From Arcobacter sp. (GTDB taxonomy: Bacteria > Campylobacterota > Campylobacteria > Campylobacterales > Arcobacteraceae): DNA of 64,000 nucleotides. Position 1 is the first letter of the stretch. Each line of letters begins with the position of its first letter. Both the position numbers and the translations under genes were made by a program. Location: NCBI GenBank assembly GCA_002869565.1, contig PKUJ01000011.1, positions 124,001 to 188,000 of the forward strand, given 5' to 3'. Below the pieces are notes generated by a model. The model did no database searches, was not told the origin of the DNA, and saw only the letters and a list, made by a program, of their open reading frames with translations. Shown in pieces: positions 1 through 64,000 of the stretch.

Positions 1-567
1 AAGTTCTTTTAAAAATGGGATTTTATCCTCTTTCCCTGAAATTGCAGTAACTTCAAATCCTAGTTTACTTAAGATTGAAACGGCAATACTTCCTACTCCT
101 CCTGTTGCTCCTGTTACTAAAATTTCACCAGAAGTCACACCATTGTTAAGTAGTTCATTTACCGAAAGTGCAGCTGTTAATCCAGCTGTTCCATAAGTCA
201 TAATCTCTTTATCTGTGATATTTGTTGGCATTTTAACAACCCATGAAGCTGGTACTTTTACAAACTCTGCATGACCGCCATTTGTATTCATTCCCATATC
301 ATAACCAGTAACTAAAACTTTTTGCCCTACTGTAAACTCATCTGAGTTTGATTCTTCAATAGTTCCTGCAACATCAATTCCTGTTACGTGTGGGAATACT
401 CTAGTTACACCAGGGTTTCCCACTGAACTTAATGCATCTTTAAAATTTAGTGATGAATAACTTACTTTGATAAGTACTTCATTATCTTCTATTGCTGGAA
501 TTTCAATATCTTGAACCCCTGATTCAAATTTTCTATCTTCTATTTTTTCAACAACATATGCTTTCAT
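1..567 (-). CDS. YhdH/AcuI-type zinc-free quinone oxidoreductase (partial)
   Basis: This gene runs off the left edge; 189 codons are present, starting at the ATG at 567 (protein begins MKAYVVEK). The N-terminal GroES-like half is followed by a Rossmann nucleotide-binding motif, VTGATGGVGSIAV, at about residue 149. No zinc-ligand cysteines are visible, which fits the MDR subfamily of YhdH/AcuI acryloyl-CoA reductases. A ribosome site (AAAGGAC on the minus strand) lies just upstream. It is divergent from an HxlR regulator, a common arrangement in which the regulator responds to electrophiles and controls the reductase. The family is likely; the exact substrate is unknown. Confidence 0.8.
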   Translation of the reverse strand, partial: MKAYVVEKIEDRKFESGVQDIEIPAIEDNEVLIKVSYSSLNFKDALSSVGNPGVTRVFPHVTGIDVAGTIEESNSDEFTVGQKVLVTGYDMGMNTNGGHAEFVKVPASWVVKMPTNITDKEIMTYGTAGLTAALSVNELLNNGVTSGEILVTGATGGVGSIAVSILSKLGFEVTAISGKEDKIPFLKEL

Positions 568-655
568 ATTAGTCCTTTTTATTTTGTTTTATTTACTTAT
601 GCTGAAATTTTAGCTAAAATATGACATATGAGCAAGAACTAACAAAAAAGATAGG

Positions 656-675
656 TACTATCAAAAAGTATACTA
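656..675. promoter_or_regulatory. Candidate HxlR operator in divergent promoter
   Basis: In the 129-bp gap between the oxidoreductase and the HxlR gene, TACT at 656-659 and AGTA at 667-670 form an inverted repeat with a 7-bp spacer. TACTA is also repeated directly at 671-675, and AGTATACT at 667-674 is a perfect palindrome. TACT/AGTA arms resemble operators known for YodB-type HxlR proteins. That the neighbouring regulator binds here is an inference. Confidence 0.35.
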
Positions 676-696
676 TATGATTTTATGGAGTATATT

Positions 697-1038
697 ATGA
701 CTAAAAGAATTGAAGTTGAAGAAAATTTTGAAAAATGTCCTGTTGAAACTGCATTAGATGTGCTTGCAGGGAAATGGAAAATTTTACTTTTATGGTATTT
801 AAGACGTGATACTCTTAGGTTTAATGAGTTACAAAAAATGGCTCCAAGGATTACGCAGAAAATGTTAATCCAAAAATTAAGAGAGTTAGAAGAGGATGGA
901 ATTATCCATCGTGAGGTTTATCCTGTGGTTCCTCCAAAAGTAGAGTATTCACTTACTGAATATGGAGAAACTTTAAAACCTATTATAAAGCAAATGTATT
1001 TATGGGGTCAAATTCATAAGGAAAAGTTTGCTAAATAG
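697..1038 (+). CDS. HxlR-family winged-helix transcriptional regulator
   Basis: A 113-residue protein made of a single HxlR winged-helix domain: [20 protein letters not shown] is the family's N-terminal signature, followed by the recognition-helix region ([17 protein letters not shown]) and the wing ([12 protein letters not shown]). One cysteine, close to the N-terminus of the domain, lies where redox- or electrophile-sensing HxlR members keep theirs. The ATG at 697 is preferred to the in-frame ATG at 685 because GGAG at 687-690 sits 6 nt upstream of it. The gene is divergent from a quinone oxidoreductase, its probable target. Confidence 0.88.
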
Positions 1039-1136
1039 TTAGTTTTCTTTATTAATTAATTAAAATAAACAATAAGCTTCTCCACTTATGATATATATAA
1101 GTTAGACTTTTCCTAATCAAACTTTAAGGAGTGATT

Positions 1137-1976
1137 ATGAAAAAAGAAAAAAATACTTTTCTGAAAAGTGTTGTATCTGTGATACTAGGGGTATCTTTAA
1201 TGGTGAGTTTACAGGCAAGTGAACTTCCAAATTTCTTGGATAAAAAAGACATTATAAACGCAGAGTTTAAATGTTTAGGTACTACAAAGAAGTATAATAA
1301 GGAAGAACAAAAGCATATAGATGTGTTGTGGGATGAAACTCTTTCATATTTAAATGCATATGCTCAAGCTTTAACAAATTCAAGTCAGAGTCAGTGTCTA
1401 AATTCAGATGAAGCTATGATTGATTCTACAAATGGTGTAAAAAAAATGTGTATCATGGATCGAAGAGACATGAAGATATTAGTAAATAATATCTATCAAG
1501 TTGTAAATAATCCTGATAAAGCAAAAGAGTGTTTTAGTGCGAGAGAGGATGTTAGTTGGATTTATAGTCCAGGAGAAGAGATAGAGAAAAATTCTCCCGT
1601 AGCACAATGGTTAAATAGAACTACATTTGAAGAATTCTTTGATAAAAAAGTTACAAACAAAGATGTGAAAAAATTAGGAAAAGTACAATTTGATGCGGGA
1701 CATAAAGATGAGCACAAAATGTGGAATGATAGTAGTTACAAAAAGGATTCTTTAATGTATTTCCACCAAAATACAATACATGCTTTTGAAGTAGAAGGTG
1801 ATTGTGAAGCAAAACCTGAAGAAAGAGCTATTGTTTCAGTTTGGGCAAGAAGTAATGCTCATGACAAGCGAAATGATTATGGTACTACACTATTATGTGA
1901 GTCAGCTGAAAAACCAGGGACTCCTGCACATAGAGGTGAAATGATTCAATGTGATTTAACACATACTAAGTGGTAA
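1137..1976 (+). CDS. Secreted cysteine-containing protein of unknown function
   Basis: A 279-residue protein with a Sec signal peptide (basic MKKEK start, hydrophobic VVSVILGVSLMVSLQ, likely cleavage after QAS). The mature part has seven cysteines, including FKCLG, SQCLN, MCIMD and GDCEAK, suggesting disulfides or metal binding in the periplasm. I recognise no family. The ATG at 1137 is chosen over GTG at 1131 because AAGGAG (1126-1131) is placed 5 nt before it. It stands alone between the HxlR gene and a crotonase. Confidence 0.7.
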   Translation: MKKEKNTFLKSVVSVILGVSLMVSLQASELPNFLDKKDIINAEFKCLGTTKKYNKEEQKHIDVLWDETLSYLNAYAQALTNSSQSQCLNSDEAMIDSTNGVKKMCIMDRRDMKILVNNIYQVVNNPDKAKECFSAREDVSWIYSPGEEIEKNSPVAQWLNRTTFEEFFDKKVTNKDVKKLGKVQFDAGHKDEHKMWNDSSYKKDSLMYFHQNTIHAFEVEGDCEAKPEERAIVSVWARSNAHDKRNDYGTTLLCESAEKPGTPAHRGEMIQCDLTHTKW

Positions 1977-2003
1977 AGAAAATAAATTGATAATTTAATA
2001 TAT

Positions 2004-2040
2004 AATTGGTATGGATTAATATTATTGATCTATACCAATT
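2004..2040. other. Hairpin in the gap before the crotonase gene
   Basis: AATTGGTAT (2004-2012) pairs perfectly with ATACCAATT (2032-2040), and pairing can extend inward by about five more pairs with G-T wobbles. It is followed by AAAAG rather than a T-run, so it is not a clear terminator on the plus strand. It could be an RNA-stabilising 5'-UTR structure of the crotonase mRNA, or an operator. Confidence 0.35.
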
Positions 2041-2061
2041 AAAAGTTTATGGAGTAGTGAA

Positions 2062-2841
2062 ATGGAATATAATTACATTATTGTTGAAGAGAAAAATAAT
2101 TGTATTGGTCTTATCACTTTAAATAGACCAAAAGCATATAATGCTTTATCAATCCCTCTAATAAGGGAAGTCTGTGATGCAATTAAAAGTTTTGAAGAGG
2201 ATGAAAAAATTGCGGCAATTGTCTTAACAGGTGGAAGTAAAGTATTTGCTGCAGGTGCAGATATTAAGGAATTATCTTCTTTAGATTTTGCAAGTGCGTA
2301 TAATAGTGAATTTATAACTAAAGATTGGAAAGCATTAGAAAAACATAAAAAACCAATTATTGCTGCAGTCTCAGGTTTTGCACTTGGCGGTGGATGTGAA
2401 CTCTCTTTATTATGTGATATTACTATTTGCGATACTAGTGCAAAATTTGGACAACCAGAAGTTAAAATTGGGACAATGCCAGGTATTGGTGGAACTCAAA
2501 GATTAACAAGAGCAGTTGGAAAATCAAAAGCAATGATGATGTGTTTAACAGGAGATATGATAGATGCAAATGAAGCTAGAGATTATGGACTTGTTGCAAA
2601 AATTAGCGACGAGGGAGAAGTAATTGATGATGCAATTGATATTGCTTTGAAAATAGCTTCCATGAGCCAACCTGTTGTTAAACTAATAAAAGAGTCAATA
2701 AATAATGCCTATGAATCTAGTTTACAAGTAGGACTTGAAAGTGAAAGAAAATCTTTTTATGCAACTTTTTCATTAGAAGATAAAACTGAAGGGATGAATG
2801 CCTTTCTTGAAAAAAGAAAAGCTAATTTTAAAAATAAATAA
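2062..2841 (+). CDS. Enoyl-CoA hydratase/isomerase (crotonase family)
   Basis: A 259-residue, single-domain crotonase. The oxyanion-hole segments are present (AAGADIKEL and ALGGGCEL), and both catalytic glutamates of true hydratases are visible: Glu in GGGCEL and Glu in FGQPEVKIGTMPGIGGTQRL. This argues for 2-enoyl-CoA hydration rather than only isomerisation. GGAG precedes the ATG. No other beta-oxidation gene lies beside it, so the pathway (fatty acid, amino acid or aromatic degradation) cannot be told from context. Confidence 0.9.
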   Translation: MEYNYIIVEEKNNCIGLITLNRPKAYNALSIPLIREVCDAIKSFEEDEKIAAIVLTGGSKVFAAGADIKELSSLDFASAYNSEFITKDWKALEKHKKPIIAAVSGFALGGGCELSLLCDITICDTSAKFGQPEVKIGTMPGIGGTQRLTRAVGKSKAMMMCLTGDMIDANEARDYGLVAKISDEGEVIDDAIDIALKIASMSQPVVKLIKESINNAYESSLQVGLESERKSFYATFSLEDKTEGMNAFLEKRKANFKNK

Positions 2842-3537
2842 TTAGTTTTTCATTTTGTCTTTTAGTAAAAAATATACAATGGCACTAATTCCAGCGCTGG
2901 ATAGAACCATTGTCATAATCATAATTTGGTATCGTACTGCTATTAAAGGATCGACTCCCGATAGAATTTGTCCTGTCATCATTCCTGGCAGGGCTACTAA
3001 CCCAACAGCAAGTAGAGCATTTATTTGAGGTATCATACAGGCTTTAAAAGCTATCTCTCTAGCTTTTTCAAACTCAACATCTCTTTGCATCTCTTTTTCA
3101 TATCTTTCAATTGCTAACGATAATGCATTCATTGTATTTGCAAATATCATGCCTGCTATTGGAACCACAAATCTTGGTTCATATAATGATTCTAATTCTA
3201 ATACGAAAACTATGATTAGTATTAAATTTATAAGACCTGATATTGCAATTGATATAAATATTTGTTTATAGTGATTAAAAGATTTATCAATAGTATTTCT
3301 AAGACTTATCCACGAAGATATAATTATCATAAAAAGTATAATGAATATTCCAATAAAAATATTCTTTTCTTCAAAAATATAAAGAAGCAAATACCCAATA
3401 GCTATTAGTTGAATTACCATTCTAGCTGTAGAGATAATTATTTCTGTACTATTATTTGTCCATTTATTGTAGTAGTACCATACAAATATTAGAGGGATAA
3501 GAGTTAGAGATAAGTTAAAAAATGAGATAGTCTGCAT
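2842..3537 (-). CDS. fetB: FetB/YbbM-type ABC transporter permease
   Basis: A 231-residue inner-membrane protein of the UPF0014 family with about six or seven hydrophobic segments and the strongly conserved signature ALPGMMTGQILSGVDP followed by AVRYQIMIM near residues 182-208. In E. coli, FetB pairs with ATPase FetA and is linked to iron export and oxidative-stress resistance. No fetA lies beside it here, so the ATPase must be encoded elsewhere or be absent. Its stop directly abuts the convergent crotonase stop. Confidence 0.87.
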   Translation of the reverse strand: MQTISFFNLSLTLIPLIFVWYYYNKWTNNSTEIIISTARMVIQLIAIGYLLLYIFEEKNIFIGIFIILFMIIISSWISLRNTIDKSFNHYKQIFISIAISGLINLILIIVFVLELESLYEPRFVVPIAGMIFANTMNALSLAIERYEKEMQRDVEFEKAREIAFKACMIPQINALLAVGLVALPGMMTGQILSGVDPLIAVRYQIMIMTMVLSSAGISAIVYFLLKDKMKN

Positions 3538-3539
3538 TT

Positions 3540-4436
3540 TTAACTTTTCAGTAAGTCCTTGAGACTATTAAGAGGATTTTTTCCATCTAGAATAAATTTT
3601 ACTTCATTTGCTATGGGAGTATAAATATCTTGTTCTGTTGAAAGCATATGTATGGCTTCAGCAGTTTTAACACCTTCTGCAACCTCTCCTAGCTCTTCTA
3701 AGATGTCATCTAAGCTTTTACCTTGGGCAAGTCCTAAACCTACTCTATAGTTACGACTAAGAGTACTGCTTGCTGTAAGGAATAAATCTCCTGCACCACT
3801 AAGTCCTACAAAAGATGATTTTTTTGCACCAAAGTGTAAACCAAATCTTTGCATTTCTACTAATCCTCTTGAGATTAGAGAAGCTCTTGCATTGTTTCCT
3901 AATTGCAATCCTTCACAAATACCACTTGCAATTGCTAGTACATTTTTATATGCTCCTGCAACTTCTGCACCGATTACATCTTTTGAATAATAGGTTTTTA
4001 AAAAAGTTGGGAAAAAAGGTGCGAATTCTTTATATAGTTTTTTTGATTTTGAGTTTAGAACAAGTGCTGCTGGAAGACCTTTTATAACTTCAGCTGCAAA
4101 GGAAGGTCCTGAAATAAATCCGACATTTTTTTCTGGCACAAAATGTGCATAAATTTCATTTAAAAATTCACCTGTATTTGCTTCTATACCTTTTGAAGCA
4201 ACTAGGATTTTTTGTCCTTTGAATACAAAATTTTCTTTTAGCCAAGATCTTATTTGTTGTGCAGGAATTGCAATAACTAAATATTCACAATCCATTGCAG
4301 TCTCTAAATCAACAAAATTCTTAATCTCTCTTTTTGTTCTTGAAGTAATCAAACACTCTTGTTTTTGACTAAGAGCAAAGTGAAGGGCTTCTCCCCATTT
4401 CCCTGCTCCAATTACTGCAATAGAATTTTTTTTCAT
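3540..4436 (-). CDS. gpsA: Glycerol-3-phosphate dehydrogenase [NAD(P)+]
   Basis: A 298-residue cytosolic enzyme that reduces dihydroxyacetone phosphate to sn-glycerol 3-phosphate for phospholipid synthesis. Visible features are the Rossmann motif IAVIGAGKWGEAL at residues 6-18, the conserved SGPSFAAEV segment, the catalytic Lys in AGAYKNVLAIA and the C-terminal substrate loop GLSGAGDLFLT. Length is normal. It lies 2 bp upstream of fetB and 6 bp downstream of gatB on the same strand, so it is probably in one transcript with gatB. Confidence 0.95.
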   Translation of the reverse strand: MKKNSIAVIGAGKWGEALHFALSQKQECLITSRTKREIKNFVDLETAMDCEYLVIAIPAQQIRSWLKENFVFKGQKILVASKGIEANTGEFLNEIYAHFVPEKNVGFISGPSFAAEVIKGLPAALVLNSKSKKLYKEFAPFFPTFLKTYYSKDVIGAEVAGAYKNVLAIASGICEGLQLGNNARASLISRGLVEMQRFGLHFGAKKSSFVGLSGAGDLFLTASSTLSRNYRVGLGLAQGKSLDDILEELGEVAEGVKTAEAIHMLSTEQDIYTPIANEVKFILDGKNPLNSLKDLLKS

Positions 4437-4442
4437 AAATTT

Positions 4443-5870
4443 TTAAGAAAGTCTTTCTTTTAAAAGTTCATTTACTTTAGCTGGATTTGCAGTACCTTTT
4501 GATGCTTTCATAGTTTGACCTACAAAAAATCCAAATAGTTTGTCTTTTCCGCTTTTGTATTGTTCTACTTTATCTTGATTAGCTGTTAAAATTCCATCAA
4601 TAATCTCTAATAATGCTCCATCATCAGAAACTTGTTTTAATCCAAGTTTTTCAATAACTGCATTAACTTCCATATCAGGTGTTTCCATGAGGAAATCAAG
4701 CACTTCTTTTGCTGCTTTCCCTGAGATTGTTCCATCTTCAATTGCTTTTACAACTGCAGCTAATTTTTTAGCTTGTACTGGAGAATTCTCAATTGTAACA
4801 CCTTCTTTAAATCTTGATGGTAACTCAACTGTTAGCCAGGTAGCAGCATTTTTGCCTGTAATTCCTTCTTTCATCATTTCGTCAAAGAAGTGAGCTGTTT
4901 CTAAAGATGCTGTAATAACTGAGGCATCATAGTCCTTGATTCCAAACTCTTTTACAAATCTTGCTTTCTTTTCATCTGGGAGTTCAGGAATTTGAGAATA
5001 TTTTTCCATCATTTCATCTGTAATAATTACAGGTAATAAATCTGGGTCTGGAAAGTATCTGTAATCAGCAGCATCTTCTTTTCCTCTCATAGATCTAGTT
5101 TCTCCAGTATTTGGGTCAAAAAGTCTTGTTTCTTGAACAATTTCACTTGAGTGAACACCATCTTCCCAAGCTTCAATATGTCTATTTACTTCATATTGAA
5201 TCGCTTTTTCAATAAACTTAAATGAGTTCATATTTTTGATTTCACATCTAGTATTTAGGTTAGTATCACCTTTTGGTCTAATGGAAACGTTAACATCAGC
5301 TCTAAATGAGCATTCTTGCATATTTGCATCAGATATACCTAAATATCTAACGATAGAATGTAGTTTTTTAAGATATAAAATTGCTTCTTCTGCAGATCTC
5401 ATATCTGGCTCTGAAACGATTTCAAGTAAAGGTGTCCCTGCTCTATTTAAATCTACTTGCGAATCCGAAACTGTATGTATACTTTTACCTGCATCATTTT
5501 CCAAGTGCGCTCTTGTAATACCTATAGTTTTTTGTCTTCCATCTGGAAAGTCAATAGTTAATTCCCCAAGACCAACAACAGGTACCTCAAATTGTGAAAT
5601 TTGGTATCCACTTGGTAAATCTGGATAAAAGTAATTTTTTCTATTAAATACTGATTTTTGGTTAATTTTAGATTTTATTGCAGTTCCAAGCATAATTGCT
5701 TTATGTACTGCCTCTTTGTTTAATACAGGAAGAGCACCAGGTAATCCTAGACAAGTTGGACATACATTTGTATTTGGTTCTTCTCCAAAACTTGTTGCAC
5801 AAGAACAAAAAAGTTTACTATTTGTGTTTAACTGTGCGTGAACTTCTAGACCTATAATAACTTCGAACAT
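4443..5870 (-). CDS. gatB: Asp-tRNA(Asn)/Glu-tRNA(Gln) amidotransferase subunit B
   Basis: A 475-residue GatB, the subunit that binds misacylated tRNA and activates the carboxylate for amidation by GatCAB. It shows the N-terminal [10 protein letters not shown] signature, zinc-type cysteines ([16 protein letters not shown]), the [13 protein letters not shown] motif, and a C-terminal YqeY-like helical region. The length is full. Campylobacterota use GatCAB to make Gln-tRNA and often Asn-tRNA, consistent with the gltX gene at 44.9 kb. It lies 11 bp downstream of the SurA-like gene. Confidence 0.96.
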
Positions 5871-5881
5871 TTATTTCCTTT

Positions 5882-6736
5882 TTATCTTATCACTTTTATA
5901 TCGGCAGATAGTTTCATTTTTTCAAAATAATCTTTTAAATATTTTTTTTCTCTATCTTGCATTACTATATTAAAAATTCTATCTCTTACATCTTCAAATG
6001 CAATTGTTTGTTGATTCTCTTTTTCCATTACAAGTAGAGTGACAAATTGTTTATTTGATGTAAATATAGGTGTAAATTGTTTTATTCCTGTTTCATTGAT
6101 AATATATCTTAACTGAGGGTTTAGATTTGTTTGATTTAATTGAATATTTGTTCTACTAACACCAGGAATATCAGCCATTGGATTAGTTGTTATCTGATTT
6201 AATTCTGCTTTATTTTTAGAAGCATATTGAATTACTTTTACATCTGAAGCCATTTGAAACTTTGAACTATTGTTATTATAATAAATTTTTAAATCTTCTT
6301 CATTTGCAACTTTTAGATTTCCCCTAACAAGTTTATCTGTTAATTTTTGTCTAAGAATTAAGCCTTTAGTTTGTTCTTCGTATTTATCATAATCTTTATA
6401 TTTTTGTTTAATAATTGATTTGAATGTATATATGTCCATTCCATTTGAAGCAGCAATTTTTTCTAGGTAATTATTTACATCGAATACATCAACTGTAACG
6501 TTATATTTTCTAATTAATTGATTATATAGTGATTCATCAACTAGTTCACTAACAGCTTCATCTTTTGGAAGATTTTTTTCATACTTTCTTCTCTCAATGT
6601 CAAACAATGTAATTGGGTCATCATTAACAACTAATGCAATTGCATCTACAGTTCCTGCATTAGAAATCGATGTTGATAGTAGGAAGCTAAATAATAGTCC
6701 TTTACCTATTCGTAATATTCCACTTTGTTTTATCAT
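5882..6736 (-). CDS. SurA-N-domain periplasmic chaperone / peptidyl-prolyl isomerase-like protein
   Basis: A 284-residue protein with a signal peptide (KGLLFSFLLSTSISNA) and a SurA-type N-terminal domain opening VDAIALVVNDDPITLFDIE, followed by a rotamase-like region with degraded signature. It resembles the C. jejuni Cj1289-type outer-membrane-protein chaperones. The ATG at 6736 is chosen because AAAGGA lies just upstream and the signal peptide then starts correctly; an in-frame ATG at 6802 would add 22 residues unlike the family. It is followed closely by gatB. Confidence 0.8.
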   Translation of the reverse strand: MIKQSGILRIGKGLLFSFLLSTSISNAGTVDAIALVVNDDPITLFDIERRKYEKNLPKDEAVSELVDESLYNQLIRKYNVTVDVFDVNNYLEKIAASNGMDIYTFKSIIKQKYKDYDKYEEQTKGLILRQKLTDKLVRGNLKVANEEDLKIYYNNNSSKFQMASDVKVIQYASKNKAELNQITTNPMADIPGVSRTNIQLNQTNLNPQLRYIINETGIKQFTPIFTSNKQFVTLLVMEKENQQTIAFEDVRDRIFNIVMQDREKKYLKDYFEKMKLSADIKVIR

Positions 6737-6807
6737 TTTAATCCTTTTTCTAAAGAACAGATATTTTACCAAAAAAATGGTAAATATCTGTTTTTGTTTC
6801 AAAAAGA

Positions 6808-9648
6808 TTAAATATTTTTAGAACTTGTAGTCCTATCAATTAGGTAGAAAATGGAGTTATAATCTAAGTTTGCTTTTTCACTTAAGCCAATTTCACAAGT
6901 TTTAGATGTAGAAAATGCATATTTAGCATCTTTAACATTTTCACTTAAGAATCTAAGTGCAGAATCATTTAGTTCTGGAAAATTAAATCCTCTATCCCCT
7001 GCAAATCCACAACACTTTACATCCTCTGGTACAATTACATTTGTTGAACATAAATTAGCTAATTTGATAAATTTTTCATGTAATCCCATTTTTCTTGAAG
7101 AACAAGTTGTATGAATTGTAATTGCTTCATCAATTGGTGTGAAATCTAGTGCTGGAGTTAAATGCTCTAACGCAAATTCAATAGGTTCATAGATTTTTAT
7201 ATTGCTTTTGAAACTTTCAATCATTTTTTTAGTACAAGGACTTGTATCACATAAAACTGGATATTCACCAAAATTACTAACTTCATTTAGTGCATGTTCT
7301 AATTCTTCTGATTTAGTTTTAGCTTGGTCAATAAATCCTTTTGATGAAAAAGGCATTCCACAACATAATCCACCCATTCCATTTGGAAATAAGATTTGAA
7401 ATCCTGCTTTTTTAAGTAGTTTTACTGTTACATCATATAACTCTTCATCAACTGTTGTTTTTGCATGCCTTCCCATACTTCTACTAATACAAGAAGGGAA
7501 ATATACAACTTTTTTATTGCTTACTTGTTGTTCAAATGTTGTATCTATATTTGTACTTTTTGGTAAATAAGGACTCCATTTTGGTATTTTACCACCACTC
7601 CAATCTCTTAAAGTAGAAGTAATTGATTGCATACTTGCTGTTCCTAAGATAGAGTGAGTTAAATTTGCTGCTGCTAATCCAAATCTCATGCCTTTTAGTG
7701 TTGCAGAGAAATTATTTGCAATTGTATCTGCAGTTTTTAGGGCATTTGGCGATAATTGTTCTGCTCTTAAATGTTTAGTTAAGCTTCCAGTATCAATTTT
7801 AACTGGACAGGCAGTTGAACATAATGAACAGGTTGCACAAGTTTCTATACCATCATATTGATATAAATCTCGGTATTCTTTTGCTTCAGTATTTTGACCA
7901 TTTTCTTCTAATCTTGAGATTTCTCTATTAATTACAATTCTTTGTCTTGGAGTTAAGGTTAAGTCATTAGATGGACAAGTTGGCTCACAAAAACCACATT
8001 CTATACATTTATCTACAATTTCATTTGTTGCAGGCATTGCTTTTAGATTTTTTAAATGAGCTTCTGCATCATCGTTTATAATAACACCTGGATTTAATAA
8101 CTCTTTTGGATCAAATAAGTCTTTAATTCTTTTCATCATAAGATAGGCAGTTTTCCCCCATTCAACTTCAATAAAAGCAGCCATATTTCTTCCTGTACCA
8201 TGTTCAGCTTTTAAGCTTCCTTGGTATTTAACTGCTACAGAAGTTACAACATCATTCATAAAAGCATCATATCTTTTCACTTCTGATTCAATTGAAAAAT
8301 CTTGTGTAAATACAAAGTGGAAGTTACCTTCTAAAGCATGACCAAAAATTAATGCTTCATGATATTCATGTTTTTTAAATAAATCTTGTAGTTCTAAAGT
8401 AGCTTCTGCTAATACTTCAATTGGATATGCCACATCCTCAATAATCACGGTTGTTCCAGTTTCTCTTACTGCTCCAACTGCAGGGAAAAGACCTTTTCTA
8501 ATCTTCCAATATTGAGTATATTCAGCAACATCTTTTGTAAAATAAATATCTCTTACAACATTAAATTCAGATAGTAACTCTTCTAATTGGCTAATTTGTA
8601 TATCTAATGATTCATCACTTATTGCTCTTGTTTCAATTAAAAGTGCCGTTACATTTTCATCAAAATCTTTAATGAATTCAGGCATTCCCACTTCATTCTC
8701 TATACTTCTTAATCCTGCTCTATCCATTAGTTCAACTGCTGAAACTGTAACAGTTTTTGCTTCTCTTGAGAGTTTAATTTTTGTAACTGCATTACAGGCT
8801 TCTCTAACATCTTTAAAATAAATAAGGGTAGAAGCTTTATCTTTTAAATCTTCAACTGTTCGATATGTAATCTCTTCAATAAATGCTAAAGTTCCTTCTG
8901 AACCAATAATTAAGTGTTGTAAAATTTCAAATTCATCAGTGAAATCAATTAAGGCATTTAATGAATAACCACAAGTGTTTTTGATTTTGAATTTTCTTTC
9001 TATTTTTGCTCTTAATTCTTCATTACTTACTGTATCTGTGGCAATTTGTTTTAAATCTTTTAAAAATTCTCCATGAGTTTTTCTAAACTCTGCTTTTGAA
9101 GCTTCACATGCTGTATCTAATCTTGCTCCATCTTGAAAAATAAGTTTCATAGATTCTAAAGTTTGGTATGAGTTTTCCGCAATACCACAACACATTCCTG
9201 AAGCATTATTTGCAGCAATACCACCAATCATAGCTGCATTAATTGAAGCTGGATCGGGACCAATCTTTTTAGAAAATGGTGCAAGAATATTATTTGCTTC
9301 TTGACCTGTAAGAGCTGGTTGTAGTGAGATTAGTTTTCTATCATTTGAGAGTCTAAAATCTCTAAAGTTTCTTGATGTGATGATTAATATGGAATCACTA
9401 ATTGCTTGTCCAGAGAGAGATGTCCCTGCTGCTCTAAATGTAACACTTAATTCCATTTTATTTGTAAGTTCTAAAATAGAAGTGACTTCTTCTGGAGTAT
9501 CAGTTTTGATAACAATTTTTGGGATAAGTCTATAAAAAGAAGCATCAGTTCCATAGGCTAAAGTATGTAATTTGTCTGTAAAAATATTCTCTTTGGGTAG
9601 TATTTGAGATATTTGTTCATAAAAATTTTGATATTTTTTTTCTAACAT
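6808..9648 (-). CDS. dld: FAD-linked D-lactate dehydrogenase with fused Fe-S/CCG domains
   Basis: A 946-residue fusion. Residues about 1-530 are an FAD-binding PCMH and FAD-oxidase C-terminal module (RAAGTSLSGQAISD; KAEHGTGRNMA). Next come two ferredoxin motifs (CIECGFCEPTCP, CATCSLCSTACPV) and two CCG cysteine-rich domains (GGLCCGMPFSS, VKCCGFAGDRGF). This is the GlcD-GlpC architecture of the Campylobacter D-lactate dehydrogenase (Cj1585c type), which passes electrons to the quinone pool. The nearby lactate-type TRAP transporter and lutABC support a lactate role; a different 2-hydroxy acid is possible. Confidence 0.88.
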   Translation of the reverse strand: MLEKKYQNFYEQISQILPKENIFTDKLHTLAYGTDASFYRLIPKIVIKTDTPEEVTSILELTNKMELSVTFRAAGTSLSGQAISDSILIITSRNFRDFRLSNDRKLISLQPALTGQEANNILAPFSKKIGPDPASINAAMIGGIAANNASGMCCGIAENSYQTLESMKLIFQDGARLDTACEASKAEFRKTHGEFLKDLKQIATDTVSNEELRAKIERKFKIKNTCGYSLNALIDFTDEFEILQHLIIGSEGTLAFIEEITYRTVEDLKDKASTLIYFKDVREACNAVTKIKLSREAKTVTVSAVELMDRAGLRSIENEVGMPEFIKDFDENVTALLIETRAISDESLDIQISQLEELLSEFNVVRDIYFTKDVAEYTQYWKIRKGLFPAVGAVRETGTTVIIEDVAYPIEVLAEATLELQDLFKKHEYHEALIFGHALEGNFHFVFTQDFSIESEVKRYDAFMNDVVTSVAVKYQGSLKAEHGTGRNMAAFIEVEWGKTAYLMMKRIKDLFDPKELLNPGVIINDDAEAHLKNLKAMPATNEIVDKCIECGFCEPTCPSNDLTLTPRQRIVINREISRLEENGQNTEAKEYRDLYQYDGIETCATCSLCSTACPVKIDTGSLTKHLRAEQLSPNALKTADTIANNFSATLKGMRFGLAAANLTHSILGTASMQSITSTLRDWSGGKIPKWSPYLPKSTNIDTTFEQQVSNKKVVYFPSCISRSMGRHAKTTVDEELYDVTVKLLKKAGFQILFPNGMGGLCCGMPFSSKGFIDQAKTKSEELEHALNEVSNFGEYPVLCDTSPCTKKMIESFKSNIKIYEPIEFALEHLTPALDFTPIDEAITIHTTCSSRKMGLHEKFIKLANLCSTNVIVPEDVKCCGFAGDRGFNFPELNDSALRFLSENVKDAKYAFSTSKTCEIGLSEKANLDYNSIFYLIDRTTSSKNI

Positions 9649-9750
9649 TTAAAATCCTTTTAATTTTTTATTATATTATATTAATTAAAAGATTTCTTTT
9701 ATTCAAGCCTTGGGACAGTATATATTCTTTGTTGTTGGTCATAAATAAAT

Positions 9751-9821
9751 GAGTACATTTTGTCTTGACGTTTTAATATTATATTTATAATAAGGCTTAA
9801 AAATTTTGACATAATGTACTC
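9751..9821. repeat. Long inverted repeat between dctM and dld
   Basis: GAGTACATTTTGTC (9751-9764) is complementary to GACATAATGTACTC (9808-9821) at 13 of 14 positions, with 43 bp between the arms. It fills most of the 188-bp gap between dctM and dld. It may be a pair of operator sites, or a large-loop terminator for dctM. Nothing else is recognisable in this gap. Confidence 0.5.
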
Positions 9822-9836
9822 TTCTATTTTAAAGGT

Positions 9837-11198
9837 TTATCTATCTGCAACCATTCCAAAAAATTCTGGATAGAAAGCAACAATACCAAGTACTACTATT
9901 TGAATAGCAATAAAAGGTAAAACTCCTTTATAAATTTGGGAAGTTCTAACATTGGCTGGGGCACAACCTTTTAGGTAGAATAAGGAGAACCCAAATGGTG
10001 GAGTTAAAAATGATGTTTGTAAGTTCATTGCAATTAGAACAGCAAACCAAACAGGGTTAATTCCTAATGTTTCAGCAACTGGAATTAAAATAGGAACAAT
10101 AATATATGAAATCTCAATAAAATCAATAAAGAAACCTAAGATTAATATTGCAAGCATTGTAAAAATTACAAATCCCCATTTGTCATCACCTGGTAAACTA
10201 AGCATTGCATGTTCAACAAGTTCTTCACCACCTGTGTAAGAAAATACCATAGAGAATGCAGTTGCTCCAATTAGAATAGCAAATACCATAGATGTGATTT
10301 TAACTGATTCTAAAGCTGCTGTTCTTACCATGTCAAGTTCAAATGTTCTATACATTAATGCAAGTCCAATTGCACCTAAACATCCTACTGCAGCTGATTC
10401 TGTTGGTGTTGCAACACCAGCAAAAATTGAACCAAGTACTAAAATAATAAGAGTTAATGATGGAATAATATCAATTAAGGCTCTTATAACTTGTTTCTTT
10501 TTACTTCCTCTTGATGGATCTGCTGGAATTGCAGGTGCCATACCCTTGAAGAAATAAGCAATAACTAAAATATATAAAATATAAGCAGCTACTAATGCAA
10601 GACCAGGACCCACAGAAGCTCTAAAAAGGTCTCCTACTGGAACTTGGAATACATCTCCTAAAATAATTAATACAATAGAAGGAGGAATAATTTGTCCAAG
10701 CGTTCCTGAAGCACAGATTGTTCCTGCTGCTAGTTCTGTATTATATTTATATTTAAGCATAACTGGTAGTGAAATAACTCCCATAGCAACAACTGAAGCA
10801 CCAACAACACCAGTAGATGCTGCTAATAACGTACCAACTAATACAGTTGAAATTGCAACTCCACCTCTAATCTCTCCAAATAAAAAGCCCATTGATTCAA
10901 GAAGTTTTTCAGCTAAACCAGTTTTTTGTAAAACAATACCCATGAAGATGAACATTGGAATTGCCATTAAAATTGTATTTTGTTGAATAGCAAAAATTCT
11001 AAAAGGCATAAAGTCAAACATTAGGACACCTTCATGAAGTCCCTCTATAAGTCCAGAAATTAATCCATTATCAAAACCTATTTCTACAATACCTGCGATT
11101 AGTCCAAAGAAAACAGAAACAGCACCAAATGTAAAAGCAACAGGAAATCCAATTAACAACATTACCAATGCTGTAAAGAACATAATAATTCCAATCAT
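9837..11198 (-). CDS. dctM: TRAP transporter large permease (DctM family)
   Basis: A 453-residue protein with about 12-13 hydrophobic segments and DctM signatures: an N-terminal GFPVAFTFGA, the FMGIVLQKTGLAEKLLE segment, and repeated helical hairpins (GASVVAMGVISLPVM; GTLGQIIPPSIVLIILGD). It drives Na+- or H+-coupled uptake of substrate delivered by DctP. Its start overlaps the dctQ stop by 4 bp, so the two are translationally coupled. The gene order P-Q-M, together with lactate enzymes on both sides, suggests lactate or another 2-hydroxy/2-oxo acid as substrate. Confidence 0.94.
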   Translation of the reverse strand: MIGIIMFFTALVMLLIGFPVAFTFGAVSVFFGLIAGIVEIGFDNGLISGLIEGLHEGVLMFDFMPFRIFAIQQNTILMAIPMFIFMGIVLQKTGLAEKLLESMGFLFGEIRGGVAISTVLVGTLLAASTGVVGASVVAMGVISLPVMLKYKYNTELAAGTICASGTLGQIIPPSIVLIILGDVFQVPVGDLFRASVGPGLALVAAYILYILVIAYFFKGMAPAIPADPSRGSKKKQVIRALIDIIPSLTLIILVLGSIFAGVATPTESAAVGCLGAIGLALMYRTFELDMVRTAALESVKITSMVFAILIGATAFSMVFSYTGGEELVEHAMLSLPGDDKWGFVIFTMLAILILGFFIDFIEISYIIVPILIPVAETLGINPVWFAVLIAMNLQTSFLTPPFGFSLFYLKGCAPANVRTSQIYKGVLPFIAIQIVVLGIVAFYPEFFGMVADR

Positions 11199-11818
11199 TT
11201 TGAATCTCCTTTTTTCTCGTCATCACTTCCATCAATATTTACCACATGATGTTTATGCTCTTCCAAATCACATTTCAAATCTTCAATTTCCCCTTTAAGG
11301 TTATATTCATTTATTCCATGAAGACCTTTATATGCATTTAGATTTTTAATAAAAAAACCAACAGTAGAAATTATTAATAAAAGAAAAGATAGAGGAATTA
11401 GAGCTTTTACTATCCATCTATTTGTTAATCCTCCTGGATCACCACTTTGTTCCATTGAAGCAAATGCTTCTACCGCATTGTCAATTGAACTTAATCCGAC
11501 AAGAAAAGCAATTGGTAAAATAAATATAATTGCTCCAACCATATTAATCATAGCTTTTTTCTTTGGAACTAATCTATCGTAAATTAAGTCAACTCTAACG
11601 TGACCATCTTCTTTTAGAGTATAGGCTACTCCTAATAATATAATTATAGAGAATAGATGCCATTCCATCTCTTGCATAGCGATTGAACCTGATTTAAAAA
11701 AATATCTCATTACTACATCATAAAATACATTTAAAATCATTAGTACCATTGCTATAGCTGTTACGAGTCCGATAATATCAGCAAACTTATCGAATCCACG
11801 CTCTAGTTTCAACAACAT
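11195..11818 (-). CDS. dctQ: TRAP transporter small permease (DctQ family)
   Basis: A 207-residue membrane protein with four hydrophobic segments and the DctQ-type second helix region (FYDVVMRYFFKSGSIAMQEMEW and IILLGVAYTLKEDGHVRVD). The C-terminal 40 residues are a charged cytoplasmic tail rich in Glu, Asp, Lys and His (EEHKHHVV). It partners DctM in the membrane and is separated from dctP by a 110-bp gap holding a stable hairpin, which may lower its expression relative to the binding protein. Confidence 0.93.
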   Translation of the reverse strand: MLLKLERGFDKFADIIGLVTAIAMVLMILNVFYDVVMRYFFKSGSIAMQEMEWHLFSIIILLGVAYTLKEDGHVRVDLIYDRLVPKKKAMINMVGAIIFILPIAFLVGLSSIDNAVEAFASMEQSGDPGGLTNRWIVKALIPLSFLLLIISTVGFFIKNLNAYKGLHGINEYNLKGEIEDLKCDLEEHKHHVVNIDGSDDEKKGDSK

Positions 11819-11895
11819 AAAAATCCTTTGGGTGAGTTAAATAAGTAAGATAAACACATTTGTATTATATTTATGTTACCTATTATTATATAAGC

Positions 11896-11916
11896 AATCC
11901 CCTTAAAAAGGGGATT
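11896..11916. terminator. Hairpin between dctP and dctQ
   Basis: AATCCCCTT (11896-11904) and AAGGGGATT (11908-11916) form a perfect 9-bp stem with a 3-nt loop. It lies downstream of dctP on the minus strand without a long T-run, so it is more likely a partial terminator or RNA-processing and stabilising element. Such hairpins commonly let the binding protein be made in excess of the permease. Confidence 0.6.
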
Positions 11917-11928
11917 ATAGCTTAAATA

Positions 11929-13002
11929 TTATAAGTTATCTTTTAAGTAAAGGTAATCAGACATTTTAGTCCACTCTCTAGCTTTCTTTTGGAAAGCAGC
12001 TTGAGAATCTAATATTTCTTTTAATAATGGTTGACCTTTTGCTTTTTCAACTAGTAATTCAGCATTTGCTTTTTTCATAGCATCCATAACTTCTTTTGGG
12101 AAAGTTTTGATTTTAATATTTGGATAATCTTTTGATATTTTAGACCAAGCATCAGCTGACATTGCATAGTTTTGAATATACATATCATATGCAGAAACTC
12201 TCATTGCTGTAAGTAAGATTTTTTGTAAATCTTTTGGTAATTTATTGAATTTTCTTTCATTTACAAGGAATTGTAATTCTGTTGCTGGTTCATGCCATCC
12301 TGTAAAGTAATAAGGTGCAATTTTATGAAATCCCATATTGATATCCATTCCAGGCCCAACCCACTCTAGTGCATCAATAGTTCCTCTTTCAAGTGAAGTA
12401 TATAATTCACCTGGAGCAATGTTTGTTACTGTTAATCCTAATTTTGCCATAACTTCACCAGCAAATCCAGGAATTCTCATTTTAAGACCTTTTAGATCAT
12501 CTAAAGTCTTAATATCTTTTCTAAACCATCCACCCATTTGATTTCCAGTGTTTCCACCAGGGAATGATAAAACTTTATGTTTTTTATATGCTTTTTGCAT
12601 AAGTTCTAATCCACCACCTTCATAGAACCAAGCGTATTGTTCAGGTGTAGTCATACCAAAAGGCATAGTTGTTAATGGTAAGGTATCAATATCTTTACCT
12701 TTCCAGTAATATGATGCAGAGTGACCCATATCATATTGTCCACCTTTAACCATATCTAAAATACCTAAGGCAGCTTTGTGTTTATTTGATGCATCAACTC
12801 TGATTATTAATCTTCCATTTGACATCTCTTCTACAAGTTTTGCCATATTTTTTGGTGCATCAATAAATGGTGACAGTGTAGGTCCCCAAGTTGTTGCTAA
12901 TTTCCATTTGTAAACTTTGTCTTTTGCCATTGCCGCAGTACCAAGTCCAGCAACTAATGCAGTTGCCACAAGTAGTTTAGTCGTTTTACCAAACATATTC
13001 AT
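11929..13002 (-). CDS. dctP: TRAP transporter substrate-binding protein (DctP6/TakP-like)
   Basis: A 357-residue periplasmic binding protein with signal peptide (TKLLVATALVAGLGTAAMA). It shows the features of the 2-oxo-acid/lactate-binding branch: KLATTWGP, the conserved Arg in LKGLKMRIPGFAGEVM, ALEWVGPGMD and the GWHEPATELQF segment. TakP (2-oxo acids) and the Thermus calcium-lactate protein belong to this branch, which fits the lactate enzymes around it. The ATG at 13002 is chosen because AAGGAG lies 5 nt upstream; a longer frame from 13122 has no signal-like start. It is about 75% similar by eye to the protein at 29.0 kb. Confidence 0.93.
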   Translation of the reverse strand: MNMFGKTTKLLVATALVAGLGTAAMAKDKVYKWKLATTWGPTLSPFIDAPKNMAKLVEEMSNGRLIIRVDASNKHKAALGILDMVKGGQYDMGHSASYYWKGKDIDTLPLTTMPFGMTTPEQYAWFYEGGGLELMQKAYKKHKVLSFPGGNTGNQMGGWFRKDIKTLDDLKGLKMRIPGFAGEVMAKLGLTVTNIAPGELYTSLERGTIDALEWVGPGMDINMGFHKIAPYYFTGWHEPATELQFLVNERKFNKLPKDLQKILLTAMRVSAYDMYIQNYAMSADAWSKISKDYPNIKIKTFPKEVMDAMKKANAELLVEKAKGQPLLKEILDSQAAFQKKAREWTKMSDYLYLKDNL

Positions 13003-13106
13003 ATGATCTCCTTTTTTTTGTCTCATCAAAATTGTAACGACACCAAATGATATTGATATGATATTTTTTTTCATTTTGACAAAAAAAAGCCCAAAAATAG
13101 GCATTT

Positions 13107-13122
13107 GTGAGCATATGTTCAC
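13107..13122. promoter_or_regulatory. Candidate operator in the dctP promoter
   Basis: A near-perfect palindrome, GTGAGCATATGTTCAC, lies in the 160-bp gap between the response-regulator gene and dctP, about 105 bp upstream of the dctP start. The arms are GTGA and TCAC separated by 8 bp, so it is not a standard CRP site, which has a 6-bp spacer. It is a reasonable target for the adjacent response regulator or another dimeric regulator. Confidence 0.4.
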
Positions 13123-13162
13123 TAAAAAGAAGGAATGCTATTTTAATGCTATTTTTGACTAT

Positions 13163-13807
13163 TTAGTCTGTTTTAAAAATGTATCCTGTATCAACTACTG
13201 TTTGAATATAATCTTTTTCGACCACTTTTCTAAGTCTTCTAATCAAAGATCTAATTGATTCAATTGAAGCGAATGAACCTTCCCATACATAATTTTCTAT
13301 AGCTTCATATGTTAAAACATGATTTCTTTTTGTTAGAAAAAGATTCATAAGTAATCTTTCTTTTTTTGTGAGTCTTTGTATATTCCCTTCTATAGTAATT
13401 GTAGATGATTTATAATCGAAGTAACAATTTTTATCAAAGTTGATTAATTCATCTTTGATTTGGAAAAGTCTTTCTATTTTTATTTCGAGTTCATCTATGA
13501 AAAATGGCTTTTTTAGATAATCATTACATCCAAAATCATATGACTCTTTTATAATATCAAGTTCAACTGTTGCACTTATTATAATAATAGGAACTTCACT
13601 ATAAAACTCTCTAATTCTTTTTAAAATTTTAATTCCATCAATATTTGGGACATTTATATCTAAAATAAAACAAGAAAATCCTTCAGTGATATTGTCATAT
13701 GCCTCTTGACCATCTATAAAATTGAATACCCTATAACCTTTTAATTCAAGTCTTTTTTTTATGGTTGTATTTAGTTTCTTATTATCTTCTAGAAGCAGTA
13801 TTTTCAT
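13163..13807 (-). CDS. OmpR-family response regulator
   Basis: A 214-residue regulator. The receiver domain has acidic residues in LLLEDN, the phospho-acceptor Asp in FILDINVPNIDG (near residue 51) and the conserved Lys in LKKPF. It is followed by a winged-helix DNA-binding domain (RLTKKERLLMNLFL; SIRSLIRRLRKVV). It lies 1 bp downstream of its sensor kinase and immediately upstream of dctPQM, so it probably controls uptake of the TRAP substrate. Confidence 0.92.
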   Translation of the reverse strand: MKILLLEDNKKLNTTIKKRLELKGYRVFNFIDGQEAYDNITEGFSCFILDINVPNIDGIKILKRIREFYSEVPIIIISATVELDIIKESYDFGCNDYLKKPFFIDELEIKIERLFQIKDELINFDKNCYFDYKSSTITIEGNIQRLTKKERLLMNLFLTKRNHVLTYEAIENYVWEGSFASIESIRSLIRRLRKVVEKDYIQTVVDTGYIFKTD

Positions 13808-13808
13808 T

Positions 13809-15992
13809 TTAGATTCCTTTATTGTGTGGAAGTTTTAGTGTAAATATGACATTGTTATCATTGTTTTGAACACTTATACTTCCATTCATTTTATCTTCTA
13901 TTATAACTTTTGCCATGTAGAGTCCAAATCCAGTGCCATCTTTTTTTGTAGTAAAATATGGTTCAAAGATTTTATCAATAATCTTATTATCAATTTCCCC
14001 TCCATCATCTATAATTTTAATTGTAGTATATTTAGAACAATGAGAAATATTAATTGTGATATTAAATTTCTTGTTAGATTTTTTCTCAACAATTTTATTT
14101 TTTTCATTATTTATCAAGTTTAGAAGTACTTGTTTAAATTCATTTTCATATCCATAAATTAAAAGTTCTTCTTCAAAATCATAATTAAAATTCATATTGA
14201 TATTTGAATAAAAAATTTGTTTTCCAATAATTTCAAATATTTCTTCAAATGATTGTCTAATAGAAAAAAGTTTTTTCTTTGTAGAAGGTTTTAAAAAATT
14301 TCTAAAATCACTTAAGGTTTTTGACATATATTTTATTTGAATCATGGAGTCATTTACGAACTCTTTTACTTGAATATCTTTTAATTCATTTAGTAAAAAA
14401 GATGTTTGTATATCTTGAACTTGTGCTGATAATTCAACGAGAGGTTCATTCCATTGGTGAGCAATTGCAGCAACCATATCTCCCATTTCAGCTAATTTTC
14501 CTTGTTGAATTAAAAACTGTTTTTGTTGAATACGTTCCGTTATATCATCCATAATACATACTATTCCACCAATTGAGCCATCATTATTTAAATATACAGC
14601 TTTATTTATGATGATATGTTTCATGTGATTATTTGATAGATGTAGAGTTACTTCTGCTGTGTTTGTACCCAAACTTTTTAGTAATTCTTTATCAATTTTT
14701 TCATTCTTAATTGCTATTTCAGGTGAAAAAAAATCATGTGCAGTTTTTCCAATTACATCTTTTTTAGGAATGTTTAGGAGGTTTGAAAAGGCTTTATTAC
14801 AACCTAAAAATTTCCCATCTTTATTTTTATAATAAATGGGATTAGGAAGAGTATCAAGGAGTACTTTATCAAATTTAATTCTATTTTGTAAATCTTTTTC
14901 TAGTATTTTTCTTCTTTGAATATTTGCTTTCATTGATAGTACCATGATTAGAAGTACGGCAATTATTGTTATAGTTAAAGCTACTAGCTTAGTATATTTT
15001 CTTACAAATCCATGGGGCTCATTGATTATTTCATAATCTTCTATTACATTGTGTACATCAATATCAAATCTATTAAGTTCGTTATAATCAAATAGATATT
15101 TATTAGGAGATTTTTCTAAAACAGGAATATCATATACTTTAACCCCCTTTAATACTTTTAGAGCCATACTTGAAACGGCATTACCCTGTTCTGTAGCTGA
15201 AGTTACTAATCCACCAATTACTCCATAATCTAAATAAAAATCCCATAATCCATATATAGGAACTTGACTTACTTCTCTAATTTCTTTTAGACTTTGTTTA
15301 TAAGTAAAATATTTTCCAGCTTTATCTTTAAACAGTAGTACAAACATAATAGCTGTATCTTCATTTAAAGATTTAACTTTTTCTTTAAGATTTTTAATAT
15401 CCATATTATCAACATACTCTATATTAACTTTTTTAGAATATTTTTTAATTATTGGTCTTAAATCTCTTTTCATAGCATAACCAGTTTTTGATCTATCATT
15501 AATAATGACTAGATTTTTTAATTTTGGTTGTAAATCTAATATTAATTTAAAATTATTTTCTAAATCTACTTGTTCAACAACTCCACTCATATAGTGGGTC
15601 ATAAAGTTTTCTCCAAGTAGGGCTTTATCAAAATTGTTAACACCACAAAACAAGACTGGAATGTCTTGGAAAAGGTATTCGTGATATCTTATAGCAAATT
15701 CAAAAGCATTATTATCACTAGCAATAATTAAATCAAAATTTCTATGGGAAAGTTGTTCTTTATAGAGGTTGGCAAGTTTATCAAAATAGATTGGTCCTAC
15801 AACTCTTTTTGTATCCATATATAGAGTTGTAAGCTCTATATTTCCAGCATTTTCAAAGTTTTTTTCAATAGCATTTGAGATGTCATCACTCCACTTATAT
15901 CCTTTATGATACGAGTGAAGTAATAATACCTCTTTGCTTTGGGCATATAAAAAGTTTATAGAAAGTAGAATAATTATTAATAATTTTATCAT
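13809..15992 (-). CDS. Sensor histidine kinase with ABC-substrate-binding-like periplasmic domain and PAS
   Basis: A 727-residue kinase. A signal peptide (LLIIILLSINFLYA) leads a roughly 300-residue periplasmic domain of the ABC_sub_bind type (LLLHSYHKGYKW; FDLIIASDNNAFEF). Then come a transmembrane helix near residue 340 (LVALTITIIAVLLIMVLSM), a PAS domain (LLDTLPNPIYYKNKDG), the HisKA motif AIAHQWNEPL, and an HATPase domain (N-box LNLINNEKN, KDGTGFGLYMAK). The H-box departs from the usual AHQWRQPL of this group. Position beside dctPQM and lutABC suggests it senses lactate or a related acid. Confidence 0.92.
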   Translation of the reverse strand: MIKLLIIILLSINFLYAQSKEVLLLHSYHKGYKWSDDISNAIEKNFENAGNIELTTLYMDTKRVVGPIYFDKLANLYKEQLSHRNFDLIIASDNNAFEFAIRYHEYLFQDIPVLFCGVNNFDKALLGENFMTHYMSGVVEQVDLENNFKLILDLQPKLKNLVIINDRSKTGYAMKRDLRPIIKKYSKKVNIEYVDNMDIKNLKEKVKSLNEDTAIMFVLLFKDKAGKYFTYKQSLKEIREVSQVPIYGLWDFYLDYGVIGGLVTSATEQGNAVSSMALKVLKGVKVYDIPVLEKSPNKYLFDYNELNRFDIDVHNVIEDYEIINEPHGFVRKYTKLVALTITIIAVLLIMVLSMKANIQRRKILEKDLQNRIKFDKVLLDTLPNPIYYKNKDGKFLGCNKAFSNLLNIPKKDVIGKTAHDFFSPEIAIKNEKIDKELLKSLGTNTAEVTLHLSNNHMKHIIINKAVYLNNDGSIGGIVCIMDDITERIQQKQFLIQQGKLAEMGDMVAAIAHQWNEPLVELSAQVQDIQTSFLLNELKDIQVKEFVNDSMIQIKYMSKTLSDFRNFLKPSTKKKLFSIRQSFEEIFEIIGKQIFYSNINMNFNYDFEEELLIYGYENEFKQVLLNLINNEKNKIVEKKSNKKFNITINISHCSKYTTIKIIDDGGEIDNKIIDKIFEPYFTTKKDGTGFGLYMAKVIIEDKMNGSISVQNNDNNVIFTLKLPHNKGI

Positions 15993-16032
15993 TTAAAGCC
16001 TAACCCTTTACGTTATGGTTTAAATTATATCA

Positions 16033-16617
16033 TTATTCTACAAAAATAACATATCCTGATTTTGGACCGTGTGCTCCAATTACTAGTGATTGCTCGATAT
16101 CTGCTGTTTTAGAGGGACCACTTACAAATACTCCATATGAGGCTTCTTCAAATGAAATCAAATCGTATGCTTCATGCATATTATTTAAAATAGAATTCTT
16201 ATCAACCACTATAACAATATTTTGTGCAATAAAATATAAACTTCTATGTCTATTTTCTTTATTTTTTAACCATACTGCGCCATTCTCAGCTACAGCAAAT
16301 TCTCCTTTTACAATAGCTAAATCTACATTTCTTAAATTATGTGCATCTTCTTCATTGTTTGAATCAAAGTTTCCTAAGGTACAATTTTCTACATTAGAAA
16401 CAATCTGTTTTTCTTCTGGATAAAGATTAGCAATAGTCTCATCTAATTCTTCTTTTTTTATAAATAAGGCTTTTCCTCCAACACTTTCAAGCATTGTAGT
16501 AAATTTTGAATATTTGTCATCGAACTTTATTCCAAAATTAGAATAACTTGGAAGTTCTGTATCTTTAACAATATTATTGTTTCTTATATTTTGAAGTATT
16601 TGTTCTTTGCTACTCAT
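16033..16617 (-). CDS. lutC: Lactate utilization protein C
   Basis: A 194-residue LutC/YkgG (LUD domain, DUF162) protein, with the conserved GEFAVAENGAVWL segment and C-terminal GPSKTADIEQSLVIGAHGPK. With LutA and LutB it forms the three-part L-lactate oxidising complex. The ATG at 16617 is chosen because AAGGA is 7 nt upstream; longer reading to 16695 overlaps lutB and has no family match. It starts 1 bp beyond the lutB stop, so the operon is lutA-lutB-lutC. Confidence 0.95.
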   Translation of the reverse strand: MSSKEQILQNIRNNNIVKDTELPSYSNFGIKFDDKYSKFTTMLESVGGKALFIKKEELDETIANLYPEEKQIVSNVENCTLGNFDSNNEEDAHNLRNVDLAIVKGEFAVAENGAVWLKNKENRHRSLYFIAQNIVIVVDKNSILNNMHEAYDLISFEEASYGVFVSGPSKTADIEQSLVIGAHGPKSGYVIFVE

Positions 16618-16618
16618 G

Positions 16619-17986
16619 TTATAGTCCTTCTTTATATAAGTCTTTGAAACTTTTTTTCGGCATATCTGGTAAATCTCTTTGTTTTCCCCAAACATTAAAT
16701 TTATTGTAAATCATTCCTTTTGGAAGTAAGGGAACAATTTTTCTTGCAATTTTGCCCATCATATTAAATAACATTGGTTTATTCATTAACCATACAGCAG
16801 CTTGCATACCTAATTTTTTTTGATTTGATATAATATTTTTTTCTCTTAAATCTTGCCTATGTGTGTATAACTGTGAATCTAAGTCAATTTTTACTGGACA
16901 AACATTTGTGCAAGAACCGCATAAAGTACAAGCAAAAGATAAAGTTTTAAAATCTTTTGGTGCTCTAAATGTTGCAAGACTTGAACCTATCGGTCCTGGA
17001 ATCACATACTCATAAGAGTGCCCACCACTTCTTCTATATATTGGACAGGTATTCATACATGCCCCACATCTAATACAATTAAGTGCTTTTTGATAACTTT
17101 GGCTTGCTAAAAATGGAGTTCTTTTATTATCAACAATCACAATATGCATTTCTCCACCTTCAACTGGACCATGAAAATGTGAAGTATATGAAGTTATTGG
17201 TTGTCCTGTTGCACTTCTTGCAAGTAATCTTGTAAATACACTTAAATCTTGAAGTCTTGGAATGATTTTTTCAATTCCCATTGATGCGATATGAAGTTTT
17301 GGTACATTTGCACCCATATCTGCATTACCTTCATTTGTACAAACTACAACACCACCTGTTTGAGCAATAGCAAAATTAACTCCTGTTAGTCCTGCTTGTG
17401 CAGTAAGAAAGTCTTCTCTTAAACTTGCTCTTGCTGCACGTGTAAGATAAGTTGGGTCATCATTTCCTTTTTCAGTACCTAAGTGTTCATGAAAAGTATC
17501 AGAAACATCAGATTTTTTTAAATGAATTGCAGGTAATACAATATGTGAAGGAGCCTCTTTTCTTAATTGTACAATTCTTTCTCCTAAATCTGTATCAATA
17601 ACTTCAATTCCTCTATCTTCTAAATAGGGATTTAAATGACACTCTTCTGTTAACATTGATTTAGACTTTACAAGCTTTGTTACTTTATTTGTTTCTAAAA
17701 GTTTATGTACAATTTCATTGTGCTCTTGGGCATCTTTTGCCCAATGTATCTTAATACCTTTAGCTGTAGCATTTTTTTCGAACTCTTCAAGATAAGTATC
17801 TAAGTTACTCATAGTATGAGTTTTAATTTGATTTGCAAATTCTCTTAACTGTTCCCATTCAGGAATAGACTTTGAAGCTAAATCTCTTTTTTCTCTTACA
17901 AACCATAAAGCTTTGTCATGCCAATGCATTCTTTCATCATTTGCAACAAACTTTTCGGCATTTAAGGGATGGTTATTTGTACTCAT
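16619..17986 (-). CDS. lutB: Lactate utilization iron-sulfur protein B
   Basis: A 455-residue LutB: an N-terminal LUD domain (GVNFAIAQTGGVVVCTNEGN at about 205-225) followed by two ferredoxin motifs, CIRCGACMNTCPIY (about residue 307) and CTLCGSCTNVCPVKID (about residue 358). It shuttles electrons within the LutABC L-lactate dehydrogenase. Its ATG overlaps the lutA stop by 1 bp. Length is slightly shorter than the Bacillus protein but all cysteines are present. Confidence 0.96.
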   Translation of the reverse strand: MSTNNHPLNAEKFVANDERMHWHDKALWFVREKRDLASKSIPEWEQLREFANQIKTHTMSNLDTYLEEFEKNATAKGIKIHWAKDAQEHNEIVHKLLETNKVTKLVKSKSMLTEECHLNPYLEDRGIEVIDTDLGERIVQLRKEAPSHIVLPAIHLKKSDVSDTFHEHLGTEKGNDDPTYLTRAARASLREDFLTAQAGLTGVNFAIAQTGGVVVCTNEGNADMGANVPKLHIASMGIEKIIPRLQDLSVFTRLLARSATGQPITSYTSHFHGPVEGGEMHIVIVDNKRTPFLASQSYQKALNCIRCGACMNTCPIYRRSGGHSYEYVIPGPIGSSLATFRAPKDFKTLSFACTLCGSCTNVCPVKIDLDSQLYTHRQDLREKNIISNQKKLGMQAAVWLMNKPMLFNMMGKIARKIVPLLPKGMIYNKFNVWGKQRDLPDMPKKSFKDLYKEGL

Positions 17987-18732
17987 TATAGATTACCTCC
18001 TGCTAAGATCTCCGTGATATGCATAACTTTTATTGGTTGATTATCTCTATTAATAATCCCTTCCATGTGCATAAGACAAGACATATCAGCACCTGTTATA
18101 ATTTGTGCTTGGGCATCAACATGATCTTTAATTCTATCTTTTCCCATTGCAACTGATATTGCTTCTTCTGTTACACAAAATGTTCCACCAAAACCACAAC
18201 ATTCATCGTCTCTTTTTAAATCTACAATTTCAATATCTTTTACAAGTGATAATAAATTTCTTAGTTTTGAAACTTGAGGTATATTTAGTTCTGTAGGAGT
18301 TCCTAATCCTAATGATCTATGCCCGTGACAAGAATTATGAAGTCCTACTTTATAAGGGAAAGAAACGTCAAGTTTCTCGATTTTTATAATATCATGCAAA
18401 AATTCACAAACTTCATATATTGAAGCTTTTACTTTATTATAATCTTTATCATCTTCATCAAAAAATTGTTCGTAATGTTCTTTAACCATTGTTACACATG
18501 AACCTGTAGGGGCTACAATATAATCATATTTTTTAAAAGTTTCAACAAATCTTTGAGCTAGTGATTTCATATCTTTAGAACAACCAGAATTTGCCATTGG
18601 TTGACCACAACAAGTCTGCTCGAGTGGATAATCAACATCCAAATTTAAATCTTTTAAAAGTTTTAGTGTTGATACACAACTTTTAGGATATAACTCATTC
18701 ATAAAACAGGGGATAAAAAGACCTACTGTCAT
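17986..18732 (-). CDS. lutA: Lactate utilization protein A (CCG-domain oxidoreductase)
   Basis: A 248-residue LutA/YkgE with two CCG domains: QTCCGQPMANSG (about residue 40) and DECCGFGGTFCVT (about residue 172), each able to bind an Fe-S cluster in the HdrB style. It is first in the lutABC operon; GGAG lies close upstream of the ATG. With Dld at 6.8-9.6 kb, the cell would be able to oxidise both L- and D-lactate. Confidence 0.96.
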   Translation of the reverse strand: MTVGLFIPCFMNELYPKSCVSTLKLLKDLNLDVDYPLEQTCCGQPMANSGCSKDMKSLAQRFVETFKKYDYIVAPTGSCVTMVKEHYEQFFDEDDKDYNKVKASIYEVCEFLHDIIKIEKLDVSFPYKVGLHNSCHGHRSLGLGTPTELNIPQVSKLRNLLSLVKDIEIVDLKRDDECCGFGGTFCVTEEAISVAMGKDRIKDHVDAQAQIITGADMSCLMHMEGIINRDNQPIKVMHITEILAGGNL

Positions 18733-18796
18733 ACCTTCTCCTTGGAATATTTCTATTTTGAAATTATATAAGTTTAATATGATATAGATATGATAT

Positions 18797-19366
18797 TTAT
18801 TTAATTAAGAGTATTGAACAATCATTTTCTAAATAATTATTTTCTATTTCTATATTTACTGTTAGTTTTTGGCAAAACTCTAGAATTCTTTTTAGACTTA
18901 TTTCATTAAATGAATCTTTTGTTAAAAAATTAAAAACAAAACCTTTTTTGGATGCCTTAAAGCATTTTTCTATTGCTTTAAAAAATTCAACTTCATTTAA
19001 TATATTTAGAGCTCCACTGCAAATTAAATAGTCAGAGCTAGGAATACTATCTTTTAATATATCAATTTTTTCAAATTTGTATTGGGAATATTTTTTTTGA
19101 CAAAGATTTATCATGAATCCTTCACAATCAATCCCTAAATAGGATTTTATTTTTATTTGATTTTCATTTAGATAGTTCAAATAATCACCAAATCCACAAC
19201 CAACATCAATAATTGTTGAGTTATCTACATTCTTCTTTATAAAATTTGTCAAAACCTCAAATCTCAAATATTGTCTACTCTTTGAAGCCCAATGTACACC
19301 TCTTGAAGTAGTTCCATATCTTTCATAGGCTTTTTTATAAAATTTTTTATTATCTATTTTTTTCAT
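18797..19366 (-). CDS. Class I SAM-dependent methyltransferase
   Basis: A 189-residue protein with a methyltransferase fold. Motif I is TIIDVGCGFGDYLNYL (about residues 51-66), followed by LGIDCEGFMI (acidic loop) and the DYLICSGALNILNE segment at motif IV. The N-terminal KKAYERYGTTSRGVHWAS resembles small, uncharacterised Campylobacterota methyltransferases. Substrate unknown. It lies 5 bp downstream of the dCMP deaminase gene on the same strand. Confidence 0.8.
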   Translation of the reverse strand: MKKIDNKKFYKKAYERYGTTSRGVHWASKSRQYLRFEVLTNFIKKNVDNSTIIDVGCGFGDYLNYLNENQIKIKSYLGIDCEGFMINLCQKKYSQYKFEKIDILKDSIPSSDYLICSGALNILNEVEFFKAIEKCFKASKKGFVFNFLTKDSFNEISLKRILEFCQKLTVNIEIENNYLENDCSILLIK

Positions 19367-19371
19367 ATTTA

Positions 19372-19806
19372 TTAAACTAATTGTTCTATTGTTACTCCAT
19401 TATCTTTAATAAATTTTGAAACAACGTGTGAATTTGTATGTTCATAAGCTTTATCATAAACTATTCTTTTAATTCCTGCTGCAATAACATTTTTAGAACA
19501 TTCACTGCACGGTTCTAAAGTTACGTAAATTGTTGCATCCTCTATACTAATACCTTTTCTCGCTGCCCAGATTATTGCGTTCATTTCTGCATGAATTTCA
19601 TATGTTTTAGACCAGTCATGATGCTCTTTTGTGTATTCATTATCCCAATGCGTACTACAATTTATATATCCAGCTGGAGTACCATTGTATCCTGTAGATA
19701 AAATTCTTCCATCTTTAACTATTACTGCACCTACTTGTTTTGAAACACATTTTGAAGCACTTGCTATCTCATGGGCTATATTTATAAAATTTCTATCACT
19801 AATCAT
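19372..19806 (-). CDS. Deoxycytidylate (dCMP) deaminase
   Basis: A 144-residue zinc-dependent cytidine/deoxycytidylate deaminase. It shows the catalytic HAEMNAIIWAA motif (about residue 72) and the zinc-binding LEPCSECSKNVIAAGI motif (about residue 97); the first zinc-region cysteines (NGTPAGYINCS) are also typical of dCMP deaminases. The product dUMP is the precursor of dTMP. A ComEB-like annotation is equivalent at this level of evidence. Confidence 0.88.
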   Translation of the reverse strand: MISDRNFINIAHEIASASKCVSKQVGAVIVKDGRILSTGYNGTPAGYINCSTHWDNEYTKEHHDWSKTYEIHAEMNAIIWAARKGISIEDATIYVTLEPCSECSKNVIAAGIKRIVYDKAYEHTNSHVVSKFIKDNGVTIEQLV

Positions 19807-20026
19807 TGAATATCCTAGATAATTTTTTGTTAATTGTATATTAATTACAATAAAATTGTAAAAAAATAAAATCTTTAATTTTGCTATATTTTTATCAATT
19901 TTACTCTACTTTTTAATAGTTTTTGCTAAAAAAAGATTGAATTTCGTAAAATTGTAAAAATTAGTAAAAGAATTTATAACAAAAATTATGGTATTATTTC
20001 CAAAAATTTGAGGAAAAAGGTTAAAC

Positions 20027-20479
20027 ATGGATTTTAAAGAGATAAAAGAATTAATAAGAGTATTTGATAAAAGTGAATTAAATAAATTAAAAGTTAAAGA
20101 TGGAGATTTTGAAATTTCAATGCAAACTGGATTTGAAGGTGGTACTGTAGTTGCTCATACTCCTGCACCAGTTGCACCTGCTGCTATTGCACCTGTACCA
20201 GTTGCAGCAGTAGCTGCTCCAGAAGCAGATGTAGTTTTAGGGGATACAGTTAACTCTCCAATGGTTGGAACTTATTACGCTTCTCCTTCTCCTGAATCTC
20301 CTGCTTTTGTAAAAGTTGGTGATACAGTTAAAAAAGGACAAACTTTATGTATTTTAGAAGCAATGAAAATTATGAATGAAGTTGAAGCTGAATTTGATTG
20401 TAAAATTGTTAAAGCTTTAGTGGAAGATGGTCATCCTGTTGAATATGATATGCCAATTTTTGTTGTAGAAAAATTATAA
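20027..20479 (+). CDS. accB: Acetyl-CoA carboxylase biotin carboxyl carrier protein
   Basis: A 150-residue BCCP: an N-terminal helical region, an Ala/Pro/Val-rich linker (residues 45-70), and a C-terminal biotinyl domain with the biotinylation site LEAMKIMNEV (Lys near residue 113). It carries carboxybiotin between AccC and the carboxyltransferase in the first step of fatty-acid synthesis. It is followed 9 bp later by accC. The 220-bp upstream gap holds the promoter; no other feature is clear there. Confidence 0.97.
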   Translation: MDFKEIKELIRVFDKSELNKLKVKDGDFEISMQTGFEGGTVVAHTPAPVAPAAIAPVPVAAVAAPEADVVLGDTVNSPMVGTYYASPSPESPAFVKVGDTVKKGQTLCILEAMKIMNEVEAEFDCKIVKALVEDGHPVEYDMPIFVVEKL

Positions 20480-20488
20480 GAGCTAATT

Positions 20489-21841
20489 ATGGCAGAAATA
20501 AAAAAAATATTAATTGCTAATAGAGGAGAAATTGTTCAAAGAGCAGTTCGAACTATTAGAGAGATGGGTAAAAAATCAGTTGCAGTTTATTCTGTAGGAG
20601 ATAAAGAAGCATCATATTTAAAACATGCTGATGAAGCAGTTTGTATTGGTGATGTGAAATCTATTGATTCATACTTAAATATACCAGCAATTATTACAGC
20701 TGCTGAAATGACTGGTTGTGATGCAATCTTCCCCGGATATGGTTTCCTTTCTGAAAACCAAGATTTTGTTGAAATTTGTAGGCTTCATGATATAAAATTT
20801 ATTGGCCCATCTGTAGAAGTGATGGATAAAATGGCTGATAAATCAAAAGCAAAAGAAGAAATGATTAGAGCTGGGGTACCTGTTGTTCCTGGTTCTGATG
20901 GAGCTGTGCATTCAGTTGAAGAAGGAAGAAAAGTTGCTGCAGAGATTGGATATCCAATTATGGCAAAAGCCTCTGCTGGTGGCGGTGGTAGAGGAATGAG
21001 ACTTATAAATGAAGAGTCTGAATTTGATCAACTATTTATGGCTGCTTCATCTGAAGCTTTAGCTGCATTTGGTGATGGAACAATGTATCTTGAGAGATTT
21101 ATTAATAACCCAAGACATATTGAAGTACAAGTAATTGGTGATTCTCATGGAAATGCTATTCACATTGGTGAAAGAGATTGTTCATTACAAAGAAGACATC
21201 AAAAAGTGATTGAAGAGTCTCCTGCAAATATCTTAAATGCTGAAGCAAGAGCTCATTTACATGAAGTAGCAGTAAAAGCAACAAAATATTTAGGATATGA
21301 AGGTGCTGGAACTTTTGAATTCTTAGCAGATGATAAGCAAAATATCTATTTTATGGAAATGAATACAAGACTACAAGTTGAGCATCCAGTTTCAGAAATG
21401 GTATCAGGTCTTGATATTGTTGAATGGATGATTAAAGTTGCAGAAGGTGATAAATTACCACCGCAAGAAAAAATTAAATTTAGAGGTCATGCTATAGAAG
21501 TTAGAATCACTGCTGAAGATCCTAATTCATTTTTACCATGCCCAGGGAAAGTTACACAATGGATGGTTCCTGGTGGACGAAATGTAAGAGTTGACTCTCA
21601 TGTTTATGCAAATTATGTAGTTCCACCATATTATGATTCAATGATTGGTAAACTTATTGTTTGGGGAAGAGATAGAGAAAAAGCTATTAATATTATGAAA
21701 AGAGCATTGAATGAATTTGAAGTAGAAGGAATTAAAACAACAATTCCTTTCCATATTAAAATGATGGAAAACAAAGACTTTAATGCAAATACTTATGACA
21801 CAAAATATTTAGAAAACTATAAATCTTTAGATCAATTATAA
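20489..21841 (+). CDS. accC: Acetyl-CoA carboxylase biotin carboxylase subunit
   Basis: A 450-residue ATP-grasp biotin carboxylase: N-terminal KKILIANRGEIVQRAVR, glycine-rich ATP loop SAGGGGRGMR (about 163-172), catalytic region FMEMNTRLQVEHPVSE (about 286-301) and a complete C-terminal domain. It carboxylates the biotin of AccB using ATP and bicarbonate. It forms a two-gene operon with accB and is followed at once by a strong intrinsic terminator. Confidence 0.97.
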   Translation: MAEIKKILIANRGEIVQRAVRTIREMGKKSVAVYSVGDKEASYLKHADEAVCIGDVKSIDSYLNIPAIITAAEMTGCDAIFPGYGFLSENQDFVEICRLHDIKFIGPSVEVMDKMADKSKAKEEMIRAGVPVVPGSDGAVHSVEEGRKVAAEIGYPIMAKASAGGGGRGMRLINEESEFDQLFMAASSEALAAFGDGTMYLERFINNPRHIEVQVIGDSHGNAIHIGERDCSLQRRHQKVIEESPANILNAEARAHLHEVAVKATKYLGYEGAGTFEFLADDKQNIYFMEMNTRLQVEHPVSEMVSGLDIVEWMIKVAEGDKLPPQEKIKFRGHAIEVRITAEDPNSFLPCPGKVTQWMVPGGRNVRVDSHVYANYVVPPYYDSMIGKLIVWGRDREKAINIMKRALNEFEVEGIKTTIPFHIKMMENKDFNANTYDTKYLENYKSLDQL

Positions 21842-21868
21842 AAAAGTAGGCCTTTGCCTACTTTTTTA
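21841..21868 (+). terminator. Intrinsic terminator after accBC
   Basis: A perfect stem, AAAAAGTAGGC and GCCTACTTTTT, with a short CTTT loop and a T-run on the 3' side, directly follows the accC stop codon. It is symmetric enough to work in both directions. Confidence 0.9.
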
Positions 21869-22080
21869 ATGAAAGCTTAAATTTATATTAAATTAGATAT
21901 AATCCGCAAAATCATACACATTTATATACTATATTTACTTTGAGTTTCCAATTTCAAAGCCTGCTTTAATTATATGAGCAACCAGTTTTTTAACTAAAAT
22001 TTATTTAGAATCAGAAGTTTATAACCGTGTATTTTTTAAATCTATATACCAAGATGGTATAAATACACAAAAGGTAACAA

Positions 22081-23457
22081 ATGACTTTTAAAGACTTTAA
22101 TTTTAAAGCAAATTTACAAAAATCTATTGATGACGCGGGGTTCAAAGAACCAAGTCCTATTCAAAAGGATGCTATTCCAGTAGTTTTAAGTGGTAAAGAT
22201 ATGGTTGGTCAAGCACAAACAGGTACTGGTAAAACAGCCGCATTCGGTCTTCCAATGATTAATATGATGAAAGGTGGCTGTGGCGTTGAAGCTGTAGTAA
22301 TCGTTCCAACAAGAGAACTTGCAATGCAAGTAAGTGATGAATTATTCAGATTCGGTAAGAATTCAGGAATGAATACAGCAACTGTTTACGGTGGTCAATC
22401 TTACTCTATGCAGTTAAAAAATATCGATAGAGCAGCAATTATTGTTGCAACGCCAGGAAGATTAATTGATTTATTAAAAGGTAAAAAAATTAATATCAAA
22501 CCATCTTTTGTAGTTTTAGATGAAGCAGATGAGATGTTAGACATGGGATTTCTTGATGATATTAAAGAAATTTTTACTTATTTACCAAAAGAGAGACAAA
22601 CTTTATTGTTCTCTGCAACAATGCCTGCAGCAATTAAAAAACTTGCACAAAATATTTTAAAAGAGCCTGAATTTATTACAGTTACAAAATCTGAAATGAC
22701 TAACTCTAAAATTACTCAATCATTTTATGTAGTTGATGAATACGAAAGAGATGATGCTTTAATTAGACTTTACGATTTCAAAAACCCTGAAAAATCAATT
22801 ATTTTCTGTAGAACAAAAAAAGAAGTTGATAGATTATCAACATATTTAGTATCTCAAGGACATATGGCTAAAGGTCTTCATGGTGATATGGAACAAAGAC
22901 AAAGAGAAGAAGTAATTAGATCTTTCAAAAAAGGTGCATTAGATGTTCTTATTGCTACGGATGTTGCTGCAAGAGGTTTAGATGTAAATGATGTTTCTCA
23001 CGTATTTAATTACCATTTACCATTTGATACTGAATCTTATGTACATAGAATTGGTAGAACAGGAAGAGCGGGTAAAGAAGGTGTTGCTATTTCTATTGTA
23101 ACTCCACATGAGTTTAGAATGATTCAAAAGATTCAAAAAACTACTGGTGGAAAAATGGAAGCAAAAGTTGTTCCAAATATCAACTCTGTAAAAGAGAAAA
23201 AAACAAATACACTGATTTCTAAAATTTCAGAGCAAAAAGTTTATGACTCAGGTATTGATTTAGTAGAATCTTTAAAAGAAGATTTAGATTTATCTACAAT
23301 TGCTCATAAATTAGCCTCTATTTTAACAAATGCTACTTACGTAAAAGGTAGTAATTATATTGGAAAATCTGAAACAGATATCGAAAGATTATTCGAAAGA
23401 TTAAAAAATGATTCTGGTGGAGATAGAGATTCTAAAGGTAGAGGTCGAGGTGGATAA
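22081..23457 (+). CDS. DEAD-box RNA helicase (ends at a stop inside its RGG tail)
   Basis: A 458-residue ATP-dependent RNA helicase with all core motifs: Q-motif region KEPSPIQKDAIPV, AQTGTGKT, PTRELAMQ, TPGRL, DEAD, SAT, ARGLDV and HRIGRTGRAG. The C-terminal part resembles DeaD/CsdA-type proteins involved in ribosome and mRNA remodelling. The frame stops at TAA 23455-23457 right after GRGRGG, yet continues downstream in frame as an arginine-glycine tail. A 240-nt gap upstream with a small hairpin (ATACC/GGTAT, 22046-22060) suggests a long 5'-UTR, as is common for cold-induced helicases. Confidence 0.93.
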   Translation: MTFKDFNFKANLQKSIDDAGFKEPSPIQKDAIPVVLSGKDMVGQAQTGTGKTAAFGLPMINMMKGGCGVEAVVIVPTRELAMQVSDELFRFGKNSGMNTATVYGGQSYSMQLKNIDRAAIIVATPGRLIDLLKGKKINIKPSFVVLDEADEMLDMGFLDDIKEIFTYLPKERQTLLFSATMPAAIKKLAQNILKEPEFITVTKSEMTNSKITQSFYVVDEYERDDALIRLYDFKNPEKSIIFCRTKKEVDRLSTYLVSQGHMAKGLHGDMEQRQREEVIRSFKKGALDVLIATDVAARGLDVNDVSHVFNYHLPFDTESYVHRIGRTGRAGKEGVAISIVTPHEFRMIQKIQKTTGGKMEAKVVPNINSVKEKKTNTLISKISEQKVYDSGIDLVESLKEDLDLSTIAHKLASILTNATYVKGSNYIGKSETDIERLFERLKNDSGGDRDSKGRGRGG

Positions 23458-23589
23458 CGAGGTGGAAACAGAAATGGTGGCGGTGGAAATCGAAATCGAA
23501 GTGGTGGAAACAGAGGCGGAAGTCGTGATGGTGGAAACCGAAGTGGTGGAAACAGAGGTGGAAGTCGAGACAGAAACAGTAGAGGTTAA
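23458..23589 (+). other. In-frame RGG-tail extension of the helicase beyond its stop codon
   Basis: After the TAA at 23455-23457 the same frame stays open for 43 codons to a second TAA (23587-23589). It encodes almost only Arg, Gly, Asn and Ser in RGG-box units (RGGNRNGGGGNRN, RSGGNRGGSRDGG, NRGGSRDRNSRG). The bases before the stop already encode GRGRGG, so the tail is clearly the rest of the same domain. Either the stop is a recent nonsense mutation or error, or it is read through at some rate. RGG tails of DEAD-box proteins bind RNA non-specifically. Confidence 0.85.
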
Positions 23590-23610
23590 TCCCTCTTCTG
23601 TTATTTTATT

Positions 23611-23820
23611 CTAGCTATAGTGCTTTTTTAAAGTTCTTTTAGCTTTTTTATATGCAGCTTTTGTATTTCTTCCAAATCCTCTAAAAGCTCCATCTTTATT
23701 AAAAAATTCAACTATTTTTAAATTACCTTTTGTGATATGTAATACTCTAAATACATTAAATTCTTTTTTTATTTTTTCTATTTTAGGAAACTCTTTTGGT
23801 GTTAAAATAGTAATACTCAT
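23611..23820 (-). CDS. Small basic protein of unknown function
   Basis: A 69-residue, lysine-rich protein without signal peptide or membrane segment; its C-terminus (FRGFGRNTKAAYKKAKRTLKKHY) is strongly basic and might bind nucleic acid. An AAGGAG-like site lies just upstream of the ATG. It converges on the helicase gene. I recognise no family. The following 270-bp gap to the phosphate transporter holds no clear feature beyond AT-rich promoter sequence. Confidence 0.6.
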   Translation of the reverse strand: MSITILTPKEFPKIEKIKKEFNVFRVLHITKGNLKIVEFFNKDGAFRGFGRNTKAAYKKAKRTLKKHYS

Positions 23821-24092
23821 AAATACTCCTTATAATTTTATATCTTTTCTCTATAAATTATTACTATTCTATACAAAAAAAATATATTTGTCAAGTAGAG
23901 TTTGTATATTATATAATTTTTTTGAAAAAATTTGTAAATTTGTAAATCTTTTAAGAACAAATTATAGAGAAATAAAATAATTTAACTCTTTTAGTAATAA
24001 ATAGATTAAGCTTAATTAAAGTTTGTATAAAGAAATATCCAATATAATCCTACTAATTTAAGATTACAAATTGGTTACTATAAAGGGTTACT

Positions 24093-25673
24093 TTGGATAT
24101 AAATACGATAGATAGGCTGGATAAGGCAACTGAAAAAACACTTCCTGGGTTTGCAAAACTTTCACTTGGCTTGTTATTTGTTGCTTTAGTGTTTTTGTGG
24201 AGTTATACATCATATGGAAATGTTCCTAATAATACATTTTTGATTATTGGTGCTGTATTTGGTGCTTATATGGCAATGAATATTGGTGCGAATGATGTTG
24301 CAAACAACGTAGGACCAGCAGTTGGTTCTAAAGCTATGACAATGATGTGGGCAATTATTATTGCTGCTACATTTGAAGCTTTGGGTGCTTTCGTTGCTGG
24401 AGGGGATGTTGTCAAAACAATTAAGAAGGGAATTATTGATCCTGCTTTAATTTCAGATCCAGAAATATTTATTTGGGCTATGACAGCTGCTTTATTCTCT
24501 GCTGCCTTATGGCTTAATTTCGCAACTTCAGTTGGGGCACCTGTTTCAACTACACACTCAATTGTTGGAGGAGTAATGGGAGCAGGAATTGCAGCAGCTG
24601 GTTTTTCTATTGTATCTTGGGGAACAATGGGAAAAATTGCTGCTTCATGGGTAATATCTCCTCTTTTAGGAGGAATCATTGCTGCAGGATTTCTTTATTT
24701 CATTAAGAAAAAAATCATGTTCAAAAAAGATATGGTCTCCTCTGCAAAAGTATTTGTTCCATATTTAATATCATTAATGACTTGGGCATTTTCTACTTAC
24801 CTTATTTTAAAAGGTATTAAGAAAATCATCAAAATAGATTTTTTAACTGCGGCAGGACTTGGACTTGTAATTGCTATAATTGCTTTTATTTTAGTAAAAC
24901 CATTAGTTTCTAAAGCAGCTGACAAGATTGAGAATACAAGGTTTGGTGTAAATTCACTTTTTACAATTCCTTTAATTTTTGCTGCGGCATTACTCTCTTT
25001 TGCCCACGGTGCAAATGATGTTGCCAATGCAATTGGACCATTAGCTGCAATTAATGATGCAGTTATGAGTTCAGAAATTTCAAAAAAAGTTGATATTCCA
25101 TTTTGGGTAATGTCTGTTGGTGCAATAGGAATTGCTATAGGGCTTGCATTATATGGACCAAAACTAATTCGTACAGTTGGTTCAGAGATTACAGAACTTG
25201 ATCAAGTTAGAGCTTTCTCAATTGCTATGGCAGCTGCTATTACTGTAATTATTGCTTCTCAGCTAGGTCTTCCTGTATCTTCAACTCATATTGCTGTTGG
25301 TGGAGTATTTGGGGTTGGATTTTTAAGAGAGTATTTAGATTCTAGTGAAGCTAAATTTATTTCTGATACTAGAAAAAGATTTAAAAAAGATAAAAAAGAG
25401 TTAGATACTTATGAAGATGAATTGATTAAACTAGAAGGTTTAGATAAAAAATCGAAAGCTGATTATATGAGAATTGCAGAATTATATAAAACTATTGAAG
25501 ATAAAGTTGAGCTTGTAAAACAAGAGAAAAAAGATTTTAAATCTGCAAAAAGAGTTAAATATGTTAAAAGAGATGCAGTTAAGAAAATTATTGCTGCTTG
25601 GATAATCACTGTTCCTGCTGCTGCACTATTATCTGCTTCTATCTTTTTCATGATAAAAGGTATTATGACTTAA
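24093..25673 (+). CDS. Inorganic phosphate transporter, PiT family
   Basis: A 526-residue membrane protein with about ten to twelve hydrophobic segments and the two inverted PiT signatures: GANDVANNVGPAVGSKAMT (about residue 66) and GANDVANAIGPLAAI (about residue 305), each followed by PVSTTHS or PVSSTHI. It imports phosphate, usually as a metal-phosphate complex, with protons or Na+. A charged region near residues 425-500 (KKDKKELDTYEDEL) is predicted cytoplasmic. Translation appears to start at TTG 24093; no better start is seen. Confidence 0.92.
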   Translation: MDINTIDRLDKATEKTLPGFAKLSLGLLFVALVFLWSYTSYGNVPNNTFLIIGAVFGAYMAMNIGANDVANNVGPAVGSKAMTMMWAIIIAATFEALGAFVAGGDVVKTIKKGIIDPALISDPEIFIWAMTAALFSAALWLNFATSVGAPVSTTHSIVGGVMGAGIAAAGFSIVSWGTMGKIAASWVISPLLGGIIAAGFLYFIKKKIMFKKDMVSSAKVFVPYLISLMTWAFSTYLILKGIKKIIKIDFLTAAGLGLVIAIIAFILVKPLVSKAADKIENTRFGVNSLFTIPLIFAAALLSFAHGANDVANAIGPLAAINDAVMSSEISKKVDIPFWVMSVGAIGIAIGLALYGPKLIRTVGSEITELDQVRAFSIAMAAAITVIIASQLGLPVSSTHIAVGGVFGVGFLREYLDSSEAKFISDTRKRFKKDKKELDTYEDELIKLEGLDKKSKADYMRIAELYKTIEDKVELVKQEKKDFKSAKRVKYVKRDAVKKIIAAWIITVPAAALLSASIFFMIKGIMT

Positions 25674-25727
25674 AAGCTTACAAACTACTATTCTATGATA
25701 AAATTTCTTTTTTAAAAAGGAATTTTC

Positions 25728-26642
25728 ATAGAAGCTTTAATCTCTGTTGCAACAATCTATCTTTTTATTATCATTGGGTTTACTTTTAAAAAAGTATTCA
25801 AAGATGATGTAAATGAAAGAAGTTTTGTTCTTCTAAACTTATATTTTTTACAACCTATTCTAATATTTTGGGGATTAACAAGATCTCCAATTAATAAAGA
25901 GTTTATCACTTCTCCTATAATTTATTTTTGTGCAATATTTATTTCGCTTTTTATTGCATTTTTTTATGCAAAAAAAGTCTTTACTGATAAACAAGATAAA
26001 TCAATTTTTTTAGCCTCTTCTTTAGTGGGAAATACTTGAAATCTAGGAATTCCATTAGGAATAGCGCTTTTTGGAGTGGCTAGTGTTCCTTATACTTCAA
26101 TACTTAATATTGCAAATGTATTCTTTATTTATCTTTTCTCAGTATATTTCTTTGCCGGAGATAAATTTAAATTCCAAGATGCATTGAAAGAGATATTTAA
26201 AATACCTGCTATATGGTTCACAATTATTGCTATAAGCTTTAATTCTCTTGGATTCAAGCTAAGCGTCGATTTTGATAAAGTATTCACTATGGGAGCTTAT
26301 GCGGCTATTGTGATGCAGTTGGTAATTTTTGGTGTATTTATGTCTCAAGTTAAAATAAAAACTGCAAATTGGAAACTATCTTTAAATATTGCCTTGTTTA
26401 AACATATTGTATTACCTGCTTTAGGACTTTTAATTATTTTGTATTTTGATGTTGATCCTTTTATAGGAGGAATTATTTTTCTTGAATTAATGGTTCCTCT
26501 TGCTGTAAATAACGTTAATTTGGCTTCTTTATACAATTGTAAACCCGTAGATACAACTTTTTCAGTGCTAATTAGTTCTTTTGTATTTATAGGGCTTATT
26601 TATTTTTATATATTGATTTTAGATAAATTTTTTGGATTGTAA
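25728..26642 (+). pseudogene. AEC-family transporter with nonsense codon and lost start codon
   Basis: The frame from 25728 encodes an auxin-efflux-carrier (AEC) permease of about 300 residues, opening EALISVATIYLFIIIGF. Two lesions are visible. The position where the ATG is expected, 6 nt after AAGGA (25717-25721), reads ATA, and no ATG, GTG or TTG occurs in frame nearby. In addition the signature GNTGNLGIPLG is interrupted because its second Gly is TGA (26037-26039; GGA to TGA needs one change). A fragment could be translated from GTG 26076. The family transports malate and other organic acids. asnB follows after 3 bp. Confidence 0.85.
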
Positions 26643-26645
26643 GAT

Positions 26646-28433
26646 ATGTGTGGAATTTTAGGAACAAACTTTTTAGCATCAAATTTTGATGAAGCCTTAA
26701 AACATTTAAATAACAGAGGACCAGATTTTAATAAAAAAGTTTTTTTAGATGAAAAACTTTTTGGACATACTAGATTATCAATAATTGATTTAGACAATGA
26801 AGCAAATCAGCCAATGATTTTTGATGATATAGTGATAGTTTTTAATGGTGAAATATATAACTACAAAGAGTTAATAAAAGATGAAAACCTTATTTGTAAA
26901 ACTGCATCTGATACTGAAGTATTAATTAGACTTTATCAAAAATATGGAGAAGATTTTTTAAACAAATTAAATGGAATGTTCTCTTTTTGTATTTATGATA
27001 TAAAAAAGAAAAAATATTTTTGCGCAAGGGATAGATATGGTAAAAAACCATTTTTTTATTATCACAAAGATGACAAGTTTATTTTCTCAAGTTCTATTCA
27101 ATCTATAATAAAAGTTTTAGAGAAGACCCCTTCTTTAAATAAAGTTGCCCTTTCTCAATACATGCAATATTTTGTGCCTCTTGGTGAGAATACTTTTTAT
27201 CAAAATATTGTGGCATTAGAAGCTGCCACTTATTTTACTCTTGATATTTTACCTAATAGTGAAATAAAGAAAAAGAAGTTTTATAAAATCAATACCTATA
27301 AGAAAATAAAAACAGAAGCTGAGGCTTTAGAAGGTATTGAAGAGTTACTTTTTAAAAGTGTTGAATCAAGGCTTGTTGGTGATGTGGAAGTTGGAAGTTT
27401 GCTTAGTGGAGGGATTGATAGTTCTTTAATTTCTGCTCTGTATAGCAAAATTAGTGGAAAGAAAATAAATACTTTTTCAATAGGTTATGATGAATATAAA
27501 AATTATTGTGAATTAGATTATGCAAAAATTACTGCTTCTCATATAAATTCGAATCATTCTCCTGTAATCATGGGAAAAGGCGATTTTATAAATTATTTTG
27601 AAGATACTTTATTTGCTTTAGAGCAACCACATGCAGATAGTGCGGCAATTCCTTTGAATATTTTGACAAATAAAATTCATAAAAGTGGGATTAAAACTGT
27701 TTTAAGTGGGGAAGGAAGTGATGAACTTTTTTTAGGTTATGATAATTATGCTAAGTTTTTAGGATATTATGATTTTGAAAAAACTTTATCTTATGGACAA
27801 AATGAGTTTTTAAATTCTATTATCTCTGCATTACAGAATAATACTAAAGAGAGTGAGTATCTAAGAAGAATAGTTAAAAAACAGACTTTATACAACTCTT
27901 TTGGAGAAGTTTATTCAGATATTCAAAAGAAAAAACTATTTAAAAAAGTCCCTACTTTTAAAGCTGAAAAACCTAAAAAAGATCCTGTAGATTGGATGAG
28001 CTATATTGATTTAAAAATTTGGTTAGGGGAAGCACTTTTAAGTAAAGTGGATAGAATTTCTATGCATAATTCTTTGGAAGTTAGAACGCCATTTTTAGAT
28101 CATAGATTAGTAGATTATGTTTTTTCTATTGATTCAAATATTAAAATAGGTGATACTAATAAATATTTACTAAAAAAAATTGCTTCAAAATATATCCCTA
28201 AGAGCATAATTGATAGAACAAAAAAAGGTTTTAATAGTCCTTTTAATGAGTGGATTCACGAAGAGTATAAAGACTCTATATTAGACACAATCCTTAGAGT
28301 TAATAAAGAAACAAATCTTTTTAATGAGGAATATTTAAAACAAATATACTCATTATCAAAAAGTAGAAAGTTTAAACAACATTTATGGTCTGTTTTTATT
28401 TTTTCTCGTTGGTATGAAAAAAACTATTTATAA
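26646..28433 (+). CDS. asnB: Asparagine synthase (glutamine-hydrolysing)
   Basis: A 595-residue class II enzyme. The N-terminal glutaminase domain begins with the catalytic Cys2 (MCGILG) and shows RGPDF, GHTRLSIIDL and NGEIYN. The synthetase domain has the ATP-binding SGGIDSSL loop (about residue 255) and LSGEGSDELFLGY. It makes asparagine from aspartate, or acts as an asparagine-synthase-like amidotransferase in surface-polysaccharide clusters; no such cluster lies here. RBS and spacing are good. Confidence 0.93.
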   Translation: MCGILGTNFLASNFDEALKHLNNRGPDFNKKVFLDEKLFGHTRLSIIDLDNEANQPMIFDDIVIVFNGEIYNYKELIKDENLICKTASDTEVLIRLYQKYGEDFLNKLNGMFSFCIYDIKKKKYFCARDRYGKKPFFYYHKDDKFIFSSSIQSIIKVLEKTPSLNKVALSQYMQYFVPLGENTFYQNIVALEAATYFTLDILPNSEIKKKKFYKINTYKKIKTEAEALEGIEELLFKSVESRLVGDVEVGSLLSGGIDSSLISALYSKISGKKINTFSIGYDEYKNYCELDYAKITASHINSNHSPVIMGKGDFINYFEDTLFALEQPHADSAAIPLNILTNKIHKSGIKTVLSGEGSDELFLGYDNYAKFLGYYDFEKTLSYGQNEFLNSIISALQNNTKESEYLRRIVKKQTLYNSFGEVYSDIQKKKLFKKVPTFKAEKPKKDPVDWMSYIDLKIWLGEALLSKVDRISMHNSLEVRTPFLDHRLVDYVFSIDSNIKIGDTNKYLLKKIASKYIPKSIIDRTKKGFNSPFNEWIHEEYKDSILDTILRVNKETNLFNEEYLKQIYSLSKSRKFKQHLWSVFIFSRWYEKNYL

Positions 28434-28583
28434 TTTGATAAATAATGAAATAATAATGGGTAAATATTCCAATAAATCTATTTTCATATTTTTTAATAAG
28501 TTGTAAAAATATATAATATGCTTTCATTTTAAAGAATATCAAAGTCAAAAAAGATATGATTCAAGATGAATGAAGGAATATGC

Positions 28584-28886
28584 ATGAATTTATTAATCCC
28601 TGTAGATAGTAATAAAAGACACGAAGCCTTGCTTACAACACTTGATCATTCGAATGATTGGGCGTTTATTGAGCTGGAGGAAGGACAAATTGTAAATTGT
28701 ACTTTCTATAAAGATAGAAAAGATATTGAATGTTGGGTGGAAACTGTTGTTGTGATAAATGATCAAGAATATATTTGGCAATTTCAAGAAGAGGGTATTG
28801 CAGTACTTGTCGCACCTACACAAAGAAGTATTGATGAAATAGTTGAGGCTTTTCTTTTTAGAGAGCTTCACGACTTAAATGTATAA
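28584..28886 (+). CDS. Small conserved-type cytosolic protein of unknown function
   Basis: A 100-residue acidic protein starting MNLLIPVDSNKR. The opening weakly recalls the beta strand of the NifX/NifB-like (dinitrogenase cofactor-binding) fold, but no metal ligands are evident, so I do not assign a function. The ATG at 28584 is preferred over 28566 because AAGGA lies 6 nt upstream. It sits just before tRNA-Val. Confidence 0.65.
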   Translation: MNLLIPVDSNKRHEALLTTLDHSNDWAFIELEEGQIVNCTFYKDRKDIECWVETVVVINDQEYIWQFQEEGIAVLVAPTQRSIDEIVEAFLFRELHDLNV

Positions 28887-28913
28887 AACATTTAGTTTTA
28901 TACATTATTTTAT

Positions 28914-28989
28914 GACCGTGTAACTCAGTTGGTAGAGTGCTTCGTTGACATCGAAGTTGCCGTTGGTTCAAGTCCAATCATGGTCACCA
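28914..28989 (+). tRNA. tRNA-Val(GAC)
   Basis: A 76-nt cloverleaf with encoded CCA. Acceptor arms GACCGTG and CATGGTC pair with one G-T; the anticodon stem CTTCG/CGAAG surrounds the loop TTGACAT with anticodon GAC (valine); the T-arm contains GTTCAAGT and pairs GTTGG/CCAAT. The D-arm has the usual GTTGGTAGAG. Confidence 0.96.
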
Positions 28990-29025
28990 TTTGAAATTAA
29001 AAAATCACATAAATAAAGGGAAAAG

Positions 29026-30081
29026 ATGAAATTTTTATTAAAACTTGCATTACTATTTTCATTAGTAATAAGTACTTCGTTTGCATCTGAAAAGGTTTAC
29101 AAACTTAAAATGGCTACAACGTGGGGACCTACTCTTTCACCACTAATTGATTCAGCTTATAATGCTGCTAAAATGGCTGAAAAAATGTCTAATGGCAGAT
29201 TACAAATTAGAGTTGATGCCTCAAATAAACATAAGTCACCACTTGGAATCTTAGATATGGTAAAAGGTGGTCAATATGATATGGGTCATTCAGCATCATA
29301 TTATTGGAAAGGTAAGGATATTGCTACTTTACCTTTTACTTCAATGCCATTTGGATTAACTGCTCCTGAACAATATGCTTGGTTTTATCAAGCAGGTGGT
29401 TTAGAACTTATGCAAAAAGTTTATGCAAAACATAAAGTTATGTCATTCCCTGGAGGTAGTACTGGCGTTCAAATGGGTGGATGGTTTAGAAAAGAAATTA
29501 AGACTTTAGATGATTTAAAAGGTCTTAAAATGAGAATTCCTGGATTTGCTGGTGAGATTATGGCAAAACTTGGTGTTCAAGTTACTAATATCGCACCTGG
29601 TGAATTATATACTGCCCTTGATAGAAATAATATTGATGCTTTAGAGTGGGTTGGCCCATCTATGGATATTAAAATGGGATTTCATAAAATCGCACCTTTT
29701 TACTACACAGGTTGGCATGAACCAGCTTCAGAAATGCAATTTTTAGTAAATAAAAAATCTTTTGCAAAATTACCAGCTGATTTACAAGAAATATTAATTG
29801 TATCTATGAGAGTTGCTGCATACGATATGTATGTAGAAAACTACGATATGAATGCAACAGCTTGGGAAAAAATGAGAGCTGAATATCCAGGTATTCAAGT
29901 TAAAACTTTCCCAAAAGAAATTATGGATGCTATGAAAAAAGCAAACAAAGAGCTAAGAACTGAATTATCAGCTAAATCACCTGAGTTAAAAGAAGTTTTA
30001 GATTCTCAAGATGTGTATATGAAAAAAGTTAGAGAGTGGACTAAAATGTCTGATTATCTTTATTTAAAAGATAATATCTAA
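29026..30081 (+). CDS. Orphan TRAP substrate-binding protein, paralogue of the 12-kb DctP
   Basis: A 351-residue periplasmic binding protein with signal peptide (FLLKLALLFSLVISTSFA). It matches the 11.9-13.0 kb protein across its length, with identical key segments (KMATTWGPTLSP, GILDMVKGGQYDMGHSASYY, KMRIPGFAGE, ALEWVGP, YTGWHEPASEMQF). No DctQ or DctM gene accompanies it, so it probably feeds the dctQM permease at 9.8-11.8 kb, perhaps with a different affinity or inducer. A strong hairpin follows it. Confidence 0.92.
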   Translation: MKFLLKLALLFSLVISTSFASEKVYKLKMATTWGPTLSPLIDSAYNAAKMAEKMSNGRLQIRVDASNKHKSPLGILDMVKGGQYDMGHSASYYWKGKDIATLPFTSMPFGLTAPEQYAWFYQAGGLELMQKVYAKHKVMSFPGGSTGVQMGGWFRKEIKTLDDLKGLKMRIPGFAGEIMAKLGVQVTNIAPGELYTALDRNNIDALEWVGPSMDIKMGFHKIAPFYYTGWHEPASEMQFLVNKKSFAKLPADLQEILIVSMRVAAYDMYVENYDMNATAWEKMRAEYPGIQVKTFPKEIMDAMKKANKELRTELSAKSPELKEVLDSQDVYMKKVREWTKMSDYLYLKDNI

Positions 30082-30091
30082 TATATAATTT

Positions 30092-30117
30092 AGGTTTCTC
30101 CCAATATGGAGAAACCT
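30092..30117. terminator. Bidirectional terminator between convergent genes
   Basis: AGGTTTCTCC and GGAGAAACCT form a 10-bp stem with a 5-6-nt loop, exactly between the orphan TRAP binding protein and the convergent Fe-S subunit gene, whose stop codon begins at the base of the stem. Confidence 0.8.
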
Positions 30118-30851
30118 TAAAATCCATTTGGATTAAATCCTCCTGATGGATCAAATCCCGAATCAAAACTATTAAAGGCACTCAAACTTTTATCTTCATA
30201 TCCTTCTTGGACAGATTTCATTCTTAAATTCATAATATCAGTTTTAGGGTCTATAAATTGGGGACATACAATTGTACAATTTCCGCAAAGTGTACAATCC
30301 CACACACCATTATCTTGAATATTTTCTAAGATACCATTTTTATCGTTTTCTTTTTTATCATTTACATATCTTAACGCTCTAGTTAATGCATAAGGACCTA
30401 GAAATTCATTATTTACTTCGTAAACTGGACAAGAACTAAAACAACTCTGACATAAAATACAATTACTTTGTATATCAATTAGTTTTTCATCTTTTGAAGT
30501 GATTTCTTCTTTGCTTAATTCTTTTAAAAATGATTTTGTAGTTTTTAAAAATTTTTCTTCATGAGATAAATCTACAACCAAATCTTTGATTACTTTAGTA
30601 TTATTTATTGCTTCTATTAAGTCATTTTCATTTAAGTTAGTTTTACAGGCTAATCTTTCTACTCCATTAACTCTTACGGCACAACTTCCACAAATGCCAG
30701 TTCTACATCCACATCTAAAAGATAATGCTTTATCATTCTTTATTTTGACTTCTATAAGCGAATTTAAAATAGTTTGATTATGAGTTACATTGAATTCTTC
30801 AATATAAGGTTCTAGTTTACTTTCATTAAATCTTTTTATTTTCAATTTCAT
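30117..30851 (-). CDS. Fumarate-reductase/succinate-dehydrogenase-like iron-sulfur subunit
   Basis: A 244-residue protein. The N-terminal [2Fe-2S] ferredoxin domain has CGCRTGICGSCAVRVNG (about residues 48-64). Two further motifs follow: CILCQSCFSSCP (about 131) and CTLCGNCTIVCPQFIDP (about 186). The second has four cysteines, whereas classical SdhB/FrdB has three there and binds [3Fe-4S]; this one could bind [4Fe-4S]. No membrane anchor subunit is adjacent, so the electron partner is unknown. Its start overlaps the flavoprotein stop by 4 bp. Confidence 0.85.
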   Translation of the reverse strand: MKLKIKRFNESKLEPYIEEFNVTHNQTILNSLIEVKIKNDKALSFRCGCRTGICGSCAVRVNGVERLACKTNLNENDLIEAINNTKVIKDLVVDLSHEEKFLKTTKSFLKELSKEEITSKDEKLIDIQSNCILCQSCFSSCPVYEVNNEFLGPYALTRALRYVNDKKENDKNGILENIQDNGVWDCTLCGNCTIVCPQFIDPKTDIMNLRMKSVQEGYEDKSLSAFNSFDSGFDPSGGFNPNGF

Positions 30852-32455
30852 AAAACATCCTCAAAACTTATTTCCAATGAATTATTTTTTAAAATTGAAA
30901 TACTATTCTTATCAAAATCTATTTTTTCTTCTTCATAATCTGTTCTAAAATGGGCTCCTCTACTCTCTTTTCTTTCTATAGCACTTTTTAATATGATTTT
31001 TGAAAGTTGTATTATATTTTGGAATTCAATAAATTCTATTAAATTTTTATTATATAATTCGCTCTTATCTTCAATTCCATAATAGCTTATTTCATTCTCT
31101 TTTTTTATAATATAATCTAATGCCCGTTCTAATTTTTTTTCTTCCCTAAAAAGACCTACATTATTGAAAAAAAGTTTTCCTATCTCTTTTTTAGTTTTAT
31201 AGAAATCGGCTTTATTTTCTCTATTCAATATCTTTTCTATGCTCTTTTTATCTTTTATAAATTGAGTATTCAATGGCGTGATATATTGGCTTTCTTTTTT
31301 TGCTTCTTTTGCAGCATTAATACCTGCAATTTTTCCAAATGTGACTATTTCAAGTAATGAGTTACCACCTAATCTATTTGCCCCATGGATACCACTTTGA
31401 GAACATTCTCCGCAAGCAAAAAGGTTTTTAATGTTAGTTTGAGCTTCTATATTTGTTAATATCCCACCCATAGTATAATGGGCAGAAGGAGTAACAGGTA
31501 TTAAGTCACTTTCCATATCTAGTTTCATAAAATCTTGAACTAAATGCCGCTCTTGTGGCATTACTTCATTTATCCTTTCAAGCCCTAAGTGTCTTAAATC
31601 TAAATATATTTTTTTACCTTTGTGAGTTCTTTCAAATATTGCACGAGCAACTTCATCTCTTGCTTTCAATTCTTCAATAAATCTATTGCCATTTTCATCA
31701 ATTAAGTAACCACCCTCTCCTCTTGCACTTTCACTTATTAATATATTTTTCTTTTCAAGTGTTGTTGGATGAAATTGAATAAATTCCATATTTGAAAGTT
31801 TTGCTCCTGCTCTAAATGCAGAAGCTATTCCATCTCCTGTACTAGTATATGAATTGGTTGTAAATTGATGATAAATTCCGGCATAACCACCTGATGCTAA
31901 AATAACTGTTTTAGAATGAAACTCTTTTACTTTAGAGTCAATCATATTAATTGCAGTTATTCCTTTTACTTGATTTTTTTCTACAATTAGATTTAAAAGT
32001 TGATGTTCATTTAAAAATTTTATTTCTTCTTTTAAGCATTGATCGTAAAGTGTATGCAGTATTTTTAGGCCAGTATAGTCTGAACTATAACAAGTTCTTT
32101 CTGCTTTTGTTCCGCCAAATTTTCTTTGTGCAATAATATTTGATTTTGTTCTACTAAATGGAACTCCAATTGAATCCAACCATTCGATTGTATCTTTAGA
32201 TTCTTTGCAAAATAATTCAATGGTAGATTTATTTCCTAATTTATGAGATGCTTTATAAGTATCATTTATATAGTTTTCTACATTGTCATTGAGGTTTTCA
32301 TTTAATACAGCATTAATTCCCCCTTGTGCTTGACAAGTCTGAGAATGAGTGGGAAATGTTTTGGAAATAACTAAAACATTTGCTCCTTCTTTTTTTGCAT
32401 TTAATGCAGCAGTTAATCCTGCTCCACCTGAACCTATTATTAATACATCAATCAT
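30848..32455 (-). CDS. Fumarate-reductase/succinate-dehydrogenase-like flavoprotein subunit
   Basis: A 535-residue FAD protein (IGSGGAGLTAAL at 7-18) with SdhA/FrdA/NadB-superfamily motifs: RGEGGYLIDENG, KARDEVARAIFE, HYTMGGI and RLGGNSLLEIVTFG. The substrate-binding His and Arg of this family are present. Where FrdA/SdhA normally carry the FAD-linking His (RSHT-type), this protein reads PTHSQTCQAQGG, which places Gln at that site by my alignment, so FAD may be non-covalent. There is no signal peptide, so it is cytoplasmic. It forms an AB pair with the Fe-S subunit, without a membrane subunit. Confidence 0.85.
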   Translation of the reverse strand: MIDVLIIGSGGAGLTAALNAKKEGANVLVISKTFPTHSQTCQAQGGINAVLNENLNDNVENYINDTYKASHKLGNKSTIELFCKESKDTIEWLDSIGVPFSRTKSNIIAQRKFGGTKAERTCYSSDYTGLKILHTLYDQCLKEEIKFLNEHQLLNLIVEKNQVKGITAINMIDSKVKEFHSKTVILASGGYAGIYHQFTTNSYTSTGDGIASAFRAGAKLSNMEFIQFHPTTLEKKNILISESARGEGGYLIDENGNRFIEELKARDEVARAIFERTHKGKKIYLDLRHLGLERINEVMPQERHLVQDFMKLDMESDLIPVTPSAHYTMGGILTNIEAQTNIKNLFACGECSQSGIHGANRLGGNSLLEIVTFGKIAGINAAKEAKKESQYITPLNTQFIKDKKSIEKILNRENKADFYKTKKEIGKLFFNNVGLFREEKKLERALDYIIKKENEISYYGIEDKSELYNKNLIEFIEFQNIIQLSKIILKSAIERKESRGAHFRTDYEEEKIDFDKNSISILKNNSLEISFEDVL

Positions 32456-32456
32456 A

Positions 32457-32897
32457 TTACTCCCAGAATTCTTTTAGAGGTTCTTTTTCTTGTTTTGCAA
32501 TATTTATTCCACTATCTATTGAAGGAGAATCTTCAAGATTTTCTAAATCAAGATTATCTATTTGGGCTAAAGCTTCTTCTAAATCTTTTTCATCAAGTTG
32601 ATTTAGTGTTTTGTCCTTACTTTTTATTTTTTCAACTTTATCATTACTATGATTTATTAAAACTTCTTTTTTTATTTTTGTACTTGTAGAATCGGATTTT
32701 TGTTTTAATAAAATATATTCAGTCATAATTTTTTCATATTCAGAAAAATCTAACAACATAAAACTTGGTTTTCCATCACGTAAGATTATTGCCTTTTCAA
32801 TATCTTTTTTGTGCAGTTTATCAAAAACCATTTTACTTTTTCTAATTAGTTCTGTGGAAGAAAACATTTCTTCTGATGTATATTGTAAAGGATTCAT
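32457..32897 (-). CDS. Phd/YefM-like N-terminal domain protein
   Basis: A 146-residue protein. Residues about 10-62 resemble Phd/YefM antitoxins (FSSTELIRKSKMVFDKL, then AIILRDGKPSFMLLDFSEYE). The remaining 80 residues are charged, low in complexity and probably disordered. No toxin gene is adjacent; instead the flavoprotein gene follows after 1 bp. It may be a DNA-binding autorepressor of the operon rather than part of a toxin-antitoxin pair. Confidence 0.7.
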   Translation of the reverse strand: MNPLQYTSEEMFSSTELIRKSKMVFDKLHKKDIEKAIILRDGKPSFMLLDFSEYEKIMTEYILLKQKSDSTSTKIKKEVLINHSNDKVEKIKSKDKTLNQLDEKDLEEALAQIDNLDLENLEDSPSIDSGINIAKQEKEPLKEFWE

Positions 32898-32917
32898 TTT
32901 TGCTCCTATGTGTATTG

Positions 32918-32934
32918 TAGTATGTATTATACTA
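32918..32934. promoter_or_regulatory. Candidate operator upstream of the Phd-like gene
   Basis: TAGTAT (32918-32923) and ATACTA (32929-32934) form a perfect inverted repeat with a 5-bp spacer. On the minus strand it contains TATAAT, a likely -10 box, so a bound repressor would block the promoter. TGTATT is also repeated at 32911 and 32923. This fits autoregulation by the Phd-like protein. Confidence 0.45.
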
Positions 32935-33856
32935 TGAATTTTTGTATGTTGTCAAATGTTTTATTTATTATTTTATTTCTTGCTTCAATTGATGCCCATG
33001 CTATATGTGGTGTAATTACAAGTCTATGTTTATTTTGTATTTTGTTTAGAGGATTATTTCCTTCTATAGGTTCTATTTCTAGTACATCAAGGCCACAAAA
33101 TAGTATTTTTTCTCCATCTAAAACCTCTGATAAATCTTGTTCATTAATTATTCCACCTCTTCCTACATTAATCAATATAGCTCCATCTTTTAGTGTATTT
33201 AGATTTGTTTTATTAATCAAGTTATAAGTTGATTCATTTAGTGGTGAATGTATTGAAATTATATCAGATGTTGAAAGTAATTCTTCTAGTGTTAGCTGTT
33301 TATAGCTTGTATTATTATTCTTTCCTGAAGTTGAATAATAATTGACATTACATCCAAATGCACTAGCTATCTCTGCAACTTTTGTACCTATTGAACCTAG
33401 TCCAATTATTCCCCAATTTTTGTTTTTTAATTCATAAAATGGTTCATCTAGATGTGTGAATATATCTGATTTTTCCCATTTCTTATCTTCAACATATTTT
33501 TTATAATAATCTAGTTTTTGAACAAAGTGTAAAACAAAAGTTAGAGTAAGTTGGGGCACAGTTCCTGTTGCATATCCTTTTACATTTTTTACTTCTATAT
33601 TCTTTTCTTTTGCGTATTCTAGGTCTACATTGTTCATTCCTGTAGCAGCTATGCAAATTAATTTTATATTTGAATTTTCCATTGAATTTTTATCTATGAC
33701 AACTTTATTGGTAATTACAATCTCCGCATTTTTAATTCTTTTTTTTGTTTCATCTGCATTTGTAGTATCATATATAACTACTTCTCCAAATTCTTTAAAC
33801 TTTTCTAGGCTTATGTCATTGCCAAAAGTTTTTCTATCTAAGATTACAATTTTCAT
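32927..33856 (-). CDS. D-isomer-specific 2-hydroxyacid dehydrogenase
   Basis: A 309-residue NAD-dependent dehydrogenase. It has the nucleotide motif WGIIGLGSIGTKVAEIA (about 145-161), the conserved Arg region NVGRGGIINEQDL, the catalytic Glu in FCGLDVLEIEPIE and His in ITPHIAWAS. Glycerate/hydroxypyruvate and D-lactate dehydrogenases share this pattern, so substrate is open. It might link to the lactate module, but the distance makes that only a guess. Confidence 0.9.
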   Translation of the reverse strand: MKIVILDRKTFGNDISLEKFKEFGEVVIYDTTNADETKKRIKNAEIVITNKVVIDKNSMENSNIKLICIAATGMNNVDLEYAKEKNIEVKNVKGYATGTVPQLTLTFVLHFVQKLDYYKKYVEDKKWEKSDIFTHLDEPFYELKNKNWGIIGLGSIGTKVAEIASAFGCNVNYYSTSGKNNNTSYKQLTLEELLSTSDIISIHSPLNESTYNLINKTNLNTLKDGAILINVGRGGIINEQDLSEVLDGEKILFCGLDVLEIEPIEGNNPLNKIQNKHRLVITPHIAWASIEARNKIINKTFDNIQKFIV

Positions 33857-33915
33857 TACGATTACCCTTACATATTTTTATATGTAAAGGTATCTAAAAT
33901 TTAATTAAGTTGGGA

Positions 33916-35331
33916 TTATTTATTTTTTGTAGTAAAAATTAGTTCAGCCCATTCAGTAATTGGACCTCTAAGCACTTTTTGAAGTTTTATTGCAAATGTA
34001 TTAACAAGGTCACTTTTTTCTTTTGTAGACTTTAATAGAGTTGTTAATGAGTTGGTATGTTTATTTACATAGAAGTTATCTATTTGTTTATTACTTCCTA
34101 ATACTACAACTTTACATGAGTTATCAATTCTTGATAAAACCATTTGCATTGTTTTGTTTGACATATTTTGAGCTTCATCAATAATAACAAATGCATTTGA
34201 GATAGTTCTTCCTCTCATCTCTCCTACCCACATAGTTTCAATTCCATAGTTTTGAATCATTTGTTCAATTCTTTGACTTACTTCTTGATCATCAAGTTCT
34301 GCTATATTTTCACCACTTTTTTTATTTGCTTTTCTTTTTTTGTATTCACTTCGGATTATATAGTCTAAACTATCCATTAATGGGTGATTGTAAATTTTGA
34401 ATTTTTCTTCAAATCCAGGTAAATATCCTACATCTTCACCTTTATCTAGTGATTCAATAGAGTTTCTAATATATATGATTCTTTGGAAATATTTTTGTCT
34501 TACTAGTTTTAAAGCTCCACTTAACGCTAATAAAGTTTTTCCGCTTCCTGCTTTTGCTTCTACAATCAAAACATTAAAGAAGTGCGAAAGAATCGCATCG
34601 GAGAAGAAAAGTTGTTCTTTATTAAGTGGAACAATAATTTGATTTCTAATCTCTGTTTCATCTAAAAGATAGACTCTTTTATTTTGAATTGTTGCAAGAA
34701 TTACTTGATCTGAACCTTTTACTTTAAAACAATAACAAAAGTTATAGTCTTTGTACTCTGGATCTAATTCAGTAATTAATGCATTTTCTAAAAATTCTGT
34801 TTCTTCGAATTTTACTTCTATTGTTTTTATATATTCATAATTAAAATCATCTTTATCTGAACCTAGAAGCGAATCAGTTTTTATATCTAAAGAGACTGCT
34901 CTCGTTCTTGCCATAATATCTAATGATAAGAATGTTATATCTTTTTTATAGTAATCTTTTGAAAAACTTGCAATATCAAGTATTTTTCTGTCATTGATTA
35001 TGTTTAAAGCTACATTTTTTGTACTAATATCATAATTATCATTTGATATTACATCAATAATTGCATTCTTAATACCAAAAACTTCTAATCTTATTATTTT
35101 ATAAGTCTTATCTTTTTTAGAACTTAAGATAGTTGAATTTTCTAATATTCTTGCAAACTCTCTTGCTTGAAAATTAATCTCATCAAAACCACTTTTTTTA
35201 GTATCAATTTCATCTAAAACAGTTTCAGGTAAAACAATTAAATTTTTTGTTTCGTCACTTAACTTGAAAATATTACTTGCATCTTCAAGAAGTATATTTG
35301 TGTCTAGTACATATATTTTTTCAAAATTCAT
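33916..35331 (-). CDS. PIN-PhoH fusion ATPase (PhoH family)
   Basis: A 471-residue protein with an N-terminal PIN nuclease domain (YVLDTNILLEDA at residues 7-18, with further acidic residues) and a C-terminal PhoH ATPase domain (Walker A VEAKAGSGKTLLAL near 258; Walker B AFVIIDEAQNMS near 386). PIN-PhoH proteins are ATP-dependent ribonucleases/RNA helicases (PhoH2 type). It is last in the long operon that also contains RNase J; its start overlaps hemJ by 4 bp. Confidence 0.92.
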   Translation of the reverse strand: MNFEKIYVLDTNILLEDASNIFKLSDETKNLIVLPETVLDEIDTKKSGFDEINFQAREFARILENSTILSSKKDKTYKIIRLEVFGIKNAIIDVISNDNYDISTKNVALNIINDRKILDIASFSKDYYKKDITFLSLDIMARTRAVSLDIKTDSLLGSDKDDFNYEYIKTIEVKFEETEFLENALITELDPEYKDYNFCYCFKVKGSDQVILATIQNKRVYLLDETEIRNQIIVPLNKEQLFFSDAILSHFFNVLIVEAKAGSGKTLLALSGALKLVRQKYFQRIIYIRNSIESLDKGEDVGYLPGFEEKFKIYNHPLMDSLDYIIRSEYKKRKANKKSGENIAELDDQEVSQRIEQMIQNYGIETMWVGEMRGRTISNAFVIIDEAQNMSNKTMQMVLSRIDNSCKVVVLGSNKQIDNFYVNKHTNSLTTLLKSTKEKSDLVNTFAIKLQKVLRGPITEWAELIFTTKNK

Positions 35332-35876
35332 TTTTGCTCTTCTAATGGATTTACAGTATCTTTAGGTTTTTGTTTTAATACTTTATAAATTATAAATGCA
35401 CCAAATGCTAGTGTAATTAAAGTAAAGGTTATTGAAAAGCTTTTAGTTATTACATATCCAACTATTAAAATTGAAAGTACCGTTGGCACTTCATTGTATG
35501 CTCTAAAGAAATTCCCACTTTTTGGATAGATTCCTTTTTCTAAATTTTTTCTAAAATATTCTAAAGAAAATGAATAAGCTACTAATAATAGTGCAAAAAA
35601 TATTTTTGCATGTAGCCAACCATCACCTTGTAATAATTCAGGACGTAAATATATCATAAATGCACCGCTTAATACTGTTGCCCACATAGCTGGAAGCCCA
35701 ATATATTTATACATTTTATACTCTTGTATTTTTACAACATCAACAAAATCTTTTTTATTTTTGTGTTCAGTATGATATACGTATAGTCTTGGTTGATAAA
35801 AAAGCATTGCCATCCATGACATCATTGCCATTATGTGAAAAATCACAATCCATAAGTAGTACTCCATTATGTCCAT
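35328..35876 (-). CDS. hemJ: Protoporphyrinogen oxidase HemJ-like membrane protein
   Basis: A 182-residue protein with four to five hydrophobic segments and HemJ/UPF0093 features: IFHIMAMMSWMAMLFYQPRLYVYH (the conserved His and PRL...YH), YKYIGLPAMWATVLSGAFM, and GWLHAKIFFALLLVAYSF. HemJ oxidises protoporphyrinogen IX to protoporphyrin IX in haem synthesis. An alternative ATG three codons on (35867) is equally plausible. It overlaps its neighbours rarA and phoH by 1 and 4 bp. Confidence 0.82.
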   Translation of the reverse strand: MDIMEYYLWIVIFHIMAMMSWMAMLFYQPRLYVYHTEHKNKKDFVDVVKIQEYKMYKYIGLPAMWATVLSGAFMIYLRPELLQGDGWLHAKIFFALLLVAYSFSLEYFRKNLEKGIYPKSGNFFRAYNEVPTVLSILIVGYVITKSFSITFTLITLAFGAFIIYKVLKQKPKDTVNPLEEQK

Positions 35877-37060
35877 TAATTATGCCCTTTTATTTTTTTG
35901 ATCCATTCATTCAAAGTTTTTTCATAGCCAATATCATATGACTCATATAAATCTAACTCTTCTTTTAAATACTCTTGTTCAACCCATCCTCCAAAATCAT
36001 GTGGATATAAATAGCCAATATGTTGACTATCCAAATGTTTAGGTATATCTAAAATTTTACCATTTTTAACTTCATGAAGTGCTTTATTGATTCCTTTGTA
36101 GGCGCTATTTGATTTTGGGCTTGATGCAAGATATATGGCACATTGCCCTAAAAGTATTCTACTTTCGGGATATCCAATTTTTGAAGTTGCAGTCATTGTA
36201 CTTACAGCAAGGTTCAAGGCGTTTGGATTTGCATTACCTATGTCTTCACTTGCAAAGATAACCATACGTCTTGTTATAAATTCTACGGATTCTCCACCAT
36301 TTATAAGTCTCGCAAGATAATATAATGCAGCGTCAACATCTGAGCCTCTTAATGATTTTATCATTGCACTAGCTAAATCATAATGAGAATCAGAAGAACT
36401 AACTCCATCTCCCATTACATTTGGTCTTAATTCTTTTAATATTTCAAAACTTATATTATTATCTATTTTAGATGCAAAATTTAGTAAATTTAGCATAGCC
36501 CTAGCATCACCACTACTTGAGTTAATTAAATACTCTCTTGCCTCTTCATTTAACTTTATATCACCATTCTCAAGTGCTGTATCAATAACTTGAGATAAGT
36601 CATCTCTTGTTAAGGGTAAAAACTCATAAAGAAAAGATCTTGAACGAATTGCGTTTGTAAGTGTAAAAAATGGATTTTCAGTACTTGCTCCAATTATAAT
36701 TGCTGCGTAACTTTCCATAATAGGAAGGAGCACTTCTTGTTGATTTTTTGATAGTCTATGTACTTCATCAATAAATATTAAAGGTTTAATTAAAGCATTT
36801 TTATATCGTTCAAATACTTTACGTAAATCTTCTATTTTGATTGTTGTTGCATTAAAGTAATAATAATCAGTATTTATATGTTTCGCAATAATTTTTGCTA
36901 GTGTAGTTTTCCCAGTTCCAGGTTTACCATAGAAAAAGAGATGAGGAATCTCTTTTTTTTCTATCAATTTATATAGAGCTTTCTCTTTACCTATGATATG
37001 TTTTTGACCTATAAACTCATTTAAAGTTGTAGGTCTTAGCTTATTTGATAAATCAGTCAT
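35876..37060 (-). CDS. rarA: Replication-associated recombination protein A (MgsA/RarA)
   Basis: A 394-residue AAA+ ATPase in the RarA/MgsA/WRNIP1 family: RPTTLNEFIGQKHI, Walker A FFYGKPGTGKTTLAK (about 42-56), Walker B FIDEVHRLSKNQQ, sensor 1 GASTENP and the RarA C-terminal region (LARLINGGESVEFITRRM, SEDIGNANPNAL). It acts at stalled replication forks. Its start overlaps rluB by 8 bp. Confidence 0.95.
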   Translation of the reverse strand: MTDLSNKLRPTTLNEFIGQKHIIGKEKALYKLIEKKEIPHLFFYGKPGTGKTTLAKIIAKHINTDYYYFNATTIKIEDLRKVFERYKNALIKPLIFIDEVHRLSKNQQEVLLPIMESYAAIIIGASTENPFFTLTNAIRSRSFLYEFLPLTRDDLSQVIDTALENGDIKLNEEAREYLINSSSGDARAMLNLLNFASKIDNNISFEILKELRPNVMGDGVSSSDSHYDLASAMIKSLRGSDVDAALYYLARLINGGESVEFITRRMVIFASEDIGNANPNALNLAVSTMTATSKIGYPESRILLGQCAIYLASSPKSNSAYKGINKALHEVKNGKILDIPKHLDSQHIGYLYPHDFGGWVEQEYLKEELDLYESYDIGYEKTLNEWIKKIKGHN

Positions 37061-37883
37061 TATCTTTATAATTGTTATCGCTTTTGTAAATTTCTTTGTT
37101 GTTTACAAAGTGTCTTAAGTCTTTATATTCATCTCTTGTTAAATATCTACTTTTACCTGTTGGTAAGTTGTTAAGTGATATTCCACCAAATTCAAATCTT
37201 TTTAAATCCATAACTTCTAGTCCAAAGTGTCCAAAAAATCTTCTAAGTTCTCTATTCTTACCTTCAGTGATACCTACTTTTAGTTTAGAAAAGTTATCTC
37301 CATTTGTAAGAATTTGATATGCAACAAAAGGCTCAAATGTCATTGATCTTACTTTAGATTTTTCATGACCCCCACTTGAGGCATCTTCAAGTTCTAAACC
37401 ATTTAGCATTGCTTCTTCAACTTTTGGATGAATCTTGCCATCAACTTTGATTTTATAAACTCTTTCTAGGTTTGAGTGCATTAATTTATTTGCAACATCA
37501 ACTGAATCTGTAAGTAAAATTAAACCTTCACTTGCATAATCAAGTCTACCAATTGGCATAAAATCTTTGTACTTTTTATCTAATGTATCAAATATTACTT
37601 TTCTACCTCTTGGATCACTTTTTGTTACAAGTTCTCCTTTAGGTTTGTTATATATTATAACAGTATACATTCTATTTTTATCAGATTTAATTACTCTTTT
37701 ACCAATTTTAACAATATCTCCTGATACTACTTTTGTAGCAAGATCAGATATTACTTTATTATTAATTGTAACCCGACCCTCTTCTATTACTTTGTCAGCT
37801 TCTCTTCTAGAATAGTTACTATTGTGAGATATAAATTTATTTAACCTGACTGGTTCATCTATTTCGTTTTCTTCTTCTCTCAT
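37053..37883 (-). CDS. rluB: RsuA/RluB-family rRNA pseudouridine synthase
   Basis: A 276-residue enzyme with an N-terminal S4 RNA-binding domain (VRLNKFISHNSNYSRREADK) and a synthase domain with catalytic Asp in MPIGRLDYASEGLILLTD (about 110-127) and KVGITEGKNRELRRFFGHFG. Family members modify 23S or 16S rRNA; RluB (23S U2605-type) is the best guess. It overlaps kdsD by 4 bp. Confidence 0.9.
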   Translation of the reverse strand: MREEENEIDEPVRLNKFISHNSNYSRREADKVIEEGRVTINNKVISDLATKVVSGDIVKIGKRVIKSDKNRMYTVIIYNKPKGELVTKSDPRGRKVIFDTLDKKYKDFMPIGRLDYASEGLILLTDSVDVANKLMHSNLERVYKIKVDGKIHPKVEEAMLNGLELEDASSGGHEKSKVRSMTFEPFVAYQILTNGDNFSKLKVGITEGKNRELRRFFGHFGLEVMDLKRFEFGGISLNNLPTGKSRYLTRDEYKDLRHFVNNKEIYKSDNNYKDND

Positions 37884-38845
37884 TTTATACCTGCTTCAAT
37901 TAGATCATGGATATGTAATACCCCAACTAATTTATTTTCTTTATCTGTAACAACAAGAAGTTGAATTTTGAAATCTTCAATAATTTTTAAAGCATCACTT
38001 GCCAACAGATTTTTATCATTTATTGTTTTAGGATTTTTTGTTGCAATTGTTTCAACTTCACAATCAATTGAAAAGTCTTCATTCATTAAAGCTCTTCTTA
38101 AATCTCCATCACTTAGTACAGATGATAATTTACCATTTTCATCTACAATAAGTACATTTCCTAATCTTCCTTCACTCATTACTACAATCGCATCTTTAAG
38201 TTTCGTTTCACGTGAAACAATAGGTAAATTATCTTTTTTTAGTAAATCATCTACTTTAATAAAAAGTTTTTTCCCTAAACTTCCACCAGGATGAAATGAG
38301 GCAAAATCTTCTTTTTTAAAGTTTCTCTTTTTCATTAAACAAACTGCTAAAACATCTCCCATTGCCATTGTCAATGTAGTTGATGATGTTGGAGCAGTAT
38401 CAAGAGGACAAGCCTCTTTTGTAACAGAGATATCAATAAAAAAATCTGAATATTTTCCTAATGTTGATTGTTTATTTTTTGCCATGGCAATTAATGGTAT
38501 ATCAAATCTCTTTAGATGAGGGAGTAGTTGAATTAATTCTTCACTCTCTCCACTATAGGAAATTCCAAGAACTACATCTTCTTTTCCTATCATTCCTAAA
38601 TCACCGTGCATTGCCTCTGTTGGATGCAAGAAAAAAGATGATGTTCCCGTACTAGCAAAGGTAGCAGCCATTTTTGCTCCTACAAGACCAGATTTACCTA
38701 CTCCTGTGATTATTAATTTTCCTTTACAGGAAACTATTAAATCTACAGCTTTTTTTAAATCAAAAGCTGAGATATTTTCTGCTGCAAGTTTAAGTTCATT
38801 TGCTTCTGTCTCAAGAACATCTTTTGCAATTTTATTGAAATCCAT
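37880..38845 (-). CDS. kdsD: Arabinose-5-phosphate isomerase (SIS + CBS domains)
   Basis: A 321-residue KdsD/KpsF enzyme converting ribulose 5-phosphate to arabinose 5-phosphate for Kdo and lipooligosaccharide synthesis. The SIS domain has KLIITGVGKSGLVGAKM and STGTSSFFLHPTEAMHGDLG; residues about 205-321 are two CBS motifs. A parS-like palindrome (38204-38219) lies inside the reading frame, in codons for Val-Ser-Arg-Glu-Thr. Confidence 0.95.
   Translation of the reverse strand: MDFNKIAKDVLETEANELKLAAENISAFDLKKAVDLIVSCKGKLIITGVGKSGLVGAKMAATFASTGTSSFFLHPTEAMHGDLGMIGKEDVVLGISYSGESEELIQLLPHLKRFDIPLIAMAKNKQSTLGKYSDFFIDISVTKEACPLDTAPTSSTTLTMAMGDVLAVCLMKKRNFKKEDFASFHPGGSLGKKLFIKVDDLLKKDNLPIVSRETKLKDAIVVMSEGRLGNVLIVDENGKLSSVLSDGDLRRALMNEDFSIDCEVETIATKNPKTINDKNLLASDALKIIEDFKIQLLVVTDKENKLVGVLHIHDLIEAGIK
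38204..38219. promoter_or_regulatory. parS-like ParB-binding site inside kdsD
   Basis: CGTTTCACGTGAAACA contains the perfect 14-bp palindrome GTTTCACGTGAAAC and matches the bacterial parS consensus TGTTTCACGTGAAACA at 15 of 16 positions. ParB sites are known to occur inside genes. A second, perfect site lies at 43729-43744. Confidence 0.8.
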
Positions 38846-38853
38846 ATTTTGCC

Positions 38854-40845
38854 TTATTGAACAAATAAAGTTGGTACAATCATTGGGTATTTTTTAAATT
38901 TTCTAATACAATGTTTTCTAACTACTTTTCTAATTTCATCTTCTAAAACTCTATTGTTTTTGAAAAGACCTTCTTTTGCATTTTCTAAAAATGTAACAAG
39001 TAAATCTTCAATCTCTTTTGAGAATGCTTTATCTAATTTGTCTGGGACTAATCCAAAAGATGAAACTCTTGGTCTATCTTCCATTTTTCTGTCATTTGCA
39101 TTTATTTGACCAACAATCATAACAACACCTTCGTTTGCCATTGTTTGTCTATCAATAATTATATCATCAGAAATTTTATTGTTCAGTTGATTATCAATAT
39201 AAACTTTTCCAGTTTTAACTGATTTTACTTTTTTTAGATATTTAGGTGTAACTTCAACTTGTTCACCATCACTCATAATATAAGTATTTCTTTCTAATAC
39301 ACCACACTCAATACCTGTTTGTTGATGTTTAACTGCATGATTATACTCACCATGAATTGGCATAAAGAATTTTGGTTTTACAAGTCTTAACATAAGTTTT
39401 TGTTCTTCTTGTGCAGCATGACCTGATACATGAATTTCTGTAAAGTCTTTGTATGCAACTTTTGCACCAGCTTTTAGTAAGTGATTAAGTACAGTTGATA
39501 CACTTGCTTCATTTCCAGGAATTGCTTTAGCAGAAAGAATGATTTGATCACCTGGCTTAATTTTAATATGTCTATGTTCATGAATTGACATTCTATATAG
39601 TGCAGACATCGATTCTCCTTGAGAACCAGTAGTAATAATTAGAACTTCTTTATCTTGGTATTTATTTACTTCATGAGCATCAATAAATTGGTCTTTTGGA
39701 AATTTAATATATCCTAAACTCATTGCTAAGTCCAAGTTTTTTTACATTGATCTACCAATTACACATATTTTTCTTCCATATTTTATACCATGATCAATTG
39801 CTTGTGCAACTCTATGAATATTTGAAGAGAAAGTTGACATTATAACTCTTCCTTTTGCAGTAGAGAAAATTCTATCAAAAGTAGGAGCTACTGTTTTTTC
39901 AGATTTAGTAAAACCTGGAGAGTGTGAGTTGGTAGAATCAGACATTAAAAGTAAAACACCCTCTTCTCCATAATGTGCAAATCTATGTAAATCTGTTGGG
40001 AATCCATCAATTGGAGTATGGTCAATTTTAAAGTCACCAGTGTGAATAATTGTTCCAGCTTCAGTTTTAATTGCTAAAGATGATGCATCAATAATTGAGT
40101 GAGTAATATGAATCCACTCAACTTCAAAATCACCAATCTTTATTTGAGTTCTTTTTTCAACAGGTCTAAATAAATCTCTATGTTGTTTAATTTTATGTTC
40201 ATCAAATTTTGAACCAATCATTTCTAATGGTAAAGATGTTCCATAAATTGGAAATTGTAATTCTTTATATAGATATGCCATTGCTCCAATATGATCTTCA
40301 TGACCGTGAGTTATAACAACTGCAGCAATTTTATCTTTGATTTGTCTAATATAAGTGAAATCTGGGATAAGAATATCAACTCCATGCATATCTTCATCTG
40401 GGAAACTCATACCTACATCAACGATAATTGCACTTTTTTCAGTTTCAATTACCATCATATTTCCACCAATTTCACCTAATCCTCCTAAAGGAGTGATTCT
40501 AACTTTTGCATTAGTAGATAAGTTTAGTTTATTATGAGGGTTTAATCTCTCTTTATGAGATCTTTCATTAATACTATGTGCTTTTTTTAATTCTGCAATC
40601 CAAGCAGAGTTGTTTCTACTATTATTTGTTCTTGCTCTATTATTAGAATTATTATTTGGTTTTCTTTTTTTGTTATAAGGAGGTTTCTTATCGCCTGTTG
40701 GTTTAGCTTCATTAGGCTTTCCCGCGTTTTGTGAATTTTGAGTATTCTCTGTCTTTTGTGTATTTTGAGGAGCAGTAGTATTAGTACTTTTTACTTCCTC
40801 TGCTTTAGCTACATTTTCATGTTTGTTAGCTTCGTTGTTTTCCAT
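38854..40845 (-). pseudogene. rnj: Ribonuclease J split by one in-frame stop codon
   Basis: A 662-residue RNase J frame interrupted by TAA at 39742-39744. The N-terminal part (40845-39742) has a low-complexity Asn/Lys/Thr-rich extension of about 100 residues, as in Helicobacter RNase J, then the metallo-beta-lactamase motif THGHEDHIGAM and HTGDFKID. It ends ICVIGRSM. The same frame resumes KNLDLAMSLGYIKFP, then the rest of the beta-CASP and C-terminal domains (GSQGESMSAL, VSGHAAQEEQKLM). GRSMEKN is conserved in the family, so GAA became TAA. RNase J is usually essential in this phylum. Confidence 0.88.
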
Positions 40846-41629
40846 TTATTACCTTTGTATACAATTGGCTATACAAAGATGCGCTTACTTCATGAGGTCG
40901 TAAAGTCTCTTTTAGATTAAGTTCATTATAGATATTAGATAAAAACTCTTTATTCACAATTGAAGAAAGATTTTTAGATAATTTTTTTCTAGGCTGTGAA
41001 AAACAAACCTTGAGGAATTTGTTAAAATCCTTATCTAATGCTACATTTGTATCTTTTGATACATATAGTATGGAAGACATAACTTTAGGAGGAGGATCAA
41101 AAGATTCAGGAGGTACGTCAAATAGTATCTCAGATTCTTTTGATATCAATTCTGTAATAACTCCAAGTGAAGAGTACTCTTTATCCCCTGCAGTTGCAGA
41201 AAATTTTAGAGCTACTTCTTTTTGAATCATTACAATAATATTCTCGCAATTAACATCTTCAAATGCTCTTAATATAATGTTTGTTGCAATATAGTATGGT
41301 AAGTTTGCTATAAGATCGTATTTACCATCATATAGACTACCATTTTTGTCCCAAGCTTCTAAAACATCTGTGTGGATAAGTTTAAAACGCTCGCTTTGTA
41401 ACTCTATTGCAAATTTTGACTTTAATATACTGATTAAATCAGTATCGACTTCATATGCAGTCGTATCTTTGTATTTGACTAAATTTTGTGTCAAATCACC
41501 TAATCCAGGCCCAATTTCTACAATATGATTATTGTTATGGGGCATCGATTGGATGATTCTAGTTAAAACACTGCTATCTTTTAAGAAATTTTGTCCAAAT
41601 CTCTTTTTTGCTTTTATATTATTTTTCAT
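40826..41629 (-). CDS. rsmA: 16S rRNA dimethyladenosine transferase
   Basis: A 267-residue KsgA/RsmA that dimethylates two adjacent adenosines near the 3' end of 16S rRNA. It shows KKRFGQNFLKD, SAM motif VEIGPGLGDLTQNL (about 38-51), the catalytic NLPYYIATNI and a normal C-terminal domain. It is first in the minus-strand operon running to phoH; its stop overlaps the rnj start by 20 bp. Confidence 0.96.
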   Translation of the reverse strand: MKNNIKAKKRFGQNFLKDSSVLTRIIQSMPHNNNHIVEIGPGLGDLTQNLVKYKDTTAYEVDTDLISILKSKFAIELQSERFKLIHTDVLEAWDKNGSLYDGKYDLIANLPYYIATNIILRAFEDVNCENIIVMIQKEVALKFSATAGDKEYSSLGVITELISKESEILFDVPPESFDPPPKVMSSILYVSKDTNVALDKDFNKFLKVCFSQPRKKLSKNLSSIVNKEFLSNIYNELNLKETLRPHEVSASLYSQLYTKVINGKQRS

Positions 41630-41701
41630 AAGAATGGAGAGTATATCTGCTTTTAACTTACAATTAGATAAGATAAATTTATAAAATTGAAGGAACTTAT
41701 A

Positions 41702-42463
41702 TTGAGTTATTTTGCAAAAAGAATTATTCCATGTTTAGATGTGAAAGATGGAAGAGTTGTTAAAGGTGTAAATTTTGTTGGATTACGAGATGCCGGAAAT
41801 CCTGTAGAAGTTGCAAAAAGATATAACAATGAAGGTGCTGATGAAATCACTTTTCTTGATATTACTGCAAGTCATGAAAACAGAGATACAATAGTTGATA
41901 TAGTGAAAGATGTTGCTAAAGAAGTCTTTATACCCTTAACAGTTGGTGGAGGTATTAGAAAGCTTGAAGATATCTATAAATTGCTTAATGTTGGATGTGA
42001 TAAAGTATCTATAAACTCTTCAGCAGTTATTAATCCAGACTTTATAGATGAAGGTGCTAAAAGATTTGGTAGCCAATGTATTGTTGTTGCTATTGATGTT
42101 AAAAAAGTTGCTGATGGGTCTTATCATGTTTTTGTTAAAGGTGGTAGAGAAGACACAGGAATTGATGCAATTTCTTGGGCAAAAGAAGTTTATGATAGAG
42201 GTGCTGGTGAAATACTTTTAACTTCTATGGATACTGATGGTGCAAAAACTGGTTTTGAATTAAATATTACAGAAAAAATTTCTTCAATTATTGACATACC
42301 TGTAATAGCAAGTGGTGGAGCAGGAACTATGGCTCATATGAAAGAAGCCTTTGAACATGGTGCAAGTGCAGCATTAGCTGCATCAATTTTCCACTTTAAA
42401 GAAATTGATATTATGGAGTTAAAACATTATTTGAAAGATAATAATATACCTGTAAGGATTTAA
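41702..42463 (+). CDS. hisF: Imidazole glycerol phosphate synthase subunit HisF
   Basis: A 253-residue TIM-barrel cyclase of histidine synthesis. The catalytic aspartates are visible in [19 protein letters not shown] (Asp11-type) and [14 protein letters not shown] (Asp130-type), and phosphate-binding loops are present (VGGGIR, ASGGAG). TTG 41702 is preferred as start, because AAGGA (41690-41694) lies 7 nt upstream and the family begins at this point; TTG 41687 would add five residues. No other his gene is nearby. Confidence 0.95.
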
Positions 42464-42464
42464 A

Positions 42465-43136
42465 ATGAAGTTGTTAAAACTTTTTTTATTGCTGCCAATT
42501 GTTGCTTTTTCTTTTGAAATTGAATTTAGCAAAAAATTTTCTCAAGTGCTCCCTCATGATACCTTGAGAGCATATATTACTGTTACTATAATTGATGATG
42601 ATGAAATAACAGTTGCAGAGCGTCTCGAAGTTTTTAATGAAAAGATAAAGACATATGATAAAGTAGAAAGAAAACTTGCTTCTTTCACTATAAGACCTAA
42701 ATATAAGCATTCAAGTAATACCCCAAGAGTTTCTGGGTATGTTGGAGTATTAAGATATGAAGCTAATTCTCATAAAGCAAGATATATGGATGAATTCATT
42801 TCTGAACTTACTTCTTTAAAGAAGAATAGAGATACATCTGTATCTGTAAATAATTTATCTTGGAGTGTAAGAGAAGATACTTATAACATAATTTTAGATT
42901 TATTAAGGCTTAAATCTATTACATGGGCTGAAAGATATGCAAAAAATTTATCTAATGATCTTGGAAAAGATTGTTCTTTGAAAAAAATAATTGTAAATAC
43001 TACAGGTCAATTTATTGAGAATAATAATAGAGAAATTTATACAGTAACTCAAATAAAAAATAAATCAATTCCTCTTCATGAAACAAATCAAGAAGAAATA
43101 AAAATTAATCCTAAATATATTTTGGAGTGTAAATGA
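42465..43136 (+). CDS. SIMPL-domain (DUF541-like) secreted protein
   Basis: A 223-residue protein with signal peptide (LLKLFLLLPIVAFSF). The mature part resembles SIMPL/DUF541 proteins of the cell envelope (strand pattern around SGYVGVLRYEANSHKARYMDEF and the Val-rich segments). The function of bacterial SIMPL proteins is largely unknown. AAGGA is 6 nt before the ATG, and the stop overlaps the next gene by 4 bp (ATGA), so the genes from hisF on look co-transcribed. Confidence 0.7.
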   Translation: MKLLKLFLLLPIVAFSFEIEFSKKFSQVLPHDTLRAYITVTIIDDDEITVAERLEVFNEKIKTYDKVERKLASFTIRPKYKHSSNTPRVSGYVGVLRYEANSHKARYMDEFISELTSLKKNRDTSVSVNNLSWSVREDTYNIILDLLRLKSITWAERYAKNLSNDLGKDCSLKKIIVNTTGQFIENNNREIYTVTQIKNKSIPLHETNQEEIKINPKYILECK

Positions 43137-43669
43137 TAGTTTGTGCAGGAAGAAATGAAACTTTTAAATTTGCAGAACCAATTGGAGTAGGTCTAATAGA
43201 AACGACAATTAATTTGACTAGACATTGTTTATTTAATAAGCCTGAATTTTTGCTATTTATAGGTAGTGCAGGATCTTACGGAGAACATAAAATTTTTGAT
43301 ATTATAGAATCAAAAAGAGCAGCAAATATAGAATTATCTTTTTTATCAAAGGATTCTTACACTCCTCTTGATAATGTTTTAGAATCTGAAAATAAAATGA
43401 CTCGTAATGATACAATTGTTAATAGTTCAAATTATATTAGTACAAACTTTAATTTGTCCAAACAATACAATGAATATGGTGTAGGTATTGAAAACATGGA
43501 ATTTTTTTCAGTCTTACAAGTAGCACGTGAGTTTGAAATTCCAGTTGCAGGTATATTTATAGTTACAAATTATACTAATGAAAATGCCCATGATGATTTT
43601 ATTAAAAATCATCAAGAAGCTATGTCTAAACTAACAAAGTATCTTGTTGAAAAGCAAATTATTAGATAA
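43133..43669 (+). CDS. Nucleoside-phosphorylase-fold protein
   Basis: A 178-residue protein resembling the PNP/MTA-nucleosidase superfamily: IVCAGRNETFKFAEPIGVG near the start, FIGSAGSYG, and the substrate-binding GIGIENMEFFSV-like segment (GVGIENMEFFSVLQVA) followed by PVAGIFIVTNYT. It is shorter than Pfs or DeoD (about 230 residues). It may cleave purine nucleosides, but substrate cannot be assigned by eye. Confidence 0.7.
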   Translation: MIVCAGRNETFKFAEPIGVGLIETTINLTRHCLFNKPEFLLFIGSAGSYGEHKIFDIIESKRAANIELSFLSKDSYTPLDNVLESENKMTRNDTIVNSSNYISTNFNLSKQYNEYGVGIENMEFFSVLQVAREFEIPVAGIFIVTNYTNENAHDDFIKNHQEAMSKLTKYLVEKQIIR

Positions 43670-43728
43670 AAAATAAAAATGTTTCTTTATCTTTGTGAAT
43701 ACATGTTTGCATACCACTACGCTTTCAA

Positions 43729-43744
43729 TGTTTCACGTGAAACA
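43729..43744. promoter_or_regulatory. parS site (perfect 16-bp palindrome)
   Basis: TGTTTCACGTGAAACA is identical to the widely conserved bacterial parS consensus, bound by ParB in chromosome segregation. It lies in the gap between the phosphorylase gene and rlmN. Because parS sites cluster near the replication origin, the window is probably within the origin-proximal part of the chromosome. Confidence 0.92.
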
Positions 43745-43785
43745 TTTTAATAAGAATTAAAAAAGAACCAATAGAAAGGATAAAT

Positions 43786-44853
43786 TTGAATTCAATATAT
43801 GATTACACTTTAGAAGAGTTAAAATCAGAATTAAAACCAAGTTTTAGAGCAAAACAAGTCTACAACTGGATTTATAAAAAATACGTAACATCTTATGATG
43901 ATATGAAAAATATACCAAATGATTTAAAAGAAAATTTGAAAGAAAACTATGCAATTGACATTTTAAAAATTGTAAAAAAAGAACAAAGTACTGACGGAAG
44001 TATAAAATATCTTTTCCAATTACATGATGGGCATACTGTTGAATCAGTATTACTTTTAATGAAAAAGAAAAAGATAAATGAAGATGGAACAGTTGAGCGA
44101 AGTGAAAAATATACTGTATGTATTTCAACACAAGTTGGATGTAAAGTTGGGTGTACTTTTTGTTTAACTGCAAAAGGTGGATTTGTACGTAATCTTTCAG
44201 TAGGTGAAATAGTAGATCAGATAGTAGAAATAAAAAGAGATAACAGTATTCCTGAAAACAAATCTGTAAATATTGTTTATATGGGAATGGGTGAACATCT
44301 TGATAATTATGATAACTTTGTTCATTCTGTTAAAGTATTTTCTGAACTTGAAGGACTTTCAATTAATAGACGAAGGCTTACTGTATCAACATCTGGATTG
44401 TCTTCAAAAATTGAAAAATTGGGAAATGAAGATTTGGGTATACAGTTAGCTATATCTTTACATGCAGTTGATGATGAATTAAGAAGTGAACTGATTCCAA
44501 TGAACAAAGCTTACAATATTCAATCAATTATTGATGCAGTAAAAAAATTCCCTATTGATACTAGAAAGAAAGTAATGTTTGAATATCTTGTTATCAAAAA
44601 TAAAAATGATGATATTGCAAGTGCACAAAAATTGCTAAAACTTTTGGATGGAATTAAAGCAAAAGTAAATTTAATTTACTTTAATCCTTATCCTGGAACT
44701 ACATATCAAAGACCACAAAGCAGTGATATGATAAAATTCCAAGAATATTTAACAAATAGAGGGCTACTTTGTACAATTAGAGAATCTAAAGGTTTAGATA
44801 TTTCCGCTGCGTGTGGACAACTTAAAGAGAAGGAAACTAATGGAAGCTCTTGA
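43786..44853 (+). CDS. rlmN: 23S rRNA (A2503-C2)/tRNA (A37-C2) methyltransferase RlmN
   Basis: A 355-residue radical-SAM enzyme. The cluster motif CKVGCTFC lies near residue 118; the GMGEHLDN (GxGE) and SLHAVDDELR segments follow, and the second catalytic Cys is in DISAACGQL near the C-terminus. It begins with TTG 43786, with AAAGGA just upstream. Its 3' end overlaps a 35-codon reading frame that leads into gltX. Confidence 0.95.
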   Translation: MNSIYDYTLEELKSELKPSFRAKQVYNWIYKKYVTSYDDMKNIPNDLKENLKENYAIDILKIVKKEQSTDGSIKYLFQLHDGHTVESVLLLMKKKKINEDGTVERSEKYTVCISTQVGCKVGCTFCLTAKGGFVRNLSVGEIVDQIVEIKRDNSIPENKSVNIVYMGMGEHLDNYDNFVHSVKVFSELEGLSINRRRLTVSTSGLSSKIEKLGNEDLGIQLAISLHAVDDELRSELIPMNKAYNIQSIIDAVKKFPIDTRKKVMFEYLVIKNKNDDIASAQKLLKLLDGIKAKVNLIYFNPYPGTTYQRPQSSDMIKFQEYLTNRGLLCTIRESKGLDISAACGQLKEKETNGSS

Positions 44854-44947
44854 TTTAGCAATGGTTATATTTGTTGCTGCAGTTGCAATTTTTACTGCAA
44901 TTGGATTTTTGAAAAATTATAAAGATAATGAAAAAGATAAGGAATAG
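44840..44947 (+). CDS. 35-residue single-span membrane protein
   Basis: A short frame, ATG 44840 to TAG 44947, starts inside the last codons of rlmN and ends 1 bp before the gltX start. The product begins MEALDLAMVIFVAAVAIFTA and continues IGFLKNYKDNEKDKE: one hydrophobic helix followed by a charged cytoplasmic tail. AAGGA (44831-44835) precedes the ATG by 5-7 nt, and the frame's own end holds the gltX ribosome site. I recognise no family; the pattern is that of a real small membrane protein. Confidence 0.6.
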   Translation: MEALDLAMVIFVAAVAIFTAIGFLKNYKDNEKDKE

Positions 44948-44948
44948 T

Positions 44949-46358
44949 ATGATAGTTACAAGATTTGCGCCAAGTCCAACAGGATATTTACATATAGGTG
45001 GTTTAAGAACAGCACTGTATAGTTATCTTTGGGCAAGAAGAAACAATGGCGAATTTAGATTAAGAATTGAAGATACAGATACTCAACGAAATAATGAAGC
45101 TGCAATGGATGCTATATTAAAAGCTTTCGATTGGGTTGGATTAAATTATGATGGAGTTGTAGAGTATCAATCGAAAAGATTAGATATTTATAAAAAATAT
45201 ATTAATCAACTTCTTGATGAAGGAAAAGCTTATAATTGTTATATGAGTAAAGAAGAGCTTGATGCCTTAAGAGAAACTCAAATAGCAAATAAACAAACAC
45301 CAAAATATGATGAAACATGGAGACCTGAAGATGGTAAAGTATTACCTCCTATTCCAGAAGGTGTTGAGCCAGTTGTAAGAATTAAATCTCCAAATGATGG
45401 AGTAATTACTTTTATTGATGGTGTTAAGTCTATTATGAATTTTAATTATTCTGAAGTCGATGATTTCGTAATTGCAAGAAGCAATGGAATGCCAACATAT
45501 AACTTTGTTGTAACAGTTGATGATGCACTAATGGGAATGACTGATGTAATTAGAGGCGATGACCATTTAACAAATACTTCAAAACAAATAGTTATTTATG
45601 AAGCTTTAGGTTTTAATATTCCTAAATTTTTTCATGTACCAATGATTAATAATCCACAAGGGAAAAAACTTTCAAAAAGAGATGGTGCCCTAGATGTTAT
45701 GGACTATAAAGAAAAAGGGTATTTACCTGAAGCATTATTAAACTTTCTAGTAAGACTTGGTTGGTCAAATGGAGATCAAGAAATATTTTCTAAAGATGAA
45801 ATGTTAGAACTTTTTAATACTGAAAATATTAATAAATCGGCATCTTCATATAATGAAGAAAAACTGCTATGGTTAAATTCTCACTATATTAAAAATGTTT
45901 CAAATGAAAGATTAGCTAAAGAATTAGAATATTTTGATTGTCATTTAGCTGGGCATGATAAAAAAGAGATGATTTTAGATTTATCAAAAGAGAGAGCACA
46001 AACTTTACTTGAATTAAAAGATGCAATAGAAAAGATTTTAAATCCACCAAGTGAATATGAAGCAAAAGGTTCTAAAAAATTTGTAAAAGAAGATACTCCA
46101 AAAATATTAAAATATTACTTAAATACTTTGGAAGATAGTAAAGAAAATTTACACTTAGCCTGTGATTATGAAATTGTTACTAAGCCTTTTATAGAAGAGT
46201 TTGAATTAAAATTTACACAACTCTTTCAACCAATTAGAATTGCATTAACAGGGGGGACTCAAGCACCTTCTGTATACGATATAATGGCAATTCTTGGGTT
46301 TGATGAAGTTAAAACGAGAATAAATAGAGCATTAGAAGTTAATTTTAATAAAGAATAG
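44949..46358 (+). CDS. gltX: Glutamyl-tRNA synthetase
   Basis: A 469-residue class I synthetase: RFAPSPTGYLHIGGLRTALY (HIGH motif as HIGG), the DDHLTNTSKQ region and the KLSKRDGA (KMSKS-type) loop near residue 240. ATG 44949 is chosen, since AAGGA (44939-44943) is 5 nt upstream; ATG 44928 would add seven residues absent from the family. Many Campylobacterota carry two GltX proteins, one charging tRNA-Gln for later amidation by GatCAB. Confidence 0.95.
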   Translation: MIVTRFAPSPTGYLHIGGLRTALYSYLWARRNNGEFRLRIEDTDTQRNNEAAMDAILKAFDWVGLNYDGVVEYQSKRLDIYKKYINQLLDEGKAYNCYMSKEELDALRETQIANKQTPKYDETWRPEDGKVLPPIPEGVEPVVRIKSPNDGVITFIDGVKSIMNFNYSEVDDFVIARSNGMPTYNFVVTVDDALMGMTDVIRGDDHLTNTSKQIVIYEALGFNIPKFFHVPMINNPQGKKLSKRDGALDVMDYKEKGYLPEALLNFLVRLGWSNGDQEIFSKDEMLELFNTENINKSASSYNEEKLLWLNSHYIKNVSNERLAKELEYFDCHLAGHDKKEMILDLSKERAQTLLELKDAIEKILNPPSEYEAKGSKKFVKEDTPKILKYYLNTLEDSKENLHLACDYEIVTKPFIEEFELKFTQLFQPIRIALTGGTQAPSVYDIMAILGFDEVKTRINRALEVNFNKE

Positions 46359-46428
46359 ATTAATAATACTTGCTTATTAAAAAATAATCAGGCATAATAT
46401 TAGTTACTTAAAAAAAGGAAGACAAGTA

Positions 46429-46695
46429 ATGAACATTTATGTAGGAAATCTGTCATATAGAATGAGTGATAGTGAATTAGAAGCGTTATTCGCTAAGTTT
46501 GGTGAAGTAAAAAGCGCGAAAATCATTATGGACAGAGAAACTGGGAGATCTAAAGGTTTTGGTTTCGTTGAAATGGAAACATCTATAGCTGGTAATCAAG
46601 CTATTGAAGAGTTAAATGGAAGCGACAGTGAAGGTAGATCATTAAGAGTTAATGAAGCTAAACCAAGAGAAGAAAGACCAAGAAGACAATTCTAA
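46429..46695 (+). CDS. RRM-domain RNA-binding protein
   Basis: An 88-residue protein consisting of one RNA-recognition motif, with RNP2 (IYVGNLSY, residues 3-10) and RNP1 (RSKGFGFVEM, about 40-49) and a short basic tail (REERPRRQF). Such small RRM proteins are common in Campylobacterota and cyanobacteria and may bind mRNA or sRNA. A strong terminator follows 15 bp after the stop. Confidence 0.93.
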   Translation: MNIYVGNLSYRMSDSELEALFAKFGEVKSAKIIMDRETGRSKGFGFVEMETSIAGNQAIEELNGSDSEGRSLRVNEAKPREERPRRQF

Positions 46696-46710
46696 TCTTT
46701 TCCAACTAAA

Positions 46711-46745
46711 AAAAAGGTCCTTTTATTTAAAAGGACCTTTTTTTT
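46711..46745 (+). terminator. Intrinsic terminator after the RRM gene
   Basis: AAAAAGGTCCTTTT (46711-46724) and AAAAGGACCTTTTT (46729-46742) form a perfect 14-bp stem with an ATTT loop, continuing into a T-run. Confidence 0.93.
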
Positions 46746-46852
46746 AATATTTTTTTCTATCTGAAAACTATCTCAATCTACAAATTTTTATACAATTTAT
46801 AATTATTATTCAAGTTTTATTTTTGTTGATTTTAAATATTTAGAGAGATTAA

Positions 46853-46943
46853 TATAATGAAACCTTGCGTAAAGAGAAGGAGGAGAAGATTTACGTTGGC
46901 TGTTAAAAATTGTTAATATGTATTATAATTTGGTTTCATTATA
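46853..46943. ncRNA. Candidate convergent antisense small-RNA pair
   Basis: This is the main content of the 343-bp gap between the RRM gene and cusA. TATAATGAAACC (46853-46864) is repeated in perfect inverted orientation (46932-46943), so each strand has the same TATAAT -10 box reading inward. Between them, CGTAAA (46868-46873) and TTTACG (46890-46895) form a hairpin with a 16-nt loop. The plus strand of the loop contains AAGGAGG; the minus strand contains CCTCCTT, the anti-Shine-Dalgarno core. Transcripts from the two promoters would overlap by about 70 nt. Transcription is inferred, not shown. Confidence 0.45.
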
Positions 46944-47002
46944 CTTTATAAAACTGTAAGGGTATTATAAACTTTTATTGTGTAGTAATCGTGGGCTTTG
47001 TA

Positions 47003-47037
47003 TATAAAAGGAAAAAAGTTTTGTTTTCCCTTTTATA
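47003..47037 (-). terminator. Hairpin after the RND pump operon
   Basis: TATAAAAGG (47003-47011) and CCTTTTATA (47029-47037) pair perfectly; four inner A-T pairs follow after one mismatch. It lies directly downstream of the cusA stop on the minus strand and may also end transcripts arriving from the left. Confidence 0.6.
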
Positions 47038-47039
47038 AT

Positions 47040-50000
47040 TTAATGGGATAAATCACATTCAGCCATTTTCCCTTTGTTCTTTAAAGCTAAAATATAAAAT
47101 ATTGCAGGTATCACAATCAAGGTTAAAAACGCAGAGGATATCATTCCTCCAATCATTGGTGCGGCAATTCTCTGCATTACTTCACTCCCTACTCCATCTA
47201 TATACATAATAGGAATCAATCCTCCAAGTATCGCAAAAAGAGTCATTAGTTTTGGTCTTAGTCTTAATACTGCACCTTTATATATTGCATGAAAGATATG
47301 ATTTTTTTCTGGCTCTAAACATTTGTTTTTTAATTCAAGCATGGCTTCATGTAAGTAAACTAACATAACTATTGAGGTTTCAGCTGCAACACCAAGTAGC
47401 GCTAAAAATCCAACTATAACTGCTATAGAAATATTAAAATTCAAAAAGTCAAGATAAAATATTCCACCTGTTAATGCAAAAGGAAGAGTGAAAAATATAA
47501 TCATTGTGTAGGTTAAATTTCTAAGTGCAAAATATATTAAGATAAAGATAATAACAAAGGTTAAAGGGATGATATAAATAAGTCTTTGAATAGCTGATTC
47601 TAAATATTCACTTTGCCCTGCCCACTCATAATAAAAGCCTGTAGGGATTTTTATATCTTTTAAAAGTTCTTTAGCTTCATCTTTATATTGTTTTGCAGAG
47701 ATTCCATTTTTTGGCGTTATATAGATAAAGTTTACATTTAAAGCTTTCTCAGATTTTATTACAGAAGGTCCCTCTTCATATTTTAAATCTGCAAACATTT
47801 CAAGAGTTTGAAATCCAAGTTTTGTTTTTATTTGAAGATTTCTTAGAGTTGTTATATCTTCCCTTTGTGTAGTTTCAAATCTTAAACTTATAGGGTATCT
47901 TTCAAGTCCATCTAAAAGTGTTGATATTTTAGCTCCGGCCACACCTAATGATATTGTTGATAAAATATCATTTTTTGTGATTCCATATCTTGCTAACATC
48001 TCTTCTTTTACATGAATATTTAAATAGTACCCAGAGTTAATTTTATCTGTTGAAACGGATAATGTCTTATCAAATTTTTTTAATTTTTTTTCAATAAGTC
48101 CTGCTGTCTCTTCTAGTTTTTTGTGATTGTTTCCATAAAGTTTTATTCCTAAAGGAGTTCTTATTCCAGTAAGAAGCATATCAATTCTACCTCTAATTGG
48201 GTAAGTCCAAGAATTAATTAAACCAGCTACTTGAAGTTTTTGATCCATTTCTTCCATTAGTTTTTTATATGTCATACCTTCACGCCATTGGCTTTCTGGC
48301 TTGAAGCTAATAATAGTTTCTATCATTGCAAGAGGTGCTGGATCTGTAGCCGTATCTGCTCTTCCTGCTTTTCCAAATACAGTTTCTACTTCTGGAAATG
48401 ATTTTATAATCTTATTTGTTTTCTGAGTCAACTCTTTTGATAAATCAATTCCAATTCCATATGGAGTTACTGGCATATACATAAAAGTTTGTTCATTCAT
48501 CATAGGCATAAATTCCCAATTTTGTTTTTTATAAACAGGATATGCAAGAATTAAAGTACCTAGAAAAAGAACAACTATTAAATATCTAAATTTTAAAGAA
48601 ACTTTTAATAAAGGAGAGTATAAAGTAATAAAAAATCTATTCAATATATTTTTATCTTCTCTTAGAAGTTTTCCTTTAATAAAGAAGACCATTAAGATAG
48701 GTACAACAGTAATAGATAATATTGCCCCACTTATCATGGCAAATGATTTTGTAAATGCTACAGGAGTAAATAGCCTACCCTCTTGTCCTGTTAAAGCAAA
48801 GATTGGCAAAAATGAAACAACTACTAACATAAGTGCAAAAAAGATAGGACGCCCTACTTGCTTTGCAGATTTTATTATGATTTTAATTCGTTCTTCATTT
48901 GAAATATTTTCTTTACCTTGCAGATATTTATGTGCATTTTCAACCATTACAATAGTTGCATCAACCATTGCTCCAATTGCAATAGCAATTCCTCCTAAGC
49001 TCATAATATTTGAACCCATGCCAAATACTTTCATCAAAAGAAAAGTTATTAAAACTGTAATTGGTAAAGTAATGATAATAATCAACGCACTTCTAAAATG
49101 AAATAAAAATAGACCAGAGATAATCATTACAATAATAGATTCTTCAACAAGAGTATGTTTTAGAGTATCAATTGCTTTATCAATTAATGAAGATCTATCA
49201 TATGTCTCAACAACTTCAACGCCATCTACTTTTAATGTTTTGATTTTTTCTTTTACAGCTTTTATTACTGCATATGGGTTTTCTCCATATCTTACAACTA
49301 CAATTCCTCCAACTGTGTCACCTTCTCCATTTAAGTCAACCATTCCTCTTCTATTTGTAGAAGTAATATTAACTGAAGCTATATCTTTTATTTTAAGTGG
49401 AATAGAATTATTTGTTTTGATTGTGATATTTTCTATATCTACAATATTTTTTAAATAACCCTTGGCTTGAATCATATGTTCAAAACCATTTTCTAAAATA
49501 ATTCGTCCACCCTTTTCATCATTATTTGAAGTTAGTGCTTTTTTAACTTCTTGAATACTCAAACCATATTGAACCAACTTATCTTGATTTAAAGTGATTT
49601 CATAGTTTTTAATAAATCCACCAATAGAAGCAATTTCACTTACTCCATCAACACCAAGTAAGGCATATTTATAATAGTAGTCTTGAAGAGTTCTTAATTC
49701 ATCAAGTGATTTAGTCTCAGATTTTAGAGCATATTCATAAGCCCATCCAACTCCAGTTGCATCTGGACCAATAGCTACATTTGCTCCTGTAGGAAAAGTT
49801 CCTTGTAGTTGAGAAAGCTGTTCTAAAATTCTATTTCTTGAATCATATAAGTCAGTTCCATCTTTAAATATTATATATATAAGTGCATTTTGAAATGAAC
49901 TCATTGCTCTTACTGTATCTATATTTGGTAAACTCATTAGATTTGAAATAAGTGGATATGATACTTGTTCTTCAATTGTCTTTGGGCTTTGCCCTGCCCA

Positions 50001-50156
50001 TTTAACTTGCACAATAACTTGTGGTGGAGATAAATCAGGAAGTGCATCAAGACTTGTATTTTTAACTGCCCAAAATGAAGCAACTGTTAGAATTATAATT
50101 GTAAAAAGAATAAGGAATTTATTTTTTACACTATATGAGATTATATTTTCTACCAT
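47040..50156 (-). CDS. cusA: CusA-type heavy-metal efflux RND pump
   Basis: A 1038-residue inner-membrane RND transporter of the HME class with 12 predicted spans and two large periplasmic domains. Motifs include TTSLDALPDLSPPQVIVQ-like N-terminus, GAMVDATIVMVENAH and LLGVAAETSIVMLVYLHEAM. A Met is present in RGRIDMLLTGIRTPLGIKLYG, the site of the CusA Cu(I)/Ag(I) ligand, supporting monovalent-metal export. It is the last gene of an operon with adaptor, outer-membrane channel and a YtkA-like protein. Confidence 0.93.
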   Translation of the reverse strand: MVENIISYSVKNKFLILFTIIILTVASFWAVKNTSLDALPDLSPPQVIVQVKWAGQSPKTIEEQVSYPLISNLMSLPNIDTVRAMSSFQNALIYIIFKDGTDLYDSRNRILEQLSQLQGTFPTGANVAIGPDATGVGWAYEYALKSETKSLDELRTLQDYYYKYALLGVDGVSEIASIGGFIKNYEITLNQDKLVQYGLSIQEVKKALTSNNDEKGGRIILENGFEHMIQAKGYLKNIVDIENITIKTNNSIPLKIKDIASVNITSTNRRGMVDLNGEGDTVGGIVVVRYGENPYAVIKAVKEKIKTLKVDGVEVVETYDRSSLIDKAIDTLKHTLVEESIIVMIISGLFLFHFRSALIIIITLPITVLITFLLMKVFGMGSNIMSLGGIAIAIGAMVDATIVMVENAHKYLQGKENISNEERIKIIIKSAKQVGRPIFFALMLVVVSFLPIFALTGQEGRLFTPVAFTKSFAMISGAILSITVVPILMVFFIKGKLLREDKNILNRFFITLYSPLLKVSLKFRYLIVVLFLGTLILAYPVYKKQNWEFMPMMNEQTFMYMPVTPYGIGIDLSKELTQKTNKIIKSFPEVETVFGKAGRADTATDPAPLAMIETIISFKPESQWREGMTYKKLMEEMDQKLQVAGLINSWTYPIRGRIDMLLTGIRTPLGIKLYGNNHKKLEETAGLIEKKLKKFDKTLSVSTDKINSGYYLNIHVKEEMLARYGITKNDILSTISLGVAGAKISTLLDGLERYPISLRFETTQREDITTLRNLQIKTKLGFQTLEMFADLKYEEGPSVIKSEKALNVNFIYITPKNGISAKQYKDEAKELLKDIKIPTGFYYEWAGQSEYLESAIQRLIYIIPLTFVIIFILIYFALRNLTYTMIIFFTLPFALTGGIFYLDFLNFNISIAVIVGFLALLGVAAETSIVMLVYLHEAMLELKNKCLEPEKNHIFHAIYKGAVLRLRPKLMTLFAILGGLIPIMYIDGVGSEVMQRIAAPMIGGMISSAFLTLIVIPAIFYILALKNKGKMAECDLSH

Positions 50157-50165
50157 AATAATTTC

Positions 50166-51167
50166 CTACCAGTCATCATCATCTGAACTATAAAGTCCAT
50201 TTGTAACTGCATCAGAATCAAGTAAGAATAAAGCGTTATTTATAACTTTTTGTCCCTCTTTTAATCCTTCTAAAACTTCGTACTTATTTGAACTTATTCT
50301 TTTAGCTTTTATTTCTATTGGTTCAAATTCTGTTTTTGAAAGATATTGAAAAACAAAATGTTTATCTCCTTTTGATAGAACAGCAGTTTTAGGTAAGGTT
50401 AACATCTCTTTTTCAATTGCTTTTAAATCTACCTTTGCAAACATATTTGCATAAAGCTTTAAATCTTTATTTGGAATAACAAATCTAACATCAACAGCTT
50501 TAGTCTTTAAATCAACAGTTGGATAAATCATATCAACTTTTGAAATAATTGCTTCTTTGATTCCATCAATATAAATTTTGGCTTTCATATCTTTTTTTAT
50601 AAATGATAAATCTTTTTGATAAACAGAAGCTATAAACCAAAGTTCATCTAAAGATGCAAGTTGTAATAAAAGTTTTCCTTTTTTAGCAAAACTTCCTTTG
50701 TTTATATTTTTTTGTAAAACTATAGAATTTGTTGGAGAATAGAAAGATATGTTTTTTATAGTTTTATTTGAGGATTTTATTTTTTTGATTAACGCTGAAT
50801 TTATATCTAAAGATTTTAATTTTTCAATATTGCTATTAACTAAAGAGTTATTAAATTTTTTTGCGATTTGAATTTCTTGTTGAATTGAATTTACTTCATC
50901 AGAATAAATTGTAAAAAGTGGATTTCCTTTTTTTATAGTTTTATACTGTTCATTTGCATACAAATTTGTGATGTATCCATCAAATCTAGTCACAATATCA
51001 TAGATTTTTGTCTCATTTAAGGCAGTACGTCCATAAAAGCTTTTTAAGGTACCTATTTGCTCTTTTTGTACTTTTATGAGCTTTTTATTGAACAACTGTG
51101 AGACTTCAAGAATTTGGGCATTTAGTATTGTATAGCCCAGTATTAGGGCACTTAAAAATAGTTTCAT
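50166..51167 (-). CDS. cusB: RND efflux periplasmic adaptor (CusB-like)
   Basis: A 333-residue membrane-fusion protein with signal peptide (LFLSALILGYTILNA). A barrel-sandwich segment is visible (RFDGYITNLYANEQYKTIKK and NIKGSFAKKGKLLLQLASLDELWFIA-like strands) around a short helical hairpin. It bridges the inner pump and outer channel. It lacks the long N-terminal metal-binding extension of E. coli CusB. Start overlaps the channel gene's stop by 1 bp; 9 bp separate it from cusA. Confidence 0.9.
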   Translation of the reverse strand: MKLFLSALILGYTILNAQILEVSQLFNKKLIKVQKEQIGTLKSFYGRTALNETKIYDIVTRFDGYITNLYANEQYKTIKKGNPLFTIYSDEVNSIQQEIQIAKKFNNSLVNSNIEKLKSLDINSALIKKIKSSNKTIKNISFYSPTNSIVLQKNINKGSFAKKGKLLLQLASLDELWFIASVYQKDLSFIKKDMKAKIYIDGIKEAIISKVDMIYPTVDLKTKAVDVRFVIPNKDLKLYANMFAKVDLKAIEKEMLTLPKTAVLSKGDKHFVFQYLSKTEFEPIEIKAKRISSNKYEVLEGLKEGQKVINNALFLLDSDAVTNGLYSSDDDDW

Positions 51168-52381
51168 TAGATTTCCTTAGTAAAATAGCTAGATTTAGCT
51201 AAAGCGTTGAAATAGTTCTCTTTTTCATCAACTGCTTTTAGTCTATATTTTATAATTTCATTTAAATTTTTTATTAGAGTACTTGAGTCAATATTTTTAT
51301 AAGAACTAAAACTGTTATAGTTTTCTAAAACTTTTTGAAGCTCTAATTGTTTTGGAATAATATTTTTATTAATAATATTAAAAGTTATTTGTGCGTCATC
51401 TATATTTTGTTGATAAATTTTGACTTGGTTTTTAAATGTTAATTTTGTATCTTCAATCTTATTGTTTATTTCCATTGCTTTAAATTTTGCTTTTCTTGAT
51501 TTAATATCTTCACTTCCATAAATAGATAAAGGAATTGCAAAAGCAAGATTTACATAATTTTCATATTTTGAATCCCTATCAAAATATGTAAGTGACATTT
51601 TAATATCTGAATTTTTTCTCTCTTTCTCAAGTGTGGAGATGTTTTCAAATTTATTAGAGCTTTGTATTAGTTCTAAAATCTTTGGATGTGATTCTATGTT
51701 TGGTGATAGTTTAATATCTTTTATATTAGTTTCAAAATCAATATTCTCTATTTTTGAATAAGTTATTTGTTCAAGTTTTAAGTTTAGTGTATTTATCATT
51801 GTTTGTAATCTTTGTGATTTAAGATTAAGTTCTTCATATAGAATTTGCGAATTTAATATTTGTATTTGTGAAGCTTTATTATATTTATAAAGTTTAGTAA
51901 GAAGCTTTTTTAAGTTATTTGTATTTTGTTTAAACTCTTCAAAAAGAGAAAATCTCTCTTCAAGTAGTTTTATATTGTAAATGTATTCATATATTTTTGA
52001 TTGAAGTTGAAGTTTTTTATCTTCAAGTAAAAGTTTTGATATTTCATAATCATCACTTGCAATCTTTTTCTCAATTTCTAATTTATTTCCAAGAGGAATA
52101 GTTTGCGAAAAACCAATAAATTGAGCCTGCATAGGTTCTAAATCTCTTTTAGTAATATCATCAAATTGAATATCAGTAGCTCCAAAAGTAAGAGTAGGAT
52201 TCTTCCATTTTGATGCTAAATCAATCTGCTGTCTTGCTATGTCGATAGAATTTTCTAAAGCTTTTAAAGTATAGTTTTTATTGATAGTATTATTGACAAC
52301 TTCATCAATACTTTGTGCATTTGATATGGAAAAAGATGAGCATAATATGATAGATGTTAAAATAAGAGATTTAGTAAACAT
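51167..52381 (-). CDS. TolC-family outer-membrane channel
   Basis: A 404-residue outer-membrane efflux protein: signal peptide (SLILTSIILCSSFSISNA), then long amphipathic helices in two repeats typical of the OEP family (for example QQIDLASKWKNPTLTFGA and the coiled region around ENYNSFSSYKN). It provides the exit duct for the CusBA-like pump. It overlaps the YtkA-like gene by 1 bp. Confidence 0.9.
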   Translation of the reverse strand: MFTKSLILTSIILCSSFSISNAQSIDEVVNNTINKNYTLKALENSIDIARQQIDLASKWKNPTLTFGATDIQFDDITKRDLEPMQAQFIGFSQTIPLGNKLEIEKKIASDDYEISKLLLEDKKLQLQSKIYEYIYNIKLLEERFSLFEEFKQNTNNLKKLLTKLYKYNKASQIQILNSQILYEELNLKSQRLQTMINTLNLKLEQITYSKIENIDFETNIKDIKLSPNIESHPKILELIQSSNKFENISTLEKERKNSDIKMSLTYFDRDSKYENYVNLAFAIPLSIYGSEDIKSRKAKFKAMEINNKIEDTKLTFKNQVKIYQQNIDDAQITFNIINKNIIPKQLELQKVLENYNSFSSYKNIDSSTLIKNLNEIIKYRLKAVDEKENYFNALAKSSYFTKEI

Positions 52382-52791
52382 TATAAATTCACGCTTGATC
52401 TAACTTTATGTACTTTTCCATCTGCTGTTTTAAACATAAGATGATATTGCCATGTTCCACCCATTGGAAAATTAATCATAAATTTAAATTTACCATCAAC
52501 AAGTTTAGCTTTTTCAAGAGATTCCATATATGGCATACCTGGCATTTCTGGCATAAAAAACTTTGCTTTTACTTTTGCATCATTTACAAGTGCACCATCT
52601 TTTTTTAGAATAACATAAAAGTTATTCTCTCCAACAACAAGTGAATTTTCAGATACAAGTTCTATTGTATAGCCATCTTTCTCACCTTCTTGAGATATTG
52701 GTTCTGCATATACTAGACCAAATGTTAAAGCAAAGATTGAAATTATTTTAAATAATTTACCCATAAATGGGATTTCACAGTGTTTCATCAT
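52381..52791 (-). CDS. YtkA/FixH-like secreted protein of the pump operon
   Basis: A 136-residue protein with a signal peptide (FKIISIFALTFGLVYA) and one beta-sandwich domain of the YtkA/FixH-like type: KDGYTIELVSENSLVVGENNF at the start and PMGGTWQYHLMFKTADGK near the end. A Met-rich patch (FFMPEMPGMPYMES) could bind Cu(I). It leads the cusCBA-like operon. The start at 52791 is supported by AAGGAG 5 nt upstream, even though a later Met would give a more compact signal peptide. Confidence 0.8.
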   Translation of the reverse strand: MMKHCEIPFMGKLFKIISIFALTFGLVYAEPISQEGEKDGYTIELVSENSLVVGENNFYVILKKDGALVNDAKVKAKFFMPEMPGMPYMESLEKAKLVDGKFKFMINFPMGGTWQYHLMFKTADGKVHKVRSSVNL

Positions 52792-52827
52792 AAAGACTCC
52801 TTTTTTAATTTTGAGGAGTTTATTATC

Positions 52828-52849
52828 TTAATGAGGAAGAAGTGTGGAA
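52828..52849 (-). promoter_or_regulatory. Metal-regulon box upstream of the pump operon
   Basis: Read on the minus strand, TTCCACA (52849-52843) and TTCCTCA (52838-52832) are direct half-sites exactly 11 bp apart, within TTCCACACTTCTTCCTCATT. The same box is found before the SHOCT gene and, in four tandem half-sites, before the Met/His-rich peptide gene. One helical turn between half-sites is typical of OmpR-family regulators. GATAAT at 52827-52822 could be the -10 box. Confidence 0.7.
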
Positions 52850-52879
52850 AAGTTTATATAATTTTTATAGGTAATTAGC

Positions 52880-54040
52880 TTAAAAATCAAAACTAAAAGT
52901 AGTGCCCTCTTTTAGTTTTGATTGAACATCAAATTTTATATTGTATTCAAAGCAGATATTTTGAACAATATTAAGCCCAATCCCAAAGCCACCTTGTTCT
53001 TCTGTAGCTCTATAATATCTTTTGAAAATATCATCTATCTTTTTATTTGCGATGCCAATACCTTTATCTTTTATGATAAGTTTTCTATTTCTTAATTCAA
53101 TAGATATTGAGCCTTTTGGTTTGTTATATTTAATTGCATTTGAGACGATATTATTAAAAAGTCTTATAAAAGCATTTTCATCAATTTTAAAATAAAAATC
53201 TTCAAGATTTGTCTCTATTATGATTCGTTTTTTTTCTGCAAGTGCTTCAAAATATCTGAGTTGTTCTAAGCTTAGTTCTTTAAGATTACACTCTTTTACT
53301 TGGACTTTGTCTTCCCTATCTTCTAAAAAAATATAAGTTAAGTCTTTGTATATTTCAGAAACTCTTTGTGCTGCAAGTTGTATTCTTTGTATCTGTTTAT
53401 CTGTTAGATTTTTTGATTCAGAAGACATTAATATTGCACTTATTGGAGTATTTAATTCGTGAGTTGTATCTTTTATAAAATTGTTTAGTTTTTCTCTTTC
53501 TTCTTTAATTGGTCTTAAAAATAGTTTTGCCAAAAAGAATCCTATTAAAGAGACTATCCCATAGATAATTAAGAATAGTACAATAATATCAACTTGAAGT
53601 TTTTGTACGGTTTTGCTAAAAAGATTCTCTTCAATTGCAATATAATTTATACCAAGGTGTCCATATGTTGAATTATCAACTAAGATAAAATGCTCTTTGT
53701 ATTGAATAACATGTTTTTCAAAATCAATTTTATCATTCAAATTCCCTGCTATTTTATTTTTATTTTCGTCATAAAATGAAATTTTATATATATCAGTTTT
53801 TAAAAACTGATTAAGATTAAGATTTTTTCCTCTCATATGTGAGGAGATGATTTGAGAAGAGATACTTGATACTACATTTTGCATTTTTGTTTTTGCTAAA
53901 TCAAAATATAGCCTTTTTTCATTTTGGTAATATAATAGAGCAATAAGAGTCATTAGAATGAGCGAGCCTCCAAGATATAGACTAAAAAATCTAATAAATG
54001 TTCTTTTTTCACTTCTTGTTAAAGTAATAGTTGTCTCCAA
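52880..54040 (-). CDS. Sensor histidine kinase of the metal island (HK1)
   Basis: A kinase of about 386 residues: first transmembrane helix (SLILMTLIALLYYQ), a short periplasmic loop of about 110 residues, a second helix (IIVLFLIIYGIVSLIGFFLA), HisKA motif FIKDTTHELNTPISAI and HATPase motifs (NNIVSNAIKYNK, DKGIGI, GGFGIGLNI). It is a close paralogue of the kinase at 59.0-60.2 kb. The usual start codon is uncertain: TTG 54040 overlaps the only good ribosome site, whereas ATT 54028 lies 6 nt after GGAG. It is divergent from the SHOCT gene and RR1, its likely partner. Confidence 0.9.
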   Translation of the reverse strand: METTITLTRSEKRTFIRFFSLYLGGSLILMTLIALLYYQNEKRLYFDLAKTKMQNVVSSISSQIISSHMRGKNLNLNQFLKTDIYKISFYDENKNKIAGNLNDKIDFEKHVIQYKEHFILVDNSTYGHLGINYIAIEENLFSKTVQKLQVDIIVLFLIIYGIVSLIGFFLAKLFLRPIKEEREKLNNFIKDTTHELNTPISAILMSSESKNLTDKQIQRIQLAAQRVSEIYKDLTYIFLEDREDKVQVKECNLKELSLEQLRYFEALAEKKRIIIETNLEDFYFKIDENAFIRLFNNIVSNAIKYNKPKGSISIELRNRKLIIKDKGIGIANKKIDDIFKRYYRATEEQGGFGIGLNIVQNICFEYNIKFDVQSKLKEGTTFSFDF

Positions 54041-54112
54041 AATTGTAATTTAATTTTGAATAATAGCATAATTTAGCTCTCTTCTATAAAAAGAATTGAA
54101 TGATTTAAATCT

Positions 54113-54134
54113 TTCCACACTTTTTCCTCATTAA
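54113..54134 (+). promoter_or_regulatory. Metal-regulon box in the HK1/SHOCT divergent promoter
   Basis: TTCCACA (54113-54119) and TTCCTCA (54124-54130) are direct half-sites with an 11-bp period. The 22-bp block differs from that of the pump operon at one position only. TATAGT at 54140-54145 may be the -10 box for the SHOCT and RR1 genes. Confidence 0.7.
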
Positions 54135-54173
54135 TGGAATATAGTTGAAATAAAGAAAATAAAAGGAGGGAAT

Positions 54174-54383
54174 ATGTTTGATTATATGAACATGAATATG
54201 ACAATGTTTCATGGATTTGGCATGTTAATATTTTGGATTATTATATTCTTTTTAATATTTAATATATTTTTAAAAGATAAAAAAATAAGTATGGAAAAGC
54301 CTCTTGATATCTTAAAGAAAAGATTAGCAAAAGGTGAAATAACAAAAGAAGAGTATGAGAATTTAAAAGAATCAATTTTATAA
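54174..54383 (+). CDS. Small SHOCT-domain membrane protein
   Basis: A 69-residue protein: a Met-rich N-terminus (MFDYMNMNMTMFHGFGM), one hydrophobic helix (IFWIIIFFLIFNIFL), then a C-terminal SHOCT motif (PLDILKKRLAKGEITKEEYE). Met and His residues facing the periplasm could bind copper, but this is a guess. It is preceded by the metal-regulon box and followed 39 bp later by RR1. Confidence 0.85.
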   Translation: MFDYMNMNMTMFHGFGMLIFWIIIFFLIFNIFLKDKKISMEKPLDILKKRLAKGEITKEEYENLKESIL

Positions 54384-54422
54384 ATGATGGAAAGAATCTA
54401 GAAAAGGTTTAGAAGATAAAAA

Positions 54423-55082
54423 ATGAAAATATTATTACTAGAAGATGATCCTATATTAAATGAGATTATTGAAGAATTTCTTCTTTCCATAAATCATAAT
54501 GTAGTTCCAATTTATAATGGACAAGAAGCCTTAGAAAGAATTTATGAAGAATCATTTCAACTCTTGTTATTAGACGTAAATGTTCCATCCTTAAATGGAT
54601 TTGATCTCTTGAAATCATTAAAACAAAATAAAATTGATATACCGACTATTTTTATTACTTCTTTGCATACTCCAAGAGATTTAGAAGAAGGTTTTCGTGT
54701 GGGTGCGGATGATTATATAAAAAAACCTTTCCAATTAAGTGAATTAAATTTAAGAATTAACAATATTAGTAGACTAAGAAAAATAGATAATTTAGGATTT
54801 GTTCGAATAAATGATTTCATTACATATAATTATGATACAAAATTATTAGTTGTTAATGAAGCTGATTTTACTTTATCAAAAATAGAATCAAAGGTTTTAG
54901 AATTTTTAATCAAAAACAGAAATAGAACACTTTCTATCGAAGAAATATCTTTAAATAATTGGGTCTATGATGAAATGCCAACAGCAACTACAATTAGAAC
55001 ATATATAAAAAATTTACGAAAAATATTAGGAAAAGATATGATTACAAATATAAAAGGTATTGGTTATAAATTAAGGGATTAA
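54423..55082 (+). CDS. OmpR-family response regulator (RR1)
   Basis: A 219-residue regulator with receiver Asp in LLLLDVNVPSLNGFDLL (about residue 51), conserved Lys in IKKPF, and a winged-helix DNA-binding domain (SIEEISLNNW; TATTIRTYIKNLRKILGK). It is nearly the same as RR2 at 58.4 kb through most of the chain. It lies divergent from HK1 and is the most likely reader of the 11-bp-repeat boxes found close by. Confidence 0.92.
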   Translation: MKILLLEDDPILNEIIEEFLLSINHNVVPIYNGQEALERIYEESFQLLLLDVNVPSLNGFDLLKSLKQNKIDIPTIFITSLHTPRDLEEGFRVGADDYIKKPFQLSELNLRINNISRLRKIDNLGFVRINDFITYNYDTKLLVVNEADFTLSKIESKVLEFLIKNRNRTLSIEEISLNNWVYDEMPTATTIRTYIKNLRKILGKDMITNIKGIGYKLRD

Positions 55083-55142
55083 AAGTTTTAAAATTTGGAA
55101 GTTAATCTTTTCTCAACTAGTCTTATGTTGTAGATATTAATA

Positions 55143-55171
55143 AACCTTCAAGATGTTTTATCTTGAAGGTT
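55143..55171. terminator. Hairpin between convergent RR1 and peptide gene
   Basis: AACCTTCAAGAT and ATCTTGAAGGTT form a perfect 12-bp stem with a 5-nt loop (GTTTT). On the minus strand it is followed by TTTATT, so it probably ends the peptide gene's transcript; it may also stop RR1 readthrough. Confidence 0.75.
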
Positions 55172-55196
55172 ACAAGAAAGGAAAAAATTCTTTTAC

Positions 55197-55421
55197 TTAT
55201 GATTCTGTGCTTGAGGGATACAATTTATCCAAAATATTTTCAGATGCCCCACCTAGTTCTTTTTTCATTACATCATGTTTCATCAAGTCATTACAATGCT
55301 GAATTTGTTTTTCTGACATATTATTCATATTTTTAATTCCATCCATTTGATGATCTCCTGCTGCATATAATGTCCCTGCTAATAAACTAGCTCCTATAAT
55401 TGTAGTTACAATTTTTTTCAT
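55197..55421 (-). CDS. Small Met/His-rich periplasmic peptide
   Basis: A 74-residue protein with a Sec signal peptide (KKIVTTIIGASLLAGTLYAA). The mature part, about 54 residues, is rich in Met and His with one Cys (GDHQMDGIKNMNNMSE, HCNDLMKHDVMKKE), the composition of soluble Cu(I)/Ag(I) binders. I know no named family. It has the strongest metal-regulon promoter in the window, with four tandem half-sites and a TATAAT box (55447-55442) 17 bp further on. Confidence 0.75.
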   Translation of the reverse strand: MKKIVTTIIGASLLAGTLYAAGDHQMDGIKNMNNMSEKQIQHCNDLMKHDVMKKELGGASENILDKLYPSSTES

Positions 55422-55464
55422 AAATTATCCTTTGATTTTAAATTATAGTATTGTATTAAGTTCA

Positions 55465-55504
55465 TGAGGAATAAAAATGGAATATATGAGGAATGAATGT
55501 GGAA
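55465..55504 (-). promoter_or_regulatory. Four tandem 11-bp-spaced half-sites (metal-regulon array)
   Basis: Read on the minus strand, TTCCACA (55504-55498), TTCCTCA (55493-55487), TTCCATT (55482-55476) and TTCCTCA (55471-55465) follow one another at exactly 11 bp. The last lies at the -35 position of a TATAAT box, as expected for an activator contacting RNA polymerase. Confidence 0.8.
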
Positions 55505-55506
55505 TT

Positions 55507-57651
55507 TTACAGTTTCTTCATTTTTAATCTAAGAGAATTAACTACAACTGTTACTGAGCTAAAACTCATAGCAATTCCTGCATACATAGGGGATAACATT
55601 ATTCCAAAGAATGGATATAAAATTCCTGCAGCAATTGGTATTCCTAAAGTATTATATCCAAAAGCCCAAAAAAGATTTTGTTTTACTATCTTCATAGTCT
55701 CTATAGATAAATTAATACTTTTTATTACAGAATTTAATTCATTGTTAATAAGTACAATATCTCCCGCATCTTTACTTATATCAGCTCCTGAATTTAAGGT
55801 AATACCAATATCCGCTTGTTTAATAGATGGTGCGTCATTTACTCCATCTCCAATGAACATAACTTTTGCTTCTTTTTGCAGTCTTTTAATTACTTCATAT
55901 TTCTCAGTTGGGATTACTTGGGCATAAACTTCATTTATATTGAGTTTTTTAGCAATTTTAGAAGCTGTTATTTCATTATCTCCTGTTAGAAGAACTGCTT
56001 TGATTCCAATGTTTTTTAGGTTTTTTATGACTTCTATCGCCTCTTCTTTTAGTTCATCTTCTAAAGAGAATGAACCAATTGTCTCTTTATCAATTGCTAC
56101 TAATATCACACCATTAGAAAGTTCAAGTTCTTTTTCATAAAAATTTAAATGTTTTTCTAAAATTGAAACTTGATTATCTTCTAGAAGTTTTTTATTGCCT
56201 AATAAGTATTCTATATTATCAATAGAGACTTTTATTCCATGTCCTGGGATAATTTCTATATTTTCTATTTTTTCATCACAACTTATATTTTTATTTTCTA
56301 TAAATTTGACAATTGCTTTAGAGATAGGATGTTCACTATATTTTTCAATAGAAGCAATTCTTTTAAAATATTCTTCTTTTATATCTGTTTTTGTTACAGA
56401 AATATTCCCTTTAGTTAGTGTTCCTGTTTTATCAAATACAGCATATTTTATCTCTTTTATTTGTTCTAAGATTTCAGGATTTTTAATTAAAATTCCTTCT
56501 TTCGCCCCACGACTAACAGAACTTACTATTGCAATAGGCGTTGCTAGTCCTAATGCACAAGGACAAGAGATGATAAGAACACTGATACTTGCAATAATTG
56601 CATTTTGTAAATCACCAATAAAAAATCCCCACACTATAAAAGTAAGAATTGATATGATAATTACTGTAGGTACAAAAATATTGGCAATTTTATCTGCAAA
56701 CCTACTAATAGGTATTTGTTTACTTTGTGCAGATTTTAAAAGAGTTATGATTTTTGATAAAGTTGTATCTTTTGATTCTTTTGTAACTTTAAGTGTTATA
56801 ACACCATTTGTATTTAATGTTCCAGCAAGGACTTCATCTCCTTCTTGTTTAAAAACTGGAAGTGATTCTCCTGTTATCATTGACGTATTGATATCTGCAT
56901 TTCCTTCTATAATTAGACCGTCAACAGGTATTTTTTCACCTATTTTAACTAAAACACTATCACCTAATTTTAAATCTTTAACTAAAACAGTTTTTATTTG
57001 CTTGTTTTCATCCATTACATTTGCATTTTCAGGTGCTAAACTCATAAGTTTTTTTAAAAAATCACTTGCTTTTTGTTTTGAATTTTCTTCTAAAAATCTT
57101 CCTAGGATTATAAAACTGATAATAACAGCGGCTCCATCAAAATAGATAAATCTTAAATGTTCAGGGAATAAAGAAGGAAAAAAAACAACAAAAGTTGAAT
57201 AAAAATAAGCAGCACTAGTTCCAATAGCTACTAAAACATTCATATCATAGTTTTTATTTGCTACTGCTTTATATGCAAGTTTGTAAAATCTTGCTCCACA
57301 ATAAAATTGTATTATAGAAGCTAAAACAAATATAATATAAGTATTTAAAGTTTTTTCAAAAATATTAGAAAAGGCTAAAATAAAAATTGCGATAGTAATA
57401 GATATTGAAGTAATAAAAAGTTTTTTTAATTCTTTGAAACTTTTTAATTGCTCTTCTTCAAGTGCTTTTGTATCTTCTTCAACCTTGTAGCCAAGTTTTT
57501 CGATTTGTGAAATTAACTTTTCTCTTGAGAAAAGTTTTGAATCAATTTGAAATTCACCCTCACTAGAAGCAAAACTTACCTTAGTTTTTAGTACGCCTTT
57601 TTGTCTATTTAAAAACTTTTCAATACCATTGGAACAGTTAACACAAGTCAT
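55507..57651 (-). CDS. copA: CopA-type Cu(+) P1B-type ATPase (start region broken)
   Basis: A 714-residue P-type ATPase: an N-terminal HMA domain with GMTCVNCSNG, eight membrane segments, the CPC metal site in SISVLIISCPCALGLATP, the phosphorylation motif DKTGTLTKG, HP-loop motif SEHPISKAIV and GDGVNDAPSIKQADIG. CPC with late Asn and Ser-rich helices fits Cu(I) export. The natural ATG is at 57684, 33 nt upstream, but codon 3 there is TAA, so this shorter frame from ATG 57651 (preceded by no clear ribosome site) would be all that can be made. Confidence 0.88.
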   Translation of the reverse strand: MTCVNCSNGIEKFLNRQKGVLKTKVSFASSEGEFQIDSKLFSREKLISQIEKLGYKVEEDTKALEEEQLKSFKELKKLFITSISITIAIFILAFSNIFEKTLNTYIIFVLASIIQFYCGARFYKLAYKAVANKNYDMNVLVAIGTSAAYFYSTFVVFFPSLFPEHLRFIYFDGAAVIISFIILGRFLEENSKQKASDFLKKLMSLAPENANVMDENKQIKTVLVKDLKLGDSVLVKIGEKIPVDGLIIEGNADINTSMITGESLPVFKQEGDEVLAGTLNTNGVITLKVTKESKDTTLSKIITLLKSAQSKQIPISRFADKIANIFVPTVIIISILTFIVWGFFIGDLQNAIIASISVLIISCPCALGLATPIAIVSSVSRGAKEGILIKNPEILEQIKEIKYAVFDKTGTLTKGNISVTKTDIKEEYFKRIASIEKYSEHPISKAIVKFIENKNISCDEKIENIEIIPGHGIKVSIDNIEYLLGNKKLLEDNQVSILEKHLNFYEKELELSNGVILVAIDKETIGSFSLEDELKEEAIEVIKNLKNIGIKAVLLTGDNEITASKIAKKLNINEVYAQVIPTEKYEVIKRLQKEAKVMFIGDGVNDAPSIKQADIGITLNSGADISKDAGDIVLINNELNSVIKSINLSIETMKIVKQNLFWAFGYNTLGIPIAAGILYPFFGIMLSPMYAGIAMSFSSVTVVVNSLRLKMKKL

Positions 57652-57684
57652 CCCCGATATATTGAGATTTATTTTTTATGTCAT
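57652..57684 (-). other. 5' remnant of copA with nonsense codon at position 3
   Basis: ATG at 57684-57682 follows AAAGGAG at ideal spacing and lies 2 bp after the arsR-type stop. The frame reads Met-Thr-stop-Lys-Ile-Asn-Leu-Asn-Ile-Ser-Gly and runs directly into GMTCVNC, the correct first strand of an HMA domain. A single change (for example GAA to TAA at 57678-57676) explains it. Confidence 0.85.
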
Positions 57685-57686
57685 TT

Positions 57687-58043
57687 TTACTCCTTTTTTT
57701 CATTGAGTAAGACATTTAACAATTCTTTTATATACACATCTTTTATATAGTAAAAAGACATTTTTTTATCTTTTTTAAAATCTACAATTCCATATTTTCT
57801 TAAAACTTTTAGTTGATGAGATACATGTGATTGAGGTAGTTCTAAAACATTTACCATTTCTCCCACACAAATTTCATAATCCAATAGTGCATATAGAATT
57901 TTTACTCTAGTTGAATCACTTAATGCTTTAAATACATTAGATATTTCTAAGAGTTTATTTTCATTTGGTAAATTATCTTGTATATCATTAAGATAACTTA
58001 CCCCCTCACAACAAGAACGAATTAGTTTTTTTGACTTTTTCAT
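57687..58043 (-). CDS. ArsR/SmtB-family metal-responsive repressor
   Basis: A 118-residue winged-helix repressor: FKALSDSTRVKILYALL, then helix alpha-3 with EICVGEM and the recognition helix LPQSHVSHQLKVLRKYG. Candidate metal ligands are the Cys pair near the N-terminus (RSCCEG) and Cys in EICVGEM, as in CadC/ArsR-type sensors. It sits between copZ and copA (2-bp gaps on both sides), so it probably represses this operon through the CATATG repeats upstream of copZ. Confidence 0.9.
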   Translation of the reverse strand: MKKSKKLIRSCCEGVSYLNDIQDNLPNENKLLEISNVFKALSDSTRVKILYALLDYEICVGEMVNVLELPQSHVSHQLKVLRKYGIVDFKKDKKMSFYYIKDVYIKELLNVLLNEKKE

Positions 58044-58045
58044 TA

Positions 58046-58249
58046 CTATTTTATAATCTCAAATCCAAGTTCTGCCATCTCTTTTTTAAACTCATTCTCT
58101 TGTTCATCATCTTTTATTTCAACAATAACTTCTTTTGGAGTTGTTTCTAAGTTTACTTCAATCTTACCAAAACTATCTTCTAATGAAACTTTTATTAAAT
58201 TTGCACAACTTCCGCAGGCTATATTATTTGCTTTAAATGTTTTTTTCAT
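58046..58249 (-). CDS. copZ: Small HMA-domain copper chaperone (CopZ-like)
   Basis: A 67-residue HMA domain with the metal site IACGSCANLIK (Cys-Gly-Ser-Cys), a variant of the usual MxCxxC, and the beta-alpha-beta pattern of CopZ. It would deliver Cu(I) to CopA. It is first in the copZ-arsR-copA operon; the promoter and operator lie immediately upstream. Confidence 0.85.
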   Translation of the reverse strand: MKKTFKANNIACGSCANLIKVSLEDSFGKIEVNLETTPKEVIVEIKDDEQENEFKKEMAELGFEIIK

Positions 58250-58262
58250 ATTAAAAACCTTT

Positions 58263-58301
58263 CATATGATATATTTTACATATGAAAATTATATCATATG
58301 T
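58263..58301. promoter_or_regulatory. Triple CATATG operator upstream of copZ
   Basis: CATATG occurs at 58263-58268, 58279-58284 and 58295-58300, a constant 16-bp period. Neighbouring copies form inverted repeats: TTCATATG with CATATGAA, and ACATATGA (58278-58285) with TCATATGT (58294-58301). ArsR/SmtB repressors bind ATATGA-type inverted repeats, so this is the likely operator of the operon's own repressor. Confidence 0.6.
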
Positions 58302-58375
58302 AAAAATTATTGTCAAAAATTTGATTTAGAGGCAGTTCTATATACATTACACGTAAAATTTACTATACTTACAAG

Positions 58376-59035
58376 ATGAAAATATTACTATTAGAAGATG
58401 ATACTTTATTAAATGAAATCATTGAAGAATTTTTAGAAGAACTTGATTATGATGTGGTTTCAACCTATGATGGACAAGAGGCCTTAGAAGCTATATATGA
58501 GGATGCCTTTGATTTATTACTTCTTGATGTAAATGTACCTTCTTTGAATGGTTTTGATTTGTTAGAAGGATTAAAAAAGAATAGTATCGATATTCCTACT
58601 ATATTTATAACTTCTCTTCATAGTTCTAATGATATGGAAAAAGGTTTTAATTCAGGAGCGGATGATTATATTAAAAAACCTTTTCATTTAAGTGAATTGG
58701 AATTAAGAATAAACAATATAAAAAGACTTAGGCAAATTGAGAGTTCAGGGCTTGTAAAATTGAGTGATGAGGTTTCATATAATCATGACACAAAATATAT
58801 TACAGTAGAGAATATTGAGACTCATTTATCCAAAACAGAAGCAAAAGTTTTTGAGTATTTTATAAAAAATAGAAATAAATCAATCTCTATAGAAGAAATA
58901 TCCTTAAACAACTGGATTTATGATGAGGTTCCAACTGCAACCACTATTAGAACCTATATAAAAAACTTACGAAAAATATTAGGTAAAGATAGAATTACAA
59001 CAATTAAATCAATTGGATATAAACTAAACCTTTAG
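58376..59035 (+). CDS. OmpR-family response regulator (RR2)
   Basis: A 219-residue regulator with phospho-acceptor Asp in LLLLDVNVPSLNGFDLL, Lys in IKKPF and a winged-helix domain nearly identical to that of RR1 (SIEEISLNNWIYDE, TATTIRTYIKNLRKILGKD). It is divergent from copZ and overlaps the 3' end of HK2 by 4 bp tail to tail. It is a recent duplicate of RR1 and probably recognises similar sites. Confidence 0.91.
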   Translation: MKILLLEDDTLLNEIIEEFLEELDYDVVSTYDGQEALEAIYEDAFDLLLLDVNVPSLNGFDLLEGLKKNSIDIPTIFITSLHSSNDMEKGFNSGADDYIKKPFHLSELELRINNIKRLRQIESSGLVKLSDEVSYNHDTKYITVENIETHLSKTEAKVFEYFIKNRNKSISIEEISLNNWIYDEVPTATTIRTYIKNLRKILGKDRITTIKSIGYKLNL

Positions 59036-60189
59036 AATGTTATAGTAAAAGTAGTACCTTCATTTTCAACTGATTGAACATTAATTTTTATATTATAAGT
59101 TTGGCAGATGTGATAAGCGATATTAAGCCCTATTCCAAAACCACCTTGATCTTTTGTAGCTCTATAGTATCTGTTGAAAATATCATTTAATAGTTCTTTT
59201 TTAATACCAATTCCTGTGTCTTTTATAATAAGTGTTCTATTTTTTAATTCTAAATGAATCTCTCCACCTATTTTATTATATTTGATTGCATTTGATATTA
59301 TGTTATTAAAAAGTCTTATAAAATTTTCTTTATCTATTTCAAATTTGGTCTCTTCAATATCAGAGGAAATAGTTAGTTTTTTCTTTAACGCAAAGGCTTC
59401 AAAATATTCCAATTGTTCTTCAATGATTTTATCTAATTGCAAAATCATTGGTGCTGGTTCTTTTTTATTCTCTTGTAAAAATAGATAAACTAAGTCTTTA
59501 TAAATTTCAGAAATTCTTTTTGCACTTAGATTAATTCTTTGCATATTCTTTTGGGTTAAAGCTGAATCTTTTCCTGTACTCATAAGAATTGCTGTAATTG
59601 GAGTATTCAATTCATGAGTAGTATCTTTTATAAAGTTATTGAGTTTTCTTCTTTCATTTATTATGGGTGCTAAAAATAAATCAGCAAGGTAATATCCTAT
59701 GATAGCAATGATTGAATAGATAACTACAAAATAGAAAATAATCTTTTCTATAAGTGTAGTGATTTTATCTTGGAATATATTTTCTCTAATAGCAATATGA
59801 TAAACACCTAAATGGCCTCTTGGTGTTCCATCAACGAGAATAAAACTATCATCAACTTTTTGTATTTTTTTTGTTAAATCAATACTTTCATTTATATTTC
59901 CAGCAACTTTTACATGATTTTTATTATATAAAGCATAATCATATTTTATGTAACTTGCTAATTTTGTGGTATTAATTGTAAGGTCTGACATATGGGCATA
60001 GATAATACTAGAGGAGATTTTCGATGCAACATTTTTCATATTTGAAGTTAATAAATCATACTGTAATTTAGATTCTATTTTATAAAAAAGCCAAAAAATG
60101 ACTAATAAGAGTATTAATGATGAGCCTAAAAAAAGCCCTAAGAATCTAAAAAAAGTTCTTTTTTCACTTCCTGTTAAATCTATAACCAA
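59032..60189 (-). CDS. Sensor histidine kinase of the metal island (HK2)
   Basis: A kinase of about 385 residues, paralogous to HK1: two transmembrane helices (LILLLVIFWLFYKI; IIFYFVVIYSIIAIIGYYLA) flanking a small periplasmic sensor, HisKA FIKDTTHELNTPITAIL, and HATPase (NNIISNAIKYNK, DTGIGI, GGFGIGLNI). It is co-transcribed with RR3, overlapping it by about 26 bp. Its TTG start (60189) abuts GGAG with no spacer, while ATA 60183 lies 6 nt after it, the same layout as HK1. Confidence 0.9.
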   Translation of the reverse strand: MVIDLTGSEKRTFFRFLGLFLGSSLILLLVIFWLFYKIESKLQYDLLTSNMKNVASKISSSIIYAHMSDLTINTTKLASYIKYDYALYNKNHVKVAGNINESIDLTKKIQKVDDSFILVDGTPRGHLGVYHIAIRENIFQDKITTLIEKIIFYFVVIYSIIAIIGYYLADLFLAPIINERRKLNNFIKDTTHELNTPITAILMSTGKDSALTQKNMQRINLSAKRISEIYKDLVYLFLQENKKEPAPMILQLDKIIEEQLEYFEAFALKKKLTISSDIEETKFEIDKENFIRLFNNIISNAIKYNKIGGEIHLELKNRTLIIKDTGIGIKKELLNDIFNRYYRATKDQGGFGIGLNIAYHICQTYNIKINVQSVENEGTTFTITF

Positions 60190-60823
60190 CTCCTTTAATA
60201 GTCTCTATATACTCTTCTCCGATGATTTTTCTAATATTTTTTATGTATGTTCGTATAGTTGAAGAAGTTGGGGCTCCTTCATAAGACCAAATATTTGAGG
60301 AAAGTTCATCTTGGGAAATACATCTATTTTTATTATTTAAAAGATACTTTAAAATTTGCGCTTCTTTTAGCGGAAGTTTTGTTTTAATAGAGTCAAAATC
60401 TATATAATTTAGCTTTGCATTAAATTTGATATGTTCATCTATGATTAGTTCATCTTCTTCTAAATGAAGAAGTCTTTTTATATTGTTTATTCTAAGTTCT
60501 AACTCTTTTAACTCAAAAGGTTTTTTTAGATAATCATCTGCTCCAGCTTTAAAGCCTTCTTCTATATCTTCAACAGAATTTAAAGAAGTGATAAAAATTG
60601 CAGGTGTTGTAATATTGTTATCACGTAAATTTTTTAAAAATTCAAAACCAGTGATATTTGGGACATTTACATCTAGGATCATTAAGTCGAAGTGTTCATC
60701 ATATATAACTTCACTAGCTTTCATTCCATCGAATACACAGACAACCTCATAGTCTAAAGATTGTAAGAATTCTTCTATTATTTCATTTAGTATTAAATCG
60801 TCTTCAAGGAGTAATATTTTCAT
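60164..60823 (-). CDS. OmpR-family response regulator (RR3), partner of HK2
   Basis: A 219-residue regulator: receiver Asp in LMILDVNVPNITGFEFL, Lys in LKKPF, winged helix (SQDELSSNIWSYEG; STIRTYIKNIRKIIGEE). It is more diverged from RR1 and RR2 than they are from each other. ATG 60823 is chosen because all paralogues start MKILLLEDD there. It is divergent from hvfA, whose promoter holds a weaker version of the 11-bp box. Confidence 0.91.
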   Translation of the reverse strand: MKILLLEDDLILNEIIEEFLQSLDYEVVCVFDGMKASEVIYDEHFDLMILDVNVPNITGFEFLKNLRDNNITTPAIFITSLNSVEDIEEGFKAGADDYLKKPFELKELELRINNIKRLLHLEEDELIIDEHIKFNAKLNYIDFDSIKTKLPLKEAQILKYLLNNKNRCISQDELSSNIWSYEGAPTSSTIRTYIKNIRKIIGEEYIETIKGVGYRFNRK

Positions 60824-60857
60824 AAATAATAGTATATCATATAAAAAAATAAATAGT

Positions 60858-60875
60858 CCCCACACTTGCTACACA
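60858..60875 (+). promoter_or_regulatory. Degenerate metal-regulon box in the RR3/hvfA promoter
   Basis: CCCCACA (60858-60864) and CTACACA (60869-60875) are 11 bp apart and share the CCACACTT core of the other boxes, though the second half-site is weak. It lies in the 113-bp divergent gap, about 60 bp before the hvfA start, and could be the RR3 site. Confidence 0.4.
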
Positions 60876-60936
60876 ATGACTTAACATTAAATTATTAAAA
60901 TTTCGATATTCTTACAAAAAATAAAAGGAAAAGACA

Positions 60937-61254
60937 ATGAAAAATACAAAAATTAAATTAGCAGGAATTCTTTTAGGAGCTGCATTAGCAAGTACAGGAG
61001 CATATGCAGGAAGTGGTTCATGTGGAGCTGGTAAATGTGGTGGTGACATGAAAAAAGTAGAAAAGAAAGCTGATGGTTCATGTGGTGCTGGTAAATGTGG
61101 TTCTGATATGAAAAAAATGAAAAAAGCAGATGGTTCATGTGGAGCTGGTAAATGTGGTGGCGATATGAAGAAAAAAGATAAAATGAAAAAAGCAGATGGT
61201 TCATGTGGAGCTGGTAAATGTGGTGGCGACATGAAGAAAAAAGATTCTAAATAA
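60937..61254 (+). CDS. hvfA: HvfA-like RiPP metallophore precursor with four SCGAGKCG repeats
   Basis: A 105-residue secreted precursor. A Sec signal peptide (LAGILLGAALASTGAYA) is followed by four copies of a unit whose core is SCGAGKCGGDMKK, separated by Lys-rich spacers; eight cysteines in all. Precursors of the HvfA/bufferin class carry repeated GKCG motifs whose cysteines are converted by a DUF692 enzyme into oxazolone/thioamide or thiooxazole groups that bind copper. The next two genes encode just those enzymes. AAAAGGA precedes the ATG. The exact modification here is inferred. Confidence 0.88.
   Translation: MKNTKIKLAGILLGAALASTGAYAGSGSCGAGKCGGDMKKVEKKADGSCGAGKCGSDMKKMKKADGSCGAGKCGGDMKKKDKMKKADGSCGAGKCGGDMKKKDSK
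61014..61245 (+). repeat. Tandem core-peptide repeats inside hvfA
   Basis: Four near-identical DNA units of about 40 bp begin with GGTTCATGTGGAGCTGGTAA or a one-base variant, near 61014, 61074, 61131 and 61197. The third and fourth are almost identical, pointing to recent unit duplication. The spacers differ in length by whole codons. Confidence 0.85.
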
Positions 61255-61272
61255 AAAGTTTGAAAGAGATTT

Positions 61273-62094
61273 ATGATAAACGTTAAGGGTTGTGGTTTAG
61301 GTTTAAGAAGTGATTTTTTATTAGATGTAAAGGAGAGTAATTTTCAACCAGATTGGTGGGAAGTTACTCCTGAAAATTGGATGTTTATGCCAAAAATCTA
61401 TGAAAAAGCCTTTGAAGAGGCAGTCTTTTCAAAACCAACAGTAGCCCATGGTTTATCATTATCTATCGGATCTGCTGACAAACTTAATAGAAAGTTTGTC
61501 AAACAGATAAAAACATTTTTAGATAGATACAATATCGAATATTATTCTGAGCATCTCTCTTTCTCCTCTTTAGATAATAAACAGTCTTACGAACTTTTAC
61601 CAGTTCCTATGACAAAAAAGATGGTAAATATTATCAGTGATAGAGTTAAAGAAGTTGAGGATATTATTCAAAGAAATCTTATTTTAGAAAATGCAACTTA
61701 TTATTATGTACCCTATTCTGAGATGGCTGAGGTTGATTTTATAAATGAAGTGTTAGAAAAATCAGGTGCAAAGATGCTTTTAGATGTAAATAATGTATTT
61801 GTAAATTCTGTAAATCACTCTTTTAAAGCTAGAAAATTTATTGATGAAATTGATAAAAGTAAAGTTGCTTACATGCATATGGCAGGACACTATTTTGATG
61901 AAGAAGCAAAAATGAAAATTGATTCTCATGGTATGCCAATATGTTCTGGTGTATGGAAACTTTTAGAGTATACTTTAAAACAATTAAATGCTCCGGTTAT
62001 GATAGAAAGAGATAATAATATCCCTCCTTTGGATGTTTTAGCTGCCGAGTACAAACAGATGAAAAAGATTGTTAAAAGAGTTCAAAATGCTTAG
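61273..62094 (+). CDS. hvfB: DUF692 multinuclear non-haem iron oxidative enzyme (HvfB/BufB-like)
   Basis: A 273-residue TIM-barrel enzyme of the MNIO family (formerly UPF0276). All family landmarks are present: GCGLGLR, WWEVTPENWM, VAHGLSLSIGS, SEHLSF, LENATYY, LLDVNNVFVNSVNH, MHMAGHY, DSHG and MIERDNNIPPLDVL. The His, Asp and Glu residues in these motifs bind two or three irons. It oxidises cysteines in the adjacent precursor with O2. It starts 18 bp after hvfA. Confidence 0.93.
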   Translation: MINVKGCGLGLRSDFLLDVKESNFQPDWWEVTPENWMFMPKIYEKAFEEAVFSKPTVAHGLSLSIGSADKLNRKFVKQIKTFLDRYNIEYYSEHLSFSSLDNKQSYELLPVPMTKKMVNIISDRVKEVEDIIQRNLILENATYYYVPYSEMAEVDFINEVLEKSGAKMLLDVNNVFVNSVNHSFKARKFIDEIDKSKVAYMHMAGHYFDEEAKMKIDSHGMPICSGVWKLLEYTLKQLNAPVMIERDNNIPPLDVLAAEYKQMKKIVKRVQNA

Positions 62095-62779
62095 TAAAAC
62101 AGAAGAAAAAAGCATTGAAAAAAGATTTTTAGATAATCTTATAAATCAAGATGAAAAAGTTGAAAATAGTGCTATAAAAGTATATCAAAGACTTGTATTA
62201 AGTAGGTTTTTGGATGTTCTTGAAAATAGTTTCCCTCTTTTAAAAAAACAAATATCTGAAAATAGTTTTGAAAAATCTGTTATAAAATTTATGAAAGATA
62301 CGCCCTCCACTCCTTTTGTCTGGCAGATTCCAAATGACTATAGAAAGTTTGTAAAAAGGAATAAGATTTTTAAGAATAAAAAATATTTGTATGAACTTCT
62401 ATACTATGATTGGATAGAAATTGAAATTTACATGAAAGAGTATAAGTTCAAAAAACAAAAAAAGTTTTCATATAAAGAGATTTATACTTTATCTAAAAGT
62501 GCAAGAATCAAGAACTTTAAGTATGATATTATAAATAGTGATTATAAAAACAAAAGAGAAAACTTTTTAGTGATTTATTATGATTTTATTACAGATGAAG
62601 TTGTATTTAGAGAAATCAATCAGCTTATTTATGTACTTTTAGGAAATTTGAACAAGAAAGAATCTCTAGGTGAAGTTTTAAAAAATTTGTGCCATGAAAA
62701 TGAGATAAATTTCAAAGAAGCAAAAGCTCTTTTGAGAGAACCTTTGGAAGAACTATTTTCAAATAAAGTTTTTATTTAA
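62087..62779 (+). CDS. hvfC: DUF2063-type partner protein (HvfC/BufC-like)
   Basis: A 230-residue protein whose N-terminal region (YQRLVLSRFLDVLENSFPLLKK) is the DUF2063/putative DNA-binding domain of MNIO partner proteins; such proteins bind the precursor and bring it to the enzyme. The C-terminal half has a winged-helix-like region. It overlaps hvfB by 8 bp (ATG 62087) and converges on hemD with another 8-bp overlap. No DoxX-like fourth gene (HvfD) follows. Confidence 0.85.
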   Translation: MLSKTEEKSIEKRFLDNLINQDEKVENSAIKVYQRLVLSRFLDVLENSFPLLKKQISENSFEKSVIKFMKDTPSTPFVWQIPNDYRKFVKRNKIFKNKKYLYELLYYDWIEIEIYMKEYKFKKQKKFSYKEIYTLSKSARIKNFKYDIINSDYKNKRENFLVIYYDFITDEVVFREINQLIYVLLGNLNKKESLGEVLKNLCHENEINFKEAKALLREPLEELFSNKVFI

Positions 62780-63674
62780 TTTCTATTGCTTTTCTAACAC
62801 AAGATTCTAAAGAAGTAGTATTTGCAATCTTATAAGAGACATAACTTGGAAAATATTTTGCAGTTGTTTTTCCTATTGAAATTACTTTAAAACTTTTTTG
62901 CCAAATAATGTTTTTGAAAAAACACTCTATGGTTGAAGGTGAAGAGAATATAATTGTTGAATCTTTAGGTAACTCAATCTTTTCTTTGAAGTTTTTATAA
63001 ACAGTTTTATAAACAACTTTTTCATCACATTTTACTTCATTGTCATTTAATATTTTTGTAAAATTAGAAACAATTTTTTCTGCTTTTAAATATAAAACTC
63101 TTTTGTTTTTTAATTGATTTATTAGTTCGTATGCAAACTCATCTCCATGATGTGATTTACCCACAAATGCAAGTCTTCCTTTTAACTCTTTTACAACTTT
63201 TGCTGTTTGTGGAGCTATAACATACGCAGGGATATTCTTCCATTTGGAGTTAAATTTATTTAATGAATAAACGCCATTCTTTGATGTAAAAATTATAGCA
63301 TCGTAATCTGAAAAATCTATGTTTTGCGGTATAACTTCAATATCAAACAATGATAAATTTTTTGCCCATTTTACTTTTTTGTTTCCTAAAATATAAATAT
63401 TTGAATTTCTATTTTTAAAATTCTCAACTAAAGTATTAAAGTATTTACGAATAGTAGAAGATATAAAAGATGATGAAGCAGATAAAGAGATTGATTTGTC
63501 ATTATTTACATGAAATGTAATATTATGTTTACTTAACATAAAAGTTATTTTTATTAGTTCTTTATAGGAGTGTTCATTTGGAATTTCATCAAGAAGAAGA
63601 CTATTTTTTTGTTTGTCATATCTATAATAAATAAGATTTAATTTATTTAATAATTCCAAAATATCCATCTTCAT
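62772..63674 (-). CDS. hemD: Uroporphyrinogen-III synthase (HemD) with N-terminal extension
   Basis: A 300-residue protein. Residues about 95-300 show HemD features: DAIIFTSKNGVYSL, YVIAPQTAKVVKEL, GKSHHGDEFA, KRVLYLKAEKIVSNF, STIIFSSPSTIECF and KVISIGKTTAKYF. HemD cyclises hydroxymethylbilane in haem synthesis. The first 90 residues are an additional domain I do not recognise, and HemD normally has about 210-260 residues. GGAG lies 9 nt before the ATG. Confidence 0.82.
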   Translation of the reverse strand: MKMDILELLNKLNLIYYRYDKQKNSLLLDEIPNEHSYKELIKITFMLSKHNITFHVNNDKSISLSASSSFISSTIRKYFNTLVENFKNRNSNIYILGNKKVKWAKNLSLFDIEVIPQNIDFSDYDAIIFTSKNGVYSLNKFNSKWKNIPAYVIAPQTAKVVKELKGRLAFVGKSHHGDEFAYELINQLKNKRVLYLKAEKIVSNFTKILNDNEVKCDEKVVYKTVYKNFKEKIELPKDSTIIFSSPSTIECFFKNIIWQKSFKVISIGKTTAKYFPSYVSYKIANTTSLESCVRKAIEIK

Positions 63675-63737
63675 AATAAACTGCTCCTAATTAAAAATAG
63701 TAATTATATTATACTGTATTTATTTTTATTAATAAAG

Positions 63738-64000
63738 TGAAGCTAATTTTATCAGATAGTAGTTTGATATAATATTTGAGGAGTTATCAAAAGCTTTTGA
63801 CTGTTTTAATCTACTCTCAAATCCCCATTTGATATAATAACTATATGAAACTTTAAAGATTCCTGTGGGTTTTAATCTACTCTCAAATCCCCATTTGATA
63901 TAATTATACAGCTTTACTTGCAAGAACTGGATGGTTTTAATCTACTCTCAAATCCCCATTTGATATAATAAAAATCTTTTTCAAAATCAAAAGGAATACG
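63738..64000 (+). CRISPR. CRISPR array, start only (probably type II-C)
   Basis: Three identical 36-nt repeats at 63803-63838, 63869-63904 and 63934-63969 begin GTTTTAATCTACTC and end CATTTGATATAAT. Spacers are 29-30 nt (63839-63868, 63905-63933), and a third spacer is cut by the window edge. A degenerate repeat at 63738-63773 keeps only the last 11 bases (TTTGATATAAT) plus scattered matches, and is followed by a 29-nt spacer. 36-nt repeats starting GTTTTA and ending in a -10 box are typical of type II-C. No cas gene is visible in the window. Confidence 0.93.

Follow-up and report, generated by a model that had tools for sequence, protein, structure and literature searches.

An HvfABC-like operon beside copper efflux genes and a divergent two-component pair in Arcobacter sp.

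The window examined in this study (the whole stretch of 64,000 nucleotides of marine Arcobacter sp. DNA) carries near its end three genes in line. They encode a predicted secreted precursor that has four SCGAGKCG units, an enzyme of the DUF692/MNIO family and a partner with a DUF2063 domain (Table 1), just as a first-pass annotation of the sequence had described. The trio is not a chance arrangement, since the A-B-C order is kept in dozens of related genomes. The overlapping gene order given at the same time holds for hvfB and hvfC, which share 8 bp, but not for hvfA and hvfB, which are 18 bp apart. Downstream, hemD (62772-63674) faces the operon. The genes were also said to lie in a copper island, and cusCBA, ytkA and copA are indeed found nearby; these copper neighbours comprise CusA, CusB, an outer-membrane efflux protein, YtkA, a CopA-type ATPase, an ArsR-type regulator and an HMA-like protein whose score is just under the Pfam cut-off. 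The divergence of the operon from a response regulator gene is likewise real, the arrangement is conserved, and a repeat element lies in the shared promoter, making this the most informative part of the earlier annotation. Between RR1 and copA there is also a gene on the minus strand (55197-55421) for a 74-aa small secreted protein (MKKIVTTIIGASLLAGTLYA...HCNDLMKHD), which matches the MXKDX repeat family only weakly.

Table 1. Features of the hvfABC locus and its surroundings, with positions counted from the first nucleotide of the window.
Feature	Position	Strand	Remarks
ytkA-cusC-cusB-cusA, copper/silver RND efflux	47040-52791	-	CusA is 47040-50156
Sister repeat element TTCCACACTTCTTCCTCATTAA	52828-52849	-	identical element, upstream of ytkA-cusCBA
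HK1, sensor kinase	52880-54040	-	
Sister repeat element TTCCACACTTTTTCCTCATTAA	54113-54134	+	upstream of SHOCT-RR1
RR1, third OmpR-type regulator	54423-55082	+	behind a SHOCT-domain gene (54174-54383)
HMA-like small protein, ArsR-type regulator, CopA-type P1B ATPase	55507-58249	-	CopA 55507-57651; HMA-like 58046-58249
RR2, second OmpR-type regulator	58376-59035	+	resembles RR1/RR3 in sequence
HK2, sensor kinase	59032-60189	-	overlaps RR3
RR3, OmpR-type response regulator	60164-60820	-	divergent from hvfA
Triple direct repeat CCCCACA-N4-CTACACA-N4-CTTAACA	60858-60886	+	period 11, RR3/hvfA intergenic; proposed response-regulator operator
hvfA-type precursor	60937-61254	+	105 aa; putative Sec-type signal followed by four SCGAGKCG units; NF050137 53.3 bits
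hvfB-type MNIO (DUF692) maturase	61273-62094	+	273 aa; PF05114, 3BWW, NF003818
hvfC-type partner (DUF2063 + NGO1945_C)	62087-62779	+	230 aa from ATG at 62087; predicted leader-binding RRE protein

The precursor opens with MKNTKIK, a hydrophobic stretch and AYA followed by G, an n-h-c pattern judged by eye and hydropathy, which leaves a predicted mature part of 81 aa. The calculated average masses of the unmodified, reduced peptide are 10,321.1 Da at full length and 7,962.3 Da for the mature form. The four exact units start at residues 28, 48, 67 and 89 and contain all eight Cys of the protein, and their DNA differs by one silent change. The comparison with HvfA and BufA families that had been suggested at first pass placed the precursor in NF050137 (KCGExKCG_twice, the HvfA family), with four matching stretches and a score well over the cut-off of 19.5 bits; in this genome the family was matched at the hvfA locus only. 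The precursor scored below the cut-off of the HvfA equivalog NF050188 (37.8 bits against 95) and gave no Pfam match to the DUF2282 (Buf1) domain. The literal EGKCG pentapeptide is absent, its place being taken by AGKCG in four of four units.

HvfB matched PF05114 at 293 bits, over the cut-off, and its nearest solved structure is 3BWW (E=1.3e-48), while its 313 bits against the equivalog NF003818 (PRK05409) fell below the cut-off of 360. In Haemophilus HvfB, loss of any one of N175, D242 or H244 abolishes activity; mapped through 3BWW with an offset of one, these residues would correspond to the conserved N173, D217 and H219 here. HvfC exceeded the cut-offs of both PF09836 and PF22106 and scored below that of the HvfC equivalog (85.8 bits against 142). 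A sequence search of the PDB returned no match for HvfC; its AlphaFold2 model (pLDDT 87.6) matched NGO1945 (3DEE; E=1.2e-7), then TglI of TglHI (E=4e-6), with weaker PqqD-like RREs behind, and as modelled the protein folds like NGO1945, with an RRE. As the HvfABC-like label had stated, the trio belongs to this family (NF050137, PF05114, NGO1945-like fold), and it is a distinct branch below the family level; all three proteins are under the Hvf equivalog cut-offs, so that the exact chemistry is not guaranteed. It is likely that hvfABC here represents an Arcobacteraceae branch of the HvfABC (oxazolin/Buf_EGKCG/captophorin) class of MNIO-made copper-binding peptides, and the product of the three-gene operon is very probably a secreted peptide of the oxazolin/HvfA family that carries chemical modifications and binds copper.

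Compared to HvfABC/oxazolin of Haemophilus influenzae (PMC13419390; Manley et al. 2024), the operon has the same A-B-C order, a putative Sec signal on the precursor, two-Cys GKCG-type repeats and an MNIO enzyme with a DUF2063 partner. It differs in having SCGAGKCG four times rather than AEGKCGEGKCG three times, in lacking a gene for HvfX (DoxX-like), in its divergent RR/HK pair and adjacent cus genes, and in falling below the three Hvf equivalog cut-offs. The Buf_EGKCG/oxazolins and captophorins (fontiphorin, gonophorin; PMC12452194, PMC12668002) share the class-defining precursor type with its paired GKCG motifs and a PME-type 1 partner (DUF2063, 3DEE fold); however, these sources describe mainly Pseudomonadota with EGKCG, whereas the present case is a Campylobacterota branch with Ser or Ala before the first Cys and Ala for Glu. 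The bulbicupramide cluster mmrABC of Microbulbifer (PMC12538549) is again a three-gene A-B-C cluster with EGKCG repeats and a Cu(I)-binding product, but its core motif and genomic setting differ and its expression is not copper-induced. Bufferins (BufABCD, with Buf1 DUF2282 and Buf2) resemble the operon in MNIO and DUF2063 proteins and in the Sec signal and copper buffering predicted for it, yet have an unrelated precursor and Cys pattern, and Buf1 is under a sigma factor/NrsF rather than a two-component pair. Several aspects that the first-pass annotation had listed as new are already found in this literature. Paired-Cys motifs are the rule, as in Haemophilus HvfA; repeat number varies widely across the Buf_EGKCG family (PMC12452194) and is three to five per precursor in the relatives examined here; and the missing DoxX-like gene, although truly absent from the operon (the genome has three DoxX matches, all on other contigs), is no novelty, as published clusters combine core genes in various ways (PMC12452194). 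Most of the claimed novelty is not new, and hvfABC is best seen as a sound addition to the family, not as a system of a new kind.

An MNIO gene was found in 37 of 104 genomes of the same family, and nearly all loci read among these had the A-B-C trio with a Cys-repeat precursor; carriers include Halarcobacter sp., Poseidonibacter lekithochrous, P. ostreae and Arcobacter MAGs. In the sample of the phylum, PF05114 was matched in 27 of 397 genomes, with 25 over the cut-off. One branch of the HvfB tree (support 100/100) splits Campylobacterota from Pseudomonadota, and the clade of the window's HvfB (28 rows) also has 100/100 support. Horizontal gain from Pseudomonadota was considered and is unsupported, the two groups lying on opposite sides of that branch. 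Four loci from the same family (L065, L066, L071 and L076) fall outside the window's clade. In one of these, L065 (genome G043), the precursor has SCGAGKCG units and HvfB is only 56% identical, a possible case of transfer or convergence. The literature search found no report of oxazolin/captophorin peptides in Arcobacteraceae or other Campylobacterota.

In most relatives sampled, cusCBA-ytkA and RR/HK genes adjoin hvfABC, in one of two settings: HK2-RR3 divergent from [yceI-]hvfABC (L117-L128, L131), or ytkA-cusC-cusB-cusA ahead of [yceI-]hvfABC and in the same direction (L129, L130, L132, L134, L135, L004, L006, L010-L012). Orthologues of RR3, 80-88% identical, stand beside [yceI-]hvfABC in most same-genus relatives. 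A YceI-family gene (PF04264) precedes hvfA in most relatives, between RR3 or cusA and hvfA across L117-L132, and is missing in the window, where 116 bp separate RR3 from hvfA; the operon-linked yceI is lost in this genome. Another yceI (contig 21, 221 kb) was rejected as a moved operon gene, because it shares about 51% identity with the hvf-linked form, as the relatives' second copies do, while hvf-linked forms are 70-82% identical to one another. Many other Campylobacterota have hvfA-hvfB-hvfC-doxX, often followed by RR-HK, and the absence of DoxX is therefore a feature of the Arcobacteraceae setting.

The three-unit box in the shared RR3/hvfA promoter has the 11-bp period that is typical of sites for OmpR-family regulators. 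Its CTACACA unit is invariant in the intergenic regions of 12 of 12 same-genus relatives, and the pattern without mismatch occurs once in the window's genome. With up to three mismatches a site was present in 15 of 16 same-genus genomes, compared to one match for the reversed pattern, and matches away from hvf also exceed this control. A profile of the box scored 45.0 at 60858-60886, a site belonging to the training set, and its maximum over three shuffled windows was 8.5. Of 196 chunks, the top three outside the training set were all upstream of hvfA (L141, 21.5; L148, 13.6; L144, 13.4), and sites between cusA and yceI or hvfA were seen in L129 (17.9) and L134 (10.5); several other relatives score low. 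In other families the RR-HK genes come after hvfABC-doxX, and box-like sites lie ahead of hvfA in some. A second pattern, YACAC-N5-YACAC, had no matches. Conservation of the box could partly reflect the two promoters themselves. In addition, one same-genus genome (G054) without an MNIO gene retains the box between RR3 and yceI, so that it may belong first to RR3/yceI.

The sister element TTCCACACTTNTTCCTCATTAA has two exact copies in the window and none in 100 shuffles, and is a candidate site of a sister response regulator. The simplest reading of these sequences would be a pair of sister two-component systems, with cus under one and hvf/yceI under the other, and RR3/HK2 is probably a two-component switch acting on hvfABC through the putative operator.

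By analogy with the published pathways, we infer modification of the Cys residues, copper binding, export and regulation. HvfA would be made with a Sec signal doubling as leader, bound in the cytoplasm by HvfC and handed to HvfB, an iron oxidase that would turn Cys of SCGAGKCG into 5-thiooxazoles (about -4 Da each, at four to eight sites). The modified peptide would then be exported and cleaved after AYA, and would serve as a periplasmic Cu(I) sink alongside CusCBA/YtkA and CopA, with the divergent RR3/HK2 pair switching transcription through the repeat. Formation of 5-thiooxazole at -4 Da per Cys and a signal peptide serving as leader are described for the Haemophilus system (PMC13419390), and Cu binding by homologues is reported in PMC12668002. 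In Microbulbifer, however, the homologous peptide was not detected whether or not copper was present, and in E. coli there was only weak protection (PMC12538549). The periplasmic copper buffer proposed at first pass is supported as likely.

There are several other potential explanations for what the operon makes and does. Its product may serve mainly against envelope stress in general (oxidation damage in the periplasm), with copper as only one inducer of a regulon that takes in degP and msrP, plus yceI in relatives. Box-like sites with two to three mismatches lie before degP in four genomes, the window's included, and others between tpx and msrP (both named by eye) in four further genomes; yceI stands between RR3 and hvfA in relatives, some published Buf_EGKCG clusters hold oxidored_molybd and ferric reductase genes (PMC12452194), and MsrPQ repair under copper stress in E. 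coli is reportedly tied to CusSR (PMC9302797). However, these off-operon sites are weak, the window genome's own msrP has a box score of only 1.8, and some other matches are inside coding genes such as fliM (this one, and one near an acyl-CoA synthetase-like gene, were discounted because they look coding). The synteny with copper genes points to a copper role, and envelope stress as the main function is considered unlikely. Copper acquisition by a chalkophore, rather than detoxification, would share MNIO chemistry and Cu(I) binding with methanobactin, but no uptake receptor or MbnT/MbnM-type gene was seen, the neighbours are exporters and their regulators, HvfB is far from the MbnB equivalog (44 bits against a cut-off of 325), and no MbnC match was reported, so that this function is very improbable. 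That the precursor is simply a secreted protein rich in Cys, and its supposed maturase unrelated or dead, is scarcely credible given the joint conservation of enzyme, partner and motif, in open frames, across dozens of genomes.

A further alternative accepts the same enzyme family and concerns the Cys residues that it oxidises. The SCGAGKCG unit is the usual paired unit in derived form (Lys to Ser before the first Cys, Glu to Ala), because Haemophilus HvfA carries three AEGKCGEGKCG motifs with all six Cys reported as modified sites (PMC13419390); the Glu-to-Ala form KCGAGKCG also occurs in Pseudomonadota relatives. The window's clade supplied 28 distinct precursors with 113 XCGxxXCG units. In these the first Cys follows Ser in 86, Ala in 23, Gly in three and Thr in one, and never Lys, while Lys before the second Cys was kept throughout. 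By comparison, 34 of 44 units from other Campylobacterota have Lys ahead of the first Cys, as do all 76 from Pseudomonadota, the latter sampled by one non-exhaustive, pattern-based search. It is possible, if on balance improbable, that oxidation is confined to the AGKCG Cys and leaves the SCG Cys as a thiol, so that each of four Cu(I) sites would mix thiol and thiooxazole; this would fit the one-sided loss of Lys. However, six of six Cys are reported as modified in HvfA, and in a related pathway FonBC still acts when Glu is replaced by Ala, or Lys by Ala, Arg or Thr, though not by Pro (PMC12668002; serine is not among the variants named for the Lys site in the text consulted). This tolerance makes both Cys of the unit plausible substrates by analogy.

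Judging from the comparisons above, the features specific to the window's clade are the lack of Lys before the first Cys, the synteny with cusCBA and RR/HK genes, and the repeat in the shared promoter. A broader proposal, offered tentatively and judged improbable, is that a Campylobacterota two-component regulon for periplasmic copper/oxidation damage, marked by the 11-bp-period CTACACA-type repeat, joins the MNIO copper peptide, YceI, DegP, MsrP and Cus, and that the clade's precursor units combine an unmodified SCG Cys with an AGKCG thiooxazole in a mixed-ligand copper site. These findings add to the known range of oxazolin/captophorin copper peptides a conserved branch found in Arcobacteraceae and in other Campylobacterota. 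RR3/HK2 with a defined repeat offers a candidate transcription switch for the class, and Ser or Ala before the first Cys is a natural substrate variant that probes which Cys an MNIO selects; the link to the regulator and the S/A-first unit both merit testing.

A CRISPR array lies at the end of the window (63738-64000) and continues into the extended locus (L152:2802-4165), which holds 21 repeats of GTTTTAATCTACTCTCAAATCCCCATTTGATATAAT. Next to the array, on the minus strand, come two genes named by eye, one Cas1-like (290 aa) and one Cas9-like (1170 aa).
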